A DNA stretch of 64,000 nt. Origin: Guptibacillus hwajinpoensis. Lineage in GTDB: Bacteria > Bacillota > Bacilli > Bacillales > Guptibacillaceae. The stretch spans positions 1 to 64,000 of the forward strand of contig NZ_JAIVAE010000004.1 in the NCBI RefSeq assembly GCF_020171785.1, read 5' to 3'. Every line of letters begins with the position of its first letter. The first letter of the stretch is position 1. Shown in pieces: positions 1 to 64,000 of the stretch. Under the pieces are notes generated by a model that worked only from the letters and a program-made list of their open reading frames with translations, was not told the DNA's origin and did not search any database. The position numbers were made by a program, and so were the translations under genes.

Positions 1-90
1 CACTGGTACAATCATGAACGGTCAAAAGAAAAATTGGATGGACTAAGTCCAGTTGAATACCGAACTCAGTCCATCCAATTAGCTGCATAA
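1..90 (+). CDS. IS3-family transposase, C-terminal end (partial)
   Basis: The window opens inside a reading frame of 29 codons ending in TAA. Its translation carries the sequence HWYNHERSKEKLDGLSPVEY, the typical extreme C-terminus of the rve/DDE integrase subunit (OrfB) of IS3-family elements (IS150-like): the Trp-Tyr-Asn block followed by the LDGLSPxEYR motif. The DDE catalytic core must lie upstream of the window, so the completeness of the element cannot be judged. It would catalyse transposition of the insertion sequence. The call rests on the short but very characteristic motif. Confidence 0.85.
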   Translation, partial: HWYNHERSKEKLDGLSPVEYRTQSIQLAA

Positions 91-117
91 CAAAACTCTA
101 ACTTTTGGGGTTACCCA
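1..117 (+). mobile_element. Right end of an IS3-family insertion sequence
   Basis: After the transposase stop codon, bases 95-117 read AACTCTAACTTTTGGGGTTA followed by CCCA. This resembles the right terminal inverted repeat of IS150-type elements (a TTTTGGGGT core ending in CA). I place the element border near base 117. The left end and any target duplication are outside the window, so the exact end is an inference. Confidence 0.6.
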
Positions 118-175
118 CCGCAGCTGCTTTTTTTTGTGACTCTATAATATTTGTTGGGGGCTTAAGAAAATTAAG

Positions 176-258
176 CACAAAAATACACGCAATCTTCTTT
201 ATCTTTTAAACTTGAATTGACGAGAAACAAGAAAAAGATTGGAGTTGCGTGTATGTGC
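176..258. repeat. Long interrupted inverted repeat upstream of a small ORF
   Basis: ATACACGCAA at 183-192 is mirrored exactly by TTGCGTGTAT at 245-254. A nested AATCTT (191-196) pairs with AAGATT (235-240), and GCAC/GTGC flanks extend the outer arms. The stem would enclose about 40 nt of AT-rich loop. A separate small hairpin, GCTTAA/TTAAGC, lies at 160-176. It could be a structured leader of the 56-residue ORF that follows or a relic of a small mobile element. There is no T-run, so it is not an obvious terminator. Confidence 0.5.
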
Positions 259-286
259 ATTTTAACATGAATTTAGGAGGTGCGCG

Positions 287-457
287 ATGTTTCTCTTTTT
301 TTTGATCGTAGCGAGCTGCGTGGTTGGACTTTTACTATTACCGCTCCATGAGGTTGGGTTAATTATTGGATTTGGTATTATACTAGGTTGCTTGATTCGA
401 GGGCTTTATTTGCTTCATGAGATTAATCGTAAGCTTGATCACGGTAAGTTCCGCTAG
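287..457 (+). CDS. Small membrane protein, 56 aa
   Basis: A short ORF too small for many ORF callers. ATG at 287 sits 6 nt after a perfect AGGAGG (275-280), which strongly supports translation. The product has two hydrophobic stretches (about residues 1-18 and 23-44) and a basic, hydrophilic tail ending in KLDHGKFR, so it probably spans the membrane twice. I do not recognise a family. It lies between the IS3 element end and a GNAT gene, downstream of the large inverted repeat at 176-258. No function can be assigned. Confidence 0.65.
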   Translation: MFLFFLIVASCVVGLLLLPLHEVGLIIGFGIILGCLIRGLYLLHEINRKLDHGKFR

Positions 458-536
458 TTTGTAAGCTATTCTTTTTAAATGGAATCGACTATATAGGTGA
501 AAATATTTTATTAATCCAAGAGGTAGAGGTGTTAAT

Positions 537-1103
537 TTGAAAGAGTTTAATCTTCAAAAAGAATCAGCAAGGTTAGTAATCAGACCATTAATAATGGAAG
601 ACTATCAAAACTGGTTACGACAATTTAATGAAAGGCATCCCTCCCAACACGCCTTTGATCCTGGGAAGTTGGATATGAGTGAGTGTACAGAAGAGTGGTT
701 TAGAGATCTAGTGAATAAGCACCAAGAACTAGCCATAAATGATATAGCCCATGTGTTTGGTGTTTTTCATTTAGAGGATGGCACGCATATTGGAATGGTT
801 GATTTTTCAACGTTAGCGAGAATGAATTTTCAATGGGCCAGGATAGGCTATACGATCCATAATCAGTACTGGCGAAAAGGATATGGAAAAGAAGCGGTGA
901 GCGCAGCGCTTCAGATTGCTTTTCATGATCTTGATTTTCATCGCATCGAAGCACACATTAACCTGGATAATAGTCCATCAACTCAGCTAGCCCAAAGTGT
1001 AGGTATGGTGTATGAGGGTGTGAGGAAAGGGTTCATTTATGAGAACGAAAAGTGGACGGATCAGTTGGTTTATGTGGTGACTGCTGAAAATAAGGTCGAA
1101 TAA
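537..1103 (+). CDS. GNAT-family N-acetyltransferase (RimJ/RimL type)
   Basis: A 188-residue protein of the acetyl-CoA-dependent N-acetyltransferase superfamily. The N-terminal strand (about residues 11-22, ARLVIRPLIMEDYQNW) and the C-terminal half, with RIGYTIHNQYWRKGYGKEAV (acetyl-CoA pyrophosphate-binding loop, about 101-120) and FHRIEAHINLDNSPST, are typical of the RimJ/RimL group (COG1670). The substrate is unknown; relatives acetylate ribosomal protein N-termini or small amines. The start is TTG after AGAGGTAGAGGTG. The gene is followed directly by a bidirectional terminator shared with the convergent PTS operon, so it is probably monocistronic. Confidence 0.85.
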   Translation: MKEFNLQKESARLVIRPLIMEDYQNWLRQFNERHPSQHAFDPGKLDMSECTEEWFRDLVNKHQELAINDIAHVFGVFHLEDGTHIGMVDFSTLARMNFQWARIGYTIHNQYWRKGYGKEAVSAALQIAFHDLDFHRIEAHINLDNSPSTQLAQSVGMVYEGVRKGFIYENEKWTDQLVYVVTAENKVE

Positions 1104-1108
1104 CAATA

Positions 1109-1143
1109 AAGACCATCCTGTTTTAACCCAGGATGGTCTTTTT
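1109..1143. terminator. Bidirectional terminator
   Basis: The stem AAGACCATCCTG pairs with CAGGATGGTCTT around a short TTTTAACC loop and is followed by T-runs. A-rich sequence on the other side lets it serve both the acetyltransferase gene and the convergent PTS operon. Confidence 0.85.
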
Positions 1144-1146
1144 CGC

Positions 1147-2526
1147 CTAAATCGCATCATGCTTTTCTTTTAAATTATTTTTCGCTAAAGAACGTTTGAA
1201 CAAGGCAGCTCCGACAAATACAGCAATAAGTAGGGCAGCAACGATGACAAGGAATAGAACGTTAGAAGAGAGCAGTTCCATCAATCCGCCGAGAAGAAGT
1301 CCAACTACGCCGAAATCTGAATCTCCGAATGTCGTTCCTTGAAATCCTAGTGAACCAAGCACAGGTAGAAGTAGTGCTGGCAAGAAACTGATGATAACAC
1401 CATTAGCCATAGAGCCAAATACTGCTCCTTTACGACCGCCAGTGGCGTTACCAAATACGCCAGCTGCCGCACCGGTAAAGAAGTGAGGCACAAGTCCTGG
1501 CACAATCACTTTTAGACCTAAGATCGGTAGAAGGAACATGCTGAGTAGTCCTGCTACAAAGCTAAAGAAGAAACCGATGATGACCGCGTTGTTCGCGAAT
1601 GGAAACACAGAGGGTGCATCGAGTGCTGGGATTGCATTTGGTACGACCTTATCTGCAATTCCTTTAAACGCGGGAACGATTTCAGATAGGAGCATTCTTA
1701 CCCCAGCCAAAATGATGTAGACGCCAGCTGCGAACGTTAACGCTTGCATAAATGAGAAGACAAGGAAGTTTGTCCCACCGCTTAGCTCGGATTCAATAAA
1801 GGTTGGTCCTGTGAAAAGAGCGACGACAAAAAATAGAATCGCCATTGTAAGTGACACAGATACAGATGTGTCACGCAAGAAATTGAATGACTTAGGTACT
1901 TTAATTTCTTCAGTCGATTTAGAATTTTTCCCAACTGCTTTTCCGACAGCGGCTGCAATTAAATAGCCGAACGAGCCAAAGTGTCCGATTGCAAAGTCAT
2001 CACTACCCGTAATTTTTCTTGTGTAAGGTTGCAACAGGGCAGGTAATAGAACCATCAAAGATCCGAGAATAAGGGAACCTGTGATGATCATTGTTGCGCC
2101 ACTAAAGCCACCGGTTGAAAGAATAACGGCGATCAGACAAGCCATGAACATCGTATGATGACCCGTTAAGAAGATATACTTAAAAGGGGTGAGGCGCGCT
2201 AGTAGGATGTTGGCTACCATTCCAAAAAGCATAATCATCGCCGTTTCTGCACCAAATGCATCCTGAGCTAATGCAACGATCGCTTCATTGTTTGGAATGA
2301 TACCTTGAATTTCAAATGCATGATCAAACATGCTACTAAAGTTATCAAGGGAGGCGACAAGCACACCTGCCCCTGCCCCCAGAATAACAAACCCCATGAT
2401 CGTTTTTAGCGTACCTGATATGACATTGGCGATATCTTTCTTTTGAAGAAGTAAACCGATAAGGGCAAATAGCCCTACAAGAATCGCTGGTGTTCCTAGA
2501 ATGTCTTTCATTATGAGATCGACCAT
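1147..2526 (-). CDS. PTS ascorbate-type transporter subunit IIC (UlaA/SgaT family)
   Basis: A 459-residue polytopic membrane protein of the EIIC ascorbate (SgaT/UlaA) family. It would be the sugar-acid channel of a phosphotransferase system that takes up and phosphorylates its substrate through the neighbouring EIIB. About ten to eleven hydrophobic segments are visible. Family-like stretches include FALIGLLLQKKDIANVISGT near the N-terminus, the GHHTMFMACL segment near residue 125, and glycine-rich ATGGRKGAVFGS near residue 365. It is 3 nt downstream of the EIIB gene in one operon. Ascorbate is the family substrate, but no ulaD/E/F/G-like catabolic genes lie nearby, so the true substrate is uncertain. 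Confidence 0.88.
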   Translation of the reverse strand: MVDLIMKDILGTPAILVGLFALIGLLLQKKDIANVISGTLKTIMGFVILGAGAGVLVASLDNFSSMFDHAFEIQGIIPNNEAIVALAQDAFGAETAMIMLFGMVANILLARLTPFKYIFLTGHHTMFMACLIAVILSTGGFSGATMIITGSLILGSLMVLLPALLQPYTRKITGSDDFAIGHFGSFGYLIAAAVGKAVGKNSKSTEEIKVPKSFNFLRDTSVSVSLTMAILFFVVALFTGPTFIESELSGGTNFLVFSFMQALTFAAGVYIILAGVRMLLSEIVPAFKGIADKVVPNAIPALDAPSVFPFANNAVIIGFFFSFVAGLLSMFLLPILGLKVIVPGLVPHFFTGAAAGVFGNATGGRKGAVFGSMANGVIISFLPALLLPVLGSLGFQGTTFGDSDFGVVGLLLGGLMELLSSNVLFLVIVAALLIAVFVGAALFKRSLAKNNLKEKHDAI

Positions 2527-2529
2527 GAT

Positions 2530-2805
2530 TTATGCCCCTTTCAAGTTTGCTTCAATCGCCGTCCTTAATTCTTTTTTATCCATTAAATTATTAAGCTTAA
2601 TGACATTTCGATTGCCGTCTTCTAGATTTTCAACAATCTCGGTTGAGCCTAAGTAGTAATCGGCGTTCTCAGATTTACTAGTTGTAAGATCCGTATGATC
2701 AACCTCTGCTTCAATTCCAAGTTCGTTTAGGATAGTTTTTACATTCATTTCTACGATAAAGCTGCTTCCTAGACCATTTCCACATACAACAAGAATTTTT
2801 TTCAT
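2530..2805 (-). CDS. PTS ascorbate-type subunit IIB
   Basis: A 91-residue cytoplasmic EIIB of the lactose/ascorbate type. The phospho-accepting Cys8 lies in the P-loop VVCGNGLGSS. It would receive phosphate from the EIIA domain (here fused to the upstream regulator) and pass it to the substrate entering through EIIC. The length is normal for the UlaB family. It sits between the regulator-EIIA gene and the EIIC gene with only 14 and 3 nt spacing, so the three are almost certainly one transcription unit. Confidence 0.9.
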   Translation of the reverse strand: MKKILVVCGNGLGSSFIVEMNVKTILNELGIEAEVDHTDLTTSKSENADYYLGSTEIVENLEDGNRNVIKLNNLMDKKELRTAIEANLKGA

Positions 2806-2819
2806 TTTTATTCTCTCCC

Positions 2820-4925
2820 TTAATTTGAGTATTTTGATACAAGGTTAATAATTTCTTCTTTTTCCTCTGCTTGATAAATCATATTTAGATTTTCTTCTTC
2901 TGATAGAAGCTCCGATAGTTGAGCAAGAGCTTTTAAATGGGTTTCGTTATCTACTGCAGCAAGCACAATGAGCAACTTAACCTGATGCTTTTGTTTAGAT
3001 GAAAAAGGAACTTCTTGATCTAGTCGAAGCAAGCTCATCCCAACCGTATTCACGCCTTCTTCAGGACGGGCATGAGGAATAGCGATTCCTGGAGCAATCA
3101 CGACATAGGGTCCCAAATCTTCTACATTTTTGATCATAGCATCGATATAAGAAGAGGTGATTTGCTCTGTTGCAAGAAGCGGCATGGCTGCTGTTTTGAT
3201 CGCCTCTTTCCAATCTGGTGTATCTGTAGCAAATTGAATTGTTTCTTCATGTAATAAGTCATTTAACATAGGTCGTTCAAACCTTTCTATTGATAAGGTG
3301 GTTGGTGATGGCGCGAATAACTGCTGTAATTCATTTCTTAGTTCTTTCTCATTCGTAATCGTGCCGTGTTTTTTCATGATTTCAACGATCACATGAGGGG
3401 TAGGGCCACTCTCTTCGTTTGGAGTAGTTTGAACTTCCTCCATCCAATGCAGGATTTTCTCTTTTCCCTGCTGTGTCAAAATCGGGTTAACCGTTAAAAT
3501 GGGTAGCGTCTTATGCTCCAAAGGTGATGTAGAGAAGACATAATCCACGTCATAGTGATTTTGTAGGAATTGCCTTCTAGAAACTGTCCCGATGATTTCC
3601 ACATTTGTGAGAAGCTTCTCAAGCTGTCCTCTTAAAATATTTGATGTGCCAATTCCTTTTTCACAAACGATAATCGCTTTCCCAAATGTTACTTCTGGAA
3701 GCTCTTCCTTCTGCATCCAAGCTCCAAAGTGCATGGCGAGATAAGCTAATTCATCATCAGGGAGCTTTTGAGACATCATCAATTCAATTGGCCAAACCGC
3801 TCGTTTCGTAATTAAAAAAACATCTGGATATTCCTGCTGGACTGACGCTGTTAATTCGTTTGTGATCGGGACATGGTATTTCAGCCGGTAGTACGTTGGT
3901 TTAAGATGAAGAAAAAGAGCTTCTTCTAGTTCATCGCGCTGTTCGAATAGGACACAAGCGTATACTTGAAATTCGCTCACGATTTCAGTAACCACTTTTC
4001 TAAGTTTATTACTTTCAAGATTACCTACCGTACCTACTTCAGAATAATTAACTCTTGAGCCAAGAAGGTGCATGGTGATAAAGCCTATCTCATCCAGTGA
4101 TAAGGAAAGTTTAAATTGAACTTCTAATTCTTTTGCCATGCTCTTTGCTGCTTCAAACTCTCTCGTTGAACAAAGAGCGTGTTTTTCATCTGGATCGAGC
4201 TGGATCCGATGTTCGCCTTTCAAACGTTGAAGAAGAACGACAAGCTGAATGGCTAGAACATGGATTGTATCGTCTGTTAACTCTACTTTTAGAATGGGTT
4301 CCGCATTCATGATAATTTGCTTCATCGGTATGAGGTGCGAATAGGTGTGTTCATCACCATTCTTTAAGAGGGGATAAAGAAAATGCGTCATTTCGGTTAA
4401 TTGTCCATTGGTGAGGACTTCAGACAGAAAACGACTCAATATTCTCCGCTTGTTTTCCTCTTTCCCTTCCACCCGATAGCCTGTTGATCGTTCAAACTGT
4501 AACGTTAATGCTTCATCGGCTAGAACTTTCTTAACAAGTTTTAAATCTTTCGCGACTGTTCCACGACTAACCTGAGTTCGATCCATAAAGTTCTGCATAA
4601 AGATCGGCTTATCATTTGTTAAGAGTTCGACACCAATTAAGGTGATGCGTTCTGGTTGCGAATAGTGATACTGCCATTCTTTTAGTTCTTTCATTAATTT
4701 AGGAACGGTTTGTTTGGTCTCTTCTGAGAGATAGTAACCTAATCCTTGTTTTGTTTGGATAATGGGTAGTTTGTTCTCATCGAGCCAATCATTAATTTTT
4801 TGTAGGTCATAATGAACGGTTCGTTTTGATATCCCGAGCTGGTCGATGACATGATCAACCGTAACTAACTCAGTTGCATTCACGAGTTTCGTTAATAGAA
4901 ATGTGCTTCTTTCATCAAGTGACAT
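2820..4925 (-). CDS. BglG-type PRD transcriptional regulator with EIIB-like and EIIA domains
   Basis: A 701-residue multidomain activator: N-terminal HTH domains (about 1-180, including VDHVIDQLGISKRTVHYDLQ), two PTS regulation domains (about 190-410), an EIIB-like domain with IIVCEKGIGTS, and a C-terminal EIIA domain whose active-site His is in IAPGIAIPHARPEEG. PRD and EII phosphorylation would tell the protein whether substrate and preferred sugars are present. The frame is open to a TTG at 5063, but I prefer ATG 4925: it follows GGAG with 6-nt spacing and begins the family-typical MSLDERSTFLLTKLV. The fused EIIA probably supplies the EIIA that the two transporter genes lack. Confidence 0.85.
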   Translation of the reverse strand: MSLDERSTFLLTKLVNATELVTVDHVIDQLGISKRTVHYDLQKINDWLDENKLPIIQTKQGLGYYLSEETKQTVPKLMKELKEWQYHYSQPERITLIGVELLTNDKPIFMQNFMDRTQVSRGTVAKDLKLVKKVLADEALTLQFERSTGYRVEGKEENKRRILSRFLSEVLTNGQLTEMTHFLYPLLKNGDEHTYSHLIPMKQIIMNAEPILKVELTDDTIHVLAIQLVVLLQRLKGEHRIQLDPDEKHALCSTREFEAAKSMAKELEVQFKLSLSLDEIGFITMHLLGSRVNYSEVGTVGNLESNKLRKVVTEIVSEFQVYACVLFEQRDELEEALFLHLKPTYYRLKYHVPITNELTASVQQEYPDVFLITKRAVWPIELMMSQKLPDDELAYLAMHFGAWMQKEELPEVTFGKAIIVCEKGIGTSNILRGQLEKLLTNVEIIGTVSRRQFLQNHYDVDYVFSTSPLEHKTLPILTVNPILTQQGKEKILHWMEEVQTTPNEESGPTPHVIVEIMKKHGTITNEKELRNELQQLFAPSPTTLSIERFERPMLNDLLHEETIQFATDTPDWKEAIKTAAMPLLATEQITSSYIDAMIKNVEDLGPYVVIAPGIAIPHARPEEGVNTVGMSLLRLDQEVPFSSKQKHQVKLLIVLAAVDNETHLKALAQLSELLSEEENLNMIYQAEEKEEIINLVSKYSN

Positions 4926-5088
4926 GGAGATCTCCAACTCCCTTACGAGTGCAAAATGATACGGATGAAACAAATCGTGATTTGATAGTGCTAAGTATAT
5001 AGGCGATAGAACAAAAGTGAAAGGGTTTGCAATGTGTTGTTTTTGTATTTCGTCAATTTGCAAAAGTGAACAGATAAGAATTATGAAT

Positions 5089-5200
5089 ACCTAAACCTAG
5101 TCATACTCTATTAAAAAAACGATAGATCAATAAAAAAATATTTTAAAGAACGGTAAAAAAGCGTTTTAATTTCACTCTATTGGGAAAATAAGGTTTAGGT
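5089..5200. promoter_or_regulatory. Perfect inverted repeat ACCTAAACCT/AGGTTTAGGT in a divergent intergenic region
   Basis: ACCTAAACCT at 5089-5098 and AGGTTTAGGT at 5191-5200 are exact reverse complements 92 nt apart. Between them the octamer ACTCTATT occurs twice in direct orientation (5105-5112 and 5174-5181). The region separates the divergent PTS operon and the sortase-substrate gene. Paired, widely spaced sites suit binding of the PRD regulator with looping, but no experiment or known consensus supports this here. Confidence 0.35.
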
Positions 5201-5310
5201 GAAAGAAACTGGTGATTGAAAGATGTCCCATCCGGGAGTCTTATACATCATTTACTGTCACATCACATCCCTAGCCTTCTCTTGCCAAAAAAATGAATTG
5301 GAGTGTTTTG

Positions 5311-6234
5311 ATGTTAAAGAAGTTAGTCCCTCTATCGGTAGCAGCAGTTGTTTTTGTAGGAGCTCCGTTTCACACATCAGCAAAGGAAATGAGTGCAACG
5401 GACATTTTAAAGCAGTCAAGTGAAGCAATGACTGAGGTTGAGAGCTATTCTACAAAAACAAATATGGAACAATCGATGCCTCTTGAAGGAGAAACAATGA
5501 TGATCTCCAGCCAATCTGAAGCAGACATTACGCTAAAGCCTTTTGCGATGCATCAGGTCGTCACAACAAAATCACCTGAAGAAGGTGAAATTTCGTTAGA
5601 ATCTTATTGGACTGAAGAAGGTTTTTATCAAGAAGATCCCGAAAAAGGCTGGATCAAGATGCCGGAAGAACTTACACAAGGTTTAGAGGAACTCCAAAGC
5701 ATGTCTTCGGTTGAAGCACAAATGACTCAAGCTGAAGAACTTGGCAAAGAGATGAGCGTTGAAGAGACAGATGAAGGTTATGTGTTAACGTACGAAGGGG
5801 ACGGCAAAACATTAATGGAAGCATCCATGAAGATGTTCCAAGAAAGCATGTCAGGTGAAGAAGGTTCCGGATCGATGAAAGGTCTCATGGAACAAATGAC
5901 GATTAATGACGTTACCTATAAAGTAACAGTTGATAAAGACACGTATTACATGAAGCATTTAACGATGGATCTTGATATGGATATGAAGATTGAAGACGAA
6001 AGCATGAACATGAAACAATCGATGGAAATGTCAATCGATAACTTTAATCAAGTGGATACGATTTCCGTTCCGCAAAACGTGATTGATTCAGCTAAACCAC
6101 TTGAAGGAATGGAGGAAGGTGGCGAAATGCCTGAAACGGCGACTGCCAATCCAATGCTTGCTATGGGAGGAGTAGCGTTGGCGGCAGCTGCAGGTGGTTT
6201 GCTTCTTTATAGAAGACGTTCCGTTAGCTGTTAA
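5311..6234 (+). CDS. Secreted protein with MPETA-type sortase sorting signal
   Basis: A 307-residue exported protein. It has a signal peptide (KKLVPLSVAAVVFVGAP, probable cleavage near SAKEM), an extracellular acidic, Met-rich beta-type domain resembling LolA/DUF6612-like proteins, and a C-terminal cell-wall sorting signal: MPETA at 273-277, a hydrophobic segment (LAMGGVALAAAAGGLLLY) and RRR. A sortase would cleave within the motif and link the protein to the cell envelope. The frame is open from 5293, but ATG 5311 has GGAG 8 nt upstream and begins the signal peptide. The next gene is a class D sortase, probably its dedicated enzyme. The extracellular function is unknown. Confidence 0.75.
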   Translation: MLKKLVPLSVAAVVFVGAPFHTSAKEMSATDILKQSSEAMTEVESYSTKTNMEQSMPLEGETMMISSQSEADITLKPFAMHQVVTTKSPEEGEISLESYWTEEGFYQEDPEKGWIKMPEELTQGLEELQSMSSVEAQMTQAEELGKEMSVEETDEGYVLTYEGDGKTLMEASMKMFQESMSGEEGSGSMKGLMEQMTINDVTYKVTVDKDTYYMKHLTMDLDMDMKIEDESMNMKQSMEMSIDNFNQVDTISVPQNVIDSAKPLEGMEEGGEMPETATANPMLAMGGVALAAAAGGLLLYRRRSVSC

Positions 6235-6242
6235 TAGGGCTT

Positions 6243-6268
6243 AAAAACCGCATAATAAGCGGTTTTTT
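6243..6268 (+). terminator. Terminator between sorting substrate and sortase genes
   Basis: AAACCGC and GCGGTTT form a stem around ATAATAA and are followed by a T-run. It lies between the substrate and sortase genes, so sortase expression may depend on partial read-through. Confidence 0.75.
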
Positions 6269-6293
6269 CGCTTTTCTTAGTGAGGTGAAGAGG

Positions 6294-6914
6294 TTGAACA
6301 AATTATATGTCTTGGTCATGTGTGCAGGCATTGTGATGGCGGGCTATTATGGGTATGAATGGTGGCAGGGTACTCAGGGAGTCGAACAAGTTTCTGCAGA
6401 AGAAACAAAAAAGTGGCAGAATACGAAAGAAACCGATGTTACGAAGAAAACCGTTGTGAATACACAAGAAGTTTTCATGAGTGATCAAATAAAGAAGTTT
6501 GACTCTGGTCAAGAAGTAGGCAGGTTAGTCATCCCTACGATTGAAAAAGGGTTTACGACCTATTGGGGAACAGATGAAGATACGTTAAGTCAGGGAGTGG
6601 GCATGTATGTCAGTCCATTCACCACGACACCAGATCAGCGGCGTCACACCGTTCTAAGCGGCCATCGCGATACGGTTTTTACTGGTCTACAAGACGTTGA
6701 AAAAGGGGATGTCGTCTTTCTTGAATACGATGGAAAACGGTATGAATATGCTGTGGTCGACATGAAGATCGTAGATGAAAGCGATCGAACCGTTATTGTT
6801 GATAAAGAGGAAGCCACCTTAACATTAACAACATGCTACCCATTTGATTTTATCGGAAGTGCGCCTGAGCGGTATGTGATTCAATCTGAATTAGTGAATG
6901 TATCGGATATATAA
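6294..6914 (+). CDS. Class D sortase
   Basis: A 206-residue cysteine transpeptidase anchored by an N-terminal membrane helix (LYVLVMCAGIVMAGYYGY). The catalytic triad is visible: His124 in VLSGHRD, Cys181 in LTLTTCYPF and Arg193 in APERY. This combination is typical of class D sortases of bacilli, which favour LPxTA-like signals. That agrees with the MPETA signal of the protein encoded just upstream. The frame reaches GTG 6285, but GAGGTGA at 6282-6288 suits the TTG at 6294. It is followed by a terminator shared with a convergent gene. Confidence 0.9.
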   Translation: MNKLYVLVMCAGIVMAGYYGYEWWQGTQGVEQVSAEETKKWQNTKETDVTKKTVVNTQEVFMSDQIKKFDSGQEVGRLVIPTIEKGFTTYWGTDEDTLSQGVGMYVSPFTTTPDQRRHTVLSGHRDTVFTGLQDVEKGDVVFLEYDGKRYEYAVVDMKIVDESDRTVIVDKEEATLTLTTCYPFDFIGSAPERYVIQSELVNVSDI

Positions 6915-6930
6915 CTACTAGTCTATAAAA

Positions 6931-6961
6931 GCAAAAGTCCTGCCGTCGAGCAGGACTTTTT
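6931..6961. terminator. Bidirectional terminator
   Basis: AAAAGTCCTGC and GCAGGACTTTTT form a strong stem with a 6-nt loop between two convergent genes. Confidence 0.85.
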
Positions 6962-7247
6962 ACGTGTGAGAAAGTGTGATAGTTGGGCGTAATCGCGGGG
7001 TAATGGTTTCTACAAGCTGTTTACCGTTACCTTGCTCATTTAACTGAACGAAATGGAGTGCAGTGCTTTCTTCCACTTCATACGTGAGGCCGGTGTTGTA
7101 ATCGATGAGAAAATACATTTTTCCATCTTCAGTCGTTCCTGATAAGAGCTCATACTTATCGTGTTCGAAGTGTACCTCAGTTCCATATTGCGTCATTTCA
7201 AGATACGTTTCAAAAGGAGTTACTGGAAAACTTACTAAATTGTTCAT
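6960..7247 (-). CDS. Hypothetical protein, 95 aa
   Basis: A soluble 95-residue protein with no signal peptide or membrane segment. The sequence alternates short beta-like stretches (KMYFLIDYNTGLTYEVEES) with charged residues, suggesting a small beta-rich fold. The ATG at 7247 follows GGAGG with 7-nt spacing, so translation is likely. I do not recognise a family. It is convergent with the sortase gene, shares its terminator, and stands alone. No function can be proposed. Confidence 0.7.
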   Translation of the reverse strand: MNNLVSFPVTPFETYLEMTQYGTEVHFEHDKYELLSGTTEDGKMYFLIDYNTGLTYEVEESTALHFVQLNEQGNGKQLVETITPRLRPTITLSHT

Positions 7248-7379
7248 GATGAACCTCCAACTTTTTAATAGACTTTAGGAAGCAGTTTATCCAAATAAGT
7301 CAAGCAGTATACTTGAAAACGAGAATAAAAGATTAAAAGTGTCGTAACTTGGGTTTAGTTGGATGATAAAGCTAACTTT

Positions 7380-7408
7380 TTGACATGCCACCTATTGTGC
7401 TGTATCTT
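7380..7408 (+). promoter_or_regulatory. Sigma-A promoter of the symporter gene
   Basis: TTGACA at 7380-7385, a 17-nt spacer and TATCTT at 7403-7408 match the sigma-A consensus. The predicted start lies about 40 nt before the symporter ATG. Confidence 0.7.
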
Positions 7409-7455
7409 ATTTCCTAGTATACGTATGCGAATTTAAATTTGAAGGAGGGACAACG

Positions 7456-8688
7456 ATGAAGAAGATCTTAAGAGGCTATTTAAACGCTTCGTTAATTATA
7501 AAAATCACGGTTGCACTTGTGCTCGGTATCGCCGTAGGACTCATATTTGGTGAGAATGCAGCCGTTCTTGCGCCATTTGGAGACTTACTAATTAAATTGC
7601 TATCGTTTCTGATCATTCCACTTATTCTATTTACATTAATCGTTGGTGTCAATCAAACGAAACTAAGTAACCTTGGTCGCATGGGCGGAAAGGTGTTTCT
7701 TTATTACGTCTTAACCTCTGCATTAGCAATTATTGTTGGATTAACCGTAGCGAACTTGTTTAATCCAGGTACGGGTTTATCCATAGATCCAGATCAATCG
7801 TTTGATGTACCGGATAATCCAGGTATCGTCAGCGTGCTATTAAACATTGTGCCATCAAACATGGTGACGGCATTTAACGAAATGAATCTCCTTGGGATTA
7901 TCTTTACCGCCTTTGCTTTTGGCATTGCGATCGCTGCTTTACGGAACTCGGAAGAACATGGGGCGCTTGGCGACCATCTTTATAAAGTAGTTGAAGGGTT
8001 AAATGAAGCCACATTTAAAATCATGAACGTTATTCTACAATATGTTCCAATTGGGATCTTTGCTATAATAGCGAAAACAATTGGGAACCAGGGGTTGGAT
8101 ACGATTCTCTCGCTTGGAAACATGATCGCGGTTCTTTATATTGCGTTGATTGTACAAGTAGGGATCTACCTTCTGTTCTTGCTGTTCTTTAAAGTAAGTC
8201 CAAAGAAGTTTTTCAGTCATGCAAACAAACCAATGATTACGGCTTTCGTGACGCAAAGTAGCTCTGGAACCTTGCCGCTTACGATGAATGCGGCTAAAGG
8301 ATTAGGCATTTCGAAAAGTCTTTATAGCTTTAGCTTGCCACTTGGCGCAACGATTAATATGGACGGAGCGGCCATTCGCATTGCGATTTCTGCGGTCTTT
8401 GCAGCGAACGTCGTTGGCTCACCGCTTAGCTTTACAGATATGGTGATGGTCGTGATTGTTGGTACACTTGCATCGATTGGTACAGCTGGTGTTCCAGGTG
8501 CTGGAATCGTTATGATTGCAACCGTGTTTGCGCAAGTGGGCTTGCCGATGGAAACCGTTGCGTTATTAACAGCTGTAGACGCTCTAGTTGGAATGGGTGC
8601 CACAGGTCTTAATGTAACAGGGGACCTTGTTGGTGCGAGCATTATTAATCGAAAAGAAAGAGCTTTGAAAGAAAAATCTGCATCCTAA
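7456..8688 (+). CDS. Dicarboxylate/amino acid:cation symporter (DAACS family)
   Basis: A 410-residue membrane transporter of the glutamate/dicarboxylate symporter family (GltT, GltP, DctP, DctA). It couples uptake of glutamate, aspartate or C4-dicarboxylates to Na+ or H+. Diagnostic motifs are the serine-rich hairpin tip TQSSSGTLPL (about 266-275), NMDGAA near residue 301 and the C-terminal MGATGLNVTGD segment. Eight membrane spans and two re-entrant loops are expected for the family. The ATG follows GAAGGAGGG. It is a single gene with its own promoter and terminator. The sequence alone does not fix the substrate. Confidence 0.9.
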   Translation: MKKILRGYLNASLIIKITVALVLGIAVGLIFGENAAVLAPFGDLLIKLLSFLIIPLILFTLIVGVNQTKLSNLGRMGGKVFLYYVLTSALAIIVGLTVANLFNPGTGLSIDPDQSFDVPDNPGIVSVLLNIVPSNMVTAFNEMNLLGIIFTAFAFGIAIAALRNSEEHGALGDHLYKVVEGLNEATFKIMNVILQYVPIGIFAIIAKTIGNQGLDTILSLGNMIAVLYIALIVQVGIYLLFLLFFKVSPKKFFSHANKPMITAFVTQSSSGTLPLTMNAAKGLGISKSLYSFSLPLGATINMDGAAIRIAISAVFAANVVGSPLSFTDMVMVVIVGTLASIGTAGVPGAGIVMIATVFAQVGLPMETVALLTAVDALVGMGATGLNVTGDLVGASIINRKERALKEKSAS

Positions 8689-8716
8689 AAAGTCAGGCGG
8701 TCTGCCTGGCTTTTTA
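8687..8716 (+). terminator. Terminator of symporter gene
   Basis: AAAAAGTCAGGC pairs imperfectly with GCCTGGCTTTTT around GGTCT. Confidence 0.85.
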
Positions 8717-8900
8717 GTTTGCTTAAAATTTTATATAAAAATGAAAAGCGTGTACCTTCAGTCTTTGTATTCGCTTTCTATTAATGAGCCCCTTCATTCT
8801 TTCATTTTGTGTAAGAATAATCCATTTACTTTTAACAATCAAAATATTAAGATAACAATAACTTTAGAGCTTTCATGCAGAAAAGGAATGGGGGATTTGG

Positions 8901-9710
8901 GTGACAGAACTTAAAGGGATTTGGAAAGATTGGCGCTTGCATTTACTTGTATTTGGAATTGTGGCGTTAACAGAGTGGATTGGCGTTTTCCAGTTTACGG
9001 TGGGTCCAGGCGTTATTTTACTACTGCCAATGTTGTATGCAATGCTCATTGGACTTGGGTTGTTTTTTACCCCAGTGATTAAAAAAGCACAGGCGCTAAA
9101 TGCTGAACCGCTTATTGTGTTAGGAGTGACCTTGCTTATTGCGAAAATAGGGGTGATTATTGGCCCTTCTCTACCGAAGTTAATAGAAGCGGGTCCGGCC
9201 TTGCTTCTGCAGGAATTCGGAAATTTAGGTACGATTTTCATTGCTCTTCCAATCGCTGTTTTACTTGGATTGAAAAGAGAAAGCATTGGTATGACACATT
9301 CTGTAGCACGAGAGCCGAACGTTGGGTTGATTGTTGATAAATATGGTTTCAATTCACCTGAAGGACGAGGCGTAATGGCGATTTATATTTTTGGTACAGT
9401 TTTTGGGGCTGTGTTTATGGGCGTTATTTCCGGATTCCTTGCAACGATTACACCCCTACACCCGCTTTCATTTGCGATGGCGTCTGGGATAGGAAGTGGA
9501 AGTATGATGGCGGCTGCAAGTGGCTCGCTCGTTGCTGCTTTTCCTGCATTTTCCGATGATATTATCGCATTTGCAGGAGCGAGCAATTTGCTGTCGTTAT
9601 CAACGGGGCTATACATGAGTATTTTCATTGGTCTTCCACTAACAGAAAAGATGTATCAGCTCATGACTAGAGAAAAACCATCTCAATCAAGAGTAAGGAA
9701 AGGAGCTTAA
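8901..9710 (+). CDS. DUF3100-like membrane protein, subunit 1
   Basis: A 269-residue integral membrane protein with about eight hydrophobic segments. Stretches such as FTVGPGVILLLPMLYAMLIG and AMASGIGSGSMMAAASGSL resemble the DUF3100 family of uncharacterised transporters. The start is GTG at 8901 after GGAATGGGGGA. It is followed after 1 nt by a second, shorter membrane protein that appears to be its partner. The N-terminal LLVFGIVALTEWIG resembles LLIFGLIAAIGNWIG in the partner, suggesting an ancient duplication. The transported substrate is unknown. The family name is from memory of the sequence pattern. Confidence 0.65.
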   Translation: MTELKGIWKDWRLHLLVFGIVALTEWIGVFQFTVGPGVILLLPMLYAMLIGLGLFFTPVIKKAQALNAEPLIVLGVTLLIAKIGVIIGPSLPKLIEAGPALLLQEFGNLGTIFIALPIAVLLGLKRESIGMTHSVAREPNVGLIVDKYGFNSPEGRGVMAIYIFGTVFGAVFMGVISGFLATITPLHPLSFAMASGIGSGSMMAAASGSLVAAFPAFSDDIIAFAGASNLLSLSTGLYMSIFIGLPLTEKMYQLMTREKPSQSRVRKGA

Positions 9711-9711
9711 T

Positions 9712-10167
9712 ATGTTACTAAAAAACGTACAAGAGTGGACGTTGTTGTTACTCATCTTCGGTTTGATTGCTGCCATTGGGAACTGGATTGGCTACAGCGT
9801 GTTCCCTGTTGCTGCTTTACCAGGTATGGCGGTTTTAATTGTGATTTGTTTAGCTGGCCTTATTCTTCAGCACGTTCTTCCTGTGAATATTCCGAGCGTG
9901 GCGTACATCGGGATTATTGGAATTCTTGTATCTATGCCCGTCATGCCCGGCTCTGAGTATATCGTAAAGTGGACAGAAAATATTAACATTCTGGCTCTGG
10001 CAACGCCGATTCTTGCATATGCAGGTATCGCAATTGGACGCTCATGGACAGATTTTGTGAAGCTTGGGTGGCGTAGTGTTGTCGTAGCGATGTTCGTTAT
10101 GGTTGGGACTTTTCTTGGTTCAGCGTTAATCGCTGAAGTGGTGTTACGAATGCAAAAGATTATTTAA
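9712..10167 (+). CDS. DUF3100-like membrane protein, subunit 2
   Basis: A 151-residue membrane protein with four to five hydrophobic segments, starting 1 nt after the stop of the previous gene, so the two are surely co-transcribed and probably translationally coupled. The sequence LLIFGLIAAIGNWIGYSVFP mirrors the N-terminus of subunit 1, and its C-terminal half ends in a predicted helix (VVVAMFVMVGTFLGSALIAE). Together the two would give about 420 residues. I read them as two subunits of one transporter. A recent split of one fused gene is possible, but both parts have good starts and no decay. Confidence 0.6.
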   Translation: MLLKNVQEWTLLLLIFGLIAAIGNWIGYSVFPVAALPGMAVLIVICLAGLILQHVLPVNIPSVAYIGIIGILVSMPVMPGSEYIVKWTENINILALATPILAYAGIAIGRSWTDFVKLGWRSVVVAMFVMVGTFLGSALIAEVVLRMQKII

Positions 10168-10196
10168 TAAAAACTTCCCTCGCGGAAGTTTTTTTT
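10168..10196 (+). terminator. Terminator
   Basis: AAAACTTCC and GGAAGTTTT with loop CTCGC and an eight-T run. Confidence 0.85.
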
Positions 10197-10212
10197 GTGA
10201 AGAAATACAGGT

Positions 10213-11310
10213 TCATAAGAGACTTTCTAGTAAGTGAAGAGATCGGCAGTAGATCTTTGCTGCATTTCCTGAAAAATCAGGATCGGGCAATTTGAAAAGT
10301 GAAAGTGCAGAAGTGTTGACGAACCAATCCTTACGATCAGGCGAATCATGTTGGACATCTTTCCATACAGATAGAAGAGGACTATATAGACGCGATCCTT
10401 TTTTGAGCGAGCATTGTTCAAGGACGCGTTTTTCGTCTGGTTGCCCTTCTTTTAGTGAGTGAAAGAGCTTAGGCCAGAAATCTTTTCGTGATCCAGTATG
10501 AGAGTGGCGTGTTGACCACTCCAACATCTCATTTAGAGTCGATTCGTTAGAAAAAACAAGCTGATATAGCCGTTTTCCAAGTACAATCCGTTCTTTCACG
10601 AAAAGAAAATGATTGGCAGGTTCTCCAATGAGTTGAATCGAGCCGTTTCGAATCAGTGGAAAAAGGAGCACGTTCATATTGAAAACATTTTGGATTTGAA
10701 AAGGAAGTGTTTTAAACACGGTTTGGTGAAAGTGCTGATTATTTATGATACGTGAATCAATGTAATGCTGCTCGTTAATGATAAGGGCCACTGAAAGGGT
10801 GTCTGAGGCTTTGTCTTTCCAGAAGCGGTTCCAAATGACTTTCATAAAAGAAGAAACGTGAAAGGCTGATAGAAGGTGAAAAAGTGACTTATTCACCTTA
10901 AGACTTTCGGCATAAATCAGCAGCTGCGGATACGCATCTTGGAAGATAAGCCAATTCCCTCGTTCTAGAAAAGAAAAGAAAGCATGCTGATCATCTGATG
11001 ATAAGAAGCGAGGGAGATATTCACCTCTTAAATCAGTCATGGTCCATCCAGCATTCCGCGAAACCATGTGGGCAAGGAAAGCCCAGTGAACTTCAGGATG
11101 CTTTAAATAAAAATCAAGATAAGCTTTAGTGCGCGTTACATTATTTCGATTCGCTCTTTCTGTTTGTTCGCGAATGATTCGAGTTAGCTTCACCTCTTCA
11201 CCCGTTAAAGTAAGGGGGGGAGGTGATAAATGACAGACCGCTTTCAATTCCTTCATAAGAGATATTTCCTTTTTACTCGCTGATTGAAATAAGGGGAACG
11301 ATAACTTCAC
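10213..11310 (-). CDS. yppC: DUF2515 family protein (YppC-like)
   Basis: A 365-residue soluble protein matching my memory of B. subtilis YppC and the DUF2515 family. The conserved N-terminal block NRNNVTRTKAYLDFYLKHPE VHWAFLAHMVSRNAGW (about 54-89) is characteristic. The function of the family is unknown. In B. subtilis yppC sits near penicillin-binding protein and recombination genes, but here the neighbours are unrelated. No signal peptide or membrane segment is evident. It is transcribed alone, toward the DUF3100-like pair. Confidence 0.7.
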   Translation of the reverse strand: MKLSFPLFQSASKKEISLMKELKAVCHLSPPPLTLTGEEVKLTRIIREQTERANRNNVTRTKAYLDFYLKHPEVHWAFLAHMVSRNAGWTMTDLRGEYLPRFLSSDDQHAFFSFLERGNWLIFQDAYPQLLIYAESLKVNKSLFHLLSAFHVSSFMKVIWNRFWKDKASDTLSVALIINEQHYIDSRIINNQHFHQTVFKTLPFQIQNVFNMNVLLFPLIRNGSIQLIGEPANHFLFVKERIVLGKRLYQLVFSNESTLNEMLEWSTRHSHTGSRKDFWPKLFHSLKEGQPDEKRVLEQCSLKKGSRLYSPLLSVWKDVQHDSPDRKDWFVNTSALSLFKLPDPDFSGNAAKIYCRSLHLLESLL

Positions 11311-11392
11311 ACCGATTTCCCTCCTGATGCCTTGTTTTTATATACCTATGTTAGTGAATTTAGGAAAGAAGACTATTCTTATCAAAAATCAA

Positions 11393-11407
11393 AACCATCT
11401 GATGGTT
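11393..11407. promoter_or_regulatory. Palindrome AACCATC-T-GATGGTT
   Basis: A perfect 7-1-7 palindrome in the divergent region between the yppC-like gene and the HD-GYP gene. A half-site-like ACCAAATGGT follows near 11488. It may be an operator, but no regulator is identifiable. The rest of the 11311-11601 gap holds only AT-rich sequence and the ribosome binding site AAGGGAGG of the next gene. Confidence 0.35.
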
Positions 11408-11601
11408 GTAGCAAGTCCAGAAAGTTGATTAATTGCCTTATCATTAAGGTATTAATTGAAGTTGCATTTCATCTTCCTTAATCTACCACCAAATGGTATG
11501 TACGTGTATGATAGAAGTATTGAATGGATTAGAACGAGGTAGCTGGGGGATTTCTCTCCAAACACTGTGCAATGATTCTATAAAGGGAGGCCGACGTCTA
11601 G

Positions 11602-12720
11602 ATGAATGGCCGCTGGAAGAAAGAACTTGAATCAGAGGAACTTCTCGATATCATCTTTGCTTACGCATCGCGTATTACGATTGAGAACAATCTTAATCGC
11701 CTTTTGTTGCTGATGGCAGATATGGGGCGGGATATGACGGTTGCCGATCGCTGTATGTTGTGGTTATATGATGAACCAAAAGATGAGTTATGGGCGAAAG
11801 TGGAAGAGAGGACGAAGGAGGTTCGTATACCTGCTTCAAGCGGTTTAGCGGGGTATGTTTTTCAGACGGCAGAACCGCTTGTGATTGAAGATGCCTATCA
11901 TGACGACCGGTTTCATGCAGACATGGATCTGATGTACAACTATCGAACGAAGTCTGTTATGGTGATTCCACTTAAAAATAAGCAGAACCAGACGCTAGGG
12001 GTATATCAAGTAATTAATAAATTAACGAAAGAGGGTGTATTTACGACCCATGACGTTAAAAAATTAAGCCTCGCCGCCTCTTATACTGCCCAGGCACTTG
12101 AAGCGGTTCTAATGAATATGGAGATGGAGGAAGCACAAAAAGAAATTATTTTCAAAATGGGAGAAATCGGTGAAGTTCGTTCAAAGGAAACAGGCTCTCA
12201 CGTCAAGCGTGTAGCAGAGTATGCAAAGCTTCTTGCTATTAAATCTGGTTTAAGCGAAGAAGAAGCAGACCTTATCAAAGTCGCCTCCCCCATGCATGAT
12301 ATCGGCAAAGTTGCGATTGCCGATGCGATACTAAACAAGCCAGGCAAATTGTCGAAACAGGAATTTCTTGAAGTGCAGGCCCATGCGAGCATCGGCTATC
12401 ACCTTCTTGAAAATTCAAAACGAACGATACTAAAAGCAGCAGCGATCATTGCAAAAGAACATCATGAACGTTGGGATGGAAAAGGTTATCCTGAAGGATT
12501 AAGTGGAGAGGAAATTCATATTTATGGCCGAATTGTCGCTGTAGCTGATGTATTTGATGCCCTTGCCACGGATCGCCCTTATAAAAAAGCGTGGGATTTA
12601 GAAGATATACTCACTCATTTTCAAAATGAGAAAGGAAAGCAATTTGATCCAGCGTTAATTGACGTCTTTTTAGAAAATCTGCATGGTTTTCTCCAAATAA
12701 AAAAACGATACGAAGATTAA
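11602..12720 (+). CDS. GAF and HD-GYP domain protein, probable cyclic-di-GMP phosphodiesterase
   Basis: A 372-residue cytoplasmic signalling protein: a GAF sensor domain (about 20-165) followed by an HD-GYP domain (about 175-370). The metal-binding His232-Asp233 is in MHDIGKVAIADAILNKPGKL, and the signature block HHERWDGKGYPEGLSG lies near residues 288-303, so the active site looks complete. HD-GYP enzymes hydrolyse cyclic-di-GMP, lowering it and favouring motility. A GGDEF protein that could make the messenger is encoded at 17.4 kb. ATG follows AAAGGGAGG. The ligand of the GAF domain is unknown. Confidence 0.88.
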   Translation: MNGRWKKELESEELLDIIFAYASRITIENNLNRLLLLMADMGRDMTVADRCMLWLYDEPKDELWAKVEERTKEVRIPASSGLAGYVFQTAEPLVIEDAYHDDRFHADMDLMYNYRTKSVMVIPLKNKQNQTLGVYQVINKLTKEGVFTTHDVKKLSLAASYTAQALEAVLMNMEMEEAQKEIIFKMGEIGEVRSKETGSHVKRVAEYAKLLAIKSGLSEEEADLIKVASPMHDIGKVAIADAILNKPGKLSKQEFLEVQAHASIGYHLLENSKRTILKAAAIIAKEHHERWDGKGYPEGLSGEEIHIYGRIVAVADVFDALATDRPYKKAWDLEDILTHFQNEKGKQFDPALIDVFLENLHGFLQIKKRYED

Positions 12721-12730
12721 AAAGAAAAGT

Positions 12731-12755
12731 AAAGAGCGCACTCGGCGCTCTTTAT
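12731..12755. terminator. Bidirectional terminator
   Basis: AAAGAGCGC and GCGCTCTTT around ACTCG, shared by convergent genes; the stop codon of the minus-strand gene overlaps it. Confidence 0.75.
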
Positions 12756-13696
12756 TTGTGTAGAGAATGAAGGTTAGAAAGTTCTTGAGCGAGCGTGTTA
12801 GCGATCGCTTTCATACCAGAAACCCCAGCTTTTCTTTCTGCTTCTGCATTGTAGTTTGTATTAGTGTTCACATCGTAAGTAAAGAGATCTCCACGTTCAT
12901 TTTGAATGCATTCAATTCCTGCGTAAGCAATGCCGTTCGCTTTTAAGAATGCTTCGTAATTAGCGAGAACAGGATGATCGAAGTTTTCGATCACTTCGAA
13001 TTTAGGCTTCGGCTCCTCTGTTGTAGGACAGAAAGTATCGCCAACCTGGCACGCATCTGCAGGGCAAAGTTCAAAGCCTTCTGACGTATCAACGCGAACA
13101 GCATATAGAAACTTACCACCTACGAATTCACATCGCGTTATGGATGCGTCAGGTGAAGAAATGTACTGTTGAAGCAATGTAATCCCATCAATTGAATCTT
13201 CAAAAGCATCGCTCTTCACATAAGCTTTCAGCGTCTCAGGATTGTTAAATAGCTGAACGCCGAGCCCTTTACCTGCTCGGTTGTGTTTCGTAATAAACGG
13301 TTCAGAAAACGCATCCGCTGCTTTCGCAAGATGATCCTTCCCAACGGCAGCAATGGTTTTTGGTGTAACGATTCCATGCTTTCTCAGGGCTGCATATTGT
13401 GCCACTTTGCTTACTTCAAGAGCAAGGGCACGGCTATCATTTAATACTCTTCGACCGTGACTCTCCAACCATTCGAGTACAGCTGCCGTGTATTCAGGAG
13501 CATAACGATGATCACGCGTATGAGAAGAAGCACTCATGCGATTATAAAAAATACCGTCTGGCGGTACATCACTTAAATCAAGGCTTCCTTCACTAAGAAA
13601 CCAGTCTTCGTATGGGACATGGAGCGCCTCAAGTTCTTGCTTGAGAGGCTTTGTCCATTCTTCGTTTTCATGGATGATAAATACTTTCGCGCTCAT
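12752..13696 (-). CDS. ATP-grasp domain protein, RimK-like
   Basis: A 314-residue soluble protein of the ATP-grasp superfamily, closest in look to RimK-type alpha-L-glutamate ligases. Visible elements are the N-terminal pre-ATP-grasp region, the ATP-binding lysine and glycine-rich loop in EPFITKHNRAGKGLGVQLFN (about 142-161), and the metal-binding end DLFTYDVNTNTNYNAEAE, where Asp and two Asn probably coordinate Mg2+. Such enzymes join a carboxylate to an amine through an acylphosphate. The substrate is unknown and the neighbours give no hint. The gene is monocistronic. Confidence 0.8.
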   Translation of the reverse strand: MSAKVFIIHENEEWTKPLKQELEALHVPYEDWFLSEGSLDLSDVPPDGIFYNRMSASSHTRDHRYAPEYTAAVLEWLESHGRRVLNDSRALALEVSKVAQYAALRKHGIVTPKTIAAVGKDHLAKAADAFSEPFITKHNRAGKGLGVQLFNNPETLKAYVKSDAFEDSIDGITLLQQYISSPDASITRCEFVGGKFLYAVRVDTSEGFELCPADACQVGDTFCPTTEEPKPKFEVIENFDHPVLANYEAFLKANGIAYAGIECIQNERGDLFTYDVNTNTNYNAEAERKAGVSGMKAIANTLAQELSNLHSLHK

Positions 13697-13795
13697 GACA
13701 TGACCTCCTTCATTTATAACCGTTAAAACCTATCATTTTACTCAAGTATAAAGGAGTTTCGGTTAGAATCCTAGTAAAAACGTTTTGTCAAAGCA

Positions 13796-13825
13796 CCCAA
13801 AAAGCAGAGCGCATGCGCTCTGCTT
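13796..13825 (-). terminator. Terminator of ampS-like gene
   Basis: A perfect self-complementary stem, AAGCAGAGCGC/GCGCTCTGCTT, around AT, followed on the minus strand by TTTTT. Confidence 0.85.
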
Positions 13826-13831
13826 AAAGAG

Positions 13832-15064
13832 CTAGATTGCCCAGTTTCCTTTACGGAAGACCGGCTCACTAGTACCATCTTCTTTGATTCCATCAATGTC
13901 CATTTCAGCGGACCCGATCATAAAGTCAACGTGCGTGACGCTTTCGTTCGCTCCTGCTGCTTCAAGCTCTTCTTTCGACATGGTTTTACCACCTTCTAGG
14001 CAGAAAGAATAAGCATTCCCAATCGCAAGGTGATTCGAAGCATTTTCGTCGAAAAGCGTGTTAAAGAAAATGATTCCCGCATTTGAAATAGGTGAATCAT
14101 GAGGAACGAGCGCAACTTCACCTAGGTAGTGTGCGCCTTCATCTGTTTCGATAAGATGTTGAAGCGTTTCATTGCCTTGCTTCGCTTCAGCTTTAATGAT
14201 ACGACCTTCTTCAAATGTAAGGGTAAAGTCTTCAATCACTGTTCCACCATAGCTTAGCGGCTTTGTTGAAGAAACAACGCCGTTTACACCGTTTTTATGT
14301 GGAATGGTGAACACTTCTTCTGTCGGCATGTTTGCGACAAAATGATCGCCTTTCACATTTTCACTAATACCACCTACCCACTGATGAGCCTGTGGAAGGT
14401 CAATTGTAAGATCAGTGCCTGGCGCACGATAGTGGAGCTTGCTGTAATGTTTCGCATTTAAATAATCCACTTTTTGCTCAAGGTTTGCGCTATGTTCTTT
14501 CCATGCTTGAACCGGATTACCTGTTGATACACGAGTCGCCTGGAAAATGGCTTCCCACAGCTTTGCTTCTTGTTCGTCTTCAGGTGTATCAGGGAATACT
14601 TTCTCTGCCCATGCTTTCGAAGGAACCGCAACCACAGACCAGCTGTTGTGATCAGACATAATGTAGTTACGGTAGCCTTCCATTGCCTTTCCTGCTGTTT
14701 TGCTCGCATTCGAAATTCGTTCAGGATCGACTCCTTTTAAAAGGTCTGGATTGGAAGATGTAATCGAAAGGAATGCTGCACCGTTTTCAGCCAATTCCTC
14801 AAATCCTTTTGCTTTCCATGTTGGAAACTCCTTGAATGCTTCATCTGGTGCCTTGTCATACTTAATACGAGTTAAGGTTTCGTCATTCCACTCAACGTGA
14901 ACATTTTTTGCACCAGCCTCATAAGCACTATCTGCAATATTGCGCACAAATTCAGCTGATGTGAGAGGAGCGTTTACGACAAGCGTTTGTCCTTTTTGAA
15001 TATTTACGCCAACTTTAACCGCTAGATCTGCGTATTTCTGAAGATTCTCTTGAAACATAGCCAT
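13832..15064 (-). CDS. ampS: M29 family aminopeptidase AmpS
   Basis: A 410-residue cytoplasmic metallo-aminopeptidase of family M29 (AmpS/PepS), which removes N-terminal residues using two divalent metal ions. Family features include GTDLTIDLP and the metal-site region NMPTEEVFTIPHKNGVNGVV (about 268-287), and the C-terminal HVDFMIGS. The frame starts at TTG 15070, but ATG 15064 fits a GGAG about 10 nt upstream and gives 410 residues, my recalled length for the B. subtilis enzyme. It is monocistronic with its own terminator. Confidence 0.88.
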   Translation of the reverse strand: MAMFQENLQKYADLAVKVGVNIQKGQTLVVNAPLTSAEFVRNIADSAYEAGAKNVHVEWNDETLTRIKYDKAPDEAFKEFPTWKAKGFEELAENGAAFLSITSSNPDLLKGVDPERISNASKTAGKAMEGYRNYIMSDHNSWSVVAVPSKAWAEKVFPDTPEDEQEAKLWEAIFQATRVSTGNPVQAWKEHSANLEQKVDYLNAKHYSKLHYRAPGTDLTIDLPQAHQWVGGISENVKGDHFVANMPTEEVFTIPHKNGVNGVVSSTKPLSYGGTVIEDFTLTFEEGRIIKAEAKQGNETLQHLIETDEGAHYLGEVALVPHDSPISNAGIIFFNTLFDENASNHLAIGNAYSFCLEGGKTMSKEELEAAGANESVTHVDFMIGSAEMDIDGIKEDGTSEPVFRKGNWAI

Positions 15065-15194
15065 AGTCAAAGGTCTCCTTTTTCCAAATAGTCATACAAC
15101 TAAATTGTAGCAGATTTCAATAATTTTAGTAAATTATTCCCTGATTACCTATTGGTAAAGCAAGTTTCTGGCAATAAACCGTCCATTTCGGATA

Positions 15195-15203
15195 TGTTAT
15201 AGA
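15195..15203 (+). promoter_or_regulatory. Extended -10 promoter of msrAB
   Basis: TG at 15195-15196 plus TATAGA at 15198-15203 form an extended -10 element. No clear -35 is seen. Transcription would start near 15210 and give a leader of about 100 nt. Confidence 0.45.
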
Positions 15204-15218
15204 TAGTGAAACTTTGAA

Positions 15219-15284
15219 CTGAGGGAGCTTTTCCCCAGTGGTTAGTTGAGCAGGAACCGACAATCACCCTCACTTAAGGTGAGG
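15219..15284 (+). ncRNA. Structured msrAB leader with three hairpins (candidate cis-regulatory RNA)
   Basis: Three consecutive stems fill the leader: CTGAGGG with CCCCAG (15219-15238), GGTT with AACC (15240-15258) and CCTCAC with GTGAGG (15268-15284). No T-run follows the last stem, so it is not a simple terminator. It does not match the T-box or SAM riboswitch consensus that I know. It could be an unrecognised leader or chance structure. Confidence 0.3.
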
Positions 15285-15313
15285 ATAAATCTTCTATACT
15301 GGAGTGATAGAGA

Positions 15314-16270
15314 ATGAGTACGAATTATGAGCTTGCAACATTTGCTGGAGGTTGTTTCTGGTGTATGGTTGAACCATTTGAAGAAATGCCCGGCATTCAA
15401 AGCATCGTTTCGGGCTATACAGGTGGAGAAAAACCTTATCCAACATACGAGGAAGTGATTTCAAAATCGACAGGGCACGTAGAGGCTGTCCAAATCACAT
15501 TTGACCCAAATGTTTTCCCATATAGTAAATTGCTTGATTTGTTTTGGCGTCAAATTGACCCGACAGATGCAGGAGGGCAGTTCTTTGATCGCGGTGATAC
15601 GTATATTACAGCGATCTACACCCATAATGAAGAGCAAGAGCGGCTTGCTGAACAGTCACGCAAAGATTTAGAAGCGAGTGGTCGTTTTTCAAAACCGATC
15701 GTGACAAAAATTCTTCCGGCTAAACCATTTTACCCTGCTGAGGATTATCATCAGGATTACCATAAGAAAAATCCTGCTCACTACAATCGCTACAAAAAAG
15801 GATCAGGTCGTGCAGATTTTATAGAAAAAAACTGGGCTTTTGAAAAGAATGATGACGAGCTTCGTAGCCGTCTTACAGACATTCAATACGAAGTCACACA
15901 AAAAAACGGTACAGAACGTCCGTTCCAAAACGAGTATTACGATAATGCAAAACCAGGTATCTATGTGGATATCGTATCGGGTGAACCGTTGTTTAGCTCA
16001 ACCGATCAGTATGACGCAGGATGCGGCTGGCCAAGTTTTACACAGCCAATCAACAACCATTTTGTCAAAGAAAAGAAAGACTTCAGTCACTTTATGATTC
16101 GAACAGAAGTGCGAAGTAAGGAAGCTGATTCTCATCTCGGGCACGTCTTTAATGATGGACCCGGAGAAAATGGCCTGCGCTACTGCATCAATTCAGCAGC
16201 AATGAAATTCGTTCCGAAAGAAAGTCTAGAAGAAGAAGGATACGGCGAATACCGAGTATTATTTGAATGA
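15314..16270 (+). CDS. msrAB: Bifunctional peptide methionine sulfoxide reductase MsrA/MsrB
   Basis: A 318-residue fusion that repairs oxidised methionine in proteins. The MsrA half (about 1-155), specific for the S-sulfoxide, has catalytic Cys14 in [14 protein letters not shown]. The MsrB half (about 170-318), for the R-sulfoxide, has [24 protein letters not shown] and the catalytic Cys291 in [11 protein letters not shown]. Reducing power would come from thioredoxin. Natural MsrA-MsrB fusions are common. The stop overlaps the start of the next gene (ATGA), so the two are translationally coupled. A structured leader precedes it. Confidence 0.95.
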
Positions 16271-17262
16271 AAGAAGTTGATGTTGCCATCATAGGTGGCG
16301 GTATTGCTGGTGTTTTGGCGGCTAGGAAGCTAATGAAAGCTGGGTTTGAAGTACTTGTAATTGATAAAAGCAAAAGCGTGGGTGGTCGTCTCGCAACACG
16401 AAGGATTGACGGCGGCCGCGCTGATCATGGGGCGCAATTCTTTACCGTTCGAACCGATTCGTTTCAGCAACTAGTCGATGAATGGGAGACAAACGGCTGG
16501 GTATCAAAGTGGTTCGGAGAGAAACATGCAAGATATAAAGCAACGAACGGAATGAATCAACTAGTGAAAAATCTTGCAAGTGAAGTCCCCGTTCAGCACA
16601 CGTTTAAAGTGAACCGCATCATTCAAGATGATGAGAAATATGTGGTCATTTCTGAGGAAGGTGAGCAAGTAACATCTAATGCGATTCTTCTAACGCCACC
16701 AGCACCTCAAACGGTACAATTATTGGAAAGAAGTGATGTGCTTTTTTCAGAAGATACAATGAAATCACTTAGGGACATCCATTTCGATCCTGCGCTCGTT
16801 TGTCTTATGACGTTAAAGGATGAACTCGCTTTTCTTTCGCCTGACGGTCACAAGGACACCGATTTACCTGCTGGCATTGAACGTATTGTGGATAGTTATG
16901 CTAAGGGAATTTCTAAGGAAAAAATCCTAACCATTTATGCCACTTCTGATTTCTCAAAAGCTTATTATGATCATAGTGATGATGAGATCATAGATGAAAT
17001 AATATCGAGGTTCGATTTTCTCCTTCCAAAAGAATTTATTAATGACCGGCAGTTAAAAAGATGGCGCTACGCTCAGGCAGACCACGTCTATCCCCATCCG
17101 TTTCTACAGACCTCTATGAGTGAAGCTGTTTTCGTTGCAGGAGATGCTTTTTTACATGAAGAGGATAAAACAGGAAAAACGCGAATCGAAAGTGCGGTCA
17201 TATCAGGGCTATCTGTCGCCGAGGCCATGCAGCAGTTTTTGAACGGGAAGGCTTCTACATGA
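16267..17262 (+). CDS. FAD-dependent amine-oxidase-like oxidoreductase
   Basis: A 331-residue flavoprotein of the renalase/amine-oxidase-like group. The Rossmann dinucleotide-binding motif [17 protein letters not shown] (about 6-22) is followed by [22 protein letters not shown] (the arginine-rich FAD-binding region) and a C-terminal FAD-contacting block [23 protein letters not shown]. The substrate is unknown. Its overlap with msrAB suggests a role tied to oxidative stress, but that is inference. The terminator follows at once, with the stop codon inside the hairpin. Confidence 0.8.
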
Positions 17263-17277
17263 AGCCTTCTTTTTTTG
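17247..17277 (+). terminator. Terminator of the msrAB operon
   Basis: GAAGGCTTC and GAAGCCTTC with loop TACAT and a seven-T run; the stop codon lies in the loop and stem. Confidence 0.9.
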
Positions 17278-17399
17278 CGTTGGAATGTTTTAGAAAGTTA
17301 TGAAAACAATCGATTGTCTAGTCAATTTTCGTTATAATAGAATATGTGGAAAAAATTTCATTATTGCAAAAGGTCAATATAAAAAGGGTTGAAAATGAA

Positions 17400-18455
17400 G
17401 TGAATGTGAAAAAACAAAATGATCATTCGATTGAAACGATTTTATCCCTATTTCGATGGGTTTTTCTTGTTATTGCAGGTGGGTATTACTATTTTCTCTT
17501 ACAAGGAACGAGCCTCTCTTTTTTAGTTTTGTTTTTATTTGGTGTCGTTTATATGACGATTGCTGAATTTGCACTTCACCGTACTCCTTTGAACTCAAAA
17601 AGATATCAATATATGACTAAATTAAGCGTGGTTTTTGATTACGTTGCGTTTCTCTGGTTGGTTGCCCTTACTGGTGGGGCAGAAAGTTCTTTGTTTCCCA
17701 TCGCTTACTTAATTATTTTACACGTTTCCGTCTATTGGAAATTCACCGGCGGTATGGTTGCAGCTCTTCTACTTGGCAGTGGATATACCTGTGTTCTTAT
17801 CTTTAGTGGTTATTCGTTTACCGGCGAAGGGCTTGTTGTTTATCTTTTAGACTTTATGTTTTTAATTTTTATTGGGTTATTAGGGGGAATCATCGTTTCG
17901 AGAGAGCGAATGATGCGCTCGAAAAACACGAAGCTAGAGGACATCGCTCGAAAAGATTTTTTAACAGAACTCTACAATCACAGGTCATTCCAAGAAGATT
18001 TACGTTACTGTGCTGAACAGGGGAATCCGGTACTTGTTGTGCTTTCCGATATTGATTATTTTAAAGCGGTAAATGATCAATTCGGACATATGGTTGGCGA
18101 TAATGTATTACGTAAAATTGGTGATATTTTCAAAAAACAAATCGGAACGAGTGGAAGAGCATATCGATATGGGGGAGAAGAACTTGCGATTCTACTTGAT
18201 GCAACAAATATTGAAGAAGCGAAAGAGCGTCTTGAAACGATTCAACTCGCTATTCGAAATACGACCTTTACGGCGGACGGTCATCGCTTTAGCATAACAA
18301 TGAGCTTTGGTACAGCACTTTTCCCATTCGAAAATGGCATGACGCCTTGTTTGAAACTGGCAGATGAACGTTTGTATTTGGCGAAGAAACAGGGGAGAAA
18401 TATCATTTACTGGTATGACCAATATATAGAAAAAAGCTCACGTCTCAAACTTTAA
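17400..18455 (+). CDS. Membrane-bound GGDEF diguanylate cyclase
   Basis: A protein of about 351 residues with about six N-terminal membrane helices (FRWVFLVIAGGYYYFLL onward, about 15-175) and a C-terminal GGDEF domain. The active-site loop reads RYGGEELAILL, and DIDYFKAVNDQFGHMVGD is the nucleotide-binding block, so it should make cyclic-di-GMP from two GTP. The frame is open to GTG 17346, but TATAAT at 17333-17338 would make that start leaderless, so I prefer GTG 17400; the start is uncertain. An RxxD inhibitory site before the loop is not obvious. It pairs functionally with the HD-GYP protein at 11.6 kb. Confidence 0.85.
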   Translation: MNVKKQNDHSIETILSLFRWVFLVIAGGYYYFLLQGTSLSFLVLFLFGVVYMTIAEFALHRTPLNSKRYQYMTKLSVVFDYVAFLWLVALTGGAESSLFPIAYLIILHVSVYWKFTGGMVAALLLGSGYTCVLIFSGYSFTGEGLVVYLLDFMFLIFIGLLGGIIVSRERMMRSKNTKLEDIARKDFLTELYNHRSFQEDLRYCAEQGNPVLVVLSDIDYFKAVNDQFGHMVGDNVLRKIGDIFKKQIGTSGRAYRYGGEELAILLDATNIEEAKERLETIQLAIRNTTFTADGHRFSITMSFGTALFPFENGMTPCLKLADERLYLAKKQGRNIIYWYDQYIEKSSRLKL

Positions 18456-18475
18456 GGAGGAGAGACGTGAGCTTT
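18428..18475 (-). terminator. Terminator of MBL-fold gene
   Basis: A 14-bp stem, AAAGCTCACGTCTC/GAGACGTGAGCTTT, with a 15-nt loop. The T-run follows on the minus strand. The plus-strand GGDEF stop lies within the loop, and that gene may also end here. Confidence 0.75.
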
Positions 18476-18476
18476 A

Positions 18477-19280
18477 CTATTGTAATCCGTTTTTATGTAG
18501 GATCGACGTAATAATATGCTTGGATGAATTCTCAAAGAGAGAAAAGTAATTGAGGACATGTCGATCAGGAAAAAGTTCCTTCTGAATCACAGAGGCAGGC
18601 TTTCCATCGCTGTGTTTTTGGAGCACCTGGTTCTGTATGGAAAGAAGATAATGGAGCTTTTCCTCCAGTCGCTTCCGTCCATTTTGCAAAACGCCGGCAT
18701 GAGAACAAAAAACGGTGTCAAAATCATAACGTAAAACTTGATGAAGCGATTGAATGACGTCCGGAATGGATTCAAACGCGAAAATGCTTTTAGGGTGACT
18801 CATTACATAAAGATCACCAGTAAACAGCCAGCCCTGATTTTGTTCTAGTAGAGCAAGATGATCAGGAGCATGCCCCGGAGTATGAAGCAATTCAAATGTA
18901 TGATGCTTCGTTTTAATGCGGTGCTCAATTCCCTTGGGGGCAAAAGGCTTTCTAGATCCCCAAAATACTCTTCGGTACAGTGGAAGATGAGGCTTATCGC
19001 GACAAAGAGGAATCCCAGTCGGATGGATGTAGATTGGAATCGACCCAGGTACGATTGAAGCATTTCCAGTATGATCTTCATGGTGATGCGTTAAGATTAT
19101 TTGGGTAAAGCGTTCATTTGAAAGAAAATCACTGATATCTTTTTGAAGACGACTTGGACCACAGTCGATTAAAAGTTCGTCAACAAGGTACATATAGACG
19201 TTCATTCGAACGCCGCCAAGTTGAAAGGTTCCCTTTACCGCTTGAACCCCATCAAATTCTGAAACGGTGAGCAAATTCAT
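18477..19280 (-). CDS. MBL-fold metallo-hydrolase
   Basis: A 267-residue cytoplasmic metallo-beta-lactamase-fold hydrolase. The zinc site LTHHHEDHTGN (about 66-76) is complete, with further ligands expected in TPGHAPDH and the Asp in FTGDLYV. This is close to glyoxalase II-type or general MBL hydrolases; the substrate is unknown. The frame extends to GTG 19292, but ATG 19280 is preceded by GGAAGGTG at good spacing. It is convergent with the GGDEF gene and shares the terminator region. Confidence 0.85.
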   Translation of the reverse strand: MNLLTVSEFDGVQAVKGTFQLGGVRMNVYMYLVDELLIDCGPSRLQKDISDFLSNERFTQIILTHHHEDHTGNASIVPGSIPIYIHPTGIPLCRDKPHLPLYRRVFWGSRKPFAPKGIEHRIKTKHHTFELLHTPGHAPDHLALLEQNQGWLFTGDLYVMSHPKSIFAFESIPDVIQSLHQVLRYDFDTVFCSHAGVLQNGRKRLEEKLHYLLSIQNQVLQKHSDGKPASVIQKELFPDRHVLNYFSLFENSSKHIITSILHKNGLQ

Positions 19281-19607
19281 CACACCTTCCACTAATCTAC
19301 TTCTAGTATAGCGATTTTAGCGGAGAAAAAAAGTTTTTGTGTTGAATGGCGTGTTGGTAAAGAGTAGAGAGAGTTAAGTTAGAATTGTAGAGATAATAAG
19401 ATGTACTGTGTAAATGAGCTATTTTTATTTAGGATTAATTTAAAAAAATTACCCTAAAATAAATTATTAGTGAGGAAATGACACTATTGCTATTGAAAAT
19501 AGGTAGTCCCAGTTAAGCTTTTGTCCAGTGCAAATGGCAACTCTTTGAATAAATTACTATTAACATTGATTAACAAGTCAATGAAAATAAAAAGGGAAGT
19601 GAATATT
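19281..19607. other. AT-rich intergenic region before the Cys-protein locus
   Basis: About 330 nt without a convincing gene. An ORF frame runs from 19521 into the next gene but lacks a ribosome binding site. I see no clear sigma-A promoter, inverted repeat or RNA gene. The only strong element is AAAGGGAAGTG just before ATG 19608. Confidence 0.5.
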
Positions 19608-20231
19608 ATGGATTTTATGTGTAACAGTAACAAATCTCATCAACAACACTCTTGTTGTCCTGCTGACAACTCTAGTGTTGAATGTTTGAAAGTGTTGTCC
19701 GTCATTTGTAGTAAACGTGTACAGAAGGTAGCGGAAGCTCGTTTAGATTTATTAGATCTAGGTATACCAGTTGGTACAGATCCAGCTCTTCTAACTTTTG
19801 ATGTAACAGCAGATCCAAACAATATCGTAATGAGAGGTACTTTGTTAGAAGGAAAGGTGGTTAACTCCGGATACGTACCTGTATCTGTCATTATTTCAGT
19901 TGCAGGTGTTGCTTTACCTGCAGTTAGCCTAAACCTACCTTTCCAAGCTGAAACAGAATGCCCAGGAGCTTGTCCAGGTGATGACTTACAAGAAACACGT
20001 CCGATTATTGAAGGGGTTTTGGAACCAGTATTCACTCCACTTATTAGTATTGGTGATACCCTCTCTTTAGGAACACTTACTTTTAAAGTCATTATTAGAA
20101 CACAAATTACAGTTTCTAGAGAAAAGCTTGTCGAGGCTTCTGTTAAAGTCATTGGTGATATTAATGAGGATCGTTGTGTAACAGATCAAATTACGACTCC
20201 TACTTCGCAGACAAGAACGTTCTTTGGGTAA
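19608..20231 (+). CDS. Cys-containing beta-rich protein, possible spore-surface protein (paralog 1)
   Basis: A 207-residue protein with no signal peptide. A Cys/His-rich N-terminus (CNSNKSHQQHSCCP) precedes a beta-rich domain that contains PFQAETECPGACPGDD, IIEGVLEPVF and the end block VIGDINEDRC. The next gene encodes a clear paralog with the same three blocks. The pattern distantly recalls the SPOCS/DUF3794 domain of spore coat proteins, but I am not certain. ATG 19608 follows AAAGGGAAGTG; the longer frame from 19521 lacks a ribosome binding site. Disulfide cross-linking on the spore surface is a hypothesis from the cysteines and neighbours. Confidence 0.6.
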   Translation: MDFMCNSNKSHQQHSCCPADNSSVECLKVLSVICSKRVQKVAEARLDLLDLGIPVGTDPALLTFDVTADPNNIVMRGTLLEGKVVNSGYVPVSVIISVAGVALPAVSLNLPFQAETECPGACPGDDLQETRPIIEGVLEPVFTPLISIGDTLSLGTLTFKVIIRTQITVSREKLVEASVKVIGDINEDRCVTDQITTPTSQTRTFFG

Positions 20232-20239
20232 GTTAAAGT

Positions 20240-20267
20240 GACCGGGGTTATTTACCCGGTTTTTTTG
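20240..20267 (+). terminator. Terminator
   Basis: ACCGGG and CCCGGT around GTTATTTA, followed by TTTTTTT. Confidence 0.85.
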
Positions 20268-20344
20268 TTTTCTATTTTTTATACAGAACAGATAAGTAAG
20301 GGTCAACATACCCTGTTTTATATAAAAAGATTTTCGGGGGGCTA

Positions 20345-20977
20345 ATGATGTCAATTGAACAAAACGGTCAGTGCAAAGATATTGTGAATGTAAATGAAAT
20401 GGTCTTAATTCAATCGATTATTTTATCAAAGAAACTGACAATCAGTGCTTATACAAAAAAGGATATTGAAATTCATCCTAAAATCAAAAAATGTAAATTT
20501 GTTCCGGACTTGAATAGTATGAATTTGCAGGTGTCTTTGTTAAAGGGATTAGTGATTCTTCAGGGTTTCATTAAAGGAAAGCTTATTTGTGATGGAAGTA
20601 TAATTGATACGATAACTTTGCCGTTTCAACATGAATTAATATGTGAAGAAGTATGTCCTGGTGATGAGTATAAAACAACTCCACCCATTTTAGAAGGAGT
20701 ACTGGAGCCTCAATTTATTTACGAGGAGCGGGGATGCGGAATCATTATCCTCAAGGCAATCTTTAGTTTACAACTCACTGTGATACGAGAAAAAATAGGT
20801 AAAGTTAGTGTTACTATTTTGGGTGACATAAATGAAGATCGCTGCAATAATGAGCACTTTAAAGTAAATTCACCAGTGTGTGAAAAAAACCATATAGAAT
20901 ATGTTGAACCAGAATGTTGCGATTGTCATGAAAAAAAACCTAAAAGTCTTTTAGGTAAATATATGTCTTATGATTAA
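20345..20977 (+). CDS. Cys-containing beta-rich protein (paralog 2)
   Basis: A 210-residue paralog of the previous gene. Shared blocks are PFQHELICEEVCPGDEY, ILEGVLEPQF, a strand ending in LQLTVIREK, and ILGDINEDRC. It has an added Cys/His-rich tail, EPECCDCHEKK, absent from paralog 1. No signal peptide is seen. GGGGGG precedes two tandem ATGs (20345 and 20348); the second has better spacing and either may be used. CATACCCTG near 20304 weakly resembles a sigma-K -10 element. A spore or coat role is inferred from the paralog, the Cys-rich neighbour and this weak promoter. Confidence 0.6.
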   Translation: MMSIEQNGQCKDIVNVNEMVLIQSIILSKKLTISAYTKKDIEIHPKIKKCKFVPDLNSMNLQVSLLKGLVILQGFIKGKLICDGSIIDTITLPFQHELICEEVCPGDEYKTTPPILEGVLEPQFIYEERGCGIIILKAIFSLQLTVIREKIGKVSVTILGDINEDRCNNEHFKVNSPVCEKNHIEYVEPECCDCHEKKPKSLLGKYMSYD

Positions 20978-21036
20978 GAGATAAAGATTAGTGCAAATAC
21001 CGTGGTAGTTTCATCTATTCCTTTTTTATTTTTAAA

Positions 21037-21045
21037 CATAATTTA
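21037..21045 (+). promoter_or_regulatory. Sigma-K-like -10 element
   Basis: CATAATTTA matches the CATAnnnTA pattern of mother-cell sigma-K promoters, 24 nt before the ATG of the Cys-rich gene. The -35 AC is not evident at the expected distance, and the implied leader is very short. Weak support only. Confidence 0.3.
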
Positions 21046-21068
21046 ATAGAAAAGGAAGGTGAGATATT

Positions 21069-21275
21069 ATGTGCCATGAATGTCATGCAGAAAAGTATTG
21101 GAAAACAAATAAGTCTTGTTGCAAGAAGAAAAAAAGTATACTTCGAATAGAAGAAAAGGAATGCTCGCATTGTTGTTGTGGCTCTACAAGACATACGTGC
21201 TATTGTTGTATTTGTAAACCTTGTACTTATCACAGAACATGTCAGCGTTGCTGTTCGTGTTCTTGTGATTTATAG
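21069..21275 (+). CDS. Extremely cysteine-rich 68-aa protein
   Basis: A 68-residue protein with 18 cysteines (26 percent) and 5 histidines, in CC, CCC, CxC and CxxC arrangements: CHECH at the N-terminus, ECSHCCCGS in the middle and RTCQRCCSCSCDL at the end. A lysine-rich linker separates two Cys clusters. The ATG follows AAGGAAGGTGAG, so it is very likely expressed. The composition suits either a metallothionein-like metal binder or a disulfide-cross-linked spore coat protein. I do not recognise an exact family. It is the third gene of the locus and has its own terminator. Confidence 0.7.
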   Translation: MCHECHAEKYWKTNKSCCKKKKSILRIEEKECSHCCCGSTRHTCYCCICKPCTYHRTCQRCCSCSCDL

Positions 21276-21317
21276 AAGAGATACCCTCAACAAAACCGTT
21301 AAAAGATAGTTTTATTG

Positions 21318-21356
21318 AGAAAGCACATTGGGCAAGTTAAGACCAATGTGCTTTTT
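21318..21356 (+). terminator. Terminator of Cys-rich gene
   Basis: AAAGCACATTGG and CCAATGTGCTTT around an 11-nt loop, followed by TT. Confidence 0.85.
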
Positions 21357-21423
21357 GATAATCCAAGAAAAAATGTGCCTTTATACCGTTATAAACTGGA
21401 TATGAGAAATAGTAACCTTTATA

Positions 21424-21846
21424 TTATTTAGAAATTGCTTCTAGTTCAACTTCCATATTTCCACGCGTTGCTCTTGAGTAAGGGCACGTTTGGTGCGCAG
21501 CTTCGACAAGTTCCTCGGCAGTCGCTTGATCAACGCCAGGGATCGTAACATGTAGTTTCGCGCTAAGACCAAATGCGCCGTCCTCTTCTTTTCCGATCGA
21601 AATGTGAGCTTCAACTACAGTATCTTTAATTTTAATACGTTTCATGCGAGCAACCATGTTTAATGCGCTATCGAAACAAGCGGCATATCCAGCTGCAAAC
21701 AGTTGTTCAGGGTTTGTTGCTTCTCCCCCCTGACCACCAAGTTCCTTTGGCATACGAAGATCCATGTTAATTACGCCGTCTGAAGATTCTACTTTACCCT
21801 GTCTACCGCCGTGAGCAGATGCTTTTGCTGTGTATAGTGAATTCAT
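21424..21846 (-). CDS. ohr: Organic hydroperoxide resistance protein Ohr
   Basis: A 140-residue OsmC/Ohr peroxidase that reduces organic hydroperoxides. The reactive Cys57 is in YAACFDSAL and the resolving Cys121 in HQTCPYSRATRGN, the standard Ohr pair. Dihydrolipoyl proteins are the usual reductants. The gene is divergent from a MarR regulator with an OhrR-type sensing Cys, and a TTGTGCACAA operator lies between its sigma-A promoter and its start. This is the canonical ohr-ohrR arrangement. Confidence 0.93.
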   Translation of the reverse strand: MNSLYTAKASAHGGRQGKVESSDGVINMDLRMPKELGGQGGEATNPEQLFAAGYAACFDSALNMVARMKRIKIKDTVVEAHISIGKEEDGAFGLSAKLHVTIPGVDQATAEELVEAAHQTCPYSRATRGNMEVELEAISK

Positions 21847-21865
21847 AATAAAATTCCTCCTCGTT

Positions 21866-21886
21866 ATTTAAGTTGTGCACAATTTA
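21866..21886. promoter_or_regulatory. OhrR-type operator at ohr
   Basis: The palindrome TTGTGCACAA at 21873-21882, flanked by AAG and TTT, lies downstream of the ohr promoter, where bound repressor would block transcription. The same decamer occurs at 22007-22016 before ohrR. Confidence 0.7.
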
Positions 21887-21900
21887 ATTTTACAAGATTA

Positions 21901-21929
21901 AATATAACGCACCAATTTTCATCTGTCAA
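21901..21929 (-). promoter_or_regulatory. Sigma-A promoter of ohr
   Basis: Reading the minus strand, TTGACA, a 17-nt spacer and TATATT match the sigma-A consensus closely. Confidence 0.8.
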
Positions 21930-21975
21930 CAAAGGGGAACTCGTTCTTCTTGTAAAAAGTTAGGAAACGCTCATG

Positions 21976-22021
21976 TTGACAACACGGCTAAATCGGGATA
22001 AGTTGATTGTGCACAACTTAT
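21976..22021 (+). promoter_or_regulatory. ohrR promoter with overlapping autoregulatory operator
   Basis: TTGACA (21976-21981), 17-nt spacer and TAAGTT (21999-22004) form the promoter. The inverted repeat ATAAGTTG (21998-22005) with CAACTTAT (22014-22021) overlaps the -10 and contains TTGTGCACAA, so OhrR probably represses itself. Confidence 0.75.
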
Positions 22022-22039
22022 TGTAAAGAAGGGATTACT

Positions 22040-22486
22040 ATGAACCATAAGGAACAATTAAAACTAGAGAATCAGCTCTGTTTTTCTGTATATGCCTGTT
22101 CAAGAGAAATTACGAAGATGTATCGTCCTTATTTAGATCAGCTTGGCCTAACGTATCCGCAATATCTTGTCTTGCTTGTTCTTTGGGAGCATCATGAAAC
22201 AACGGTAAAAGCGCTTGGTGCCGAGCTTTACTTAGATTCCGGTACGTTAACGCCACTGTTAAAACGGATGGAAGAAGCGGGTCTTGTGAAACGAGAACGT
22301 TCAAAAGAAGATGAGCGTCGAGTGATGGTTCATTTAACGCAAAAAGGGGAAGAGTTAAGAGATAAAGCCTCCATTATTCCTGACGCGATGGCGGCAAATA
22401 GCGGCTTATCGAAAGAAGAATTCAAGAAAGCACTAACAGGATTTCAACAGCTGCTCGATCATATTCACTCTGTTAATGAAAAATAG
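22040..22486 (+). CDS. ohrR: MarR-family peroxide-sensing repressor OhrR
   Basis: A 148-residue MarR winged-helix repressor. The sensing Cys14 is in ENQLCFSVYACSREI, the hallmark of OhrR; its oxidation by organic hydroperoxide releases DNA. The recognition helix region is YLDSGTLTPLLKRMEEAGLV and the wing is KRERSKEDERRVMVHLT. ATG 22040 follows AAGAAGGGA; an upstream frame start at 22007 lies inside the operator and is rejected. It is divergent from ohr and controls both genes through the operators listed. Confidence 0.92.
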   Translation: MNHKEQLKLENQLCFSVYACSREITKMYRPYLDQLGLTYPQYLVLLVLWEHHETTVKALGAELYLDSGTLTPLLKRMEEAGLVKRERSKEDERRVMVHLTQKGEELRDKASIIPDAMAANSGLSKEEFKKALTGFQQLLDHIHSVNEK

Positions 22487-22506
22487 TACCTTCTTTTTTG
22501 AAAGAG

Positions 22507-22554
22507 TTGACAGAAGGAATTGGAATTAAGTATAATTATCTCGAATTCAAGATA
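22507..22554 (+). promoter_or_regulatory. Promoter and MhqR-like operator of the second MarR gene
   Basis: TTGACA (22507-22512), 18-nt spacer and TATAAT (22531-22536), followed by the palindrome TATCTCGAATTCAAGATA (22537-22554). A 16 of 18 match to its reverse complement recurs before the WrbA gene at 23081-23098. Confidence 0.75.
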
Positions 22555-22576
22555 TTAGAAGTTAAGGGTGAACGTT

Positions 22577-23017
22577 ATGAATGAAAAAGATCGTGAGCTT
22601 TCACTAAAGCTATTCATCGTCCTGGCTAGATCGAATCGTTCGGTTACCGATCATATTAAAACAGATATTCAAAGCTATGGACTGAATCCAACGGAATTTG
22701 CTGTTCTCGAATTGCTTTATCACAAAGGTAATCAGCCACTACAGCAAATTGGTGAGAAAATTTTACTCGCAAGTGGAAGCATTACGTATGTGGTCGATAA
22801 GCTTGAAGGAAAAGGGTACTTAACACGTAATCCATGCCCGAACGATCGTCGGATTACACATGCTGTTATCACAGATGAAGGTAAAAAGTTAATGGATCGC
22901 ATTTTCCCTAACCACGAGAAACAAGTACAATCCATTTTTGCCGGATTGGATGAACAAGAGAAAGAAACGGCGATTGCATTATTGAAAAAATTGGGCCATT
23001 ACGCAGAGGAGCTGTAA
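22577..23017 (+). CDS. mhqR: MarR-family regulator, MhqR-like
   Basis: A 146-residue MarR regulator. The stretch NPTEFAVLELLYHKGNQPLQ and ILLASGSITYVVDKLE closely match my memory of B. subtilis MhqR, which represses quinone- and azo-compound detoxification genes. The winged-helix DNA-binding region (about 45-105) is intact, with KGYLTRNPCPNDRRITHAVIT as the wing. The frame starts at GTG 22568, but ATG 22577 fits AAGGGTGA better. The palindrome at its own promoter is repeated upstream of the adjacent WrbA-type quinone reductase, so that gene is a probable target. Confidence 0.85.
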   Translation: MNEKDRELSLKLFIVLARSNRSVTDHIKTDIQSYGLNPTEFAVLELLYHKGNQPLQQIGEKILLASGSITYVVDKLEGKGYLTRNPCPNDRRITHAVITDEGKKLMDRIFPNHEKQVQSIFAGLDEQEKETAIALLKKLGHYAEEL

Positions 23018-23034
23018 AAGCTTCTCTTTTTTTT
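23005..23034 (+). terminator. Terminator of mhqR-like gene
   Basis: AGAGGAGCT pairs with AGCTTCTCT (one G-T pair), followed by T8; it overlaps the last codons. Confidence 0.7.
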
Positions 23035-23080
23035 ATCCATTTTTACCCTTTTATATGTTTGAATGAAGAAGAGAAGGGTA

Positions 23081-23098
23081 TATCTTGAAGTAGAGATA
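23081..23098 (+). promoter_or_regulatory. MhqR-like operator before the WrbA gene
   Basis: TATCTTGAAGTAGAGATA is an imperfect palindrome, differing at two positions from the reverse complement of the site at 22537-22554. A weak promoter (TTGAAT at 23059-23064) would overlap it. Confidence 0.65.
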
Positions 23099-23148
23099 AA
23101 TGAATTCAAAGTAATTGGCAAACGAACCGACTGAAAAGGAGTGGCAAA

Positions 23149-23778
23149 ATGAGTACAAAGATTTTAATTCCGTATTACAGTGCGTATGGTCATATTTACG
23201 AAATGGTTCAGTCAGTAGCTGAAGGTGCAAAAGGCGCTGGAGATGTAGAAGTGAAAATCGTGAAGATACCTGAATTTGATGTTGTGAAACAAGCGATGTC
23301 AGATCAACCACCTTACGTGGAAGCACAAGAAGCACAAAACAGTATTCCCGAAGCGACGCTTGATGATTTACGCTGGGCTGACGGGATTATCTGGGGAGTG
23401 CCAACTCGCTATGGTTCCATGCCTGCTCAGATGAAACAATACCTTGATTCAGCGGGATCACTTTGGATGAATGGTGAATTAGAAGGGAAAGCGACGGCGG
23501 TTGTTACAAGTACCGCTTCGATTCATGGGGGACAAGAAACGACAGCACTCACAACGTTTGTTCCGCTTATGCACTTTGGTTTAATCTATGTTGGGCTGCC
23601 ATATGGCGAGAATCCTGAGCAGCTAACAACAGATGGCATTGGGGGCTCTCCTTATGCCGCTTCAACTCTTGCTGGTGGCGATGGATCAAGAATGCCAGTT
23701 GAAGCTGAATTAACGATGGCTTCCCGCCTGGGTGCCCGCGTAGCAAAGGTTGCTGGAGCCTTAAAAAATATAAAATAG
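23149..23778 (+). CDS. wrbA: NAD(P)H:quinone oxidoreductase, WrbA type
   Basis: A 209-residue flavodoxin-fold protein of the WrbA (type IV NAD(P)H:quinone oxidoreductase) family. It reduces quinones by two electrons, avoiding semiquinone radicals. The FMN phosphate loop YYSAYGHIYEM (about 9-19), WGVPTRYGSMPAQMKQ (about 81-96) and STASIHGGQETT (about 123-134) are diagnostic. The gene follows the MhqR-like repressor and carries the same operator upstream, forming a compact quinone-stress module. ATG follows AAAAGGAGTGG. Confidence 0.92.
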   Translation: MSTKILIPYYSAYGHIYEMVQSVAEGAKGAGDVEVKIVKIPEFDVVKQAMSDQPPYVEAQEAQNSIPEATLDDLRWADGIIWGVPTRYGSMPAQMKQYLDSAGSLWMNGELEGKATAVVTSTASIHGGQETTALTTFVPLMHFGLIYVGLPYGENPEQLTTDGIGGSPYAASTLAGGDGSRMPVEAELTMASRLGARVAKVAGALKNIK

Positions 23779-23781
23779 GCC

Positions 23782-23818
23782 AAAAACCAGCTTCTCACAT
23801 GGAGAAGCTGGTTTTTTT
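23782..23818. terminator. Bidirectional terminator
   Basis: AAAACCAGCTTCTC and GAGAAGCTGGTTTT around ACATG with T7; it overlaps the end of the convergent gene. Confidence 0.9.
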
Positions 23819-24751
23819 GATAGGCTTCGTCTCCTGCATCGCTGTTACGCCTAGCAGTCCAAAGAGTGAAAAACCGAATGTATTCACAAATCCATGAAAA
23901 AAGACCATTAAAGGGATGCCGAGAATCACCGTTTCATTAATATGAGCAAATCCATAGATCATCGCGGAGCTCATTGAAAACAGGAGAGAGGCGAATGAAA
24001 TTGATAACAGCATTTGTACTGAATACTCAAGTGTTGGCACTAAGTAGACGAGGCAAAGGATTGAAAAGATGATCAGCGGTGTGACAAATTCAACGACTGA
24101 AATAAACTCAAGAACAGGTAATGAATCTGAAAGCGTAATTCCTGCCGCTATAAACGGTGGGCCAAATAAGACAAGGATAGCGATCAGTTTAAACCAGGGT
24201 TTTAAGTTAGGAGCTTTTGCAAGCAGACGTTTTCCAATGAACGCCATCGTAATCGGTGTAATAAATGCTGCATAGTGAAAATGAATGGATGTAAGCAGTA
24301 TAATAACATCGCTAAAATGAAGAATTTGCACACCTGAACGATGCAAAATAAGCCAGAGTCCACCGATGCTAATGTACATCAAGCCAAGTTGAATTAACAC
24401 ATCAAAAATCGTGCTTTTTTTCCATGATTGCAGGAGGCGCGTAACTCCATAAAGTGCGATTAAACAAGTTGTCAGTAACCATGGAACGGCTAGCAGAACC
24501 GCAAACATTCCTTGTTCAAGAAAGAAAGAGATGCCCGCTAGGACAGCCGAAACTAGTTGTAAACGGGTGGCATAATGATAGAAAACATTCTTTTTTTGCG
24601 GTACGAGGTTCAGCGTTAGCGGAACGAGTACCAGGTAGGCGAACATTAATAAAATCATCACATATTGAAGCGTGTCGATTGGGGTTGTAATCAATTTTGT
24701 TACAACGAACGCTACCCATATAAATAGACCGGCAAAACTACTTGTTTTCAT
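23795..24751 (-). CDS. YndJ-like integral membrane protein
   Basis: A 318-residue protein with about nine to ten hydrophobic segments. The block TSIHFHYAAFITPI (about 154-167) is what I associate with the YndJ family of bacilli. The function is unknown. The B. subtilis YndJ I recall is longer, so this may match only its membrane part. The last codons lie inside the bidirectional terminator shared with the WrbA gene. It is divergent from the dehydrogenase gene that follows. Confidence 0.65.
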   Translation of the reverse strand: MKTSSFAGLFIWVAFVVTKLITTPIDTLQYVMILLMFAYLVLVPLTLNLVPQKKNVFYHYATRLQLVSAVLAGISFFLEQGMFAVLLAVPWLLTTCLIALYGVTRLLQSWKKSTIFDVLIQLGLMYISIGGLWLILHRSGVQILHFSDVIILLTSIHFHYAAFITPITMAFIGKRLLAKAPNLKPWFKLIAILVLFGPPFIAAGITLSDSLPVLEFISVVEFVTPLIIFSILCLVYLVPTLEYSVQMLLSISFASLLFSMSSAMIYGFAHINETVILGIPLMVFFHGFVNTFGFSLFGLLGVTAMQETKPIKKTSFSM

Positions 24752-24829
24752 TAGGAATTCACCTCTTCTTTAGTGTACGATGAAGACAAGTGTTAGGAAA
24801 GGAAATTCTGGGAAAAGAGGCGATTTACC

Positions 24830-25708
24830 ATGGAGAAAAAGCCAGTACTCGGGTTTATTGGAATCGGCGTTATGGGAGAAAGCATGGTTCGAAATTTGAT
24901 CAAAGCAGGATACCGGATGCTTATCTCAACGCGAACAAAACAGAAGGCTGAAGCCCTTATTCAAGAAGGGGCAGAATGGTACGACGAAGTGAAGGATGTG
25001 GCGGCGAATGCTGACGTGATCATCACTATGGTCGGTTACCCGAAAGATGTGGAAGAGGTCTACATAGGTGAGAATGGGCTGCTTGAACATGCGCGAGCGC
25101 ATTCTATATTAATTGATATGACAACCTCAAGCCCAGCGCTAGCCGAAGAAATTTATCAGCATGCTTTGTCCAAGCAGCTCTACGCGCTTGATGCACCTGT
25201 ATCAGGGGGAGACGTTGGTGCCAAAGAAGGAAAGCTATCGATTATGGTAGGTGGTGAATTAGAAGTTTTCGAAAACGTTCAGCCTATTTTTGAAGTAATA
25301 GGTCAAAACATCGTTCTCCAAGGACCAGCTGGAGCAGGCCAACATACGAAAATGTGCAACCAAATCGCGATTGCCAGCAACATGATTGGCGTTTCTGAAG
25401 CGATTGTATATGCTGAAAAAGCAGGATTAAATCCGACAACGGTCCTTGAAAGCATTGAATTCGGTGCTGCTGGAAGCTGGTCACTAAGTAATCTGGCTCC
25501 AAGAATGATCTCTAATCGGTTCGAGCCTGGCTTTTATGTAAAGCATTTTATAAAAGATATGACGATTGCCCTTGAGTCCGCCAAACAAATGGGAATGTTA
25601 ACCCCAGGACTTGAACTTTCGAAGAAGTTATATGAAGATCTTGCTGAGCGTGGTGAAGAAGATAGTGGCACGCAGGCGCTTGTGAAGTTATTTCGCGAGG
25701 CTAAGTAA
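24830..25708 (+). CDS. 3-hydroxyisobutyrate dehydrogenase family oxidoreductase (YkwC-like)
   Basis: A 292-residue NAD(P)-dependent beta-hydroxyacid dehydrogenase. The Rossmann motif GFIGIGVMGESMVRNLIKAG (about 8-27), the substrate loop DAPVSGGDVGAKEGKLSIM (about 123-141) and the catalytic Lys in GAGQHTKMCNQ (about 178) are all present. Members oxidise 3-hydroxyisobutyrate, tartronate semialdehyde or related acids. The sequence resembles B. subtilis YkwC, of unassigned substrate. It is monocistronic with a strong terminator. Confidence 0.88.
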   Translation: MEKKPVLGFIGIGVMGESMVRNLIKAGYRMLISTRTKQKAEALIQEGAEWYDEVKDVAANADVIITMVGYPKDVEEVYIGENGLLEHARAHSILIDMTTSSPALAEEIYQHALSKQLYALDAPVSGGDVGAKEGKLSIMVGGELEVFENVQPIFEVIGQNIVLQGPAGAGQHTKMCNQIAIASNMIGVSEAIVYAEKAGLNPTTVLESIEFGAAGSWSLSNLAPRMISNRFEPGFYVKHFIKDMTIALESAKQMGMLTPGLELSKKLYEDLAERGEEDSGTQALVKLFREAK

Positions 25709-25711
25709 ACG

Positions 25712-25741
25712 AAGACCCGGAGCCTAGGCTCCGGGTCTTTC
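25712..25741 (+). terminator. Terminator
   Basis: AAGACCCGGAGCC and GGCTCCGGGTCTT, a 13-bp stem around TA, then a short T-run. Confidence 0.85.
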
Positions 25742-25796
25742 ATTGAGATGAAAAAGGGAAGTTTCCCTCTCCTATCGAATAAACTCTATGAAACAA

Positions 25797-26105
25797 CTAT
25801 TTCTCTGGTTTTGAACGTTTTTCGTTCTCTTCAGATACAACAAATGCAAGATCATCATTACCAAAGAGGGAAAGGACACCCATTACCGTTTGATCAGGGA
25901 TATGTTCTGATTCTTCTTTCGGCACGACGAGTTCGATACTTTGCTTGAGAGCAGGGTTATTGATTTGATCAGGATAAGCTTTCTCGTAAAGCGTTTCTGG
26001 ATTCAAGTCATTGTTGACGCACCACTGGGCAAAGACGAGTATCATCATGTTTTCATCACGCTGATAGTTTTCGATCACTTTGTTTTGAATATCATTTTGG
26101 TCCAT
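25797..26105 (-). CDS. Hypothetical protein, 102 aa
   Basis: A 102-residue soluble, acidic protein. The first half looks helical (NKVIENYQRDENMMILVFAQWCVNNDLNP) and the C-terminal tail is charged and probably disordered (SEENEKRSKPEK). The ATG at 26105 follows GGAGGTCGTCCT. I do not recognise the family. It is transcribed alone, convergent with the YkwC-like gene. No function is proposed. Confidence 0.65.
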   Translation of the reverse strand: MDQNDIQNKVIENYQRDENMMILVFAQWCVNNDLNPETLYEKAYPDQINNPALKQSIELVVPKEESEHIPDQTVMGVLSLFGNDDLAFVVSEENEKRSKPEK

Positions 26106-26267
26106 AGGACGACCTCCGTTTCATCACTCTACCGTTAGTGTACTCGCACCAAGAATGTGTGGCAAGTCTGCTCGTTGTAAAAGGTTTATGAAGAATATTC
26201 CAGCGCGAAGAATGAGACGTTGAGACCTGATATGCTGAAAGAAAATGAACATCATGGGGGCAAAGAG

Positions 26268-27554
26268 ATGAGGAAAAAAGAGATTCGTAGCTGGATGATG
26301 TATGACTTTGCTAATTCTGCTTTTGCAACAACAATGATGGCAGCCGTTTTACCTGTTTTCTATTATGATGTTGCTGCCAACAATATTGATCAAAGTCTTG
26401 CTACTTCTTACTGGGGCTATTCGCAATCGATCGCTGTTTTAATTGTTGCGATTCTGGCACCCGTACTCGGTGCCATTGCCGATTACTCTAATTCTAAAAA
26501 AGTATTTTTGCGCTTTTTTGCCTACATGGGAATGATCGCAAGCATCTTAATGGCGTTCGTTGGTGAGGGAGGCTACCTGTTTGCTTCCATTCTATTAATC
26601 TTTGGTACGATCGGTTTTTCGGGAAGCAACGTCTTTTACGATGCGTTTTTACCGGAAATCGCAAAAGGAGAAGAGATTGATCGCATTTCAGCAAGAGGTT
26701 ATGCGTTTGGGTATATTGGCGGTGGTCTGCTCCTTCTCGTGAATCTGATGATGATCCTAAATCCATCCTGGTTTTTTCTTCCGAATACGCTTGTCGCAAC
26801 GCAACTTTCATTCGCTAGCGTTGGCGTATGGTGGTTTATCTTTTCCATCCCCATGTTCAAAAACGTGAAAGAAGTGGAACATACTCAGCCCAAGTTAAGC
26901 GGCTCCTACGCGACGATCGGGTTTAAAAGGCTTCGCACGACGTTCAAGGAGTTAAACCACTACAAACAGCTCCTTCTTTTCCTCATCGCATTCTGGTTAT
27001 TTAACGATGGAATATCGACCATTATAAAAATGGCGACGATTTATGGCAGAGATATCGGCATTGACGCGAATGATTTAATCGCTGCGCTCCTCATCACGCA
27101 GTTTGTAGGAATTCCCTTCGCTTTTTTATTCGGCTACTTGGCCAAAAAAATTCGCCCTAAGCGAGCGCTTATGCTCGCCCTGTGGATTTACGTGGGGATT
27201 GTCTTTCTCGGTTATTTCATGACTACCGCCACGCATTTCTATCTGCTTGCCATCATGGTTGGCTTCGTTCAGGGAGGTGCTCAGGCATTAAGTCGATCGA
27301 TTTTTGGAAGTATGGTTCCCGATCACAGACATGCAGAGTTTTACGGATTTTACGGCATTTCCGCTAAATTTTCAGCGATTTTCGGTCCTTTTCTCTTTGC
27401 CTTCGTTGGGCAAGTAACTGGATCAAGCCGTCTTGGTATCGTTTCACTCGTCGTCTTTTTCTTAGCAGGCATCTATTTACTTAACAAAGTAAACATCGAT
27501 CAAGGGAAAGAGCAGGCGAAGGTTGTTATGGCAAATGAAGGGCTCGATGTATAG
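26268..27554 (+). CDS. UMF1-family MFS transporter
   Basis: A 428-residue major facilitator superfamily transporter with 12 expected membrane helices. The start SWMMYDFANSAFATTMMA, the QALSRSIFGSMVPDHRHAEF block and FYGISAKFSAIFGPFLF are typical of the UMF1/Atg22-like group (DUF894/MFS_1 like). Fungal Atg22 exports amino acids from vacuoles; bacterial substrates are unknown. The frame extends to 26220, but ATG 26268 has GGGGG about 8 nt upstream. It is followed by a tandem repeat region and a terminator. Confidence 0.85.
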   Translation: MRKKEIRSWMMYDFANSAFATTMMAAVLPVFYYDVAANNIDQSLATSYWGYSQSIAVLIVAILAPVLGAIADYSNSKKVFLRFFAYMGMIASILMAFVGEGGYLFASILLIFGTIGFSGSNVFYDAFLPEIAKGEEIDRISARGYAFGYIGGGLLLLVNLMMILNPSWFFLPNTLVATQLSFASVGVWWFIFSIPMFKNVKEVEHTQPKLSGSYATIGFKRLRTTFKELNHYKQLLLFLIAFWLFNDGISTIIKMATIYGRDIGIDANDLIAALLITQFVGIPFAFLFGYLAKKIRPKRALMLALWIYVGIVFLGYFMTTATHFYLLAIMVGFVQGGAQALSRSIFGSMVPDHRHAEFYGFYGISAKFSAIFGPFLFAFVGQVTGSSRLGIVSLVVFFLAGIYLLNKVNIDQGKEQAKVVMANEGLDV

Positions 27555-27566
27555 GGGTTAATGGAA

Positions 27567-27660
27567 TCGCGGAAAAAAGCTTAAATTCGCGGAATTAATC
27601 GTACTTTTCGCGGAATTAAATGAAATATCGCGGAATTATCCAGAAAATCACGGAATTCCG
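27567..27660. repeat. Five-unit tandem array of TCGCGGAATTA, period about 20 bp
   Basis: Units begin at 27567, 27587, 27608, 27628 and 27648, giving spacings of 20, 21, 20 and 20 bp. The core TCGCGGAATTAA is conserved in three units; the first reads TCGCGGAAAAA and the last TCACGGAATTCC. The intervening 8-9 nt differ. The period equals two helical turns, so all cores face the same side of the DNA. It lies between the UMF1 stop and its terminator. Confidence 0.75.
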
Positions 27661-27700
27661 CAATCATTGAAAGTAAAAGTCAGTTCCCAGGTCACAAATG

Positions 27701-27741
27701 AGGCTCAGAGCAGCACATCCACCTGCTCTGAGCCTTTTTTT
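27701..27741 (+). terminator. Terminator of UMF1 gene
   Basis: AGGCTCAGAGCAG and CTGCTCTGAGCCT around CACATCCAC, with T7. Confidence 0.9.
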
Positions 27742-27754
27742 ATCTTGAAACCCC

Positions 27755-28672
27755 TTACAAAATAGGGTCGAAGTGTTTTAATTCAAGTGGAAGGGTGCTA
27801 TCTTTTCCTGTGTCATACGAGCGGTTGCCAATTTGTGTCTTCAGTTCCGTCATACAATTTTCTTCATTGTGCCAGTAGTCATGGATGAGAGGGAGGATGT
27901 TCGTTGCTTCTTCTTTCGCTTGCTCAAGCAGCTCTTCAAACGTTGCAGTTGATTCCTCGTCTTTCACTGCGGGGTGAATCCATGGTGTTCCTTCTCGATT
28001 TAAATAATCTTCATCACCGATTTGTTTTCGATAGGAAAAAGAGGAGACTTGTTTCTTTAAAAGCTGATTTTTCCAGCCGTGCGGGTCAAATAATAGTTTA
28101 AGCGCAAGGACCATATCGCGATAAGATTGGTTAATGTAATCCTCTGGCATGCGTTCAGCTGTCTCAGGATAAAAGGATTGAATACATTCATAAAGCATCA
28201 GTTCAATGGGAGGATAGAGCGATTTTCCAATTTGGATTTCTTGATAGACGGGGGTTTTCCAAGTTTCCACATCTTTATATTCTTTCATCAAAATGGTATC
28301 AATAATAATTTCCAGCTGCTGATGTCTGTTGCCTTCAAGACCAGAACGGTAGTGGATATAGGGGTGAGTGTTTCGATCCAGAATATGATGCGTCACAAAG
28401 CCAAGAATATAAGCTCGCAGCATCGGATCATCTTGTTTTCCATATTCAATCATTTCCATGAGGAATGGGCCGCAATGATCTTGATGAAGAGCAGAACCAA
28501 CTTCCTGCACCGGCTTATTTTTTTTCCACGGCCAGAAATTATGGTAAAAGAAAGGGTCGGGTCCCTGAGCACCAAGTCGAAAGAAAGGCAGGTCACCTTT
28601 GATCGTGTTCCATATGCCGGCTTCCATCGCAGCTTCTTCACCGAATAAAATATGTGTCCAGACATTTGGCAT
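27755..28672 (-). CDS. Zinc-dependent phospholipase C-like family protein
   Basis: A 305-residue protein of the Zn_dep_PLPC fold, related to bacterial phospholipase C/S1-P1 nuclease-type zinc enzymes. The N-terminal MPNVWTHILFGEEA, LGAQGPDPFFYHNFWP (about 33-48) and FVTHHILDRNTHPYIHYRSG (about 92-111) supply the Trp1-like, His and Asp zinc ligands of the family. There is no signal peptide, so it is probably cytoplasmic, unlike secreted PLC. The substrate is unknown. The gene is monocistronic. Confidence 0.78.
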   Translation of the reverse strand: MPNVWTHILFGEEAAMEAGIWNTIKGDLPFFRLGAQGPDPFFYHNFWPWKKNKPVQEVGSALHQDHCGPFLMEMIEYGKQDDPMLRAYILGFVTHHILDRNTHPYIHYRSGLEGNRHQQLEIIIDTILMKEYKDVETWKTPVYQEIQIGKSLYPPIELMLYECIQSFYPETAERMPEDYINQSYRDMVLALKLLFDPHGWKNQLLKKQVSSFSYRKQIGDEDYLNREGTPWIHPAVKDEESTATFEELLEQAKEEATNILPLIHDYWHNEENCMTELKTQIGNRSYDTGKDSTLPLELKHFDPIL

Positions 28673-28795
28673 CGATTTATCCCCTCCTTATATGTCTTTC
28701 TATTAGTATACCTGATGAGAACCTGTCTTCTTGCCACTTTCTTACGAAAAGAAAACCTTCTCCTGAACCAATTCCCTTATTTGTGAAAGGATAAT

Positions 28796-28824
28796 CAAAA
28801 AAAGCCCGGCATTAGCCGAGCTTT
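28796..28824 (-). terminator. Terminator of siderophore-binding protein gene
   Basis: On the minus strand, AAAGCTCGGC and GCCGGGCTTT around TAAT, followed by TTTTTGATT. Confidence 0.75.
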
Positions 28825-28833
28825 CGTTACATG

Positions 28834-29790
28834 CTATTCACCTAAAAAGACGTCTTTGATATCATCAAGCATCAAGTTAGCGGAAAGTACGCCCCCGGAC
28901 GTATTCCAAATCGCATCACTTACTTCATGAACATTTCCGTCTTTTACAACTTGAAGATTGTTCCAAAGCGGATCATTCGTCCATTCTTCGGCAGTGGAAT
29001 TCGCTTCACCGTCTCCAGCTTCATATGTGAAGTAGAAGAGTACGTCGCCATCCATTTCTGGGATGCGTTCTTTTGTTACTTCTTCAGCGAAATCTTCTTT
29101 TTGCTGAGATTCTGGACGAGCAAAGCCGAGCTGCTCAAGAATAACCCCTGAGAAAGAATCTTTGTAGTAAATTCTCGTTTGGCCAGCTAGGAAACGTACA
29201 ACGGAGACCTTTTTGTCTAGCTGATCACCAAGCTCTTCGCTCATTGAATCAATGCGATCACTATAGGCATTCATGACTTCTTCGCCTTTATCTTCTTTGT
29301 TTAGTGCTTTGGCATAAAATTCGAAGTTCTCCTGCCAGTCGCCTTTTAACGTTTCGGAATAAACTGTTGGAGCAATTGCGCTAAGCTGATCATAAATGTC
29401 TTCCTGACGAAGCTTATTTCCGATAATGAGATCAGGTTTTAATGCGGCAACCGCTTCAAGGTTTACTTCACTTTCCGTTCCGACAACTTCAACGTCTTTC
29501 ATGTCGTCCGAAATATGATCGTACCAAGGGTCACCGAGCCATGATTGCACTGCACCGACAGGTTTTACATCCATTGCAAGTAAAGCTTCCGTTCCTTCAT
29601 TTGTTAAAATAACAACTTTTTCAGGATTTTCTGGAACTTCTGATTCACCCATCGCGTGCGTTACTGTACGAGTCGATTCCTCTTCCTGTTTTTCACCCGA
29701 GCTACTATTTTCATTATTTCCGCTCGTTCCACAAGCAGCTAAAACCATAAATGCTGCAAGGCAAACGATGAGCCAACTTTTTTTGAACAT
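28834..29790 (-). CDS. Iron-siderophore ABC transporter substrate-binding lipoprotein
   Basis: A 318-residue lipoprotein with signal peptide and lipobox LAAC (Cys20), then a periplasmic-binding fold of the FecB/FhuD/BtuF class (TonB-independent in Gram-positives). Blocks EKVVILTNEGTEALLAMDVKPVGA and NLEAVAALKPDLIIGN are typical. It resembles B. subtilis YfiY, a hydroxamate (schizokinen/arthrobactin) binder. ATG 29790 follows AAGGAGG; the longer frame start at 29826 lies in the Fur box. It is divergent from the two permease genes and ATPase, which it would feed. Confidence 0.9.
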   Translation of the reverse strand: MFKKSWLIVCLAAFMVLAACGTSGNNENSSSGEKQEEESTRTVTHAMGESEVPENPEKVVILTNEGTEALLAMDVKPVGAVQSWLGDPWYDHISDDMKDVEVVGTESEVNLEAVAALKPDLIIGNKLRQEDIYDQLSAIAPTVYSETLKGDWQENFEFYAKALNKEDKGEEVMNAYSDRIDSMSEELGDQLDKKVSVVRFLAGQTRIYYKDSFSGVILEQLGFARPESQQKEDFAEEVTKERIPEMDGDVLFYFTYEAGDGEANSTAEEWTNDPLWNNLQVVKDGNVHEVSDAIWNTSGGVLSANLMLDDIKDVFLGE

Positions 29791-29810
29791 ATGTATTTCC
29801 TCCTTGTTAG

Positions 29811-29829
29811 TGATAATCGTTTTCATTTA
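29811..29829. promoter_or_regulatory. Fur box upstream of the binding-protein gene
   Basis: TGATAATCGTTTTCATTTA fits the Fur pattern TGATAATnATTATCA with mismatches in the right arm. It lies just downstream of the minus-strand promoter, a suitable position for iron repression. Confidence 0.65.
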
Positions 29830-29836
29830 CGATGTA

Positions 29837-29865
29837 ATCATACTGAATTGTCACACAAGAGTCAA
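29837..29865 (-). promoter_or_regulatory. Sigma-A promoter of the binding-protein gene
   Basis: On the minus strand, TTGACT, a 17-nt spacer and TATGAT. Confidence 0.7.
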
Positions 29866-29873
29866 TAGTTAAA

Positions 29874-29888
29874 TGAGATTGATTCTCA
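29874..29888. promoter_or_regulatory. Second Fur-like box, permease side
   Basis: TGAGATTGATTCTCA is a 7-1-7 near-palindrome of Fur-box type, 7 nt upstream of TTGACA (29895-29900), the probable -35 of the permease operon. Confidence 0.6.
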
Positions 29889-29956
29889 AATTCATTGACA
29901 CGTTTTCATTCTTTTTTTACACTTATAAAGGATGATGAAGAAAGGGATTAACCTTT

Positions 29957-30967
29957 ATGACACATAAATTACATTCAGTAAATCGAAAATGGTTCGGGAT
30001 TGTGATTGGCTTACTTCTTGTCATGATGTTGATGGTGGCAAGCGTTGTTTATGGACTAACGAGTATTACATGGGCAACGGCTTGGCGGGCGTTTACGCAA
30101 TTCGATGGAAGCAATGCCCATATTATTATTATTGAAAATCGCGTTCCGCGATCATTAATTGGCGCCGCTGTGGGTGCAAGTCTCGCTGTTGCGGGTGCGC
30201 TCATGCAGGCAATTACACGTAACCCTCTCGCATCACCATCAATTCTAGGCGTAAATGCAGGGGCGAGTTTTGTCATTGTGATTGCCGTTACGTTCTTTTC
30301 CGTTTCCTCACTTACGACGTTTAGCTGGTTAGCGTTTGTTGGAGCGGCATTTGCCTCAATCCTCGTTTATGTACTTGGCTCACTTGGAAGAGAAGGACTT
30401 ACGCCGATGAAGCTGACGCTTGCTGGTGCAGCGATGGCAGCGATGTTCTCCTCGTTAACGCAGGGTATGCTCGTTTTAAATGAGAAGGCTCTTGAAGACG
30501 TTCTCTTTTGGCTTGCTGGGTCGATTGAAGGACGTAGTCTAGCCATGCTATATTCGGTGCTCCCGTATATTGGAATCGGCTTAATTGGTGCACTTCTTAT
30601 CAGTACAAAAATTAATACGCTCGTCATCGGAGAAGATGTCGCAAAAGGGCTAGGCCAACGTACGCTTCTTGTAAAAGCGGCTGCTGCACTTTTCATTGTC
30701 TTTCTTGCAGGCGGTTCTGTAGCCGTAGCAGGGCCTATTGGATTTATCGGCATTGTGGTGCCGCACGTGGCTCGCTTTTTTACTGGCCCGGATTACCGCT
30801 GGGTCATTCCCTATAGTGCGATATTAGGCGCAATCCTACTGCTATCTGCAGACATTGCGGCGCGTTATGTTATTTTGCCGCTTGAAGCGCCTGTGGGCGT
30901 ATTAACAGCTGTAATCGGTACACCGTTCTTTATATATATTGCTCGAAGGGAGTTTAAACAGCTATGA
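29957..30967 (+). CDS. Iron-siderophore ABC transporter permease (FecCD family), first
   Basis: A 336-residue FecCD/BtuC-type permease with about ten membrane helices. Family blocks are VPRSLIGAAVGASLAVAGALMQAITRNPLA (about 63-92) with SPSILGVNAGASF, and GPIGFIGIVVPHVARFFTGPDYR (about 260-282), which holds the ATPase-contacting loop. It resembles B. subtilis YfiZ. Together with the next gene it forms the heterodimeric channel. The stop overlaps the next start (ATGA). Expression is probably Fur-regulated through the shared divergent region. Confidence 0.92.
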   Translation: MTHKLHSVNRKWFGIVIGLLLVMMLMVASVVYGLTSITWATAWRAFTQFDGSNAHIIIIENRVPRSLIGAAVGASLAVAGALMQAITRNPLASPSILGVNAGASFVIVIAVTFFSVSSLTTFSWLAFVGAAFASILVYVLGSLGREGLTPMKLTLAGAAMAAMFSSLTQGMLVLNEKALEDVLFWLAGSIEGRSLAMLYSVLPYIGIGLIGALLISTKINTLVIGEDVAKGLGQRTLLVKAAAALFIVFLAGGSVAVAGPIGFIGIVVPHVARFFTGPDYRWVIPYSAILGAILLLSADIAARYVILPLEAPVGVLTAVIGTPFFIYIARREFKQL

Positions 30968-32013
30968 TGAAATACACTTCCTTTCGAATGAAAGCTATTT
31001 CTTTTTTACTCGATCGCCGTGCGTTATGGGTGATCGCTGGACTCGTTGGTGCGGTTATTGTAACTGCGCTCCTTAGTATCGGTCTTGGTGAGATTTTTAT
31101 GACACCAGACCAAGTGGTTAAGGCGCTGTTTGGATATGGTGATGAAATGAATAAGCTTGTCGTAAAACAGTTTCGCTTCCCGAGGATTGCCATGGCGATT
31201 TTAGCAGGAGCTGCTCTTGCCGTGTCAGGAGCGATCCTACAGGGGATGATTCGAAATCCGCTTGCTTCTCCTGATATTCTCGGTATCACTTGGGGCGGTG
31301 CGCTTGCGACAATTGGCTTTTTAACAGTGTTTAGTGATAAGGCGAATGCGCTAACAGTCAGCATTCAGTGGATGCCGCTTGCATCCTTCACTGGAGCAGT
31401 TTTAGCAGGGTTTCTCGTATTTATTTTATCTTGGAAAAACGGCATTTCACCGATTCGATTAGTCCTGATTGGAATAGGCTTAACGGCGTTACTGCAAGCA
31501 CTAACAACGCTATTAATGATCGTTGGACCAATTTATCGAGCATCTGATGCGAATATTTGGATTACGGGGAGCGTTCATGGAACGAATGGACAGGATGTGC
31601 TTACGCTCTTACCGTGGGTTGTCATCCTGATGATTTTGCTCATGGTTTACTCTAGAAGAGTGAACTTACAAGAGCTTGGTGACGATGTGGCAAAAGGAGC
31701 AGGTGCTATGCTTTTAAAAGACCGCATCGTTCTCCTTTTAATCAGTACGGCGCTTGCGGGAGGGGCTGTCGCATTCGCCGGTGGCGTTGGCTTTGTTGGC
31801 TTAATGGCACCACATATTGCAAGAAAGTTAGTGGGCTCTTCTTTTGGTGTGCTTGTTCCTGTTTCAGCCCTTGTCGGCAGCATGCTTGTCATGATTGCAG
31901 ACTTAATTGGACGCACGCTTTTTTCACCCCTTGAAGTTCCGGCTGGTGTGTTTACGGCAGCGATTGGCGCACCGTATTTTATCTATTTATTGTATCGTTC
32001 GAGAAACAAATAA
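30964..32013 (+). CDS. Iron-siderophore ABC transporter permease (FecCD family), second
   Basis: A 349-residue FecCD permease, YfhA-like, partner of the preceding one. RFPRIAMAILAGAALAVSGAILQGMIRNPLASPDILG (about 75-111) and VGFVGLMAPHIARKLVGSSF (about 277-296) are diagnostic. About ten membrane helices are expected. Translationally coupled to the first permease by a 4-nt overlap and 12 nt upstream of the ATPase gene, so the three form one operon that imports ferric siderophore. Confidence 0.92.
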   Translation: MMKYTSFRMKAISFLLDRRALWVIAGLVGAVIVTALLSIGLGEIFMTPDQVVKALFGYGDEMNKLVVKQFRFPRIAMAILAGAALAVSGAILQGMIRNPLASPDILGITWGGALATIGFLTVFSDKANALTVSIQWMPLASFTGAVLAGFLVFILSWKNGISPIRLVLIGIGLTALLQALTTLLMIVGPIYRASDANIWITGSVHGTNGQDVLTLLPWVVILMILLMVYSRRVNLQELGDDVAKGAGAMLLKDRIVLLLISTALAGGAVAFAGGVGFVGLMAPHIARKLVGSSFGVLVPVSALVGSMLVMIADLIGRTLFSPLEVPAGVFTAAIGAPYFIYLLYRSRNK

Positions 32014-32025
32014 GGAGGTGGCGGC

Positions 32026-32841
32026 ATGTACGCACTGCAAACGAAAGATTTAACGCTTGGATATGGAGAACAAACGGTCATTGATCAGCTGAACTTACTC
32101 ATCCCAAAAGGAGAGATGAGCGTTTTAATTGGTGGGAATGGCTGCGGAAAATCAACGCTTTTACGAAGTCTTGCCCGTCTTTTAAAGCCGCATTCAGGTG
32201 GCATCGTTCTGGATGGAGAGGCGATCTCAAATAAGCCAACGAAAGAAATTGCCCGGAAAATGGCCATTCTTCCCCAATCCCCTGTCGCCCCTGAAGGACT
32301 GACGGTTCTGCAGCTCGTGAAACAGGGTCGTTATCCGTATCAATCCTGGTTTAGTCAGTGGTCAGAGGAAGATGAAGCTGCTGTGCAAAAAGCACTTAAG
32401 GCGACGCATATGGAAGACTTTGCAGAGCGCGATGTCGATTCACTATCCGGAGGCCAGCGTCAGCGTGCGTGGATTGCCCTTACCCTTGCTCAAGATACAG
32501 ACATTATTTTGCTAGATGAACCGACAACATATCTCGATCTCGCGCATCAAGTAGAAGTGCTCGATTTACTTTTTGAATTAAATAAAGAAGATAACCGGAC
32601 AATTTTGATGGTGCTGCACGATTTAAATCTGGCGTGTCGCTACGCGGATCATGTGATTGCAGTAAAAGATAAAGGCATCTATGACCAGGGGAAGCCTGAA
32701 GACATTGTGAATGTTGATCTTGTGGAACGTGTATTTGGCCTTCAGTGTGACATTATTGAAGATCCACTATTTGGGACGCCACTTTGTGTGCCGCATGGTA
32801 AAGGGAGGAAGGTTCATCGTGCAAGAGCAACTGGTATTTAG
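32026..32841 (+). CDS. Iron-siderophore ABC transporter ATP-binding protein
   Basis: A 271-residue ABC ATPase of the FecE/FhuC/YusV type. Walker A is GGNGCGKSTLL (about 37-47), the signature LSGGQRQRAWIAL is near residues 139-151, Walker B IILLDEPTTYLD near 161-172 and the switch His is in VLHDLNLACRYADH. It powers the two permeases upstream. The ATG follows AAGGAGGTGGCGGC. Its 3' end overlaps the start of the next gene by 23 nt, which ties the FhuF-like reductase to the uptake operon. Confidence 0.93.
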   Translation: MYALQTKDLTLGYGEQTVIDQLNLLIPKGEMSVLIGGNGCGKSTLLRSLARLLKPHSGGIVLDGEAISNKPTKEIARKMAILPQSPVAPEGLTVLQLVKQGRYPYQSWFSQWSEEDEAAVQKALKATHMEDFAERDVDSLSGGQRQRAWIALTLAQDTDIILLDEPTTYLDLAHQVEVLDLLFELNKEDNRTILMVLHDLNLACRYADHVIAVKDKGIYDQGKPEDIVNVDLVERVFGLQCDIIEDPLFGTPLCVPHGKGRKVHRARATGI

Positions 32842-33553
32842 CAGAGAGGAGAAAGAGAAGTTAGAGCAATTGCGCCTTACGTTTGGTGGAAAAGGGGAAC
32901 ACACTGCTCAACAACTTTTGGATTCCGAACAGTTAAAAGCGTTACTTGAACGACTTGTGTCAGAAGGCCATTTTCCATCAGTGATTGTCGCAGGGTCACA
33001 GTTTATGAAGCGATATGGGTTTATGACATTAGCGCCGATTCTATATGCCTTTACGATGTGGGATAAACCGATTCTTGCCGGACCGGATGAGCTGGAGATT
33101 GACATGAATACGCAGGCGGCGGTGATGCAGGTAACAATTCCGAATTCGTTGAAGAGAAGTGAAAAGGAGCGGGCGGATATTAGAGCAAAGCTTGCGAATA
33201 AGCTCATCAATGAGAATCTTGCTCCATTCGTAGAAACGATGGTGAAAACAACGAAACTATCCGCAGCGATTCTTTGGGAAAATGCGGCGATTTACCTTTT
33301 TTGGGTCTATGAAACACTCATTCCTTCCGAAGGGAATGCGGAGCAGGTAAGGCGAGCGAAAGAAGATTTTCATTACCTGTTGAAAGAGTTTAACTGCACA
33401 AGTTTTACATGCGGTGCGAACCCGTTCATGCCGTATTATTCAGAAAAAGTAGAGAGAGATAGCGGACCAATCCGCTTCCGCCGCACGTGCTGCTTGTATG
33501 ATCAAATCTCAGAAGGTGGCGCATGCTGTAAGACGTGTCCAAAGGCGAGGTGA
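32819..33553 (+). CDS. FhuF-like ferric siderophore reductase (2Fe-2S)
   Basis: A 244-residue protein of the FhuF/IucA-IucC C-terminal-like reductase family. The C-terminus carries the unusual cysteine motif RTCCLYDQISEGGACCKTCP, a CC-x(10-11)-C-x2-C pattern that binds a [2Fe-2S] cluster in FhuF. It would release iron in the cytoplasm by reducing the ferric siderophore imported by the genes before it. The frame extends to 32711, but GTG 32819 has GGGAGGAAGG upstream. The gene ends the Fur-type operon. Confidence 0.82.
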   Translation: MQEQLVFSREEKEKLEQLRLTFGGKGEHTAQQLLDSEQLKALLERLVSEGHFPSVIVAGSQFMKRYGFMTLAPILYAFTMWDKPILAGPDELEIDMNTQAAVMQVTIPNSLKRSEKERADIRAKLANKLINENLAPFVETMVKTTKLSAAILWENAAIYLFWVYETLIPSEGNAEQVRRAKEDFHYLLKEFNCTSFTCGANPFMPYYSEKVERDSGPIRFRRTCCLYDQISEGGACCKTCPKAR

Positions 33554-33586
33554 CAGGCACTGCCCGCTTTAGCTCGAATGATGTCG

Positions 33587-33631
33587 AAATAGCCAGACGC
33601 GCCCTTGAGGGGCGCGCCTGGCTATTTTTTC
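33587..33631. terminator. Strong bidirectional terminator
   Basis: AATAGCCAG-A-CGCGCCC pairs with GGGCGCG-C-CTGGCTATT (one mismatch) with T6; it overlaps the end of the convergent transporter gene. Confidence 0.9.
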
Positions 33632-34515
33632 GGTTTTCTTTTAGTTTTATAGCTTCTAATAAAAAGATACAGACCTGTAATGATAATCCCGCCACCGATC
33701 CATTGCATCGTGTGCAGTTTCTCTCCCAGGATAAAATACGCGAGAATACTAGCGCCGATCGGTTCAAATAGAATACTCATTGAAATTACATTCACGCTTA
33801 CCCACTTTACTGCCCAATTCAGTAGTGAATGCCCAAGCAACGTAGGGAAGATGGCGAGTAAAAGGAAGTATCCCCAGTCTGAAGTAGGATACGAAAAGAA
33901 AGGGTAGCGTAATAGTATGTTATAGAGGATAAGGGTCAGTGCTGCGATGCCATACACAATGAACGTATAGGGGATAAGGTCCAAACGCTTGCGAATGTTT
34001 TGTCCAAATAGAAGGTAGCCGGTAACCATTGCACAGGCAGTAAGGGCAAGAAGATCTCCCCATAGGGCCATTCCACTTATTCGAAAATCACCCCAGCTGA
34101 TAACAATCGATCCTGCCACAGCGGTCACCCCTCCAGCAATCGCTAGAAGGGTGAGTTTTTCTTTAAAGAACAAATACGTTCCGATAAAGGCAAACAATGG
34201 CTGCAGTGTAACAAGAACGACTGAACTTGCGACAGACGTGTAATTTAATGACTCAAACCAGAGGATAAAGTGAAATGCGAGACTGATGCCCGCAAGACTA
34301 CCAAATCCCCAATCTGATTTTTTAATTTGTCTAAATGAATTCCGATAATTTCGTAGCACAAGTGGCAACATGATCAGAATCGCGAAAACAAGTCGGTACA
34401 TCGCTATGACTGCAGCTGGTGCTGAAGCGAGCTTTACGATGACAGCGGAAGTGGAAATAAATAAAATAGCGATCATAATGGCAAAATAAGGCTTTGTGTG
34501 TTGATTCGTAAACAA
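33622..34515 (-). CDS. EamA/DMT-family transporter
   Basis: A 297-residue drug/metabolite transporter with ten predicted membrane helices in two EamA repeats (about 8-145 and 155-290). Typical features are AILFISTSAVIVKLA, MYRLVFAILIMLPLVL and, in the second repeat, FPTLLGHSLLNWAVKW followed by EPIGASILAYFILGEKLH. The substrate is unknown; relatives export amino acids or metabolites. The start is TTG at 34515, with GGGAGG 12 nt upstream, a rather long spacing, so the exact start is uncertain. A short gap separates it from the amidase gene, and the two may be co-transcribed. Confidence 0.87.
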   Translation of the reverse strand: MFTNQHTKPYFAIMIAILFISTSAVIVKLASAPAAVIAMYRLVFAILIMLPLVLRNYRNSFRQIKKSDWGFGSLAGISLAFHFILWFESLNYTSVASSVVLVTLQPLFAFIGTYLFFKEKLTLLAIAGGVTAVAGSIVISWGDFRISGMALWGDLLALTACAMVTGYLLFGQNIRKRLDLIPYTFIVYGIAALTLILYNILLRYPFFSYPTSDWGYFLLLAIFPTLLGHSLLNWAVKWVSVNVISMSILFEPIGASILAYFILGEKLHTMQWIGGGIIITGLYLFIRSYKTKRKPKK

Positions 34516-34539
34516 TTCGTAGTCAATCCTCCCGACAAC

Positions 34540-35991
34540 TTAAACGAGCTCTGCCTCAACCTCTTCTTTTTTAGAATCGTGTTTCTGACAGCGTTGATAA
34601 CCACCGATGCGCTGCTCAATCTGTTCACCTAGCTGAAAGAGCGCCTCTTCATGACCAACCCGACTTACGAGCTGTACACCAATCGGGAGCCCTTCCTTAC
34701 TCATTCCAATTGGTATGGTCAGGGAAGGGAGTCCCCATACATTCGCATAAGCAATGTAGGGCATATAGTTTAAAAAGGTTTTCCGAATGGAGAACAGCTC
34801 TTGATATAGCTCTCCATGAAGGGGTGCTGGAGAATGATAAACAGGCATAATTAAAATGCGGTCATCCAAGTAATCGTCTAGTAGTTCATCTCCACGTTTT
34901 AGTGAAGCATGAATTTGTTTCATTTGTTTTTGATTCGGTTTAAAAAGTTTTGTGCCGATGAGCGCCCAAGAAAGGTAAGAATGGACATCTGAACTTCGGA
35001 AGAGCTTTTCTTTCATAAACTCACTGAACGGACTAGCTTTTTCATTGTCTGACATGAGTTTGGCCATATCTGCCCCACCATCAACGGACATCATTTGTTG
35101 CCACATATGAGCCGCTTCTTCAAAGAAAGGAGGATTTGCCTGTTCCTCAGCAAGTTCTCCATCAAACGCGTCTCTGATGCTAGCAATCAACTGAAAGGTT
35201 TCTCGATTAATTGGATAGCGGTGATGAGGAACAGGATAGACAAGCTTAAAATCATCGAGATTTCGCGCTGATGGCGGTTTGTAAGCAATAATCTCATTAA
35301 TTAATCTTGCATCCTGGACGGACTTACTCATGGCACCGATACCAAGCATGCGTTCCTGCTCGGGCTTATCGATGTAAGGAAAATTTCCTTCCTGTGATAC
35401 TTGGCGATTGCCGGATTTAAAGCCGACAATGCCATTAAAGTGAGAGGGGAATCGAATTGAACCGCCAATATCAGCTCCAAGTCCAACTGCGGCACCCCCT
35501 GATGCGATTAAAGCACCTTCTCCACCACTTGATCCCCCAGCGGTTCTAGTCACGTCCCACGGATTATTCGTTCGACCGTAGTGCTTGTTATCGGTTTCCT
35601 GACAAAAACAAAGGGCAGGTGTATTCGTTTTTCCTAATAGGATGGCGCCTTCTGCCCGAAGTCGTTTCACAACTTCAGCATCTTCCTTTTCTCGTGAGCC
35701 TGCTCGATAGCTCAGGCCACCCGTTGTCGCCATGTTTTTGACATGGAAACATTCTTTAACACTAATTGGAACACCGAATAATCGGCCTTTAGCTTCTCCA
35801 GTCGTAAGGGTATAATCGGCTTTTTTTGCTTCTTCGATCGCTTCATTAAAGCGATCTTCTACAAGACAATTCAGGATAGGATTAATCGTATTTAAATGAT
35901 TAATATACGTACGAACAGCATGGTACGACGAAATTTCGCGTCTGGAAATCTTCTTCGACAGGGACAGGGCATCCATTTCTAATAGTCTCAT
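34540..35991 (-). CDS. Amidase signature family protein
   Basis: A 483-residue amidase of the GatA-like signature family. The Ser-cisSer-Lys triad can be seen: Lys in ISVKECF (about 78), the cis-Ser in TAGGSSGGEGALIASGG (about 151-167) and the nucleophilic Ser in GADIGGSIRFPSHFN (about 172-186). It hydrolyses a carboxamide; the substrate is unknown. It is not GatA itself, since no gatB/gatC neighbours and a divergent C-terminal half. The gene lies 24 nt before the transporter on the same strand, suggesting uptake or export linked to its product. Confidence 0.88.
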   Translation of the reverse strand: MRLLEMDALSLSKKISRREISSYHAVRTYINHLNTINPILNCLVEDRFNEAIEEAKKADYTLTTGEAKGRLFGVPISVKECFHVKNMATTGGLSYRAGSREKEDAEVVKRLRAEGAILLGKTNTPALCFCQETDNKHYGRTNNPWDVTRTAGGSSGGEGALIASGGAAVGLGADIGGSIRFPSHFNGIVGFKSGNRQVSQEGNFPYIDKPEQERMLGIGAMSKSVQDARLINEIIAYKPPSARNLDDFKLVYPVPHHRYPINRETFQLIASIRDAFDGELAEEQANPPFFEEAAHMWQQMMSVDGGADMAKLMSDNEKASPFSEFMKEKLFRSSDVHSYLSWALIGTKLFKPNQKQMKQIHASLKRGDELLDDYLDDRILIMPVYHSPAPLHGELYQELFSIRKTFLNYMPYIAYANVWGLPSLTIPIGMSKEGLPIGVQLVSRVGHEEALFQLGEQIEQRIGGYQRCQKHDSKKEEVEAELV

Positions 35992-36092
35992 GCTATCCCT
36001 CCATTATTTACCGGCCTATCCTCCGGCTTGGTTAGTTATCCTATTCGTCTTGAATCGATAAAATCCTTTATTTGGGACATCTACTCAATGGA

Positions 36093-36123
36093 AAAGGCAT
36101 TTCGAAAACATCGAAATGCCTTT
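36093..36123 (-). terminator. Terminator of radical SAM gene
   Basis: On the minus strand, AAAGGCATTTCG and CGAAATGCCTTT around ATGTTTT. Confidence 0.7.
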
Positions 36124-36129
36124 GTGAAT

Positions 36130-37875
36130 CTACATCGCAATAGAAGAATCGGCAGGAAGTTTTCCATAATATAAGTTCCGTTCATTCGTCTTTGGATGAT
36201 AGTGAACAAGTAAAATTGTTTGCTCTGCTTGCCCATTTATAGAACGAGGTAAAAGTTCAATGACAGTATGCTTATGAAGCTCTCGCTCTGATAGACTGAC
36301 TGATTGGTAGGAAGAGCCAAGGATAGCGGGTTGTTCGCTAACAAGCTTCAATAACGTAGCTTCTGATTCTTTTTCTAACCGGTCGCTCCACCAGACGGTT
36401 CGTGGTTTTTGCTTTGAGTTTGATAAATAATCGATTTTCATTAGTGTGGATACATGTTCATGGTGATGAGGCGCATGCATCTTAATAAAATCAGCGAGCC
36501 GTCGGAAAAGATCTTCAAGCTGATGGCCGATACGAGACCAGCCTTTTCCTTCCCAATAGCTACCAAATGCCTGGAAGAAATCAAATGGCGATGAAAAAAC
36601 CTCCGTTACAAGATATTCAATCGTTGCATCCATTCGGTGATCATTCCAGTATTTTTCGAGCACATCTTCAACCTGTTTAATGCGAATAACGTCATCAAAA
36701 GAAAGGACGTTATTACCGAGAATTTCATATGGGGCATTGTCCATGTATAGATAGCCGTGTTTCTCAGCACTCAGTCGTACACCAGTGCCACGAAGCATTT
36801 TTAGAAAGCCGAGTTGAAGCTCTTCAGGACGAAATGAGAAGACGTCGTTAAATGTTTTACGAAACGAAGCGTAATCTTCTTCGGGAAGGCCAGCGATTAA
36901 ATCAAGGTGCTGATCAATTTTACCCCCGTCTTTTACCATCGTCACCGTTCTAGCGAGCTTTTCAAAATTTTGTTTCCGCATCACGAGTTCATTTGTTGCG
37001 TCATTTGTAGATTGAATTCCGATCTCAAAGCGAAAGAGACCGGGCGGAGCTTCACGGTTGAGAAATTCGAGTACTTCAGGACGCATAATGTCAGCGGTAA
37101 TTTCAAACTGGAAGACGCAGCCAGGGCGATGTTCATCAATAAGAAATTGGAACATATCGATTGCATAATTTCGTCTAATGTTAAAGGTTCGATCCACAAA
37201 TTTAATCGTCTTTGCGCCGTTGTCCATTAAGAAGCGCAGCTCTTCCTTCATTCGTTCGACAGGAAAGTATCTAACGCCGACTTCAATTGAAGATAAACAG
37301 AACTGGCAGGAGTACGGGCATCCGCGACTCGTTTCCACATAAGTGACGCGACGACCGAGATCAGCAAGATCTTCTTCGAATCGAAACGGAGATGGAATTT
37401 CGCTTAGGCTAAGCTTTGGTGCTGGTGGATTAATCTGGTTCTCTCCATCTTTTCGATAAGCGATTCCTTTTACATTTTCAACAGAGCTTCCGGTCTCAAT
37501 AGAGTGAAGAAGTTCTTTAAACGTCACTTCTCCTTCTCCCATAACAATGTAGTCGGCCTGTGGAATGCGATCAAGCCACTCATACACATCATATGACACT
37601 TCTGGTCCGCCAAGTACAATCGTAAGGGAAGGATTCACTTTTTTTAACATTTCAATAACAGGAATGGTCTCCTCAATGTTCCAGATGTAGCAGCTAAAGC
37701 CAATCACATCAGGTTTCATGGTGTGAAGATCACTAACGATATTCATAATGGGGTCTTTAATCGTATATTCTGCCATCTGTACATCGTAGTCAGGGGCAGC
37801 GGAGGCTTTTAGGTAACGTAACGCGAGGCATGTGTGAATAAACTTCGCATTTAACGTACTTACAACAATCTTCAT
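36130..37875 (-). CDS. B12-binding domain radical SAM protein (DUF4080)
   Basis: A 581-residue radical SAM enzyme. An N-terminal cobalamin-binding-like domain (about 1-140, with DVIGFSCYIWNIEETIPVI and LGGPEVSYD) is followed by the radical SAM core with the [4Fe-4S] cysteines Cys186, Cys190 and Cys193 in RGCPYSCQFC. The C-terminal 200 residues resemble DUF4080. The reaction is unknown; relatives methylate unactivated carbons or modify hopanoids and antibiotics. The gene is monocistronic with a good terminator, and no biosynthetic neighbours hint at the substrate. Confidence 0.87.
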   Translation of the reverse strand: MKIVVSTLNAKFIHTCLALRYLKASAAPDYDVQMAEYTIKDPIMNIVSDLHTMKPDVIGFSCYIWNIEETIPVIEMLKKVNPSLTIVLGGPEVSYDVYEWLDRIPQADYIVMGEGEVTFKELLHSIETGSSVENVKGIAYRKDGENQINPPAPKLSLSEIPSPFRFEEDLADLGRRVTYVETSRGCPYSCQFCLSSIEVGVRYFPVERMKEELRFLMDNGAKTIKFVDRTFNIRRNYAIDMFQFLIDEHRPGCVFQFEITADIMRPEVLEFLNREAPPGLFRFEIGIQSTNDATNELVMRKQNFEKLARTVTMVKDGGKIDQHLDLIAGLPEEDYASFRKTFNDVFSFRPEELQLGFLKMLRGTGVRLSAEKHGYLYMDNAPYEILGNNVLSFDDVIRIKQVEDVLEKYWNDHRMDATIEYLVTEVFSSPFDFFQAFGSYWEGKGWSRIGHQLEDLFRRLADFIKMHAPHHHEHVSTLMKIDYLSNSKQKPRTVWWSDRLEKESEATLLKLVSEQPAILGSSYQSVSLSERELHKHTVIELLPRSINGQAEQTILLVHYHPKTNERNLYYGKLPADSSIAM

Positions 37876-38022
37876 TATTTTCCAACTCCTGCATTATTAA
37901 TCTTCTTATTATATCACCAGAATGGGTTCTTTTCTTAAGAAAAATACGTCTAATAATTCGGAAAACATTTGTAATGAAAGCGCTTCCGTGAGAAAATAAA
38001 CAAAAACTGGGGAGTGACGCAA

Positions 38023-39069
38023 TTGGAACTTGCTTCAATAACGCCCGAACACCCTTTTTCTGAACAGGACTTTGAGTACACAGCGCTCATGCCAAGCTAT
38101 CGCGTTGATTTAAGAAATCCTCGTAATGAACAGTTGGATCGTTTTGTAAATGCCAATGTTGTTCGTGACTGGTCAGAATTGTCATGGAAACAGGTAGGAA
38201 GGCCATTTGAAGTAAAGAAGCTTGCAAAAGAACGGAAAGAGTGGGAAGCGGAGCATGAGCAGGATATGCCGGTCAAAACGTCTTGGGAGTACTTTAACCG
38301 CTCGTTCCATAACCTGTTCATGCAGGATGTTCCAGCTGAACAGCAGCGGTTAAAAGCGTCTCTAAAAGATAGTTTCAAAGGGTTTCATCTCCGCGATGTG
38401 AAGCATGGGCTAGGGGAGATGGTTCGCCTGTCCCTTTGGAACTATGTACACCGAATAGAAGATGGCATCTGGGATCCGAGAGGAAAGCGGGCTCTTTTTG
38501 AAGGGCTTGATGTGAAAAACCCTCGTATTCTCTTTCTTGGCGCTGCGGAGGGATATGAGGCGATGCAGCTTCATGCGATGTATCCAGGTGGAGAAGTTGT
38601 TATGGTCGACTATGATGCGTTTTGTAAAACAGATCGTTTTGGTCATTTTCCAAATTCGTATCCTTTTCTCGGTGCAAATCCACAAACTGGTGGTCCGAAA
38701 GTTTGGTACAAAGATCAGATGAATATTAGCTATCTTGTAAAAGACATCCGCGACCTCGATTTTCATAAAGAGTTTGATATTGTGTTGAGCGTTGGTCTGC
38801 TTGAGCATGTCCCTGATGAGCATAAACCAGCGATACTCGACTGGCATCGAAAGTTTGTGAAGGATAATGGGTATGTGATCATGACAACGCCTCGCAATCA
38901 AATGAAGTCGCGTATTTATTATCACGTCATGGCTGATATGATGAATCACACCTATCGTGAGCTTATGGATATCCGTCAGATGGGGCTCTATGCTTATGAG
39001 AACGGCATGGATATTGTGAGACACGGCTATATTAAGGTGCATAATGGAATCATTGCACGAGCGCGCTAA
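38023..39069 (+). CDS. Class I SAM-dependent methyltransferase
   Basis: A 348-residue protein with an extended N-terminal region (about 1-165) and a Rossmann-like methyltransferase domain. Motif I reads ILFLGAAEGYEAMQL, with the acidic residue of motif II in VVMVDYD and motif IV in DIVLSVGLLEHVPDEHK. It transfers a methyl group from S-adenosylmethionine to an unknown acceptor. The frame extends to GTG 38014, but GGGGAG lies 8 nt before TTG 38023, which I prefer. It stands alone between the divergent radical SAM gene and a peroxidase gene. Confidence 0.83.
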   Translation: MELASITPEHPFSEQDFEYTALMPSYRVDLRNPRNEQLDRFVNANVVRDWSELSWKQVGRPFEVKKLAKERKEWEAEHEQDMPVKTSWEYFNRSFHNLFMQDVPAEQQRLKASLKDSFKGFHLRDVKHGLGEMVRLSLWNYVHRIEDGIWDPRGKRALFEGLDVKNPRILFLGAAEGYEAMQLHAMYPGGEVVMVDYDAFCKTDRFGHFPNSYPFLGANPQTGGPKVWYKDQMNISYLVKDIRDLDFHKEFDIVLSVGLLEHVPDEHKPAILDWHRKFVKDNGYVIMTTPRNQMKSRIYYHVMADMMNHTYRELMDIRQMGLYAYENGMDIVRHGYIKVHNGIIARAR

Positions 39070-39132
39070 ATGCTAGCACTCTATTCAGAACTATGATAAA
39101 AGTGGGGTGAGGCAATTACTAGGAGGGATAAC

Positions 39133-39606
39133 ATGAGTGTCCATTCATTCACTGCAGAAACGCTTCAAGGGAAAGAAATGCCGCTTTCAGAATATAGCGG
39201 AAAGGTTCTTCTTATTGTCAATACGGCAAGCAAATGTGGGTTAACGCCACAATATGAAGGGCTTCAGGAGCTGTATACGTCGCTTGAAGACAAGCATTTT
39301 GAAATCCTCGGATTTCCTTGTAACCAGTTTGGCGAGCAGGAACCTGGATCGAAGGAAGATATAGAGGAATTCTGTTCAATAAACTATGGCGTCAGTTTTC
39401 CAATGTTCGCTAAAGTCGATGTGAACGGCGTAAATGCTCATCCTTTATACAAGTATTTAACGCACGAAGCGCCAGGGATCGAACACGGTAATATTCCATG
39501 GAACTTTACGAAGTTTCTCGTAAATCAAAATGGTGAAGTTGTAAAACGCTATGAACCGAAGACTGAGCCGGTTAATCTAAAGGAAGATATCGAGAAAATG
39601 CTCTAA
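39133..39606 (+). CDS. bsaA: Glutathione peroxidase-like thiol peroxidase
   Basis: A 157-residue peroxidase of the Gpx family, like B. subtilis BsaA. Catalytic Cys35 (in NTASKCGLTPQYEGLQ) replaces selenocysteine, and Gln in CNQFGEQEPG and Trp in IPWNFTKFLV complete the site. Bacillaceae lack glutathione, so thioredoxin is the likely reductant. ATG follows AGGAGGGATAAC. It reduces H2O2 or lipid peroxides. Probably transcribed with the small membrane protein gene that follows. Confidence 0.9.
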   Translation: MSVHSFTAETLQGKEMPLSEYSGKVLLIVNTASKCGLTPQYEGLQELYTSLEDKHFEILGFPCNQFGEQEPGSKEDIEEFCSINYGVSFPMFAKVDVNGVNAHPLYKYLTHEAPGIEHGNIPWNFTKFLVNQNGEVVKRYEPKTEPVNLKEDIEKML

Positions 39607-39661
39607 AAAAGGTTCGGAAATTGTCGAAACGGGGTATATCATTTCTGAGGTGATCGTCAAA

Positions 39662-39856
39662 ATGAAATGGTGGATTCCGTTTTGCTATATGATTGGCACG
39701 TTTTCAGGAGCGATGCTCAGTGGGTGGGGCATGGACCGTGAGTGGGATGTGTTTCCTTCATTTGCGATGGCAATTACAGCATTTTTTATAGGAATATTTT
39801 ATATTGTCGTTCGCGACGTCGTTCCAAAAGTCTTTGATGAGACCCTACGTAACTAG
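39662..39856 (+). CDS. Small membrane protein, 64 aa
   Basis: A 64-residue protein with two membrane helices (about 2-20 and 34-53) and short polar ends. The frame starts at GTG 39650, but GAGGTGA 8 nt before ATG 39662 supports the shorter form, MKWWIPFCYMIGTF. I do not recognise the family. It follows the peroxidase gene by 55 nt and ends in a terminator, so it may be co-transcribed. No function is assigned. Confidence 0.6.
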   Translation: MKWWIPFCYMIGTFSGAMLSGWGMDREWDVFPSFAMAITAFFIGIFYIVVRDVVPKVFDETLRN

Positions 39857-39874
39857 TACGCAGGGTTTTTTTTG
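39842..39874 (+). terminator. Terminator
   Basis: ACCCTACGTA and TACGCAGGGT around ACTAG (one A-C mismatch), then T8. Confidence 0.8.
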
Positions 39875-39894
39875 TATGTCAAAAGCTTCTTATG

Positions 39895-40518
39895 TTAACA
39901 ACTCATATCAAATGGGTGAAACGGGGGTTCCGCTTGATAGAGAAACTCTGATTTTCTTTCATGCCATTTCCAGGCAGCATACGCAGCCAGGCAGGCATCA
40001 AAAGAGTGCGAGGACTGAAGCGCTTTTTCTGGAATTCCGGTCATCCCTTCGCTCTCGAGAAAGTTTCTTAGCTCATAGCGTGAGTCAATGTCTGTTTTGT
40101 AGGCGAGAACGGCTTCTAAACGCGCGCGTAATCCAATCGCAGCTCCAGGATGAACCTCAACGATATGTGCATTCGCTTCAAGACCTCTGGAGAGCGATAT
40201 CCCTCTTAATGTTAAATACACCATCCGCGTCATGGTAGGTGTCATAATTGAGCCGCTTCGCATCCCGGCGTTCACAATCCGCTGTCTTAGGGCACGGTCG
40301 GATGGACGATCGCCGCCACCTGGTTGATAGGAAAGTGGCGCATCTATTCCGATCGTGACATTTTTTTTGCCTCTGAATTGCTCGTAGATTTTTTCATCCG
40401 TAGCGCCTTCAAATAGCCGCACAAACGAAAGCTGTGCAGCGTTTCCCTCGAAAATCGCTAGTGACGTATCTTTCGTGTTTGATGGTCCTGATAAGTCAAT
40501 GCCAGCATACTGATTCAT
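39895..40518 (-). CDS. DUF429 family protein
   Basis: A 207-residue protein of DUF429, a predicted RNase H-like-fold family. Conserved acidic blocks are NQYAGIDLSGPSNTKDTSLAIF at the start, TIGIDAPLSYQPGGGDRPSDR (about 58-78) and HSFDACLAAYAAWKWHE near the end. These may bind metal, and a nuclease role has been proposed, but the function is not established. The frame extends to 40581, but ATG 40518 follows GAAGGAGAGCGG and is clearly the start. Confidence 0.83.
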   Translation of the reverse strand: MNQYAGIDLSGPSNTKDTSLAIFEGNAAQLSFVRLFEGATDEKIYEQFRGKKNVTIGIDAPLSYQPGGGDRPSDRALRQRIVNAGMRSGSIMTPTMTRMVYLTLRGISLSRGLEANAHIVEVHPGAAIGLRARLEAVLAYKTDIDSRYELRNFLESEGMTGIPEKALQSSHSFDACLAAYAAWKWHERKSEFLYQAEPPFHPFDMSC

Positions 40519-40623
40519 AACCGCTCTCCTTCTATCCGAATTAATTAAACAATAAGTGGAAAATGGGTTCATGTAAACCATGAGCGTACGTTATAATGAA
40601 GGAATAGAAACGGACTGATACGA

Positions 40624-41685
40624 ATGATAGACATAAAGCATAAAGTATTCAAATTTGTTGGTGGACGTATTTTAAAAACAGGACTGGCGGCATTTCTAAC
40701 CGCCTGGATTTGTGATGCGCTTGGACTACCTGTTCTTTTTGCGGTCATTACTGCGATAGTAACAGTTGAACCGACGGCATCTGATTCCATTAAAAAAGGA
40801 CTTGTGCGCTTTCCTGCCGCGGCGATCGGTGCTGGATTTGCGATGCTGTTTGAATCTTTTTTACATCAATCGCCCTTCACGTTTGCGTTAGCCGCAACCT
40901 TCACGCTAATCGCCTGTCATAAGCTTGGGCTTGATGACGGGATGCTCGTCGCAACGCTCACAGCTGTGGCGATGATTCCAGATACAACAGGCGATTATAT
41001 GACCTCTTTTGTGGGTAGACTCAGTACGACGTTAATCGGCATTGTCGTTTCAACGGCTGTTAACTATTTTGTCATGCCCCCTAAATTCCATACGATGATT
41101 AATCAGGCTGTGAAGCGTCTGTACAAGAATGCAGGTGATTTATTAGACCAAATTATCATTGATCTGCCCCATGCTAAAAGACAGACACTTGTTTACCAGC
41201 GATTAAGTCGCGATCTTGAACGAACGTATAAATTGATTTCATATCAGCGAGAAGAGTGGAAATATCGCAGGCACAGCATTCATGAAGTGCGTAGTTTTTC
41301 AGTTGTTCTAAAAAAACTCGAATACTTGCAGAAGATCCTTTACCATCTTGGCAATATGTTGTTTACCGATACGAAAAACACAATTGATCAAGACGATCAT
41401 CGTATTATTATTGAAGCAGGTCGTTCGATTTCAAAAGCGTTTCACAATCCTTCTGTCCAGAATTCAGAAGCTCATTTGGAAAGCATTGAAAAACTTGATC
41501 AGTTGTTTCACGATCTGGATGACACTAGGGATGAAACAACTGATCCGCGACATCATTTTACCGGAAAGATGATTGTAATTTTTGAATTATTATCTTTAAA
41601 TGATGTGATTGATGATCTGTCAATTTTAGTGGAGAAAGAGAAAAGGTACAAAAGTAGGGGGAATAAACGTGACGCTGATCTTTGA
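40624..41685 (+). CDS. Aromatic acid exporter (FUSC/ArAE) family protein
   Basis: A 353-residue protein with six N-terminal membrane helices (about 10-155) and a long cytoplasmic, mostly helical C-terminal region. TGLAAFLTAWICDALGLPV and TAIVTVEPTASDSIKKGLVR, with VRFPAAAIGA, are typical of the FUSC/DUF939 aromatic acid exporter group found in bacilli. Members export p-hydroxybenzoate-like acids; the substrate here is unknown. TATAAT at 40592-40597 marks a probable promoter. Its end overlaps the SLAP-domain gene by 17 nt. Confidence 0.83.
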   Translation: MIDIKHKVFKFVGGRILKTGLAAFLTAWICDALGLPVLFAVITAIVTVEPTASDSIKKGLVRFPAAAIGAGFAMLFESFLHQSPFTFALAATFTLIACHKLGLDDGMLVATLTAVAMIPDTTGDYMTSFVGRLSTTLIGIVVSTAVNYFVMPPKFHTMINQAVKRLYKNAGDLLDQIIIDLPHAKRQTLVYQRLSRDLERTYKLISYQREEWKYRRHSIHEVRSFSVVLKKLEYLQKILYHLGNMLFTDTKNTIDQDDHRIIIEAGRSISKAFHNPSVQNSEAHLESIEKLDQLFHDLDDTRDETTDPRHHFTGKMIVIFELLSLNDVIDDLSILVEKEKRYKSRGNKRDADL

Positions 41686-42031
41686 GGAAAAGTGGGATCG
41701 TACGATTGCGGACCGCGATCGTAAAATGTATCAGGACATTTATGCAAAGCATCCGATACAAGAGGGCAAGTTACAGTTTATACCCGTTCGGATTGCGCTC
41801 AACCACCGAAATGATTTACTCGCATCTGTCTGTATCGTAAATGGCAGAGATGACTGGAAGCTCGAAGACCGTTTGCTGTCATATTTTGAACAGAATACGC
41901 TTATAGCGGAGAAGCGTTTTACTCACGAGCTAACGGTGCAAGCGAACACAGCTGTACCATGGACATTTATTTTTACCCCTGAGACGATGGTTCGACAAGC
42001 AACACTGCAAAACTGGAAAATATCTGATTAA
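41669..42031 (+). CDS. SLAP domain-containing protein
   Basis: A 120-residue protein that is nearly all one SLAP domain, a family linked in bacilli to accessory Sec systems and surface-layer assembly. Blocks include KMYQDIYAKHP, GKLQFIPVRIALN and RRLLSYFE-like DRLLSYFEQNTLIAEKRFT. There is no signal peptide. The start is GTG at 41669, preceded by GGGGGAATAAAC, and overlaps the exporter gene by 17 nt. No SecA2 or S-layer gene is seen in this window, so its partner must be elsewhere. Confidence 0.75.
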   Translation: MTLIFEEKWDRTIADRDRKMYQDIYAKHPIQEGKLQFIPVRIALNHRNDLLASVCIVNGRDDWKLEDRLLSYFEQNTLIAEKRFTHELTVQANTAVPWTFIFTPETMVRQATLQNWKISD

Positions 42032-42083
42032 ATTGATAAAAAACTACAAAATGAAATCCATGTTTTTACATGATTTCGTGTTC

Positions 42084-42119
42084 TTTCGACAGAAATTTAA
42101 CCAAGATTTCTAGTCGAAA
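42084..42119. repeat. Hairpin upstream of the TAXI-TRAP operon
   Basis: TTTCGAC-AGAAAT and ATTTCT-A-GTCGAAA pair over 13 bp with one bulge and a 9-nt loop. A weaker bulged stem, GAAATCCATGT/ACATGATTTC, precedes it at about 42053-42078. Neither has a T-run. They may end transcription of the SLAP gene weakly or act as an operator. Confidence 0.4.
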
Positions 42120-42217
42120 AAAAACGAATGAAGTAGAAACGTGGATTTTTTTGTATTAGTACAGATTTAGTGTGAGGCGTTGTAATTGAACAGCCTGTAC
42201 CAATTGCAGGAACAATA

Positions 42218-42226
42218 TGGTATAGT
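42218..42226 (+). promoter_or_regulatory. Extended -10 promoter of the TAXI-TRAP operon
   Basis: TGGTATAGT gives TG-n-TATAGT, an extended -10 element about 40 nt before the ATG. No good -35 is present. Confidence 0.5.
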
Positions 42227-42265
42227 AAATTTGAAATTTTCTAATTATTGAAGGGGGAGAATGGC

Positions 42266-43240
42266 ATGGGAAAGAAAAAGTTGATGAGTTTGTTTGTCGT
42301 CGTGTTATCGATGGCAATGATACTCGGTGCTTGTGGAGGGTCTGATTCAGAAGGAGAAGCGAACGGATCCCCTTCAGAGCTAAGTTTACTGACTGGTGGT
42401 ACGGGAGGAACTTATTTTCCTTTAGGTGGAGAGCTTGCGAATATTATTCAAGATGAAACAGATATTGAAAGTGCAAATGCTCAGTCCTCTGGTGCTTCTG
42501 TTGAAAACATGCAGATCCTCCAAGATGGTGATGCAGACGTTGCGTTTACGCAAACAGATATCGCAGCTTATGCAACAAACGGTGAACTGATGTTTGAAGA
42601 TGGAAAAGTAGACAATATCCAGGCAATTGGAACGCTTTATCCTGAAACAATTCAGATCGTAACGCTTGAGGAGAGCGGCATTGCCTCTGTAGATGAATTA
42701 AAAGGGAAAAAAGTATCGGTTGGAGCCCCAGGAAGTGGAACATACGCAAATGCGGAGCAAGTGCTCGCAGCTCATGACATCACAATGGACGATATCGATG
42801 CGCAGCACCTTGCATTCGATGAGTCAACAGAAGGTATTCAAGACGGTACAATTGACGCGGCCTTTATTACATCAGGGACACCGACAGGCGCAGTCGAAGG
42901 ACTATCTGCACAAAAGCAGGTAACCATCCTACCAATCGAACAAGATAAAATCGATAAGCTGATTGAAGAGCACCCGTACTATGCAGAAGATACGGTGAAA
43001 AGCGGAACATACGGCCTTGAGAGCGATGTGAAAACAGTTGCCGTTCTTGCGATGCTCGTTGCTCGCTCAGATCTTGATGAAGATTACGTGTATCAAGTGA
43101 CGAAAGCGATCTTTGATAACTCTGATAAAATCACCCATGCAAAAGGGGAGTTCATTACAGCAGATTCCGCACTAGAGGGTGTTGGCATTGATCTTCATCC
43201 TGGTGCAAAGAAATATTTTGATGAAAAAGGTGTCGAGTAA
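42266..43240 (+). CDS. TAXI-family TRAP transporter solute-binding lipoprotein
   Basis: A 324-residue lipoprotein: signal peptide with lipobox LGAC (Cys23), then a TAXI (TRAP-associated extracytoplasmic immunogenic) binding domain. SLLTGGTGGTYFPLGGELANI (about 43-63) and KVSVGAPGSGTYANAEQVL are family hallmarks. It captures an acidic solute, often glutamate or 2-oxoglutarate in relatives, for the fused permease downstream. ATG 42266 follows GGGGGAG; a longer frame from TTG 42248 is rejected. It is followed by a hairpin that may favour its expression over the permease. Confidence 0.92.
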   Translation: MGKKKLMSLFVVVLSMAMILGACGGSDSEGEANGSPSELSLLTGGTGGTYFPLGGELANIIQDETDIESANAQSSGASVENMQILQDGDADVAFTQTDIAAYATNGELMFEDGKVDNIQAIGTLYPETIQIVTLEESGIASVDELKGKKVSVGAPGSGTYANAEQVLAAHDITMDDIDAQHLAFDESTEGIQDGTIDAAFITSGTPTGAVEGLSAQKQVTILPIEQDKIDKLIEEHPYYAEDTVKSGTYGLESDVKTVAVLAMLVARSDLDEDYVYQVTKAIFDNSDKITHAKGEFITADSALEGVGIDLHPGAKKYFDEKGVE

Positions 43241-43268
43241 GTAAGAATTTATAAAAAAGGATGTGACG

Positions 43269-43296
43269 GACGCAGGTGAAAAGCCTGCGTCTTCTT
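43269..43296 (+). terminator. Partial terminator/attenuator inside the TAXI-TRAP operon
   Basis: GACGCAGG and CCTGCGTC form a perfect 8-bp stem with loop TGAAAAG, followed by the weak tract TTCTT. It would end some transcripts after the abundant binding protein or protect its 3' end. Confidence 0.6.
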
Positions 43297-43299
43297 ACG

Positions 43300-43830
43300 A
43301 TGAAACCTTCTGATTCAACAAAACAGTTTATGTATCAAACGTCGATCGCCCTTGTACTCATCTTAATCGTTTTTCTTTATCCGTTTTTTCCTGTAGTGGC
43401 TCTTGAAAAGGGAGAGTCCGGGAAAGTAATTGCCTATGTGCCATTTGAAGATGATCCAGCGAACTTTGACATTCGCTACACACACTCCGTTCACAAAACG
43501 CCGGTGCAGGAATCGTATTATGTATCGGAATCAGGTGAAATCGTGCAGTATGAACTGGCGTATGAGAATTTCGCGATCGGGATGCCTTCTCACGCAGATG
43601 CAGGAGAACGCTTTGTCCAAGATGAAGAGGGATATAAAATCAAAGATATGAACCGGAAGTTTCCGTTTATTGACCTTAGAACAGGACAGGTTGTAGCCAA
43701 CCACGTCCTTCTTGTACAAGATAAAGAAATTGAATTAAGTCGGATTATCGAACCAGGATCATGGCTTCATCTTGAATCAGAAAACATTAGTTTATGGCAA
43801 TGGATGAAAGGAGTGAACGTACTTGAGTGA
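43300..43830 (+). CDS. DUF1850 domain protein
   Basis: A 176-residue protein with one N-terminal membrane helix (FMYQTSIALVLILIVFLYPFF) and an extracellular DUF1850 domain, including the conserved FDIRYTHSVHKTPVQESYY. DUF1850 genes commonly sit between TAXI binding-protein and fused TRAP permease genes, as here, so it is a probable accessory subunit. The frame begins at GTG 43276 inside the hairpin; I prefer ATG 43300, though neither has a good ribosome binding site. It overlaps the permease start by 8 nt. Confidence 0.8.
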   Translation: MKPSDSTKQFMYQTSIALVLILIVFLYPFFPVVALEKGESGKVIAYVPFEDDPANFDIRYTHSVHKTPVQESYYVSESGEIVQYELAYENFAIGMPSHADAGERFVQDEEGYKIKDMNRKFPFIDLRTGQVVANHVLLVQDKEIELSRIIEPGSWLHLESENISLWQWMKGVNVLE

Positions 43831-45820
43831 GAAAGATCAGCCTCCGAAAACGAAGGAAGATAAAGAGCAGATGACAGACGAACAAACGCAGGAACTAATG
43901 GCGAAATTCGATCCTGAAGCAGGGCATCGAAGGCTGACGGGTATTATTGGATGGATCGCTCTTGCCGGGCTTGTAGGTTTTTCTGTATTTCAGCTTTATA
44001 CAGCCATATTTGGCGTTTTCACAGCCCAGCTGCAGCGTTCCATTCACTTAGCATTTGCGCTCGGCCTTATTTTTCTTTTATTCCCAGCTTCCAAAAAGAA
44101 GCTGCGTAATAAAACAAAAGGAAGATTTCAAGTAGCCTGGTATGATGGGCTTCTTGCAATAATTGGCGTGTACGTGGGAATGTACTGGCCGCTAAACTTC
44201 GAAGAACTTGTTTTCAGAGTTGGGCGTTTAACAACGCTCGATTTAATCGTCGGTTTCCTTGCGATCGTACTTGTGCTAGAAGCCACTCGTCGTGTTGTAG
44301 GCTTGCCCATCACAATTATTACATCAATTTTTTTGCTTTATGCATACCTTGGCCCATATATGCCTGGATTTCTACAGCATCGCGGGTTAAGCATCGATCG
44401 GATTATTCGATCCATGTACTATACGACAGAAGGAATTTTAGGAACGCCGCTCGGGGTGTCTTCAACCTTCATTTTCCTCTTCCTTCTCTTTGGCGCTTTT
44501 CTCGTCAAAACGGGGGTTGGGCAGTATTTCAATGATCTCGCTTTAGTCATTGCAGGAAAGCGTGTTGGTGGTCCTGCCAAGGTAGCGATCTTCTCAAGTG
44601 CGCTTCAAGGAACGATTAGCGGAAGCTCGGTTGCGAACGTTGTTACGTCCGGATCGTTTACAATCCCAATGATGAAGCGACTCGGATACCGAAAAGAGTT
44701 CGCTGGTGGTGTTGAGGCAGCGGCTTCAACTGGTGGGCAGCTCATGCCACCGATTATGGGCGCTGCGGCATTCCTTATGGTGGAATTTATCGGAGGTATT
44801 ACGTATTGGGAAATTGCGAAAGCCGCCACAATTCCAGCCTTGCTTTATTTTACTGGAATCTGGATTATGACTCATTTTGAAGCAAAGCGAATTGGCTTAC
44901 GGGGATTAACGGAAGATGAAATGCCAAATCGAAAAGCCGTGCTCGCTCGGATTTATCTTCTTTTTCCGATCGTTGCGGTTATTTTCTTCTTAATGTCAGG
45001 GACGTCCGTCACGCGTGCGGCTCTTTATGCAATCTTATCTGCCATAATTGTAGGAGCAATTAATAAAGAAACGCGCATGGGAATTGGTGATTTTATTGAT
45101 GCTCTTGCGAACGGTGCGCGAACGGCCTTAGGTGTAGCGGCTGCAACGGCTGCAGCGGGTATGATTGTTGGTGTCGTGACGCTTACCGGACTCGGATTAA
45201 AGCTCGCGAATAGCCTCGTATCTCTTTCGGGGGAAAATTTGTTGCTCACGCTTTTCTTTACAATGATCGCCTCGCTTATTCTCGGAATGGGATCACCCAC
45301 GACGGCAAACTATGTGATTACATCGACGATTGCGGCTCCGGCTTTAATCGTATTATCTGTACCTGAGCTCTCAGCGCATATGTTTGTGTTCTATTTCGGA
45401 ATTGTCGCAGACATTACACCGCCGGTTGCGCTTGCAGCATTTGCGGCAGCAGGGGTGTCGGGGGGAGAGCCTCTTAAAACAGGCGTGCAATCCGCTAAGC
45501 TCGCGATTGCCGCGTTTATCATTCCCTACATTTTCGTGCTCTCACCTGAGCTTATGATGATTGATACGACGTGGCAAAGCCTTCTCTGGGTACTATTTAC
45601 ATCGTTAACAGGTATGATCAGCATTGGCGCAGGTATGATTGGTTACTGGTACCGTCGCACACATATTGTTGAGCGAATCGCAGCTGTAGCGGCAGGCGTT
45701 ATGCTCATCTATCCTGAGGGTTCAACGGATCTATTTGGACTTGGGCTGTTTATCGCGTTACTTACGCTACAGTTTATTATTAAGCAAGACGATCAGAAAA
45801 AAGAAGTTGCAAATGCTTAA
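43823..45820 (+). CDS. TRAP transporter fused permease (4TM/12TM)
   Basis: A 665-residue fused TRAP permease, combining the small DctQ-like and large DctM-like parts, with about 16-18 membrane helices. Signature-like regions are FSSALQGTISGSSVANVVTSGSFTIP (about 258-283), PIMGAAAFLM and the second inverted-half motif LGMGSPTTANYVITSTIAAPAL. It uses an ion gradient to import the solute delivered by the TAXI protein. The start TTG 43823 follows AAAGGAGTGAACGTAC. The operon ends at the following terminator. Confidence 0.92.
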   Translation: MSEKDQPPKTKEDKEQMTDEQTQELMAKFDPEAGHRRLTGIIGWIALAGLVGFSVFQLYTAIFGVFTAQLQRSIHLAFALGLIFLLFPASKKKLRNKTKGRFQVAWYDGLLAIIGVYVGMYWPLNFEELVFRVGRLTTLDLIVGFLAIVLVLEATRRVVGLPITIITSIFLLYAYLGPYMPGFLQHRGLSIDRIIRSMYYTTEGILGTPLGVSSTFIFLFLLFGAFLVKTGVGQYFNDLALVIAGKRVGGPAKVAIFSSALQGTISGSSVANVVTSGSFTIPMMKRLGYRKEFAGGVEAAASTGGQLMPPIMGAAAFLMVEFIGGITYWEIAKAATIPALLYFTGIWIMTHFEAKRIGLRGLTEDEMPNRKAVLARIYLLFPIVAVIFFLMSGTSVTRAALYAILSAIIVGAINKETRMGIGDFIDALANGARTALGVAAATAAAGMIVGVVTLTGLGLKLANSLVSLSGENLLLTLFFTMIASLILGMGSPTTANYVITSTIAAPALIVLSVPELSAHMFVFYFGIVADITPPVALAAFAAAGVSGGEPLKTGVQSAKLAIAAFIIPYIFVLSPELMMIDTTWQSLLWVLFTSLTGMISIGAGMIGYWYRRTHIVERIAAVAAGVMLIYPEGSTDLFGLGLFIALLTLQFIIKQDDQKKEVANA

Positions 45821-45849
45821 GAAGTCGCTCAGCGTATGAGCGGCTTTTT
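45821..45849 (+). terminator. Terminator of TRAP operon
   Basis: AAGTCGCTC and GAGCGGCTT around AGCGTAT, with T5. Confidence 0.8.
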
Positions 45850-46004
45850 CTATGAAAAATGCTCGTATCTCCTGATTCCCGGTATTAGGAGAGTGTGTTA
45901 TGATGAAAGCGTCGTCATAATGAGAAATTTATTTGAAGAGAAAGGACTTCTCTTTTTTTTATCGAAGTGGAACCTGTTAGCTTATACTCTGAAGGAGGAT
46001 CACA

Positions 46005-47393
46005 ATGGATTATCGAATTGAACGAGACACAATTGGAGAAATCAAAGTACCAGCAGATAAAATGTGGGGTGCACAGACGCAACGAAGCAAACAGAACTTT
46101 AAAATAGGCAATGAGCAAATGCCGCTTGAAGTAGTAAAAGCATTTGCGATGTTGAAAAAGGGCGCAGCGCTCGCAAATCAGCGTCTTGGTAAGCTTGAAG
46201 ATGTGAAAGCTGAAGCCATTGTGAAGGCAGCGGATGAAGTCATTAATGGCGATCATAATGAACACTTCCCACTCGTTGTATGGCAGACTGGAAGTGGAAC
46301 GCAGTCCAACATGAATATGAATGAAGTGCTCGCATTTCGTGCGAATGAACTTTTACAAGAACAGGGAAGTGAAGAACGTATTCATCCAAATGATGACGTG
46401 AATAAGTCCCAATCTTCCAATGATACGTTCCCAACAGCGCTGCACGTTGCGGCTGTTCTTTCTGTTGAGGATCATCTGTATCCAGCTCTTATTGAGCTGA
46501 AAGAAACTCTCTATCAAAAAATGCAGGACAATGAACATATTATTAAAATTGGACGTACGCACCTTCAAGATGCAACGCCACTGACGCTTGGTCAAGAAAT
46601 TAGCGGCTGGCATCGTATGCTTGTGAAGTGTGAGAATATGCTTCTTGAAAGTGTGAAATATATGAAGGAGCTGGCGATTGGTGGAACAGCGGTAGGAACG
46701 GGGCTTAATGCTCATCCGAAGTTCGGCGACATGGTAGCGGAAGAAATTAGCAACATGACGGACAAGACGTTCGCGTCAGCTGAAAATAAATTCCACGCCC
46801 TCACGAGCCATGATGAAATTGTTCACGTTCACGGAACGCTAAAAGCACTTGCGGCTGATCTGATGAAAATCGCAAATGATGTACGCTGGCTTGCAAGTGG
46901 ACCGCGCTGTGGTATTGGTGAACTGACTATTCCAGCAAATGAGCCGGGGAGCTCAATCATGCCAGGTAAAGTTAACCCTACGCAGAGCGAAGCGCTTACG
47001 ATGGTAGCAGCGCAAGTAATGGGAAATGATGCAACAATTGGTTTTTCAGCGAGTCAGGGTAACTTTGAACTAAATGTCTTTAAGCCAGTTATCATTTATA
47101 ACTTCCTTCAGTCATCGCGTTTACTCGCAGACGGAATGAAGTCCTTTAACGATAATTGTGCAGTAGGCATTGAGCCAAATGAAGAAGTGATTCAAGATTA
47201 CTTGAAAAACTCGCTTATGCTTGTTACAGCATTGAACCCGCATATCGGGTATGAAAACGCGGCGAAAATTGCGAAAAAAGCGCATGAAGACGGTACAACG
47301 CTACGTGAATCTGCTCTTGAGAGCGGCCTTCTGACAGCCGAGCAGTTCGATGAGATCGTCCGTCCAGAAGATATGATTGCACCAAAAGAATAA
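46005..47393 (+). CDS. fumC: Class II fumarate hydratase
   Basis: A 462-residue class II fumarase that interconverts fumarate and L-malate in the citric acid cycle. The signature [17 protein letters not shown] (about 315-331) carries the catalytic Ser in the mobile loop, [19 protein letters not shown] (about 127-145) binds substrate, and the His of [16 protein letters not shown] is the other catalytic residue. The length is normal. ATG follows GAAGGAGGATCACA. It is monocistronic with a strong terminator. Confidence 0.96.
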
Positions 47394-47396
47394 CGC

Positions 47397-47428
47397 AAAA
47401 AGCGGGATCATAGCGATCCCGCTTTTCG
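47397..47428 (+). terminator. Terminator of fumC
   Basis: AAAAGCGGGATC and GATCCCGCTTTT around ATAGC. Confidence 0.9.
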
Positions 47429-47451
47429 TTTCTTTCAGGAGTGGAAAGCGG

Positions 47452-47643
47452 TTACACTTTCCGAGGTAAAATGGCCATGATGCCTTTGTAGATCAAGACA
47501 AGTGCAAATAGCAGCGCTGCTAGAAAGCCAACAACTTCGAAGACCGGATTAAGACTCTCGAGGAATGAATCTGCTTCAGACAAACGAAGTAATGCAAACC
47601 CAGCAATCATAGCGGCTACGAAAAGCAATGTTCGATCCAACAT
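47452..47643 (-). CDS. Small membrane protein, 63 aa
   Basis: A 63-residue protein with two membrane helices (about 5-20 and 34-58) separated by a short acidic loop (SEADSFLESLNP), ending in basic residues PRKV. The ATG at 47643 follows AAGGGAGTGCTGAT. I do not recognise its family; it may be one of many small membrane proteins of bacilli. It is convergent with fumC and stands alone. Confidence 0.65.
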   Translation of the reverse strand: MLDRTLLFVAAMIAGFALLRLSEADSFLESLNPVFEVVGFLAALLFALVLIYKGIMAILPRKV

Positions 47644-47727
47644 ATCAGCACTCCCTTTGAAAGAAATATTTTTATTGCCCTACAAATATATGCGGAGGGA
47701 GACGAGCGAAGAACTTATTTTTTGAAG

Positions 47728-47753
47728 GGGGGTCTGGCTCCTCTCTGACCCCC
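47728..47753. repeat. GTC palindrome element, copy 1
   Basis: GGGGGTC (47728-47734) and GACCCCC (47747-47753) flank TGGCTCCTCTCT. It resembles the perfect palindrome at 49327-49352. The rest of the 47644-47874 gap is AT-rich, with the promoter and ribosome binding site (GAGGTGAAAGAAG) of the sigma factor gene. Confidence 0.55.
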
Positions 47754-47874
47754 GATACATACATTTGTCCTCCTATAAAAGACAAAGCCAAAAAGAAAAA
47801 AGTTTCGGTTTATTGACGGAATCAATGGATGGGAAACGTCTATATAAGTGAAAGCTCTAGTGAGGTGAAAGAAG

Positions 47875-48870
47875 TTGACTGAATCAATTGTAGAATGGCA
47901 GACAGAAGAAGGGTTTCGGGAGGTGGTAAGTCGCTATGCGAATGCGCTCTATGCGGTTTCTTATAGTGTTCTTGGAGACTACCATCTCGCCCAGGATGTT
48001 GCGCAGGAAGCCTTTATAAAAGCCTACTTGAAGCGCCGTTCGCTGGATAACCCAGAGAAAATAGGTAGTTGGTTAACGAGTATTGCTCGAAATCTAAGTC
48101 TGGATTTAAAAAGACAACGAAAGCGGATAGTACAGGTGATGGAACAGTCCTTTCAAGAAAAGGCACTTGTTCATTTCCTTGAAAACAAAGAAACAGAAAC
48201 AAGCGATCTTGTTTGGCTAGTGCTTTATGAGCTAAAGGAAGATGTTCGAACTGCTGTTGTGCTTCATTACATGGGCGGGTACTCGATGGCAGAGATTGCT
48301 TCCATGTTAGCTTGCTCCACCTCTGCAATTGAAAGTCGAATCCGAAGAGCTAGAGTGAAGATGAAAAAGGAGATGAATGAGTTGGTAGAAAAGAACTTAA
48401 GTGAGCAGAACGTTAGAGATGAATTTGAACGGAAAGTATTTAAAGAATTGCGTCTTCGCAGTGCCTTATTTGATCAAGTGGAGTTAACGGGCGCCAACTT
48501 TATGAATTCAAACTTAGCTCAATCGAACTTTTCGGATGCATATATGGTTGAAGCAACATTTAAGAACATCAATATGAGTGGAATTTCATTTCGAGATATT
48601 GATCTTAGTGACTTAAAAGTTGAGGATGCGCAAATGGGTGGTGCGGTTTTTCGAAATATCGGCTTACCCCCTGAAGATCATCTTGCAGCGGGAAGAAGAG
48701 AAGAGCACATGCCGATTCTTTTTGAAAAATGTGATCTACATGGAAGCACGCTGACTGATTGTAACCTAAAAGGTGTGAAAATCGAGAAGTCTGAGGTTGA
48801 AGGTATGACGATTGACGGGATTTCTGTCGAAGAATTATTAAAGGTTTACAAGGAGAAAAAGAGTGAGTGA
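47875..48870 (+). CDS. ECF sigma factor fused to pentapeptide repeats
   Basis: A 331-residue protein. The N-terminal 170 residues are an ECF sigma factor: region 2 (YSVLGDYHLAQDVAQEAFIKAY, DNPEKIGSWLTSIARNLSLD) and region 4 (MGGYSMAEIASMLACSTSAIESRIRRARVKMK), which bind the -10 and -35 elements. The remainder (about 195-320) is a pentapeptide-repeat domain, with quintets such as ALFDQ-VELTG-ANFMN-SNLAQ-SNFSD repeated about 13 times, then LHGSTLTDCNLKGVKI. Such right-handed beta-helices often mimic DNA or bind proteins. No anti-sigma gene is adjacent, so the repeat domain may regulate the factor in cis. Start TTG follows GAGGTGAAAG. Confidence 0.88.
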   Translation: MTESIVEWQTEEGFREVVSRYANALYAVSYSVLGDYHLAQDVAQEAFIKAYLKRRSLDNPEKIGSWLTSIARNLSLDLKRQRKRIVQVMEQSFQEKALVHFLENKETETSDLVWLVLYELKEDVRTAVVLHYMGGYSMAEIASMLACSTSAIESRIRRARVKMKKEMNELVEKNLSEQNVRDEFERKVFKELRLRSALFDQVELTGANFMNSNLAQSNFSDAYMVEATFKNINMSGISFRDIDLSDLKVEDAQMGGAVFRNIGLPPEDHLAAGRREEHMPILFEKCDLHGSTLTDCNLKGVKIEKSEVEGMTIDGISVEELLKVYKEKKSE

Positions 48871-49320
48871 TCTAAAAGTTTCGATCGAGTCTTATCGAGG
48901 CCCCATGCTGATGAGTATAATTACTCACTAACGGATGATTCAGGTCAATCAGCGGTTGTTGAAATTGGACCTTCGGGTAGCGATGTGAGACGTAAAGAAA
49001 CGCTTTATTGCACAAATCATTTTCAAAAGTCTAACTCGCCTCAGGCATCAGAAAGCTCAATTCAACGATTAACCTATCTAGAAAATCAACCGTTTGTTGA
49101 AATGGAGGAATGGTTTGATGAATTTAGAAATCCAGCTTCCTCCCTATTTTTTAGAGATTACGACAATCTCTTTGGAACGCTTCATACTGTCATGATGAAC
49201 CCGAAAGAACGATTATTTAAAACGGTGATAGCGGGAGGGGAAGAAGTGATTACGATTCATTTTCAAGATTGGATTAATGGGGGCACAGTAAATAATAGGA
49301 ATATAAGTGTAATGCTTTAA
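48871..49320 (+). pseudogene. C45-type peptidase/acyltransferase remnant (N-terminus lost)
   Basis: Right after the sigma-factor stop, the same frame stays open to 49320. From about 48901 it encodes YNYSLTDDSGQSAVVEIGPS, then YCTNHFQKS and a C-terminal helical part. The open, D-x-SG..VVE...TNHF pattern is typical of the C45 autoproteolytic acyltransferase/hydrolase family (penicillin acylase-like). The N-terminal half with the catalytic Cys is absent, and no start with a ribosome binding site exists (GTG 48985 is poor). I read it as a truncated gene brought against the sigma gene by a deletion. Confidence 0.6.
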
Positions 49321-49326
49321 AGCGGT

Positions 49327-49352
49327 AGGGGTCAGGCTCGTGCCTGACCCCT
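49327..49352. repeat. GTC palindrome element, copy 2
   Basis: AGGGGTCAGGC and GCCTGACCCCT form a perfect 11-bp inverted repeat with loop TCGT. It resembles short palindromes dispersed in Bacillaceae genomes. It might end transcription of the remnant upstream, but there is no T-run. Confidence 0.7.
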
Positions 49353-49371
49353 ATGCTACTTTCACCAACGC

Positions 49372-49408
49372 AAAAAAAGCCGCTGATTCAAACCGAATCA
49401 GCAGCTTT
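49372..49408 (-). terminator. Terminator of YflT-like gene
   Basis: On the minus strand, AAAAGCTGCTGATTC and GAATCAGCGGCTTTT around GGTTT, then T-run. Confidence 0.85.
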
Positions 49409-49418
49409 TGCTTATCCC

Positions 49419-49766
49419 TTACTTCCACTCTGTTACTTTATCTGTATCCGTTACAAACAAGAAGATCTTACCTTTATCCATTTCTTCTTCATAGCGCTCA
49501 GATTCTTCTTTCGAAAATCCGATTTCTTGCATTTTGCTTCGCAGTTCGTCGCCTTTTTTACTAAATACGTTCTTCAGGCTGCTAAGCCCCATTTCTTTTT
49601 TGCCAATCGTGTTCGCATCAACGCCGTCTGCAACGCGCTCTGTACGGTCGTCGTCATGGGAAAGCACGTAGATGTCATCTTTTGAGACGCCGATATTGCT
49701 TAGCTCCTCGATATCACTTTTTAGTTTCTCATCGTTTTGATATTCACGTACTACTGGTCTACTCAC
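49419..49766 (-). CDS. General stress protein, YflT-like domain
   Basis: A 115-residue acidic, soluble protein resembling the YflT domain of B. subtilis general stress proteins (sigma-B regulon). It has RPVVREYQNDEKLKSDIEELSNIGVSKDDIYVLSHDDDRTERVADGVDANT (about 3-53) and a helical C-terminus rich in Glu and Lys. The function is unknown. The gene is monocistronic with a strong terminator; I do not see a clear sigma-B promoter (GTTT...GGGTAT). Confidence 0.8.
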   Translation of the reverse strand: MSRPVVREYQNDEKLKSDIEELSNIGVSKDDIYVLSHDDDRTERVADGVDANTIGKKEMGLSSLKNVFSKKGDELRSKMQEIGFSKEESERYEEEMDKGKIFLFVTDTDKVTEWK

Positions 49767-49960
49767 AATATTGCCTCCTTCAAAGATTAAAATCCTGTTT
49801 TTTTGATCACACGAGTACTATTCACGCTATACGAGAGTTCTAAACGAGAAAATTGCACATCAATGTGCTGCTTTTTTAAGACATTGTAAGGCATAATAAG
49901 TTCAAATGGTGAAGCGATAGGGTATAGATAGAATAGAAAAGATTAATGGAGGCGATCGAA

Positions 49961-50341
49961 GTGAGTTCAGAACAATTAGGCGTGAAAGAAGGGAAACTTG
50001 CTCCCTGTCCAGATAAACCAAACTGCGTATCGAGTCAAAGTACTGATGAGAAGCATGGGATGAAGCCAATTCCGTATAACGGGACGGCAGAAGAAGCATT
50101 AACAAAGTTAAAAACAATCCTAACCAATCGAAAGCGTACCGAAATTGTAGAAGCAGATACCCACTACATACGAGCGGAGGAGAAGTCAAAGCTGTTTAAA
50201 TTCGTTGATGATATCGAATTTTACATTGATACAGCAAGCGAAAATATTCATTTTCGTTCCGCTTCTCGGACCGGATACTCAGATATGGGTGTGAATAAAA
50301 AGCGGATGAATGAAATAAGAGAAGCGTTTCAAAACGCATAA
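49961..50341 (+). CDS. DUF1499 family protein
   Basis: A 126-residue protein of DUF1499. The conserved start LAPCPDKPNCVSSQSTDEKHGMKPIPY contains a Cys pair, and the C-terminal half has YIRAEEKSKLFKFVDDIEFYID and RSASRTGYSDMGVNKKRMNEIREAF, both typical. The function is unknown. An upstream ATG at 49946 is in frame, but GGAGG lies 8 nt before GTG 49961. The gene is monocistronic. Confidence 0.8.
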   Translation: MSSEQLGVKEGKLAPCPDKPNCVSSQSTDEKHGMKPIPYNGTAEEALTKLKTILTNRKRTEIVEADTHYIRAEEKSKLFKFVDDIEFYIDTASENIHFRSASRTGYSDMGVNKKRMNEIREAFQNA

Positions 50342-50344
50342 AAA

Positions 50345-50376
50345 GAGCAGGTGCCAAGTCAGGCACCTGTTATTTT
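50345..50376 (+). terminator. Terminator
   Basis: CAGGTGCC and GGCACCTG around AAGTCA, followed by TTATTTT. The stem sequence belongs to the GTGCC/GGCAC palindrome family seen elsewhere. Confidence 0.75.
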
Positions 50377-50380
50377 GTAG

Positions 50381-51202
50381 TTAAAAATCATTCGCTTCAT
50401 TCTTTTCTTCTTCAAGCGTATCTTCATTCTCGTCTTCTCGTTCTGTTTCCTTACGTTCTGAAGATAAAAACCAGCCGCCAAGGGCAATGGCAACTAGGAC
50501 ACCCCAGAACGTGATTTTCCACGCAGTTTCTTTCGGGAAATCTTCTGCGAGGATGCCGAGGTTTGGATGCGCAAGCGTATAGACAGCGAGCTTTACCCCA
50601 ACCCAGCCGACAATCGCAAACGCAGCGGTTTCTAACCCAGGTTTACGATGCAAAAGCCTCACAAAATAATTTGCAGCGAATCGCATAATAATCAGCCCAA
50701 CAATTCCTCCTGTTAAGATCACAAGGAATTGACCACCATCCATGCCACCAATTCGCGGTAAATTTGTATTTGGAAGCGTTAATGCTAAGGCGACGGCCGC
50801 CAAAATGGAATCAACTGCAAAAGCAATATCAGCAAGCTCTACTTTTAGAACGGTTGTCCAAAAGCCAGCCCCTTGCTGAGAATTCTTTTCTTTTTTGCTT
50901 TCTTTTCGATCGTTTAAGAAAAACTTTTTAACAAGATGATTTAAACTAAGAAACAGCAAGTAAATGGCGCCAATGGCCTGTACCTGCCAAATATCGACGA
51001 GAAAAGAAATGATGAAGAGAGAGCCAAAGCGAAAGACAAATGCTCCGCCAAGTCCATAAAACAAGGCTTTTTTGCGCTTTTTTGGATCAAGGTGCTTGAC
51101 CATAATCGCCATGACGAGGGCATTGTCTGCTGCTAGCACCCCTTCAAGACCGATTAAAACGAGTAGCACCCAGGCATATTCCAGTAAAAGACCAACATCC
51201 AT
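50381..51202 (-). CDS. TerC family membrane protein
   Basis: A 273-residue TerC family protein with about seven membrane helices. The hallmark acidic residues lie in LEGVLAADNALVMAIMVKHL (about 20-39) and LADIAFAVDSILAAVALAL (about 122-140), the likely metal-binding pair. B. subtilis homologs (MeeF/YceF, MeeY) export Mn2+ to metallate secreted enzymes. The cytoplasmic tail is rich in Glu and Asp. No Mn riboswitch of the yybP-ykoY type was recognised upstream. The gene is monocistronic. Confidence 0.88.
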   Translation of the reverse strand: MDVGLLLEYAWVLLVLIGLEGVLAADNALVMAIMVKHLDPKKRKKALFYGLGGAFVFRFGSLFIISFLVDIWQVQAIGAIYLLFLSLNHLVKKFFLNDRKESKKEKNSQQGAGFWTTVLKVELADIAFAVDSILAAVALALTLPNTNLPRIGGMDGGQFLVILTGGIVGLIIMRFAANYFVRLLHRKPGLETAAFAIVGWVGVKLAVYTLAHPNLGILAEDFPKETAWKITFWGVLVAIALGGWFLSSERKETEREDENEDTLEEEKNEANDF

Positions 51203-51377
51203 GGTTATCTCTCCTTTACCTTCTCATTAGTATTCCCAGATGGACAGGGCCATACTAGAGAATACATGCATATAAAGGCAGATCTATCCTGAGCTGGAAT
51301 CAGTTCTGATAAAGATGAACGTTCATCGTTTTGAAATCCAAGAAAAATGGTATAAGGTAAAGAGTGGAGGTGGAAAT

Positions 51378-51899
51378 ATGCGTTTAGAAAATAAAAAAGT
51401 CATTAGTCTTGTTCATCATGAATATGAAGATCTCGAGCTAACCTATCCTTATTATCGTCTTATTGAAGAAGGCGCTACGGTTCATTATGTTGGTGAGAAA
51501 GCAGGAGAGAAGTACGTTGGAAAATACGGCGTACCGGTCATTTCCGATTATGCTTATGCAGACATTAACCCTGCAGACTACGACGCGATTCTTGTTCCAG
51601 GTGGCTGGGCACCAGATAAAATCCGCCGTTTCCCTGAAGTATTAAAAATGGTGCAGCATATGGAGGAAAATAAGAAACCAATCGGCCAGATTTGCCATGC
51701 CGGATGGGTCTTAATTTCTGCGAAGGTGTTAGAAGGAAAGAAAGTAACGAGTACGCCAGGAATCCGTGATGACATGGAAAATGCCGGCGCTACGTGGATT
51801 GATGAGCCTGTTGTTGTTGATGGTCATCTTGTATCTGCGCGTCGCCCGCCGGATCTTCCACAGTATGGAAAGGCTTTTGCTGACCTTTTAGCGAAATAA
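51378..51899 (+). CDS. DJ-1/PfpI family protein
   Basis: A 173-residue protein of the DJ-1/PfpI superfamily. The nucleophilic Cys is in IGQICHAGWVLISA (about 103-116), preceded by DAILVPGGWAPDKIRRFPEV. Members have been reported as deglycase, protease or chaperone-like; function here is unassigned. The frame extends to 51315, but ATG 51378 follows GGAGGTGGAAAT, so I take the shorter form. It ends in a very strong bidirectional terminator. Confidence 0.9.
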   Translation: MRLENKKVISLVHHEYEDLELTYPYYRLIEEGATVHYVGEKAGEKYVGKYGVPVISDYAYADINPADYDAILVPGGWAPDKIRRFPEVLKMVQHMEENKKPIGQICHAGWVLISAKVLEGKKVTSTPGIRDDMENAGATWIDEPVVVDGHLVSARRPPDLPQYGKAFADLLAK

Positions 51900-51943
51900 T
51901 AAAAAGCGCGCGTCTCAATTGAGGCGCGCGCTTTTTATTATTC
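51896..51943. terminator. Strong bidirectional terminator
   Basis: AATAATAAAAAGCGCGCG and CGCGCGCTTTTTATTATT, with CTC/GAG and loop AATT; both stop codons fall inside. Confidence 0.92.
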
Positions 51944-52486
51944 TGTCACTTGATCTAACTTTCCAGTTGCAGGGTCAATCACAAGTCCGTGAACAGGAAG
52001 GTCTTTTGGAAGTAGTGGATGATTCTCAAGGATCGACACACTGTTGCGAACGCCGTCTTGAACGGTTGTAAACCCTTCAAGCCATGAGTCAAGATCGATG
52101 CCAGCATGCTCCATGGTAGAAACGACTTCTTTCGTTACGCTCTCTTCGATTTTATGTCGCAACGCATCTGGCTTCACTTTCCCCATTCCACAATCATGGT
52201 GGCCGATTACCCATACTTCTTCAGCTTGAAGCTCATAAACGGCAACGAGAATACTACGTACGACGCTATCGAACGGATGAGTCACGATTGCCCCTGCGTT
52301 TTTAACCATTTTTACGTCACCATTTTTTAAATTCATCGCGCGTGGAAGAAGTTCAACAAGACGCGTGTCCATACAAGAAAGGATGACAACTTTTTTATCT
52401 GGCAGACCAGTGGTTTCGTATGGGACATATTCCTTGTTTTTCACAAATTCCTCATTAAATTTCAGAGCTTCTTGAAGAGTATCCAT
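51938..52486 (-). CDS. Beta-class carbonic anhydrase
   Basis: A 182-residue beta-carbonic anhydrase (YtiB-like) that interconverts CO2 and bicarbonate. Zinc ligands Cys38 (in LSCMDTR), His96 and Cys99 (in GHHDCGMG) and the Asp40-Arg42 dyad of the active site are present. The length is normal for the small bacterial type. ATG is preceded by AGGGAGATT. The gene is monocistronic and shares its terminator with the DJ-1/PfpI gene. Confidence 0.92.
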   Translation of the reverse strand: MDTLQEALKFNEEFVKNKEYVPYETTGLPDKKVVILSCMDTRLVELLPRAMNLKNGDVKMVKNAGAIVTHPFDSVVRSILVAVYELQAEEVWVIGHHDCGMGKVKPDALRHKIEESVTKEVVSTMEHAGIDLDSWLEGFTTVQDGVRNSVSILENHPLLPKDLPVHGLVIDPATGKLDQVTE

Positions 52487-52577
52487 TGTTTAATCTCCCT
52501 CTCATTTCATTTTTTATTTCGTTTGTAGTTTGGTACACTAGGGATAAAAGATCCTTCACTAAAAGGAGTTTACCGAT

Positions 52578-52868
52578 ATGAAAGATATCCCCATTGATCA
52601 GCTGATTCAGCAAATGAATACACGTATGAAACAGCTTACTTATAACGTTGAAGAAAATGATGCGGATGTGAACGGCATTCGTGAAGAGCTCATTGCGATT
52701 AAAACATACTGCGACATGCTACTTCAGGCATCGGGAAGCAGTCGTCCAAAGACGCCTTCTGCACCTTCCCCTAAGCCACTCCAACAAGTCGCACCCGTTC
52801 AACAACCTCTTGCATCAAAACCGATGAAAGACGATGATGCGAACGAAGATTCAATCTTTGACTTTTAA
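52578..52868 (+). CDS. ywdI: YwdI-like protein (DUF5327)
   Basis: A 96-residue cytoplasmic protein like B. subtilis YwdI (DUF5327). The N-terminal 45 residues (IDQLIQQMNTRMKQLTYNVEEN, then IREELIAIKTYCDMLL) are helical, and the rest is a Pro/Ser-rich linker ending in the acidic DDDANEDSIFDF. The function is unknown. ATG follows AAAAGGAG. In B. subtilis ywdI lies near uracil-DNA glycosylase genes, which are not seen here. Confidence 0.75.
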   Translation: MKDIPIDQLIQQMNTRMKQLTYNVEENDADVNGIREELIAIKTYCDMLLQASGSSRPKTPSAPSPKPLQQVAPVQQPLASKPMKDDDANEDSIFDF

Positions 52869-52871
52869 CGA

Positions 52872-52896
52872 AGAGCCGCCCATGAGCGGCTTTTTG
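52872..52896 (+). terminator. Terminator
   Basis: AGCCGC and GCGGCT around CCATGA, with T5. Confidence 0.75.
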
Positions 52897-52905
52897 TGTG
52901 CCGTC

Positions 52906-53418
52906 TTAGACGCCGAACGCTTTCGGATACACAACTTCTCCGCTCACGTCTTTTAAAGCACCCTTCTTAAGTTCTTTCACCATAAACGCATCTCCTGCAT
53001 CAAATGGGCCAGAAAGCTTCTGCTCAGAAGCAGGAAGGAAACCGAATTTTGGGTAGTATTCTTTATGACCAAGTACGACGACGTGTCGGTATCCTAGTGA
53101 AGTCGCTCTCATCATGCCATCTTGGATAAGCATACTTCCGATTCCTTCCCGCTGGAACTCAGGCACAACTGCAACAGGAGCAAGTGCAAGAGACGTGAGG
53201 TCTTCTTTTTCTGTTGAAATAGTGATTTCACTAAAAAGAATGTAGCCGACTGGATCACGTCGATTATGTAGCGCCACAAGAGAAAGCTCCGGGACAAAGT
53301 AGGCAGAATCCCGAATCTCTTTAACCAGCGTGACCTCATCTTCTCCACCGAACGCTTTTTGTAAAATGGTTGAGATTTCCTCATGATCCTGTAACTTCTC
53401 TTCACGAACTTCAATCAT
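52906..53418 (-). CDS. GNAT N-acetyltransferase, YhbS-like
   Basis: A 170-residue GNAT enzyme of the YhbS group (COG3153). The acetyl-CoA-binding region is LALAPVAVVPEFQREGIGSMLIQD (about 77-100) with Q/RxxG-like REGIGS, followed by RHVVVLGHKEYYPKFGF (about 111-127). It acetylates an unknown amine or peptide. The start is ATG at 53418, after GGAGATGGAAG. The gene is monocistronic and lies convergent with ywdI. Confidence 0.88.
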   Translation of the reverse strand: MIEVREEKLQDHEEISTILQKAFGGEDEVTLVKEIRDSAYFVPELSLVALHNRRDPVGYILFSEITISTEKEDLTSLALAPVAVVPEFQREGIGSMLIQDGMMRATSLGYRHVVVLGHKEYYPKFGFLPASEQKLSGPFDAGDAFMVKELKKGALKDVSGEVVYPKAFGV

Positions 53419-53535
53419 GCTTCCATCTCCTTTTCTCTATCTATTTTTTCAAAAATGAAAATAAAAAGCAACAATATAGCTGTCCTCCCATTATTTCCCG
53501 GGTAACTCATTTTTACTTAGGGAAAGGGAGCGCAC

Positions 53536-53568
53536 GAAAAAAAGCCCTCGAGCGAATCGAGGGCTTTC
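53536..53568 (-). terminator. Terminator of aldehyde dehydrogenase gene
   Basis: AAAGCCCTCGA and TCGAGGGCTTT around GCGAA, with the T-run on the minus strand. Confidence 0.9.
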
Positions 53569-53574
53569 AACGAC

Positions 53575-55032
53575 TTATTGGAAAAATGGATACTGACGAC
53601 GTTCTTGCTGAACGGAAATCCATTTCACAGTTGTAAATTTATCAAGAGCCCATTCGCCGCCGAAACGGCCAAGGCCTGATTCTTTTTCGCCACCGAAGGC
53701 CATGTGTGCTTCATCGTTTACCGGCTGGTCGTTAATGTGTACCATGCCCGTTTCAATTTGATGCGCAACCTGAACTCCGCGGTTTAAGTCGCGAGAGTGA
53801 ACGGAACCACTAAGGCCGTACGGAGAGCCGTTTGCGATTTCAATCGCTTCGTCTACCGTGCTAAATTTAATGATTGGCGCAACGGCACCGAAAATTTCAT
53901 CTTTCGCAATTGGCATGTCATTCGTTACGTTCGTTAAAATAACCGGGTGCATCACATTACCTTCGACTTCGCCACCAAGAATTTTCTCAGCGCCTTGCTC
54001 TAGTGACGCGTTAAGCGATTCTTGAATACCCTCAACAGCATCTTTGTTGATCAGTGGACCAACAGCTGTTTTCGCGTCAGACGGATCGCCAACTTGAAGG
54101 GAAGCGACTTTTTCTTTAAATGCTTCTACGAATTTGTCGTGAATGCTTTCATGCACAATAATGCGGTTGATTGCCATACATATTTGACCTTGATGCAAGA
54201 ATTTACCGAATGCCGCTGATTCAGCTGCCTGATCGATATCGGCATCATCAAGTACGATAAATACGTTGTTACCGCCAAGCTCTAATGCTGTTTCCTTAAT
54301 GTTCTTACCTGCAAGCTCACCGATATGCTGACCGACTTCCGTTGAACCTGTGAAGGAAATCAATTTTGGAATTGGGTGTGTAACGAACGCATCGCCAATT
54401 TCAGAACCGCGTCCTGCTACGACGTTTAGCACGCCTTTCGGAAGTCCTGCTTCTTCAAAGAGCTCAGCGATTAGGAACCCTGCTGTAACAGGCGTTTCAG
54501 ATGCTGGTTTTAGAACAACCGTGTTCCCAGTTGCGATCGCAGGTGCAACCGAACGCATGGAAAGGTGAAGTGGGAAGTTCCACGGTCCGATGACACCGAT
54601 CACGCCTTTCGCGCTTTTATAAATGCGGTTTTCTTTTCCTGGCGTATCAGAAGGGGCGATTTGTCCCTTCATGCGATATGGGAACGATGCCGACTCTTTC
54701 ACAACGCGAGTGGCAGCTGCCCATTCGACGTTCGCTTTGATCTTCGTACTGCCTGATTCTTTCACAAGCCAGTCAACGATTTCTTCTTTACGTTCTGTCA
54801 TAAGCGCCGCTACTTTATCGAGAATTTGCTGACGCTTTCCTGGTGTCGTCTGTGCCCAGGATTTTTGTGCTTCTTTTGCCGTTTTGTAAGCTTTATCAAG
54901 ATCTTCTTCAGATGCTGAGTTTAATGTAAAAATTTCCTCACCGGAAAATGGATTATAATTTGTTACAGTTTTGTCACTAGAACCCGTAACCCATTCACCG
55001 TTAATGTATTGCTTCGTATATGTGTTAGCCAT
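53575..55032 (-). CDS. NAD(P)-dependent aldehyde dehydrogenase, YfmT-like
   Basis: A 485-residue aldehyde dehydrogenase that oxidises an aldehyde to its acid. Catalytic Cys is in HQGQICMAINR (about 285) and Glu in LELGGNNVFIV (about 250); NAD-binding GVIGPWNFP (about 146-154) and FTGSTEVGQHIG (about 226-237) are intact. It resembles B. subtilis YfmT, reported as an aromatic aldehyde (vanillin) dehydrogenase, but the substrate here is not proven. The gene is monocistronic. Confidence 0.9.
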   Translation of the reverse strand: MANTYTKQYINGEWVTGSSDKTVTNYNPFSGEEIFTLNSASEEDLDKAYKTAKEAQKSWAQTTPGKRQQILDKVAALMTERKEEIVDWLVKESGSTKIKANVEWAAATRVVKESASFPYRMKGQIAPSDTPGKENRIYKSAKGVIGVIGPWNFPLHLSMRSVAPAIATGNTVVLKPASETPVTAGFLIAELFEEAGLPKGVLNVVAGRGSEIGDAFVTHPIPKLISFTGSTEVGQHIGELAGKNIKETALELGGNNVFIVLDDADIDQAAESAAFGKFLHQGQICMAINRIIVHESIHDKFVEAFKEKVASLQVGDPSDAKTAVGPLINKDAVEGIQESLNASLEQGAEKILGGEVEGNVMHPVILTNVTNDMPIAKDEIFGAVAPIIKFSTVDEAIEIANGSPYGLSGSVHSRDLNRGVQVAHQIETGMVHINDQPVNDEAHMAFGGEKESGLGRFGGEWALDKFTTVKWISVQQERRQYPFFQ

Positions 55033-55178
55033 GAGTCATCCTCCTTTAGTGTACGTTAAAGAAGGTTCCCGAATGCTTAAAGGATTAAACATACTAGCGC
55101 ACATGAATGTTTTTCCAACATAAAAACGGCAGGGAGGGACAAATTGATAGTAATCCCTAAAGAAAGGAGGGAGACAGA

Positions 55179-55448
55179 ATGCCGGAACCATTCCCGTTTT
55201 TTAATCAAGGGGAAGAGATGAAAAATGCACATACGTATAACGTTTATGTGAATGACGATTATGTGGGCAATAAAATTTTGTTCTCTCAGTGTGAAAAGAT
55301 TGAAGACCTGAGCGACTATTTAAATAGTAAAGGTTTCTACAATTTCCAGGCTGAAGCGGAAGGCGATCATTATCACTTGCAAATGACCGAACAAGATCAG
55401 GGGGAGGTTGTGAAGGACGAGCTTCACAGCTACCTCCGAATGCATTAG
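55179..55448 (+). CDS. Hypothetical protein, 89 aa
   Basis: An 89-residue soluble protein with no known family I can name. It has an alternating beta/alpha look (HTYNVYVNDDYVGNKILFSQCEKIEDLSDYLNSKG) and is acidic. ATG follows a strong AAAGGAGGGAGACAG, so it is surely translated. The stop codon overlaps by 4 nt the stop of the convergent pxpC gene, and no terminator separates them. Confidence 0.72.
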   Translation: MPEPFPFFNQGEEMKNAHTYNVYVNDDYVGNKILFSQCEKIEDLSDYLNSKGFYNFQAEAEGDHYHLQMTEQDQGEVVKDELHSYLRMH

Positions 55449-56368
55449 CGATGGATTCGCTCCCAAATGCGGAGCTTCTGTTCAACCTGTTTCGCTGCTT
55501 CTTGGGCTTCTTCTACCGTTATTTCTTGAAAGCGAATTTTCCCGCCAGGAGGAAGCTGGGCAATGAGTGGCAAATCAGGACCAATCACTGTTCCAATCCG
55601 CGTGTATCCACCTGTCGTTTGCCGATCTGCAAGCAGGATAATCGGCTGACCGTTCCCAGGTAGCTGGATGCCGCCAAGCGGAACTGCATCTGAAACAACG
55701 TTTGCTTCATGATTTGTTTTAAGCTCAGATTGAAGGCGGTAGCCCATCCGATTGGATTGCGGCGACACATCATGAGTTATAGCGAAAAAATCCGAAACGA
55801 CCTTATCCGAAATTTGCTCATGATGAGGTCCTTTCACAACGCGTACGATAACATCACGATCATAATCAGGAATCTCGGTGAAAAACAGCCCGGTTCCTGC
55901 TTTTTGTTTTCTAGGCTCACCTACGAGTTCATCACCTTTTTCAAGCTTTCGTCCAAGACCTGCTGGTTCATATACGGAGCGGCTTCCCATGTATTCTTTT
56001 GCATGAAAGCCACCTGAAACAGTGAGATAGGCACGAACGCCCTGGCGAGGCTGTCCAAACTCGAGCACCTGCCCTTTTTTAATGACGACCGACTTCCAGA
56101 GTGGAATGCGTCTTCCATTGATCATCGGTGACAAATCACCACCGGTAACAGAAATCACAAACGTTTCTTCTGCAATCAGTTCTGGCCCCTGCATCGTAAC
56201 CTCAAGACCTGCCGCCCCTCGTTCATTTCCAACTAGAATATTACCAACCTGAAGAGCGAAGCGGTCAAGCGCTCCAGATGCCGGAACACCGTACTTTAAA
56301 TACCCGACACGACCTAAATCTTGATACGTTGTATACAATCCTGGTTTTTCGACTGAAAATAACTTCAC
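55445..56368 (-). CDS. pxpC: 5-oxoprolinase subunit PxpC (KipA)
   Basis: A 307-residue subunit of the ATP-dependent 5-oxoprolinase. It is the carboxyltransferase-like (KipA/PxpC) part with the typical start KPGLYTTYQDLGRVGYLKYGVPASGALD (about 8-35) and TGGDLSPMINGRRIP, plus RGVRAYLTVSGG. With PxpA and PxpB it cleaves 5-oxoproline (pyroglutamate) to glutamate. It overlaps pxpA by 4 nt in the order pxpB-pxpA-pxpC. In B. subtilis KipI/KipA also affect sporulation kinase KinA. Confidence 0.92.
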   Translation of the reverse strand: MKLFSVEKPGLYTTYQDLGRVGYLKYGVPASGALDRFALQVGNILVGNERGAAGLEVTMQGPELIAEETFVISVTGGDLSPMINGRRIPLWKSVVIKKGQVLEFGQPRQGVRAYLTVSGGFHAKEYMGSRSVYEPAGLGRKLEKGDELVGEPRKQKAGTGLFFTEIPDYDRDVIVRVVKGPHHEQISDKVVSDFFAITHDVSPQSNRMGYRLQSELKTNHEANVVSDAVPLGGIQLPGNGQPIILLADRQTTGGYTRIGTVIGPDLPLIAQLPPGGKIRFQEITVEEAQEAAKQVEQKLRIWERIHR

Positions 56369-57132
56369 CGGTTTCCGATCCTTTCCATCTCAATATTTTC
56401 TTCATCAAACCGCCTCCGAAGCGCCTTAATAAACGCAAGCGCTGACGACTCATCTCCGTGCACGCAAACGGTATCCGCTTCAATCGCAATGATTGAACCA
56501 TCCACGGCTGTTACCGTTCCTTCTTTCACCATTTGAATCACCTGCTCAATCGCCGCCTGCTCATCGCGAATCATCGCATTTTTTTCAACGCGCGGTGTAA
56601 GCGAACCGTCAGGCTGGTACGTCCTGTCGGCAAACACTTCAGACGCATAAGGTAGTGCAGCGTCCTGCGCAGCGCGAATCAGTTCTGAATTAGCCAGTCC
56701 AAAGAGTATAAGCTCTGAATCAAAATCTTTTACAGCCTGCGCAATGGCATTTGCGAGCTCAGGATCCTTCGACGCCATATTGTAAAGCGCCCCGTGCGGT
56801 TTCACATGCTGAAGAGGCACTTCATGCGCCTTGCAGAACCCGTGCAGTGCTCCGATTTGATAAAGAACGAGCGAGTACGTATCCTCTGGTGTAATGTTCA
56901 TATTGCGACGGCCAAAACCAACTAAATCAGGAAATCCAGGGTGCGCCCCGATGCCAACGTGATGCTCTTTCGCCCATTCGACTGTTTTATTCATAATGTG
57001 TGGATCACCAGCATGATAGCCGCATGCAATATTGGCGGAAGATACGAGCTCAAGCACCTGTTCATCCTGACCAACCACATAAGTACCAAAGCTTTCCCCA
57101 AGATCGCTGTTTAAATCAATGCGAAACGTCAT
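56365..57132 (-). CDS. pxpA: 5-oxoprolinase subunit PxpA (LamB/YcsF family)
   Basis: A 255-residue LamB/YcsF-family protein, the hydrolytic subunit of 5-oxoprolinase. The starting DLNSDLGESFGTYVVGQDEQVLELVSSANIACGYHAGDPHIM (about 6-47) and AHPGFPDLVGFGRR (about 73-86), with conserved Asp and His, are diagnostic. It is translationally coupled to pxpB and pxpC through ATGA overlaps. Together they recycle pyroglutamate formed from glutamine or protein N-termini. Confidence 0.94.
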   Translation of the reverse strand: MTFRIDLNSDLGESFGTYVVGQDEQVLELVSSANIACGYHAGDPHIMNKTVEWAKEHHVGIGAHPGFPDLVGFGRRNMNITPEDTYSLVLYQIGALHGFCKAHEVPLQHVKPHGALYNMASKDPELANAIAQAVKDFDSELILFGLANSELIRAAQDAALPYASEVFADRTYQPDGSLTPRVEKNAMIRDEQAAIEQVIQMVKEGTVTAVDGSIIAIEADTVCVHGDESSALAFIKALRRRFDEENIEMERIGNR

Positions 57133-57854
57133 TGTGATTCCTCCCTGCGTTCAAGTTCGTACGTCCCAACCTCAACTTCACGCTGAATGCGCTTAAATTC
57201 ATCATCTGTAATCGATGTAAACCGTAAATAATCGCCCTGCTCAAACAAAAACGGCTCTTCTTTTCCTGCATCAAAAAGCTTTAGCGGCGTGCGTCCAATA
57301 ATATTCCAGCCGCCAGGTGAATCGAGCGGGTAAATCCCAGTCTGACTTTCAGCAATGCCAACGGATCCAGCTGGAACGGCCTGTCTTGGATTTTCAAGGC
57401 GCGGCATCGCGATTCGTTCATCTAAGTCACTTAAGTAAGGAAATCCTGGTAAAAAGCCGATCATGTTAATGAGATAATCACGCTTTGTATGTAAGTCGAT
57501 CACTTCTTTGGTGGAAAGGTTGTTGGCAGTCGCGAGATTTTCAAGGTCCGGACCATAGGTGCCTCCGTAAACAGTTGGAATCGTGATCACCGTTTTCGTC
57601 TTTTGGTAATGTGCGTCCATTTCATTCGCGATCGGTTGAAGAACGTTCGTGATTTGCTCATATGAAAGCTTCCATGGCTCATAGTAAACGGCCACAGAAT
57701 CATAGGCTGGCACCCATTCCGTGATCCCAAGGTGCTTGTGGTGATTGAGCTTATTACAAAATGATTGAATGTTATTCGTAAGAGCAGCTGAAATGTCTTC
57801 ATCAAAACAGCATTTCACTGCTGCTTCACCGAGCGGATAAAAGGTGATTTTCAT
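57129..57854 (-). CDS. pxpB: 5-oxoprolinase subunit PxpB (KipI)
   Basis: A 241-residue KipI/PxpB subunit, the first gene of the operon. Family blocks are TEWVPAYDSVAVYYEP (about 45-60), VYGGTYGPDLENLA (about 97-110), FLPGFPYLSDLDERIAMPRLENPRQAVPAGSVGIA (about 134-168) and the C-terminal RIGTPLKLF-like IGRTPLKLFD. ATG follows AAAGGAGAAAGCGTC. A CGGTAA palindrome and two ATTACGGT elements upstream may regulate the operon. Confidence 0.93.
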   Translation of the reverse strand: MKITFYPLGEAAVKCCFDEDISAALTNNIQSFCNKLNHHKHLGITEWVPAYDSVAVYYEPWKLSYEQITNVLQPIANEMDAHYQKTKTVITIPTVYGGTYGPDLENLATANNLSTKEVIDLHTKRDYLINMIGFLPGFPYLSDLDERIAMPRLENPRQAVPAGSVGIAESQTGIYPLDSPGGWNIIGRTPLKLFDAGKEEPFLFEQGDYLRFTSITDDEFKRIQREVEVGTYELERREESQ

Positions 57855-57876
57855 GACGCTTTCTCCTTTCCTGTTG

Positions 57877-57953
57877 ACCGTAATGTTAATTAAGAATAGA
57901 CCTTCGACACGATTCTTCTTTTTCAGCGGTTCTCTATTACGGTAAGTTTACCG
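57877..57953. promoter_or_regulatory. CGGTAA palindrome and inverted ATTACGGT sites between pxpB and fliW
   Basis: CGGTAA-GT-TTACCG at 57940-57953 is a perfect 6-2-6 palindrome. ATTACGGT at 57936-57943 recurs inverted as ACCGTAAT at 57877-57884. Such repeated half-sites in front of the pxp operon look like a repressor binding region. The regulator is unknown. Confidence 0.45.
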
Positions 57954-58003
57954 AAATTTCAAAAAGACAACAAATTATCCATGGAAAAAAGCACTATAGG
58001 CCT

Positions 58004-58009
58004 TATAAT
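58004..58009 (+). promoter_or_regulatory. -10 element of fliW-csrA
   Basis: A TATAAT box 33 nt before the fliW ATG; the best -35 candidate is the weak TGGAAA at 57982-57987 with 16-nt spacing. Confidence 0.45.
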
Positions 58010-58042
58010 GAGGGTACACACTGATCAAAAAAGGAGATCGCT

Positions 58043-58492
58043 ATGAAATTACATACTGCACGCTTTGGAGAAATGGATATCACCGAAGAACGTCTCGTCA
58101 CGTTTGAAAGTGGCATCCCTGGCCTTGAGCACTTTACAACTTACTGTCTATTACCCGCCGACGACAAAGATGAGTCTCCTTTCTACTTTTTACAATCCAC
58201 GGAAGAAAGCGGCCTCTGCTTTTTCCTCGCAGATCCGTTTTCCTTTTATCCGAATTATGAAGTAAACCTTGACGATAGCACGCTCGCTCAGCTTAAGCTA
58301 ACCGATCCAGCCCACGCGCTCGTGCTCTCGATTCTAACCGTTCAAGGGTCACTGAAAGAAGCGACGATGAATTTAAAAGCACCGCTTATATTTAACACTG
58401 AAGAACATACTGGAAAACAGCTTGTCCTAAAACAGGAGTATGGCATCAAAGAACCTCTCTTAAAGCAAGTGAACACAGAGGAGGCGGAGTAA
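58043..58492 (+). CDS. fliW: Flagellar assembly factor FliW
   Basis: A 149-residue FliW. The block FGEMDITEERLVTFESGIPGLEHFTTYCLLP (about 8-38) and the central SPFYFLQSTEESGLCFFLADPFSFYP are diagnostic. FliW binds CsrA and is displaced by newly made flagellin, so flagellin translation is tied to secretion. The stop TAA directly abuts the csrA ATG, so the two are coupled. It stands before csrA, and hag follows within 1 kb: the usual homeostasis module. ATG follows AAAAAAGGAGATCGCT. Confidence 0.94.
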   Translation: MKLHTARFGEMDITEERLVTFESGIPGLEHFTTYCLLPADDKDESPFYFLQSTEESGLCFFLADPFSFYPNYEVNLDDSTLAQLKLTDPAHALVLSILTVQGSLKEATMNLKAPLIFNTEEHTGKQLVLKQEYGIKEPLLKQVNTEEAE

Positions 58493-58726
58493 ATGCTCGT
58501 ACTTGGACGTAAAAAAGGCGAATCAATTGTCATTAATGATGAAATTGAACTTAAGATTATTAGCATTGACGGTGATACGGTGAAGCTTGGAGTAGAAGCA
58601 CCGAAGAACATCGCCATCCACCGAAAAGAAGTATATGAAGCGATTCAATCAGAGAATAAGCTTGCCGCGATGCAGGAATTTAGCTTGGAGGATTTGAAGG
58701 AGTTTCAGAAGAAAACGAAATTGTAG
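58493..58726 (+). CDS. csrA: Carbon storage regulator CsrA (translational repressor)
   Basis: A 77-residue CsrA with the full N-terminal half [22 protein letters not shown] and [19 protein letters not shown], which holds the RNA-binding Leu4, Arg6 and Arg44. It represses hag translation by binding GGA motifs in its leader; two such sites lie in the hag leader here. It starts immediately after the fliW stop, with GAGGAGG upstream. The C-terminal helix [12 protein letters not shown] is the usual FliW-contact tail. Confidence 0.94.
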
Positions 58727-58733
58727 TAGGAGC

Positions 58734-59130
58734 TTGACGAGTTTCTTTGAAGGCGTTTATCAAGTGAACATTCGTGTGCGGGATATAAAGAATGCAGTGA
58801 ACTGGTATGAAGAAATGCTCGCTTCACGTTATGAAGAATTATGGTGGTACCGTAGTGCTCAGAGTTGGAGAAGGGCAGACGGCGATTTGTTTGATTGAGT
58901 TGAAGGAAGGGGAAGAGCTTCCTACGGCTGATACGAGCGGGACTTATCTGGTGCTTCATTTAGCGGTGGAGCATGCGGAAACGTTTAAAAGTGAATTGCG
59001 AGAGCGTGGCGTTTCAGTTGATGAAGAAGCTGGAGTGGCACATTTTAAGTTTTATGATCCGGATGGAAATGGGCTTGAGACTTATTTGCCTGGACTATAT
59101 GAGAAGGAAGAATATGCGCATTCAAGATAA
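58734..59130 (+). pseudogene. VOC-family (glyoxalase-like) protein gene, frameshifted
   Basis: Two adjacent frames give one protein. Frame one from TTG 58734 (after AGGAG) reads TSFFEGVYQVNIRVRDIKNAVNWYEEML, then breaks. Frame two carries YGGTVVLRVGEGQTAICLIEL and AHFKFYDPDGNGLETY, the C-terminal VOC half. A single extra base in GAAGAATTATGG near 58840 would restore them: YEDYGG. The joined product would be about 131 residues of the VOC/glyoxalase fold. It is a pseudogene, a sequencing error, or a programmed frameshift; it lies between csrA and hag. Confidence 0.7.
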
Positions 59131-59146
59131 ATTCTTATTAGGAGTG

Positions 59147-59178
59147 GAACCGCTATCTTTAGGATGCGGTTCTTTTTT
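59147..59178 (+). terminator. Terminator before hag
   Basis: GAACCGC and GCGGTTC around a 12-nt loop, followed by T6. It isolates hag from the upstream genes. Confidence 0.8.
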
Positions 59179-59198
59179 GAATATTTTTCAAAAAGTAT

Positions 59199-59225
59199 TA
59201 AACATCCTAAAACGCCTGCCGATAA
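59199..59225 (+). promoter_or_regulatory. Sigma-D promoter of hag
   Basis: TAAA at 59199-59202, 15-nt spacer and GCCGATAA at 59218-59225 match the TAAA-N15-GCCGATAT consensus of the flagellar sigma factor. Confidence 0.92.
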
Positions 59226-59243
59226 TAGTGGTGTTAGGAAGTC

Positions 59244-59287
59244 CAAACGGATGTGGATTTTCTTGATAAAACCAATTACATGGAGGT
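59244..59287 (+). promoter_or_regulatory. Two CsrA-binding sites in the hag leader
   Basis: CAAACGGATGT (59244-59254) resembles the ACARGGATGT consensus, and ACATGGAGGT (59278-59287) overlaps the Shine-Dalgarno. This two-site layout matches the B. subtilis hag leader, where CsrA bridges both sites to block ribosomes. Confidence 0.75.
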
Positions 59288-59296
59288 AGATTTTAA

Positions 59297-60136
59297 ATGA
59301 TTATTAATCACAACTTAGCAGCAATGAATACTTACAATCAGATGGGTGCGAACCAAGCAAATTCTTCAAAAAACATGGCGAAACTTTCTTCAGGGCTTCG
59401 TATTAACAATGCAGCTGATGATGCAGCAGGTCTTTCAATTTCTGAAAAAATGCGCGCTCAAATTCGTGGGCTTGATCAGGCTTCGCGTAATGCACAAGAT
59501 GGTATCAGCCTTTTGCAAACAGCTGAGGGCGGATTAAATGAAGCTCATTCTATCCTGCAACGTATGCGAGAATTGAGTGTGCAAGCAACAAATGATACTA
59601 ATATTTCAGAAGACAGAACAGCAATTAAAACTGAACTGGATGAGTTAGCAACAGAATTAGAAACAATTAATACAAGAACAGCTTTCAACAAGCAAACTCT
59701 TCTTGATGGTAAGACCGGTGATGGTAGTGGGAGTGTCACCCTTCAAGTAGGGGCTAATTCAAAAGAAACCATGGTAATGGATTTTACTCAAAAAGGGATA
59801 GATTTAACCGCTGTAATTACCGATGTAAAAGGAGCGATTGATGTTACTGACGCTACTACAACTGATGTAATGTTGGTTGCAGTAGAGACGGCCATCCAAG
59901 ATGTAAGTGCCGGTCGTTCACAGATTGGAGCTTACCAAAACCGTCTTGAGCACACAATCAATAACCTTGGGACTTCAGCTCAAAACCTAACTGCCGCAGA
60001 ATCACGTATCCGCGACGTAGACATGGCAAAAGAAATGATGGATTTCACTAAGAACAACATTCTTAACCAGGCGTCACAAGCAATGTTGGCTCAAGCCAAT
60101 CAAAGTTCTTCTGCAGTTCTTCAACTGTTAAGATAA
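59297..60136 (+). CDS. hag: Flagellin Hag
   Basis: A 279-residue flagellin, short because the variable D2/D3 region is almost absent. The N-terminal D0/D1 (IINHNLAAMNTYNQMGANQAN, SSGLRINNAADDAAGLSISEKMRAQIRGL) and C-terminal D1/D0 (NRLEHTINNLGTSAQNLTAAESRIRDVDMAKEMM) are typical. The final tail reads QANQSSSAVLQLLR; many Bacillus flagellins end QANQQPQAVLQLLR. A group I intron-like RNA and a second copy of that tail follow. ATG sits after GGAGG with a sigma-D promoter and CsrA sites. It builds the flagellar filament. Confidence 0.95.
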   Translation: MIINHNLAAMNTYNQMGANQANSSKNMAKLSSGLRINNAADDAAGLSISEKMRAQIRGLDQASRNAQDGISLLQTAEGGLNEAHSILQRMRELSVQATNDTNISEDRTAIKTELDELATELETINTRTAFNKQTLLDGKTGDGSGSVTLQVGANSKETMVMDFTQKGIDLTAVITDVKGAIDVTDATTTDVMLVAVETAIQDVSAGRSQIGAYQNRLEHTINNLGTSAQNLTAAESRIRDVDMAKEMMDFTKNNILNQASQAMLAQANQSSSAVLQLLR

Positions 60137-60158
60137 TTGATTGAACAGGGCGTCTTAT

Positions 60159-60459
60159 TCGGTAACGGGTAAGAGCATAACCGGGTGAATTGCTGGAACT
60201 TCCTTAAGCTTGATTCCCCACAACGTGACTGGAAACGGTGAGCGTGATGGGTTGAAAAGAATCAAGATTGGATAATCAGCAGCCAAGCTCCTGTCTCGAA
60301 AGAGTGGAGAAGGTTCAACGACTAGGATATACCGTCTAAGGCGAAAGCGATGATGATGAAATCCGTAGGGTGGCAAACGCCATTCGAAGTGCCCGGCCCT
60401 TTCGAACACGAGAGGTGAAGATATAGTCTATTCTGTATCCGAAAGGAACAGCGGCAAAG
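60159..60459 (+). ncRNA. Group I intron-like ribozyme downstream of hag
   Basis: Conserved group I elements occur in order: P AATTGCTGGAA (60188-60198), Q AATCAGCAGCC (about 60273-60283), R GTTCAACGACTA (60313-60324) and S AAGATATAGTCT (60418-60429). R GACTA pairs with S TAGTC (P7); P GCTG pairs with Q CAGC (P4); P9 is CTGTATCC-GAAA-GGAACAG (60433-60451). A P1 candidate pairs TCTTAT (60153-60158) with GTAAGA (60169-60174), with a U-G at the splice site. No homing endonuclease ORF is present. Boundaries are inferred. If spliced at the P1 site, the 5' splice site lies after the hag stop codon. Confidence 0.8.
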
Positions 60460-60504
60460 CAAGCCAACCAACAGCCGCAAGCTGTACTACAACTTCTACG
60501 TTAA
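60460..60504 (+). pseudogene. Second flagellin C-terminal tail (orphan exon)
   Basis: Directly after the intron, 15 codons encode QANQQPQAVLQLLR and a stop, 11 of 14 residues identical to the hag tail at 60092-60136. The two 45-nt stretches match at only about 29 positions, differing largely at synonymous sites, so this is not a fresh duplication. This copy, not the first, is next to the hag terminator, suggesting it was the original 3' end. It has no start of its own; it would be used only if splicing joins it to hag. Confidence 0.75.
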
Positions 60505-60513
60505 TTTACTCAC

Positions 60514-60545
60514 AAGGTGGTCTTCAACTGAAGGCCACCTTTTTT
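60514..60545 (+). terminator. hag terminator
   Basis: AAGGTGGTCTTC and GAAGGCCACCTT around AACT (one G-T pair), then TTTT. Confidence 0.9.
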
Positions 60546-60579
60546 AACAACAAATTGATTAGGAATTGGGGATTAACTG

Positions 60580-60918
60580 ATGGAACTAAGAGACGTTTCA
60601 ACTGCACCTATTGGATCAACTAAATTAACTCAGACAACTAATACTGAACTGTATAAAAAGACCGAAAAGCATAAGGTACAAGAAAAAGTTTTATCAAAAG
60701 AAACCGTCGAGAACCACATACAAACTCTCAATACCTATCTGGAACCATCTCAAACCTCACTAAAATTCCAACTCCACGACAAACTAAACGAATACTACGT
60801 CCAAATCATCGACACGCAAACTGACGAAGTGATCAAAGAAATCCCTTCAAAAAAGTTCCTTGATCGCTACGCGGCAACGGCTGAGCTGTTAGGCTTTATG
60901 GTCGATCAAAAAATCTGA
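60580..60918 (+). CDS. flaG: Flagellar protein FlaG
   Basis: A 112-residue FlaG-family protein (YvyC-like). The C-terminal half, LKFQLHDKLNEYYVQIIDTQTDEVIKEIPSKKFLDRYAA (about 62-100), is the conserved FlaG core; the N-terminus is polar and variable. In bacilli flaG lies between hag and fliD, as here, and may limit filament length or help cap folding. ATG has GGGGA upstream. It is followed by its own terminator before the fliD promoter. Confidence 0.88.
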   Translation: MELRDVSTAPIGSTKLTQTTNTELYKKTEKHKVQEKVLSKETVENHIQTLNTYLEPSQTSLKFQLHDKLNEYYVQIIDTQTDEVIKEIPSKKFLDRYAATAELLGFMVDQKI

Positions 60919-60924
60919 GCGTTT

Positions 60925-60950
60925 GAACTCTCGATGGAGGGTTCTTTTTT
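60925..60950 (+). terminator. Terminator of flaG
   Basis: GAACTCTC and GAGGGTTC around GATG, then T6. Confidence 0.8.
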
Positions 60951-60966
60951 AGGTCTTTTTACACCT

Positions 60967-60993
60967 TAAACAATTCCCTCCCCCTGCCGATAG
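60967..60993 (+). promoter_or_regulatory. Sigma-D promoter of fliD
   Basis: TAAA (60967-60970), 15-nt spacer and GCCGATAG (60986-60993) match the sigma-D consensus. Confidence 0.9.
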
Positions 60994-61026
60994 TATCAAT
61001 AGAAGGTATGAACGGAGGAGATGTTC

Positions 61027-62499
61027 ATGAGAATTTCCGGGTTAGCGACGGGGATGGATACAGATCAGATGGTAAAAGATCTCATGATGGCGGAGCGAAT
61101 TCCGCTCGATAAATTATCTCAGAAGAAACAAACGATGGAGTGGCAAAAGGAATCGTATCGTGAGTTGAATACGATGATGTCGGATATGCGAAGCACGGCC
61201 TCATCGATGCGGTTGCAGTCTGGTTACAATGCTTTTAAAACCGTTTCATCTAACACAGGTGCTGTTACTGCGAAAACGACATCTGCTTCTGTTCCAGGTT
61301 CTTATTCGGTTACCGTTAACGAACTCGCCCAAAGCGCCAAGTTCACATCAGGACAAGCGATTCAAAATGAAGCGGGCAGTGCGGCGAAGGGAACAGATAA
61401 AGTACTTCAAACAGGTGAAGCGGATACGACGCTTCAGCTTACAAATAGCAAAGGACAAGCAGCTTCCATTACGATCACCGCATCAGATACCTTCAAAAGT
61501 CTCGCCGAAAAAATCGCCGGTGCGACTGATGGTACAACAGGTGAATCACTTGGCTTACGAGCAAGCTTCGATGACACAACCTCTCGCTTTTTCATTTCAT
61601 CGAAAGCGATGGGCGGGGATGAGTCATTCACGCTTGGGTTTACTGAACCAACAGTAGAAAGTCGTATTCTCGGTGGCGCCGCGAATACTGCACAGGGGAA
61701 ATATGGTTCAGTGACGTTTGATGGGATTGTTGTCGATAACCTCAAAACAAACACTACGACGATTAATAACCTAAAGCTTGATTTAATTCAAAAAGGGACT
61801 TCCACCGTTTCGGTCCAAAGTGATGTTCAGGCTCCTTTTGACATGATTAAAAATTTTGTTGAGAAATACAACGAGTTCATTGAGAAAGCACAGGGGATGC
61901 TGACTGAAAAGCGAAACCGCGATTTCCCTCCGCTCACAGATGCGCAAAGAGAAGATCTTACCGAAAAAGAGATTGAACTTTGGGAAGAGAAAGCGAAAAG
62001 CGGGATGCTGCAAAGTGATGCGACGGTTCGTGGGATTGTGAGTGATCTCCGCAATGCCTGGATGTCACCGGTTAGCGGAATCCCTGCAGGAGAGCTTAGT
62101 ATGCTTTCGCAAGTTGGGATCAACACCGGTTCTTATCAGGATGGAGGCAAGCTTTTTATCGATGAAGCCAAATTAAAGAGTGCCTTAGAACAAAAGCCAG
62201 ATCAGGTGATGAATCTGTTTACGAGCGGCACAGAAGGCATTGGCGATCGGCTGTATGACTCCGTTAACAAAGGGATTGACCAGCTAGGAAAAAAAGCAGG
62301 GACGCCTGGAACGCTTGTTGATAGTAGCTTTCTTTCTACGAGATTAAAAGATTTAGATGAACAAATGGAAAACTGGGAAGATAAGCTCGTGACGATTGAA
62401 GATCGATATTGGAAACAGTTCTCTGCACTTGAAACGGCGATGAGTCAGCTCAATCAGCAAAGTGCTTGGGTACAACAAAACTTACTTGGTGGGATGTAA
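61027..62499 (+). CDS. fliD: Flagellar filament cap FliD
   Basis: A 490-residue FliD, the filament cap that assists flagellin assembly. The N-terminal ISGLATGMDTDQMVKDLMMAERIPLDKLSQKKQTMEWQKESYRELNT (about 3-48) and the C-terminal coiled region with RLKDLDEQMENWEDKLVTIEDRYWKQFSALETAMSQLNQQSAW (about 438-480) are typical. The frame starts at ATG 61021, but ATG 61027 has GGAGG 8 nt upstream. It is transcribed from a sigma-D promoter together with the two genes that follow. Confidence 0.94.
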   Translation: MRISGLATGMDTDQMVKDLMMAERIPLDKLSQKKQTMEWQKESYRELNTMMSDMRSTASSMRLQSGYNAFKTVSSNTGAVTAKTTSASVPGSYSVTVNELAQSAKFTSGQAIQNEAGSAAKGTDKVLQTGEADTTLQLTNSKGQAASITITASDTFKSLAEKIAGATDGTTGESLGLRASFDDTTSRFFISSKAMGGDESFTLGFTEPTVESRILGGAANTAQGKYGSVTFDGIVVDNLKTNTTTINNLKLDLIQKGTSTVSVQSDVQAPFDMIKNFVEKYNEFIEKAQGMLTEKRNRDFPPLTDAQREDLTEKEIELWEEKAKSGMLQSDATVRGIVSDLRNAWMSPVSGIPAGELSMLSQVGINTGSYQDGGKLFIDEAKLKSALEQKPDQVMNLFTSGTEGIGDRLYDSVNKGIDQLGKKAGTPGTLVDSSFLSTRLKDLDEQMENWEDKLVTIEDRYWKQFSALETAMSQLNQQSAWVQQNLLGGM

Positions 62500-62500
62500 A

Positions 62501-62884
62501 ATGAGAAGAATTGATGCGTTAAATCAACTGCATGTGGTGACAAACCAAATCGCAAAATCACTTGGTGAAATCAAGCCATCCATGAATGAAGATGGGACAG
62601 AAAAGCTTGACGGTATTAATTATATGATCACACGTCGTGAGGAAACAATTAAACTATTAGACGAAGCGATGGAGACAGAAGGCAAAGATTGGACGGAAGA
62701 TGAGCAAGGACTATTACAACAGCTAAGCGCTCTTGAAGAGATGATTCAACCGAAGCTGTCGGAGCTTTATTCAGCTTTTTCGGATCAAATGAGACGTTTC
62801 CAGCAAGGAAAAGCAGCATCGAATAATTATAAGTCTAAGACAGCCACATATTCGGACGGCGCCTTTTTCGATCAGCGCAAATAG
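62501..62884 (+). CDS. FliT-like flagellar protein
   Basis: A 127-residue, mostly helical protein between fliD and fliS. It starts MRRIDALNQLHVVTNQI and has a coiled DEAMETEGKDWTEDEQGLLQQLSALEEM stretch, then a flexible tail ending AFFDQRK. The position and helical nature suggest a FliT-type export chaperone or relative, but I cannot match a diagnostic motif. ATG 62501, after GGTGGGAT, is 2 nt past the fliD stop; the longer frame from 62462 overlaps fliD and is rejected. Probably part of the fliD operon. Confidence 0.65.
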   Translation: MRRIDALNQLHVVTNQIAKSLGEIKPSMNEDGTEKLDGINYMITRREETIKLLDEAMETEGKDWTEDEQGLLQQLSALEEMIQPKLSELYSAFSDQMRRFQQGKAASNNYKSKTATYSDGAFFDQRK

Positions 62885-62895
62885 GAGGAATTTTT

Positions 62896-63270
62896 ATGGC
62901 TATGAAAAATCCATACCAAACGTATCAAACTAATGCAGTCGCAACGTCATCGCCTCAGGAATTAACGTTAATGCTTTATAACGGCTGTATCAAATTTATT
63001 CGTCTGTCCTCTATTGCGATGGAAAAAGGCGATATGGAAGTGAAGAACACGAATATCATTAAAGCGCAAAACATCCTATATGAACTGCGTTCGTCCTTAA
63101 ATATGGAAGTGGATCTCTCCCAAACGATGGATGCGCTCTATGAGTATATGATTTCGCAACTTGTAACGGCGAATATTCAAAACGACGCTAGCATTTTAAA
63201 GGAAGTCGAGAACTTAGCTGAAGAGTTCCGGAATACGTGGAAGCAAGCGATGGAACAGGCCAAGAAGTAA
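62896..63270 (+). CDS. fliS: Flagellar secretion chaperone FliS
   Basis: A 124-residue FliS, the chaperone that keeps flagellin unfolded until export. YQTYQTNAVATSSPQELTLMLYNGCIKFI (about 7-35) is diagnostic, followed by amphipathic helices to LVTANIQNDASILKEVENLAEEFRNTWKQAM. ATG follows GGAGGAATTTTT, 12 nt after the preceding gene, in the fliD-fliS operon. It would bind Hag through the same C-terminal D0 region that is duplicated around the intron. Confidence 0.94.
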   Translation: MAMKNPYQTYQTNAVATSSPQELTLMLYNGCIKFIRLSSIAMEKGDMEVKNTNIIKAQNILYELRSSLNMEVDLSQTMDALYEYMISQLVTANIQNDASILKEVENLAEEFRNTWKQAMEQAKK

Positions 63271-63293
63271 GTTAAACAAAGAGGGTGAAAGCA

Positions 63294-64000
63294 ATGGAAA
63301 AAACATCTCTGTTCGGTGTGCTCCTCGGTTTTTTCGTCTTAGTTGGCGGATTAATTCTCAAGGGTGCGAATCCGGCTGCTCTATTAAATCCCGCTGCCCT
63401 CGTCATTATTTTTGTTGGGACAGCGGCAGCACTACTTATTGCATTTCCATTTAACGAGATTAAGAAATTCCCAACATTATTAAAAATTATCTTTTCTAAT
63501 CAGAAGCTTCTTAGTGAAAAAGAGCTGATTCCGATGTTTCGCGAGTGGGCGACTGTTGCTCGTCGTGAAGGACTCCTTTCGCTTGAAAATAATCTTGAAG
63601 AAATTGATGATGATTTTCTAAAAGGCGGCTTCCAAATGGTGATCGATGGTCATTCACATGAAGCGATTGAGGAAATTTTAGTCGAAGATATTGAAGCGAT
63701 GAAAGAACGTCACAGGATGGGAGCGGGGATCTTTACTCAGGCTGGTACGTATGCCCCGACGCTCGGCGTTCTTGGCGCGGTCGTTGGGCTTGTCGCAGCG
63801 CTTAGTCACCTTGGGGATATGGAGCTCCTTGGGAAGTCGATTGCGGCGGCGTTTATCGCAACGCTTTTTGGGATTTTCACAGGTTACGTTCTTTGGCATC
63901 CGTTCGCAAATAAGCTGAAGCGTAAATCTAACGCTGAGGCTCGAATTAAAATGATCATGCTTGAAGGGTTACTGGCAGTTCAGTCAGGCGCATCGCCTCG
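63294..64000 (+). CDS. motA: Flagellar motor stator MotA (partial, 3' end beyond window)
   Basis: The first 235 codons of a MotA stator subunit; typical length is about 270. It has four expected membrane segments, the first MEKTSLFGVLLGFFVLVGGLIL, the cytoplasmic loop with FREWATVARREGLLSLE, and the pore-lining AGTYAPTLGVLGAVVGLVAALSH. The stretch KERHRMGAGIFTQ and GYVLWHPFANKLKRKS match my memory of B. subtilis MotA. With MotB it converts ion flow to torque. ATG follows GAGGGTGAAAGCA, 23 nt after fliS, so it may join the fliD operon. Confidence 0.93.
   Translation, partial: MEKTSLFGVLLGFFVLVGGLILKGANPAALLNPAALVIIFVGTAAALLIAFPFNEIKKFPTLLKIIFSNQKLLSEKELIPMFREWATVARREGLLSLENNLEEIDDDFLKGGFQMVIDGHSHEAIEEILVEDIEAMKERHRMGAGIFTQAGTYAPTLGVLGAVVGLVAALSHLGDMELLGKSIAAAFIATLFGIFTGYVLWHPFANKLKRKSNAEARIKMIMLEGLLAVQSGASP

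Follow-up and report, generated by a model that had tools for sequence, protein, structure and literature searches.

We examined a stretch of 64,000 nucleotides from Guptibacillus hwajinpoensis (hereafter, the window; assembly GCF_020171785.1, contig NZ_JAIVAE010000004.1, positions 1 to 64,000), in which the gene hag is followed by a second version of its own 3′ end (Table 1). The hag product is a flagellin, with matches to the Pfam families PF00669 (Flagellin_N) and PF00700 (Flagellin_C). Read without interruption, the gene ends with one C-terminal tail (tail 1), and another (tail 2) lies further downstream. As the original prediction had stated, the two tails are of equal length and identical at 11 of 14 residues, with 29 of 45 bases shared, and the hag terminator follows the second one. 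The prediction had also placed a group I-like RNA of about 300 nt between the tails and had named the Rfam Intron_gpI model as a check. The assignment to this family stands: RF00028 matches the window at 60133-60451 with 81.4 bits (cut-off 50; E 1.9e-20) over the full model, positions 1-253, which confirms, at the level of sequence, that the element in hag is a group I intron. Its extent has to be redrawn, however, because the intron is predicted to comprise 368 nt and to begin before tail 1.

Table 1. Features of the hag gene and its group I intron in the window (a slash marks a proposed splice site)
Feature	Position	Strand	Basis and remarks
hag, predicted unspliced ORF	59297-60136	+	ends QANQSSSAVLQLLR and stop; first in-frame stop 60134-60136
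hag exon 1, residues 1-265	59297-60091	+	Flagellin_N/Flagellin_C; 3′ end ATG TTG GCT/
P1 5′ strand GCU/C, U at splice site	60089-60092	+	pairs with 60148-60151 in unconstrained MFE fold; GCT in 74/74 copies
Group I intron, 368 nt	60092-60459	+	RF00028 core; edges placed from intronless alleles and predicted products
Tail 1, putative intron-encoded substitute C-terminus QANQSSSAVLQLLR and stop	60092-60136	+	frame continuous with exon 1; homologous tails under purifying selection
P1 extension, 5′ strand CAAUCAA	60097-60103	+	partner UUGAUUG 60137-60143
Internal guide sequence GGGC, G opposite splice-site U	60148-60151	+	MFE fold; GGGC in 74/74 copies
P2 hairpin CUUAUUCG-GUAA-CGGGUAAG	60154-60173	+	sequence, MFE fold
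P3-P8 catalytic core	60181-60396	+	RF00028 alignment; element names by eye
P3 strands	about 60181-60186 and 60391-60396	+	RF00028 alignment; names by eye
P7 5′ strand GACUA	60320-60324	+	RF00028 alignment; name by eye
P7 3′ strand AUAGUC	60423-60428	+	RF00028 alignment; name by eye
8-nt linker CGGCAAAG, P9 to proposed 3′ splice site, last base G	60452-60459	+	same form in 61/68 copies (motif)
Exon 2, native tail 2 QANQQPQAVLQLLR and stop	60460-60504	+	like intronless congeners G004/G005; tail 2 pN/pS 0.116
hag terminator, hairpin and T run	about 60517-60545	+	sequence, by eye

Predicted splice sites of the hag intron

The 5′ splice site is predicted to lie after GCU at 60091, ahead of tail 1, and the 3′ splice site after 60459, at CGGCAAAG/CAA; splicing at these sites, which fall between hag codons 265 and 266, would restore the native tail 2. 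Because the intron would begin upstream of tail 1, which sits in the P1 loop, tail 1 would be encoded by the intron itself. The proposed P1, formed by GCU/C and GGGC with a U.G pair at the splice site, was recovered by unconstrained folding of the window intron (z -3.69). When copies of this intron (hereafter, intron 2) were anchored on the ribozyme core and the reading frame, leaving the 5′ motif unused, the codon before the 5′ site proved to be GCT in 74/74 copies, with GGGC before the core in the same 74/74. By contrast, GCT occupies this codon in only 40 of 97 alleles classed as intronless; some intron-2 alleles may have been counted in this class at site 2, an error that could only reduce the difference. 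Formation of P1 in 68/68 copies of the motif-based set is largely built in, given that these copies were found via the GCT and GGGCGTC motifs.

At the other end, joining of the exons yields native-type MLA/QANQ tails in all 61 copies in which the 3′ end fits the search motif. The terminal G is part of that motif in these 61 of the 68 copies; six variant linkers, read by eye, also end with G before CAAGC, and one copy was not resolved. The Rfam model stops at 60451, 8 nt short of the proposed 3′ splice site, and placing the site at this last position was rejected because joining after 60459 restores the native protein exactly. Other versions of P1 were discarded as well. Pairing of CUGUU, within tail 1, with GAACAG is not conserved in the congener G006, and pairing of AUGUU or AUGU with GGCGU or GCGU would add a residue to the product or shift its frame, whereas cleavage after GCU, and after GAU in the companion intron described below, restores the native protein exactly, as judged from intronless alleles and from the companion intron itself.

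Distribution, probable mobility and the native tail

Within the genus, the intron is present in hag of 7 of the 14 genomes surveyed (G000, G006, G007, G008, G009, G011, and G013) and absent from the other 7. Two of the intronless congeners, G004 and G005, have a single hag at this locus, which ends AMLS/QANQQPQAVLQLLR followed by a stop, with codons almost identical to those of tail 2 in the window, and its terminator resembles that of the window. Given that these alleles, of the kind that the original prediction had proposed to seek among related hag loci, carry tail 2 only, tail 2 can be taken as native and tail 1 as having arrived with the intron. When the exon-intron-exon stretch of genome G014 was used as a query against 397 genomes of the order, the layout was found in many genera; the 299 matching genomes include those with partial and exon-only matches. 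Matches to RF00028 occur somewhere in 196 of the 397 genomes. Its presence in half of the genus genomes and across numerous further genera of the order puts the two-tail layout beyond chance.

A recount anchored on the ribozyme core yielded 74 intron-2 copies and 76 copies of the companion intron (intron 1), with 9 more cores falling in neither class. Among the 74 distinct intron-2 copies read in this way, 71 encode an intact replacement tail of 14 residues. The 3 exceptions are a frameshift in L190, an early stop in L201, and the second copy of L200, where tail 1 reads QFEQIAA before the stop; thus, the spare tail can be lost. The hag gene of [Clostridium] ultunense (L052 3912-4279, 4496-5323) contains a similar two-tail intron, in which the 5′ domain is larger; a LAGLIDADG relative lies next to it, and the sequence following tail 2 looks like an intron start again. 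Yet another flagellin site is occupied by a group I intron in L190 (202-448; 64.4 bits), in the N-terminal region after NAQDG.

No recognised endonuclease gene lies inside the 368-nt window intron: apart from the end of hag, only two ORFs of at least 50 aa overlap it, of 84 and 52 aa, both on the opposite strand. Neither was a LAGLIDADG endonuclease gene seen beside the window hag, where an ORF that we take to be flaG begins at 60580, so that no endonuclease gene fits between the two. In G014, by contrast, a 284-residue LAGLIDADG_2 protein (E 3.4e-18) is encoded convergently just after hag. Relatives of this protein are found downstream of 21 of the 68 intron-2 copies, a count that may be too low because the downstream sequence extends for only 300-800 bases in 19 of the 68; 20 of the 21 are convergent, and 4 (L147, L154, L158, and L188) are weak, with 24-40% identity. 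The 99 other loci from the flagellin search, which include overlapping loci and some intron-bearing loci of the genus without an endonuclease gene, gave one short match (L047). Further matches were recorded in L195, L169, L243, L042, and L052, that in L243 consisting of several tblastn pieces beside a hag-like copy. Homing, aided by a separate gene for a LAGLIDADG endonuclease just downstream of hag in many relatives, is probably how the element spreads. As for a vector, searches of phages and plasmids found none, returning only partial matches that fell short of 80% of the query and covered at most 43% among the matches listed.

Selection on the tails and competing explanations

The conservation of the two tails was assessed in 68 intron-2 copies found by motif, after removal of the mis-hits L057 and L074; rows L199 and L203 were dropped, and L052 was read by hand. 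Judging from these alignments, both tails are under purifying selection at the protein level. Tail 1 is exactly 14 codons long before its stop in 66/68 copies and shows a pN/pS of 0.208 across 62 distinct tails, in all of which the residues VLQLL are invariant while their codons vary freely; the spacing from the stop to the guide sequence is spread over all three phases (24/18/24 among 66 copies). For tail 2, pN/pS is 0.116 (38 distinct tails), and this tail is intact in both copies with a frameshifted or prematurely terminated tail 1 (L190 and L201). Furthermore, the two tails of a gene change together: the last residue is the same in 65/66 (R, Q or G in both) and residue 8 in 63/66, values that none of 10,000 permutations reached, although the permutation ignores relatedness, and common descent or gene conversion could contribute to this match. 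Among the seven tail 1 sequences of the window's genus, in which the endonuclease gene was not found, every difference is synonymous.

Given that both tails are selected and change jointly, the simplest account is that both mRNAs give working flagellin, and we consider it likely that unspliced and spliced messages are each translated into the complete protein, probable homing being part of this best explanation. That the intron splices in vivo, that both mRNAs are translated, and that the element homes are what we infer from comparison of sequences. Because bacterial translation is coupled to transcription, early translation of the pre-mRNA is to be expected, and tail 1 should often be reached by ribosomes while the ribozyme core is still to be transcribed. 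The pre-mRNA read unspliced would yield a flagellin of 279 residues with tail 1, and the ribosome stop at 60136 would keep most of the catalytic core ribosome-free. After excision of the intron, the ligated mRNA would encode a flagellin of 279 residues with the native tail 2. The insertion would be harmless at either outcome, spliced or not.

Dual translation was the first of three models in the original prediction and is the best supported of them; overall, that interpretation is borne out in part. The second model assigned the element to the 3′ UTR: the intron would no longer splice, tail 1 would have taken over, and tail 2 would be untranslated. Loss of splicing would be tolerable because tail 1 alone gives a complete protein. 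However, under this model tail 2 and the ribozyme should be decaying, and no such decay is seen in either. On the contrary, the constraint on tail 2 exceeds that on tail 1, tail 2 would be in frame with exon 1 upon joining and persists where tail 1 is broken, and the RF00028 score of the core is far over the cut-off, all of which makes this scenario improbable. The third model, in which a deletion fused two tandem flagellin genes and left two tails, draws on the existence of tandem hag copies in some relatives (e.g., L175 and L200), but is contradicted by G004 and G005, in which the single hag has a similar terminator and encodes tail 2 with almost identical codons, and by the recurrence of the layout, the splice-site codon, and the guide sequence across many genera, so that we give it hardly any credence.

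Two further explanations concern tail 1 itself. Part of this tail pairs with a segment ahead of the guide sequence, and tail 1 might thus be kept for the sake of the RNA, as an extension of P1, with the unspliced mRNA rarely translated to completion. Such a role would not account for the invariance of VLQLL despite free codon variation, for a stop at exactly codon 15 in 66/68 copies while the spacing beyond it drifts through all phases, or for the covariation of the terminal residues with those of tail 2, and we deem it quite unlikely. Alternatively, the spare tail could be a by-product of homing, i.e., a recoded segment of the 3′ exon that shields the element from re-cleavage and plays no part in translation. 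This possibility is in line with the LAGLIDADG_2 relatives downstream of hag and with the recoded host-gene ends known in fungal mitochondrial DNA (PMC3630166). Where no endonuclease is found, however, a by-product would be free to lose its reading frame and would not have to be selected for its amino acids, whereas in the window's genus, with no endonuclease found, the tail 1 sequences differ only synonymously; we therefore regard this explanation as doubtful.

Flagellin genes of thermophilic Bacillus, that is, the same kind of gene in the same wider group as in the window, are already known to harbour group I introns (titles cited in PMC3984707), and the passages of that review considered here mention neither a spare tail nor a degron-like end. 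The review also treats group I introns that have a stop codon in frame close to their 5′ end; such a stop is considered to hold up the ribosome and so to aid folding and splicing. The window intron differs in that what precedes its stop looks like a functional protein end rather than a chance extension. A further parallel comes from mitochondria, where, according to PMC3630166, C-termini duplicated by mobile ORFs occur in atp6 of Allomyces and in atp6, atp9, cox2, and nad3 of Glomus. As in the window, a foreign, synonymously diverged end is fused in frame and the native end is kept downstream. A LAGLIDADG or GIY-YIG endonuclease ORF is linked to the mitochondrial insertions, for which the LAGLIDADG_2 relatives downstream of some bacterial copies may be a counterpart. 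In the mitochondrial case, some or all of the native end is replaced by the inserted one, whereas in hag a ribozyme core lies between the ends, splicing would regain the native end, and the layout recurs across bacterial genera.

The companion intron and its ssrA-like ends

In many relatives, hag carries another group I intron (intron 1), 23 codons upstream, after RDVD/; it is absent from the window's gene. Its P1 consists of GAU/UAUGC and GCACAGUC. Positions -3 to +3 and the guide AGUC are largely fixed by the search motif, position +2 being an A-C mismatch in 68/70 copies, and positions from +4 onward are free; among the latter, changes that preserve pairing are seen at +5 (C-G to A-U or G-C) and +6 (U-A to C-G). 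In the core-anchored recount, GAT precedes the site in 76/76 copies and AGUCGUC follows in 76/76, in contrast to GAT in 49 of the 97 intronless alleles. Exon joining gives RDVD/MA.EM in all 67 resolved copies (of 70). Unspliced, by contrast, the message would specify a flagellin lacking its last 37 residues, with a stop after five to eight intron codons.

The ends thus encoded are strikingly uniform. In the 76 core-anchored copies, the last two residues are AA in 69, VA in 5, AV in 1, and AS in 1, the most common end being YALAA (45/76), alongside YVLAA, YALVA, YAFAA, YTEAA, and others; an earlier motif-based set of 76 copies had 68 AA ends, and the core-anchored set adds HTEAA (L186) and has one YALVA fewer. 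In a random-stop control on three intron-1 loci, codons for AA preceded a stop triplet in 54 of 11,903 draws. The stop falls exactly at codon 6 in 67/70 copies, and at codon 7 or 9 in the others, while the spacing beyond the stop drifts out of phase (45/17/8, with 44/70 at one distance). YALAA is the end of the Escherichia coli ssrA tag. The tmRNA tags called with ARAGORN end with AA in all 9 genus genomes run (14 loci fetched), as do those of 19 of 30 other genomes, with no tag called in the remaining 11. Three of these 19 tags end with YALAA, and in all three genomes so does intron 1. By its sequence, the intron 1 end appears to mark the truncated unspliced product for destruction in the manner of an ssrA degron, although it is encoded in cis by the intron, whereas the ssrA tag is added in trans by tmRNA. 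Such a short end would clear truncated flagellin.

Alternatively, the AA ends could result from RNA structure alone, considering that in many copies the stop is enclosed by a hairpin, which could favour GCU GCN codons. This explanation is weakened by the copies with extra codons that still end with AA (L208 and L209), by the fixed position of the stop codon against the drifting spacing beyond it, and by L200, where the IAA end found at the other intron site appears, by eye, to lie in a loop; the hairpin may nevertheless contribute to the intron 1 ends.

In this second hag copy of L200 (core at about 3981), the intron occupies the window site, and the replacement tail has been exchanged for the QFEQIAA end, which suggests that the two solutions, spare tail and degron-like end, are interchangeable. 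We find it reasonably plausible that flagellin group I introns of Bacillales are translation-proofed: the replacement C-terminus of the 3′ intron would keep the unspliced product, the ssrA-like degron of the upstream intron would destroy it, and in L200 one would have been swapped for the other. The flagellin introns seem to solve the problem in the protein: the unspliced product receives a usable end or, alternatively, a signal for its disposal. For a protein as abundant as flagellin, which is also secreted, a truncated by-product should be most harmful. The findings bear on the long-standing question of how introns are tolerated in bacterial coding genes. A search of PMC, covering titles and the beginnings of abstracts, with most subscription papers outside its range, found no report of an intron-encoded spare protein end or degron in bacteria.

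We found no support for degrons being encoded by bacterial group I introns in general: the in-frame end is AA in 1 of 41 non-flagellin introns, so that a degron-like end is no general habit of group I introns. These 41 remained from 53 introns read, after 6 further hag copies and 6 introns with an upstream frame of less than 100 codons were left out; for each intron the longest open frame was used, and a small number of the 41 may represent intron-internal ORFs. Two recA introns among them end with LVA, and six introns of genes resembling those for nucleotide reductase end with SA or VA. One of the recA genes, identified by eye, belongs to the same genome as the window (L002 1501-1794; G000:C2:516778-517071) and carries, as does L121, a group I intron that scores 30.4 bits, below the cut-off; unspliced, RecA in L002 and L121 would end with MFGNQRLVA, which is degron-like. 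The six reductase introns (L333, L345, L348, L349, L355, and L356), in a host gene that is presumably ribonucleotide-reductase-like, have the in-frame ends RRGKSA, RRGKVA or RRGRVA, and other introns at this site stop at once (GGSR and a stop). Finally, the hag-like copy in L243 (G374:C33:178300-180900) joins the 5′ part of intron 1 to the 3′ part of intron 2, with the intervening exon missing, as if it had recombined between the two introns.
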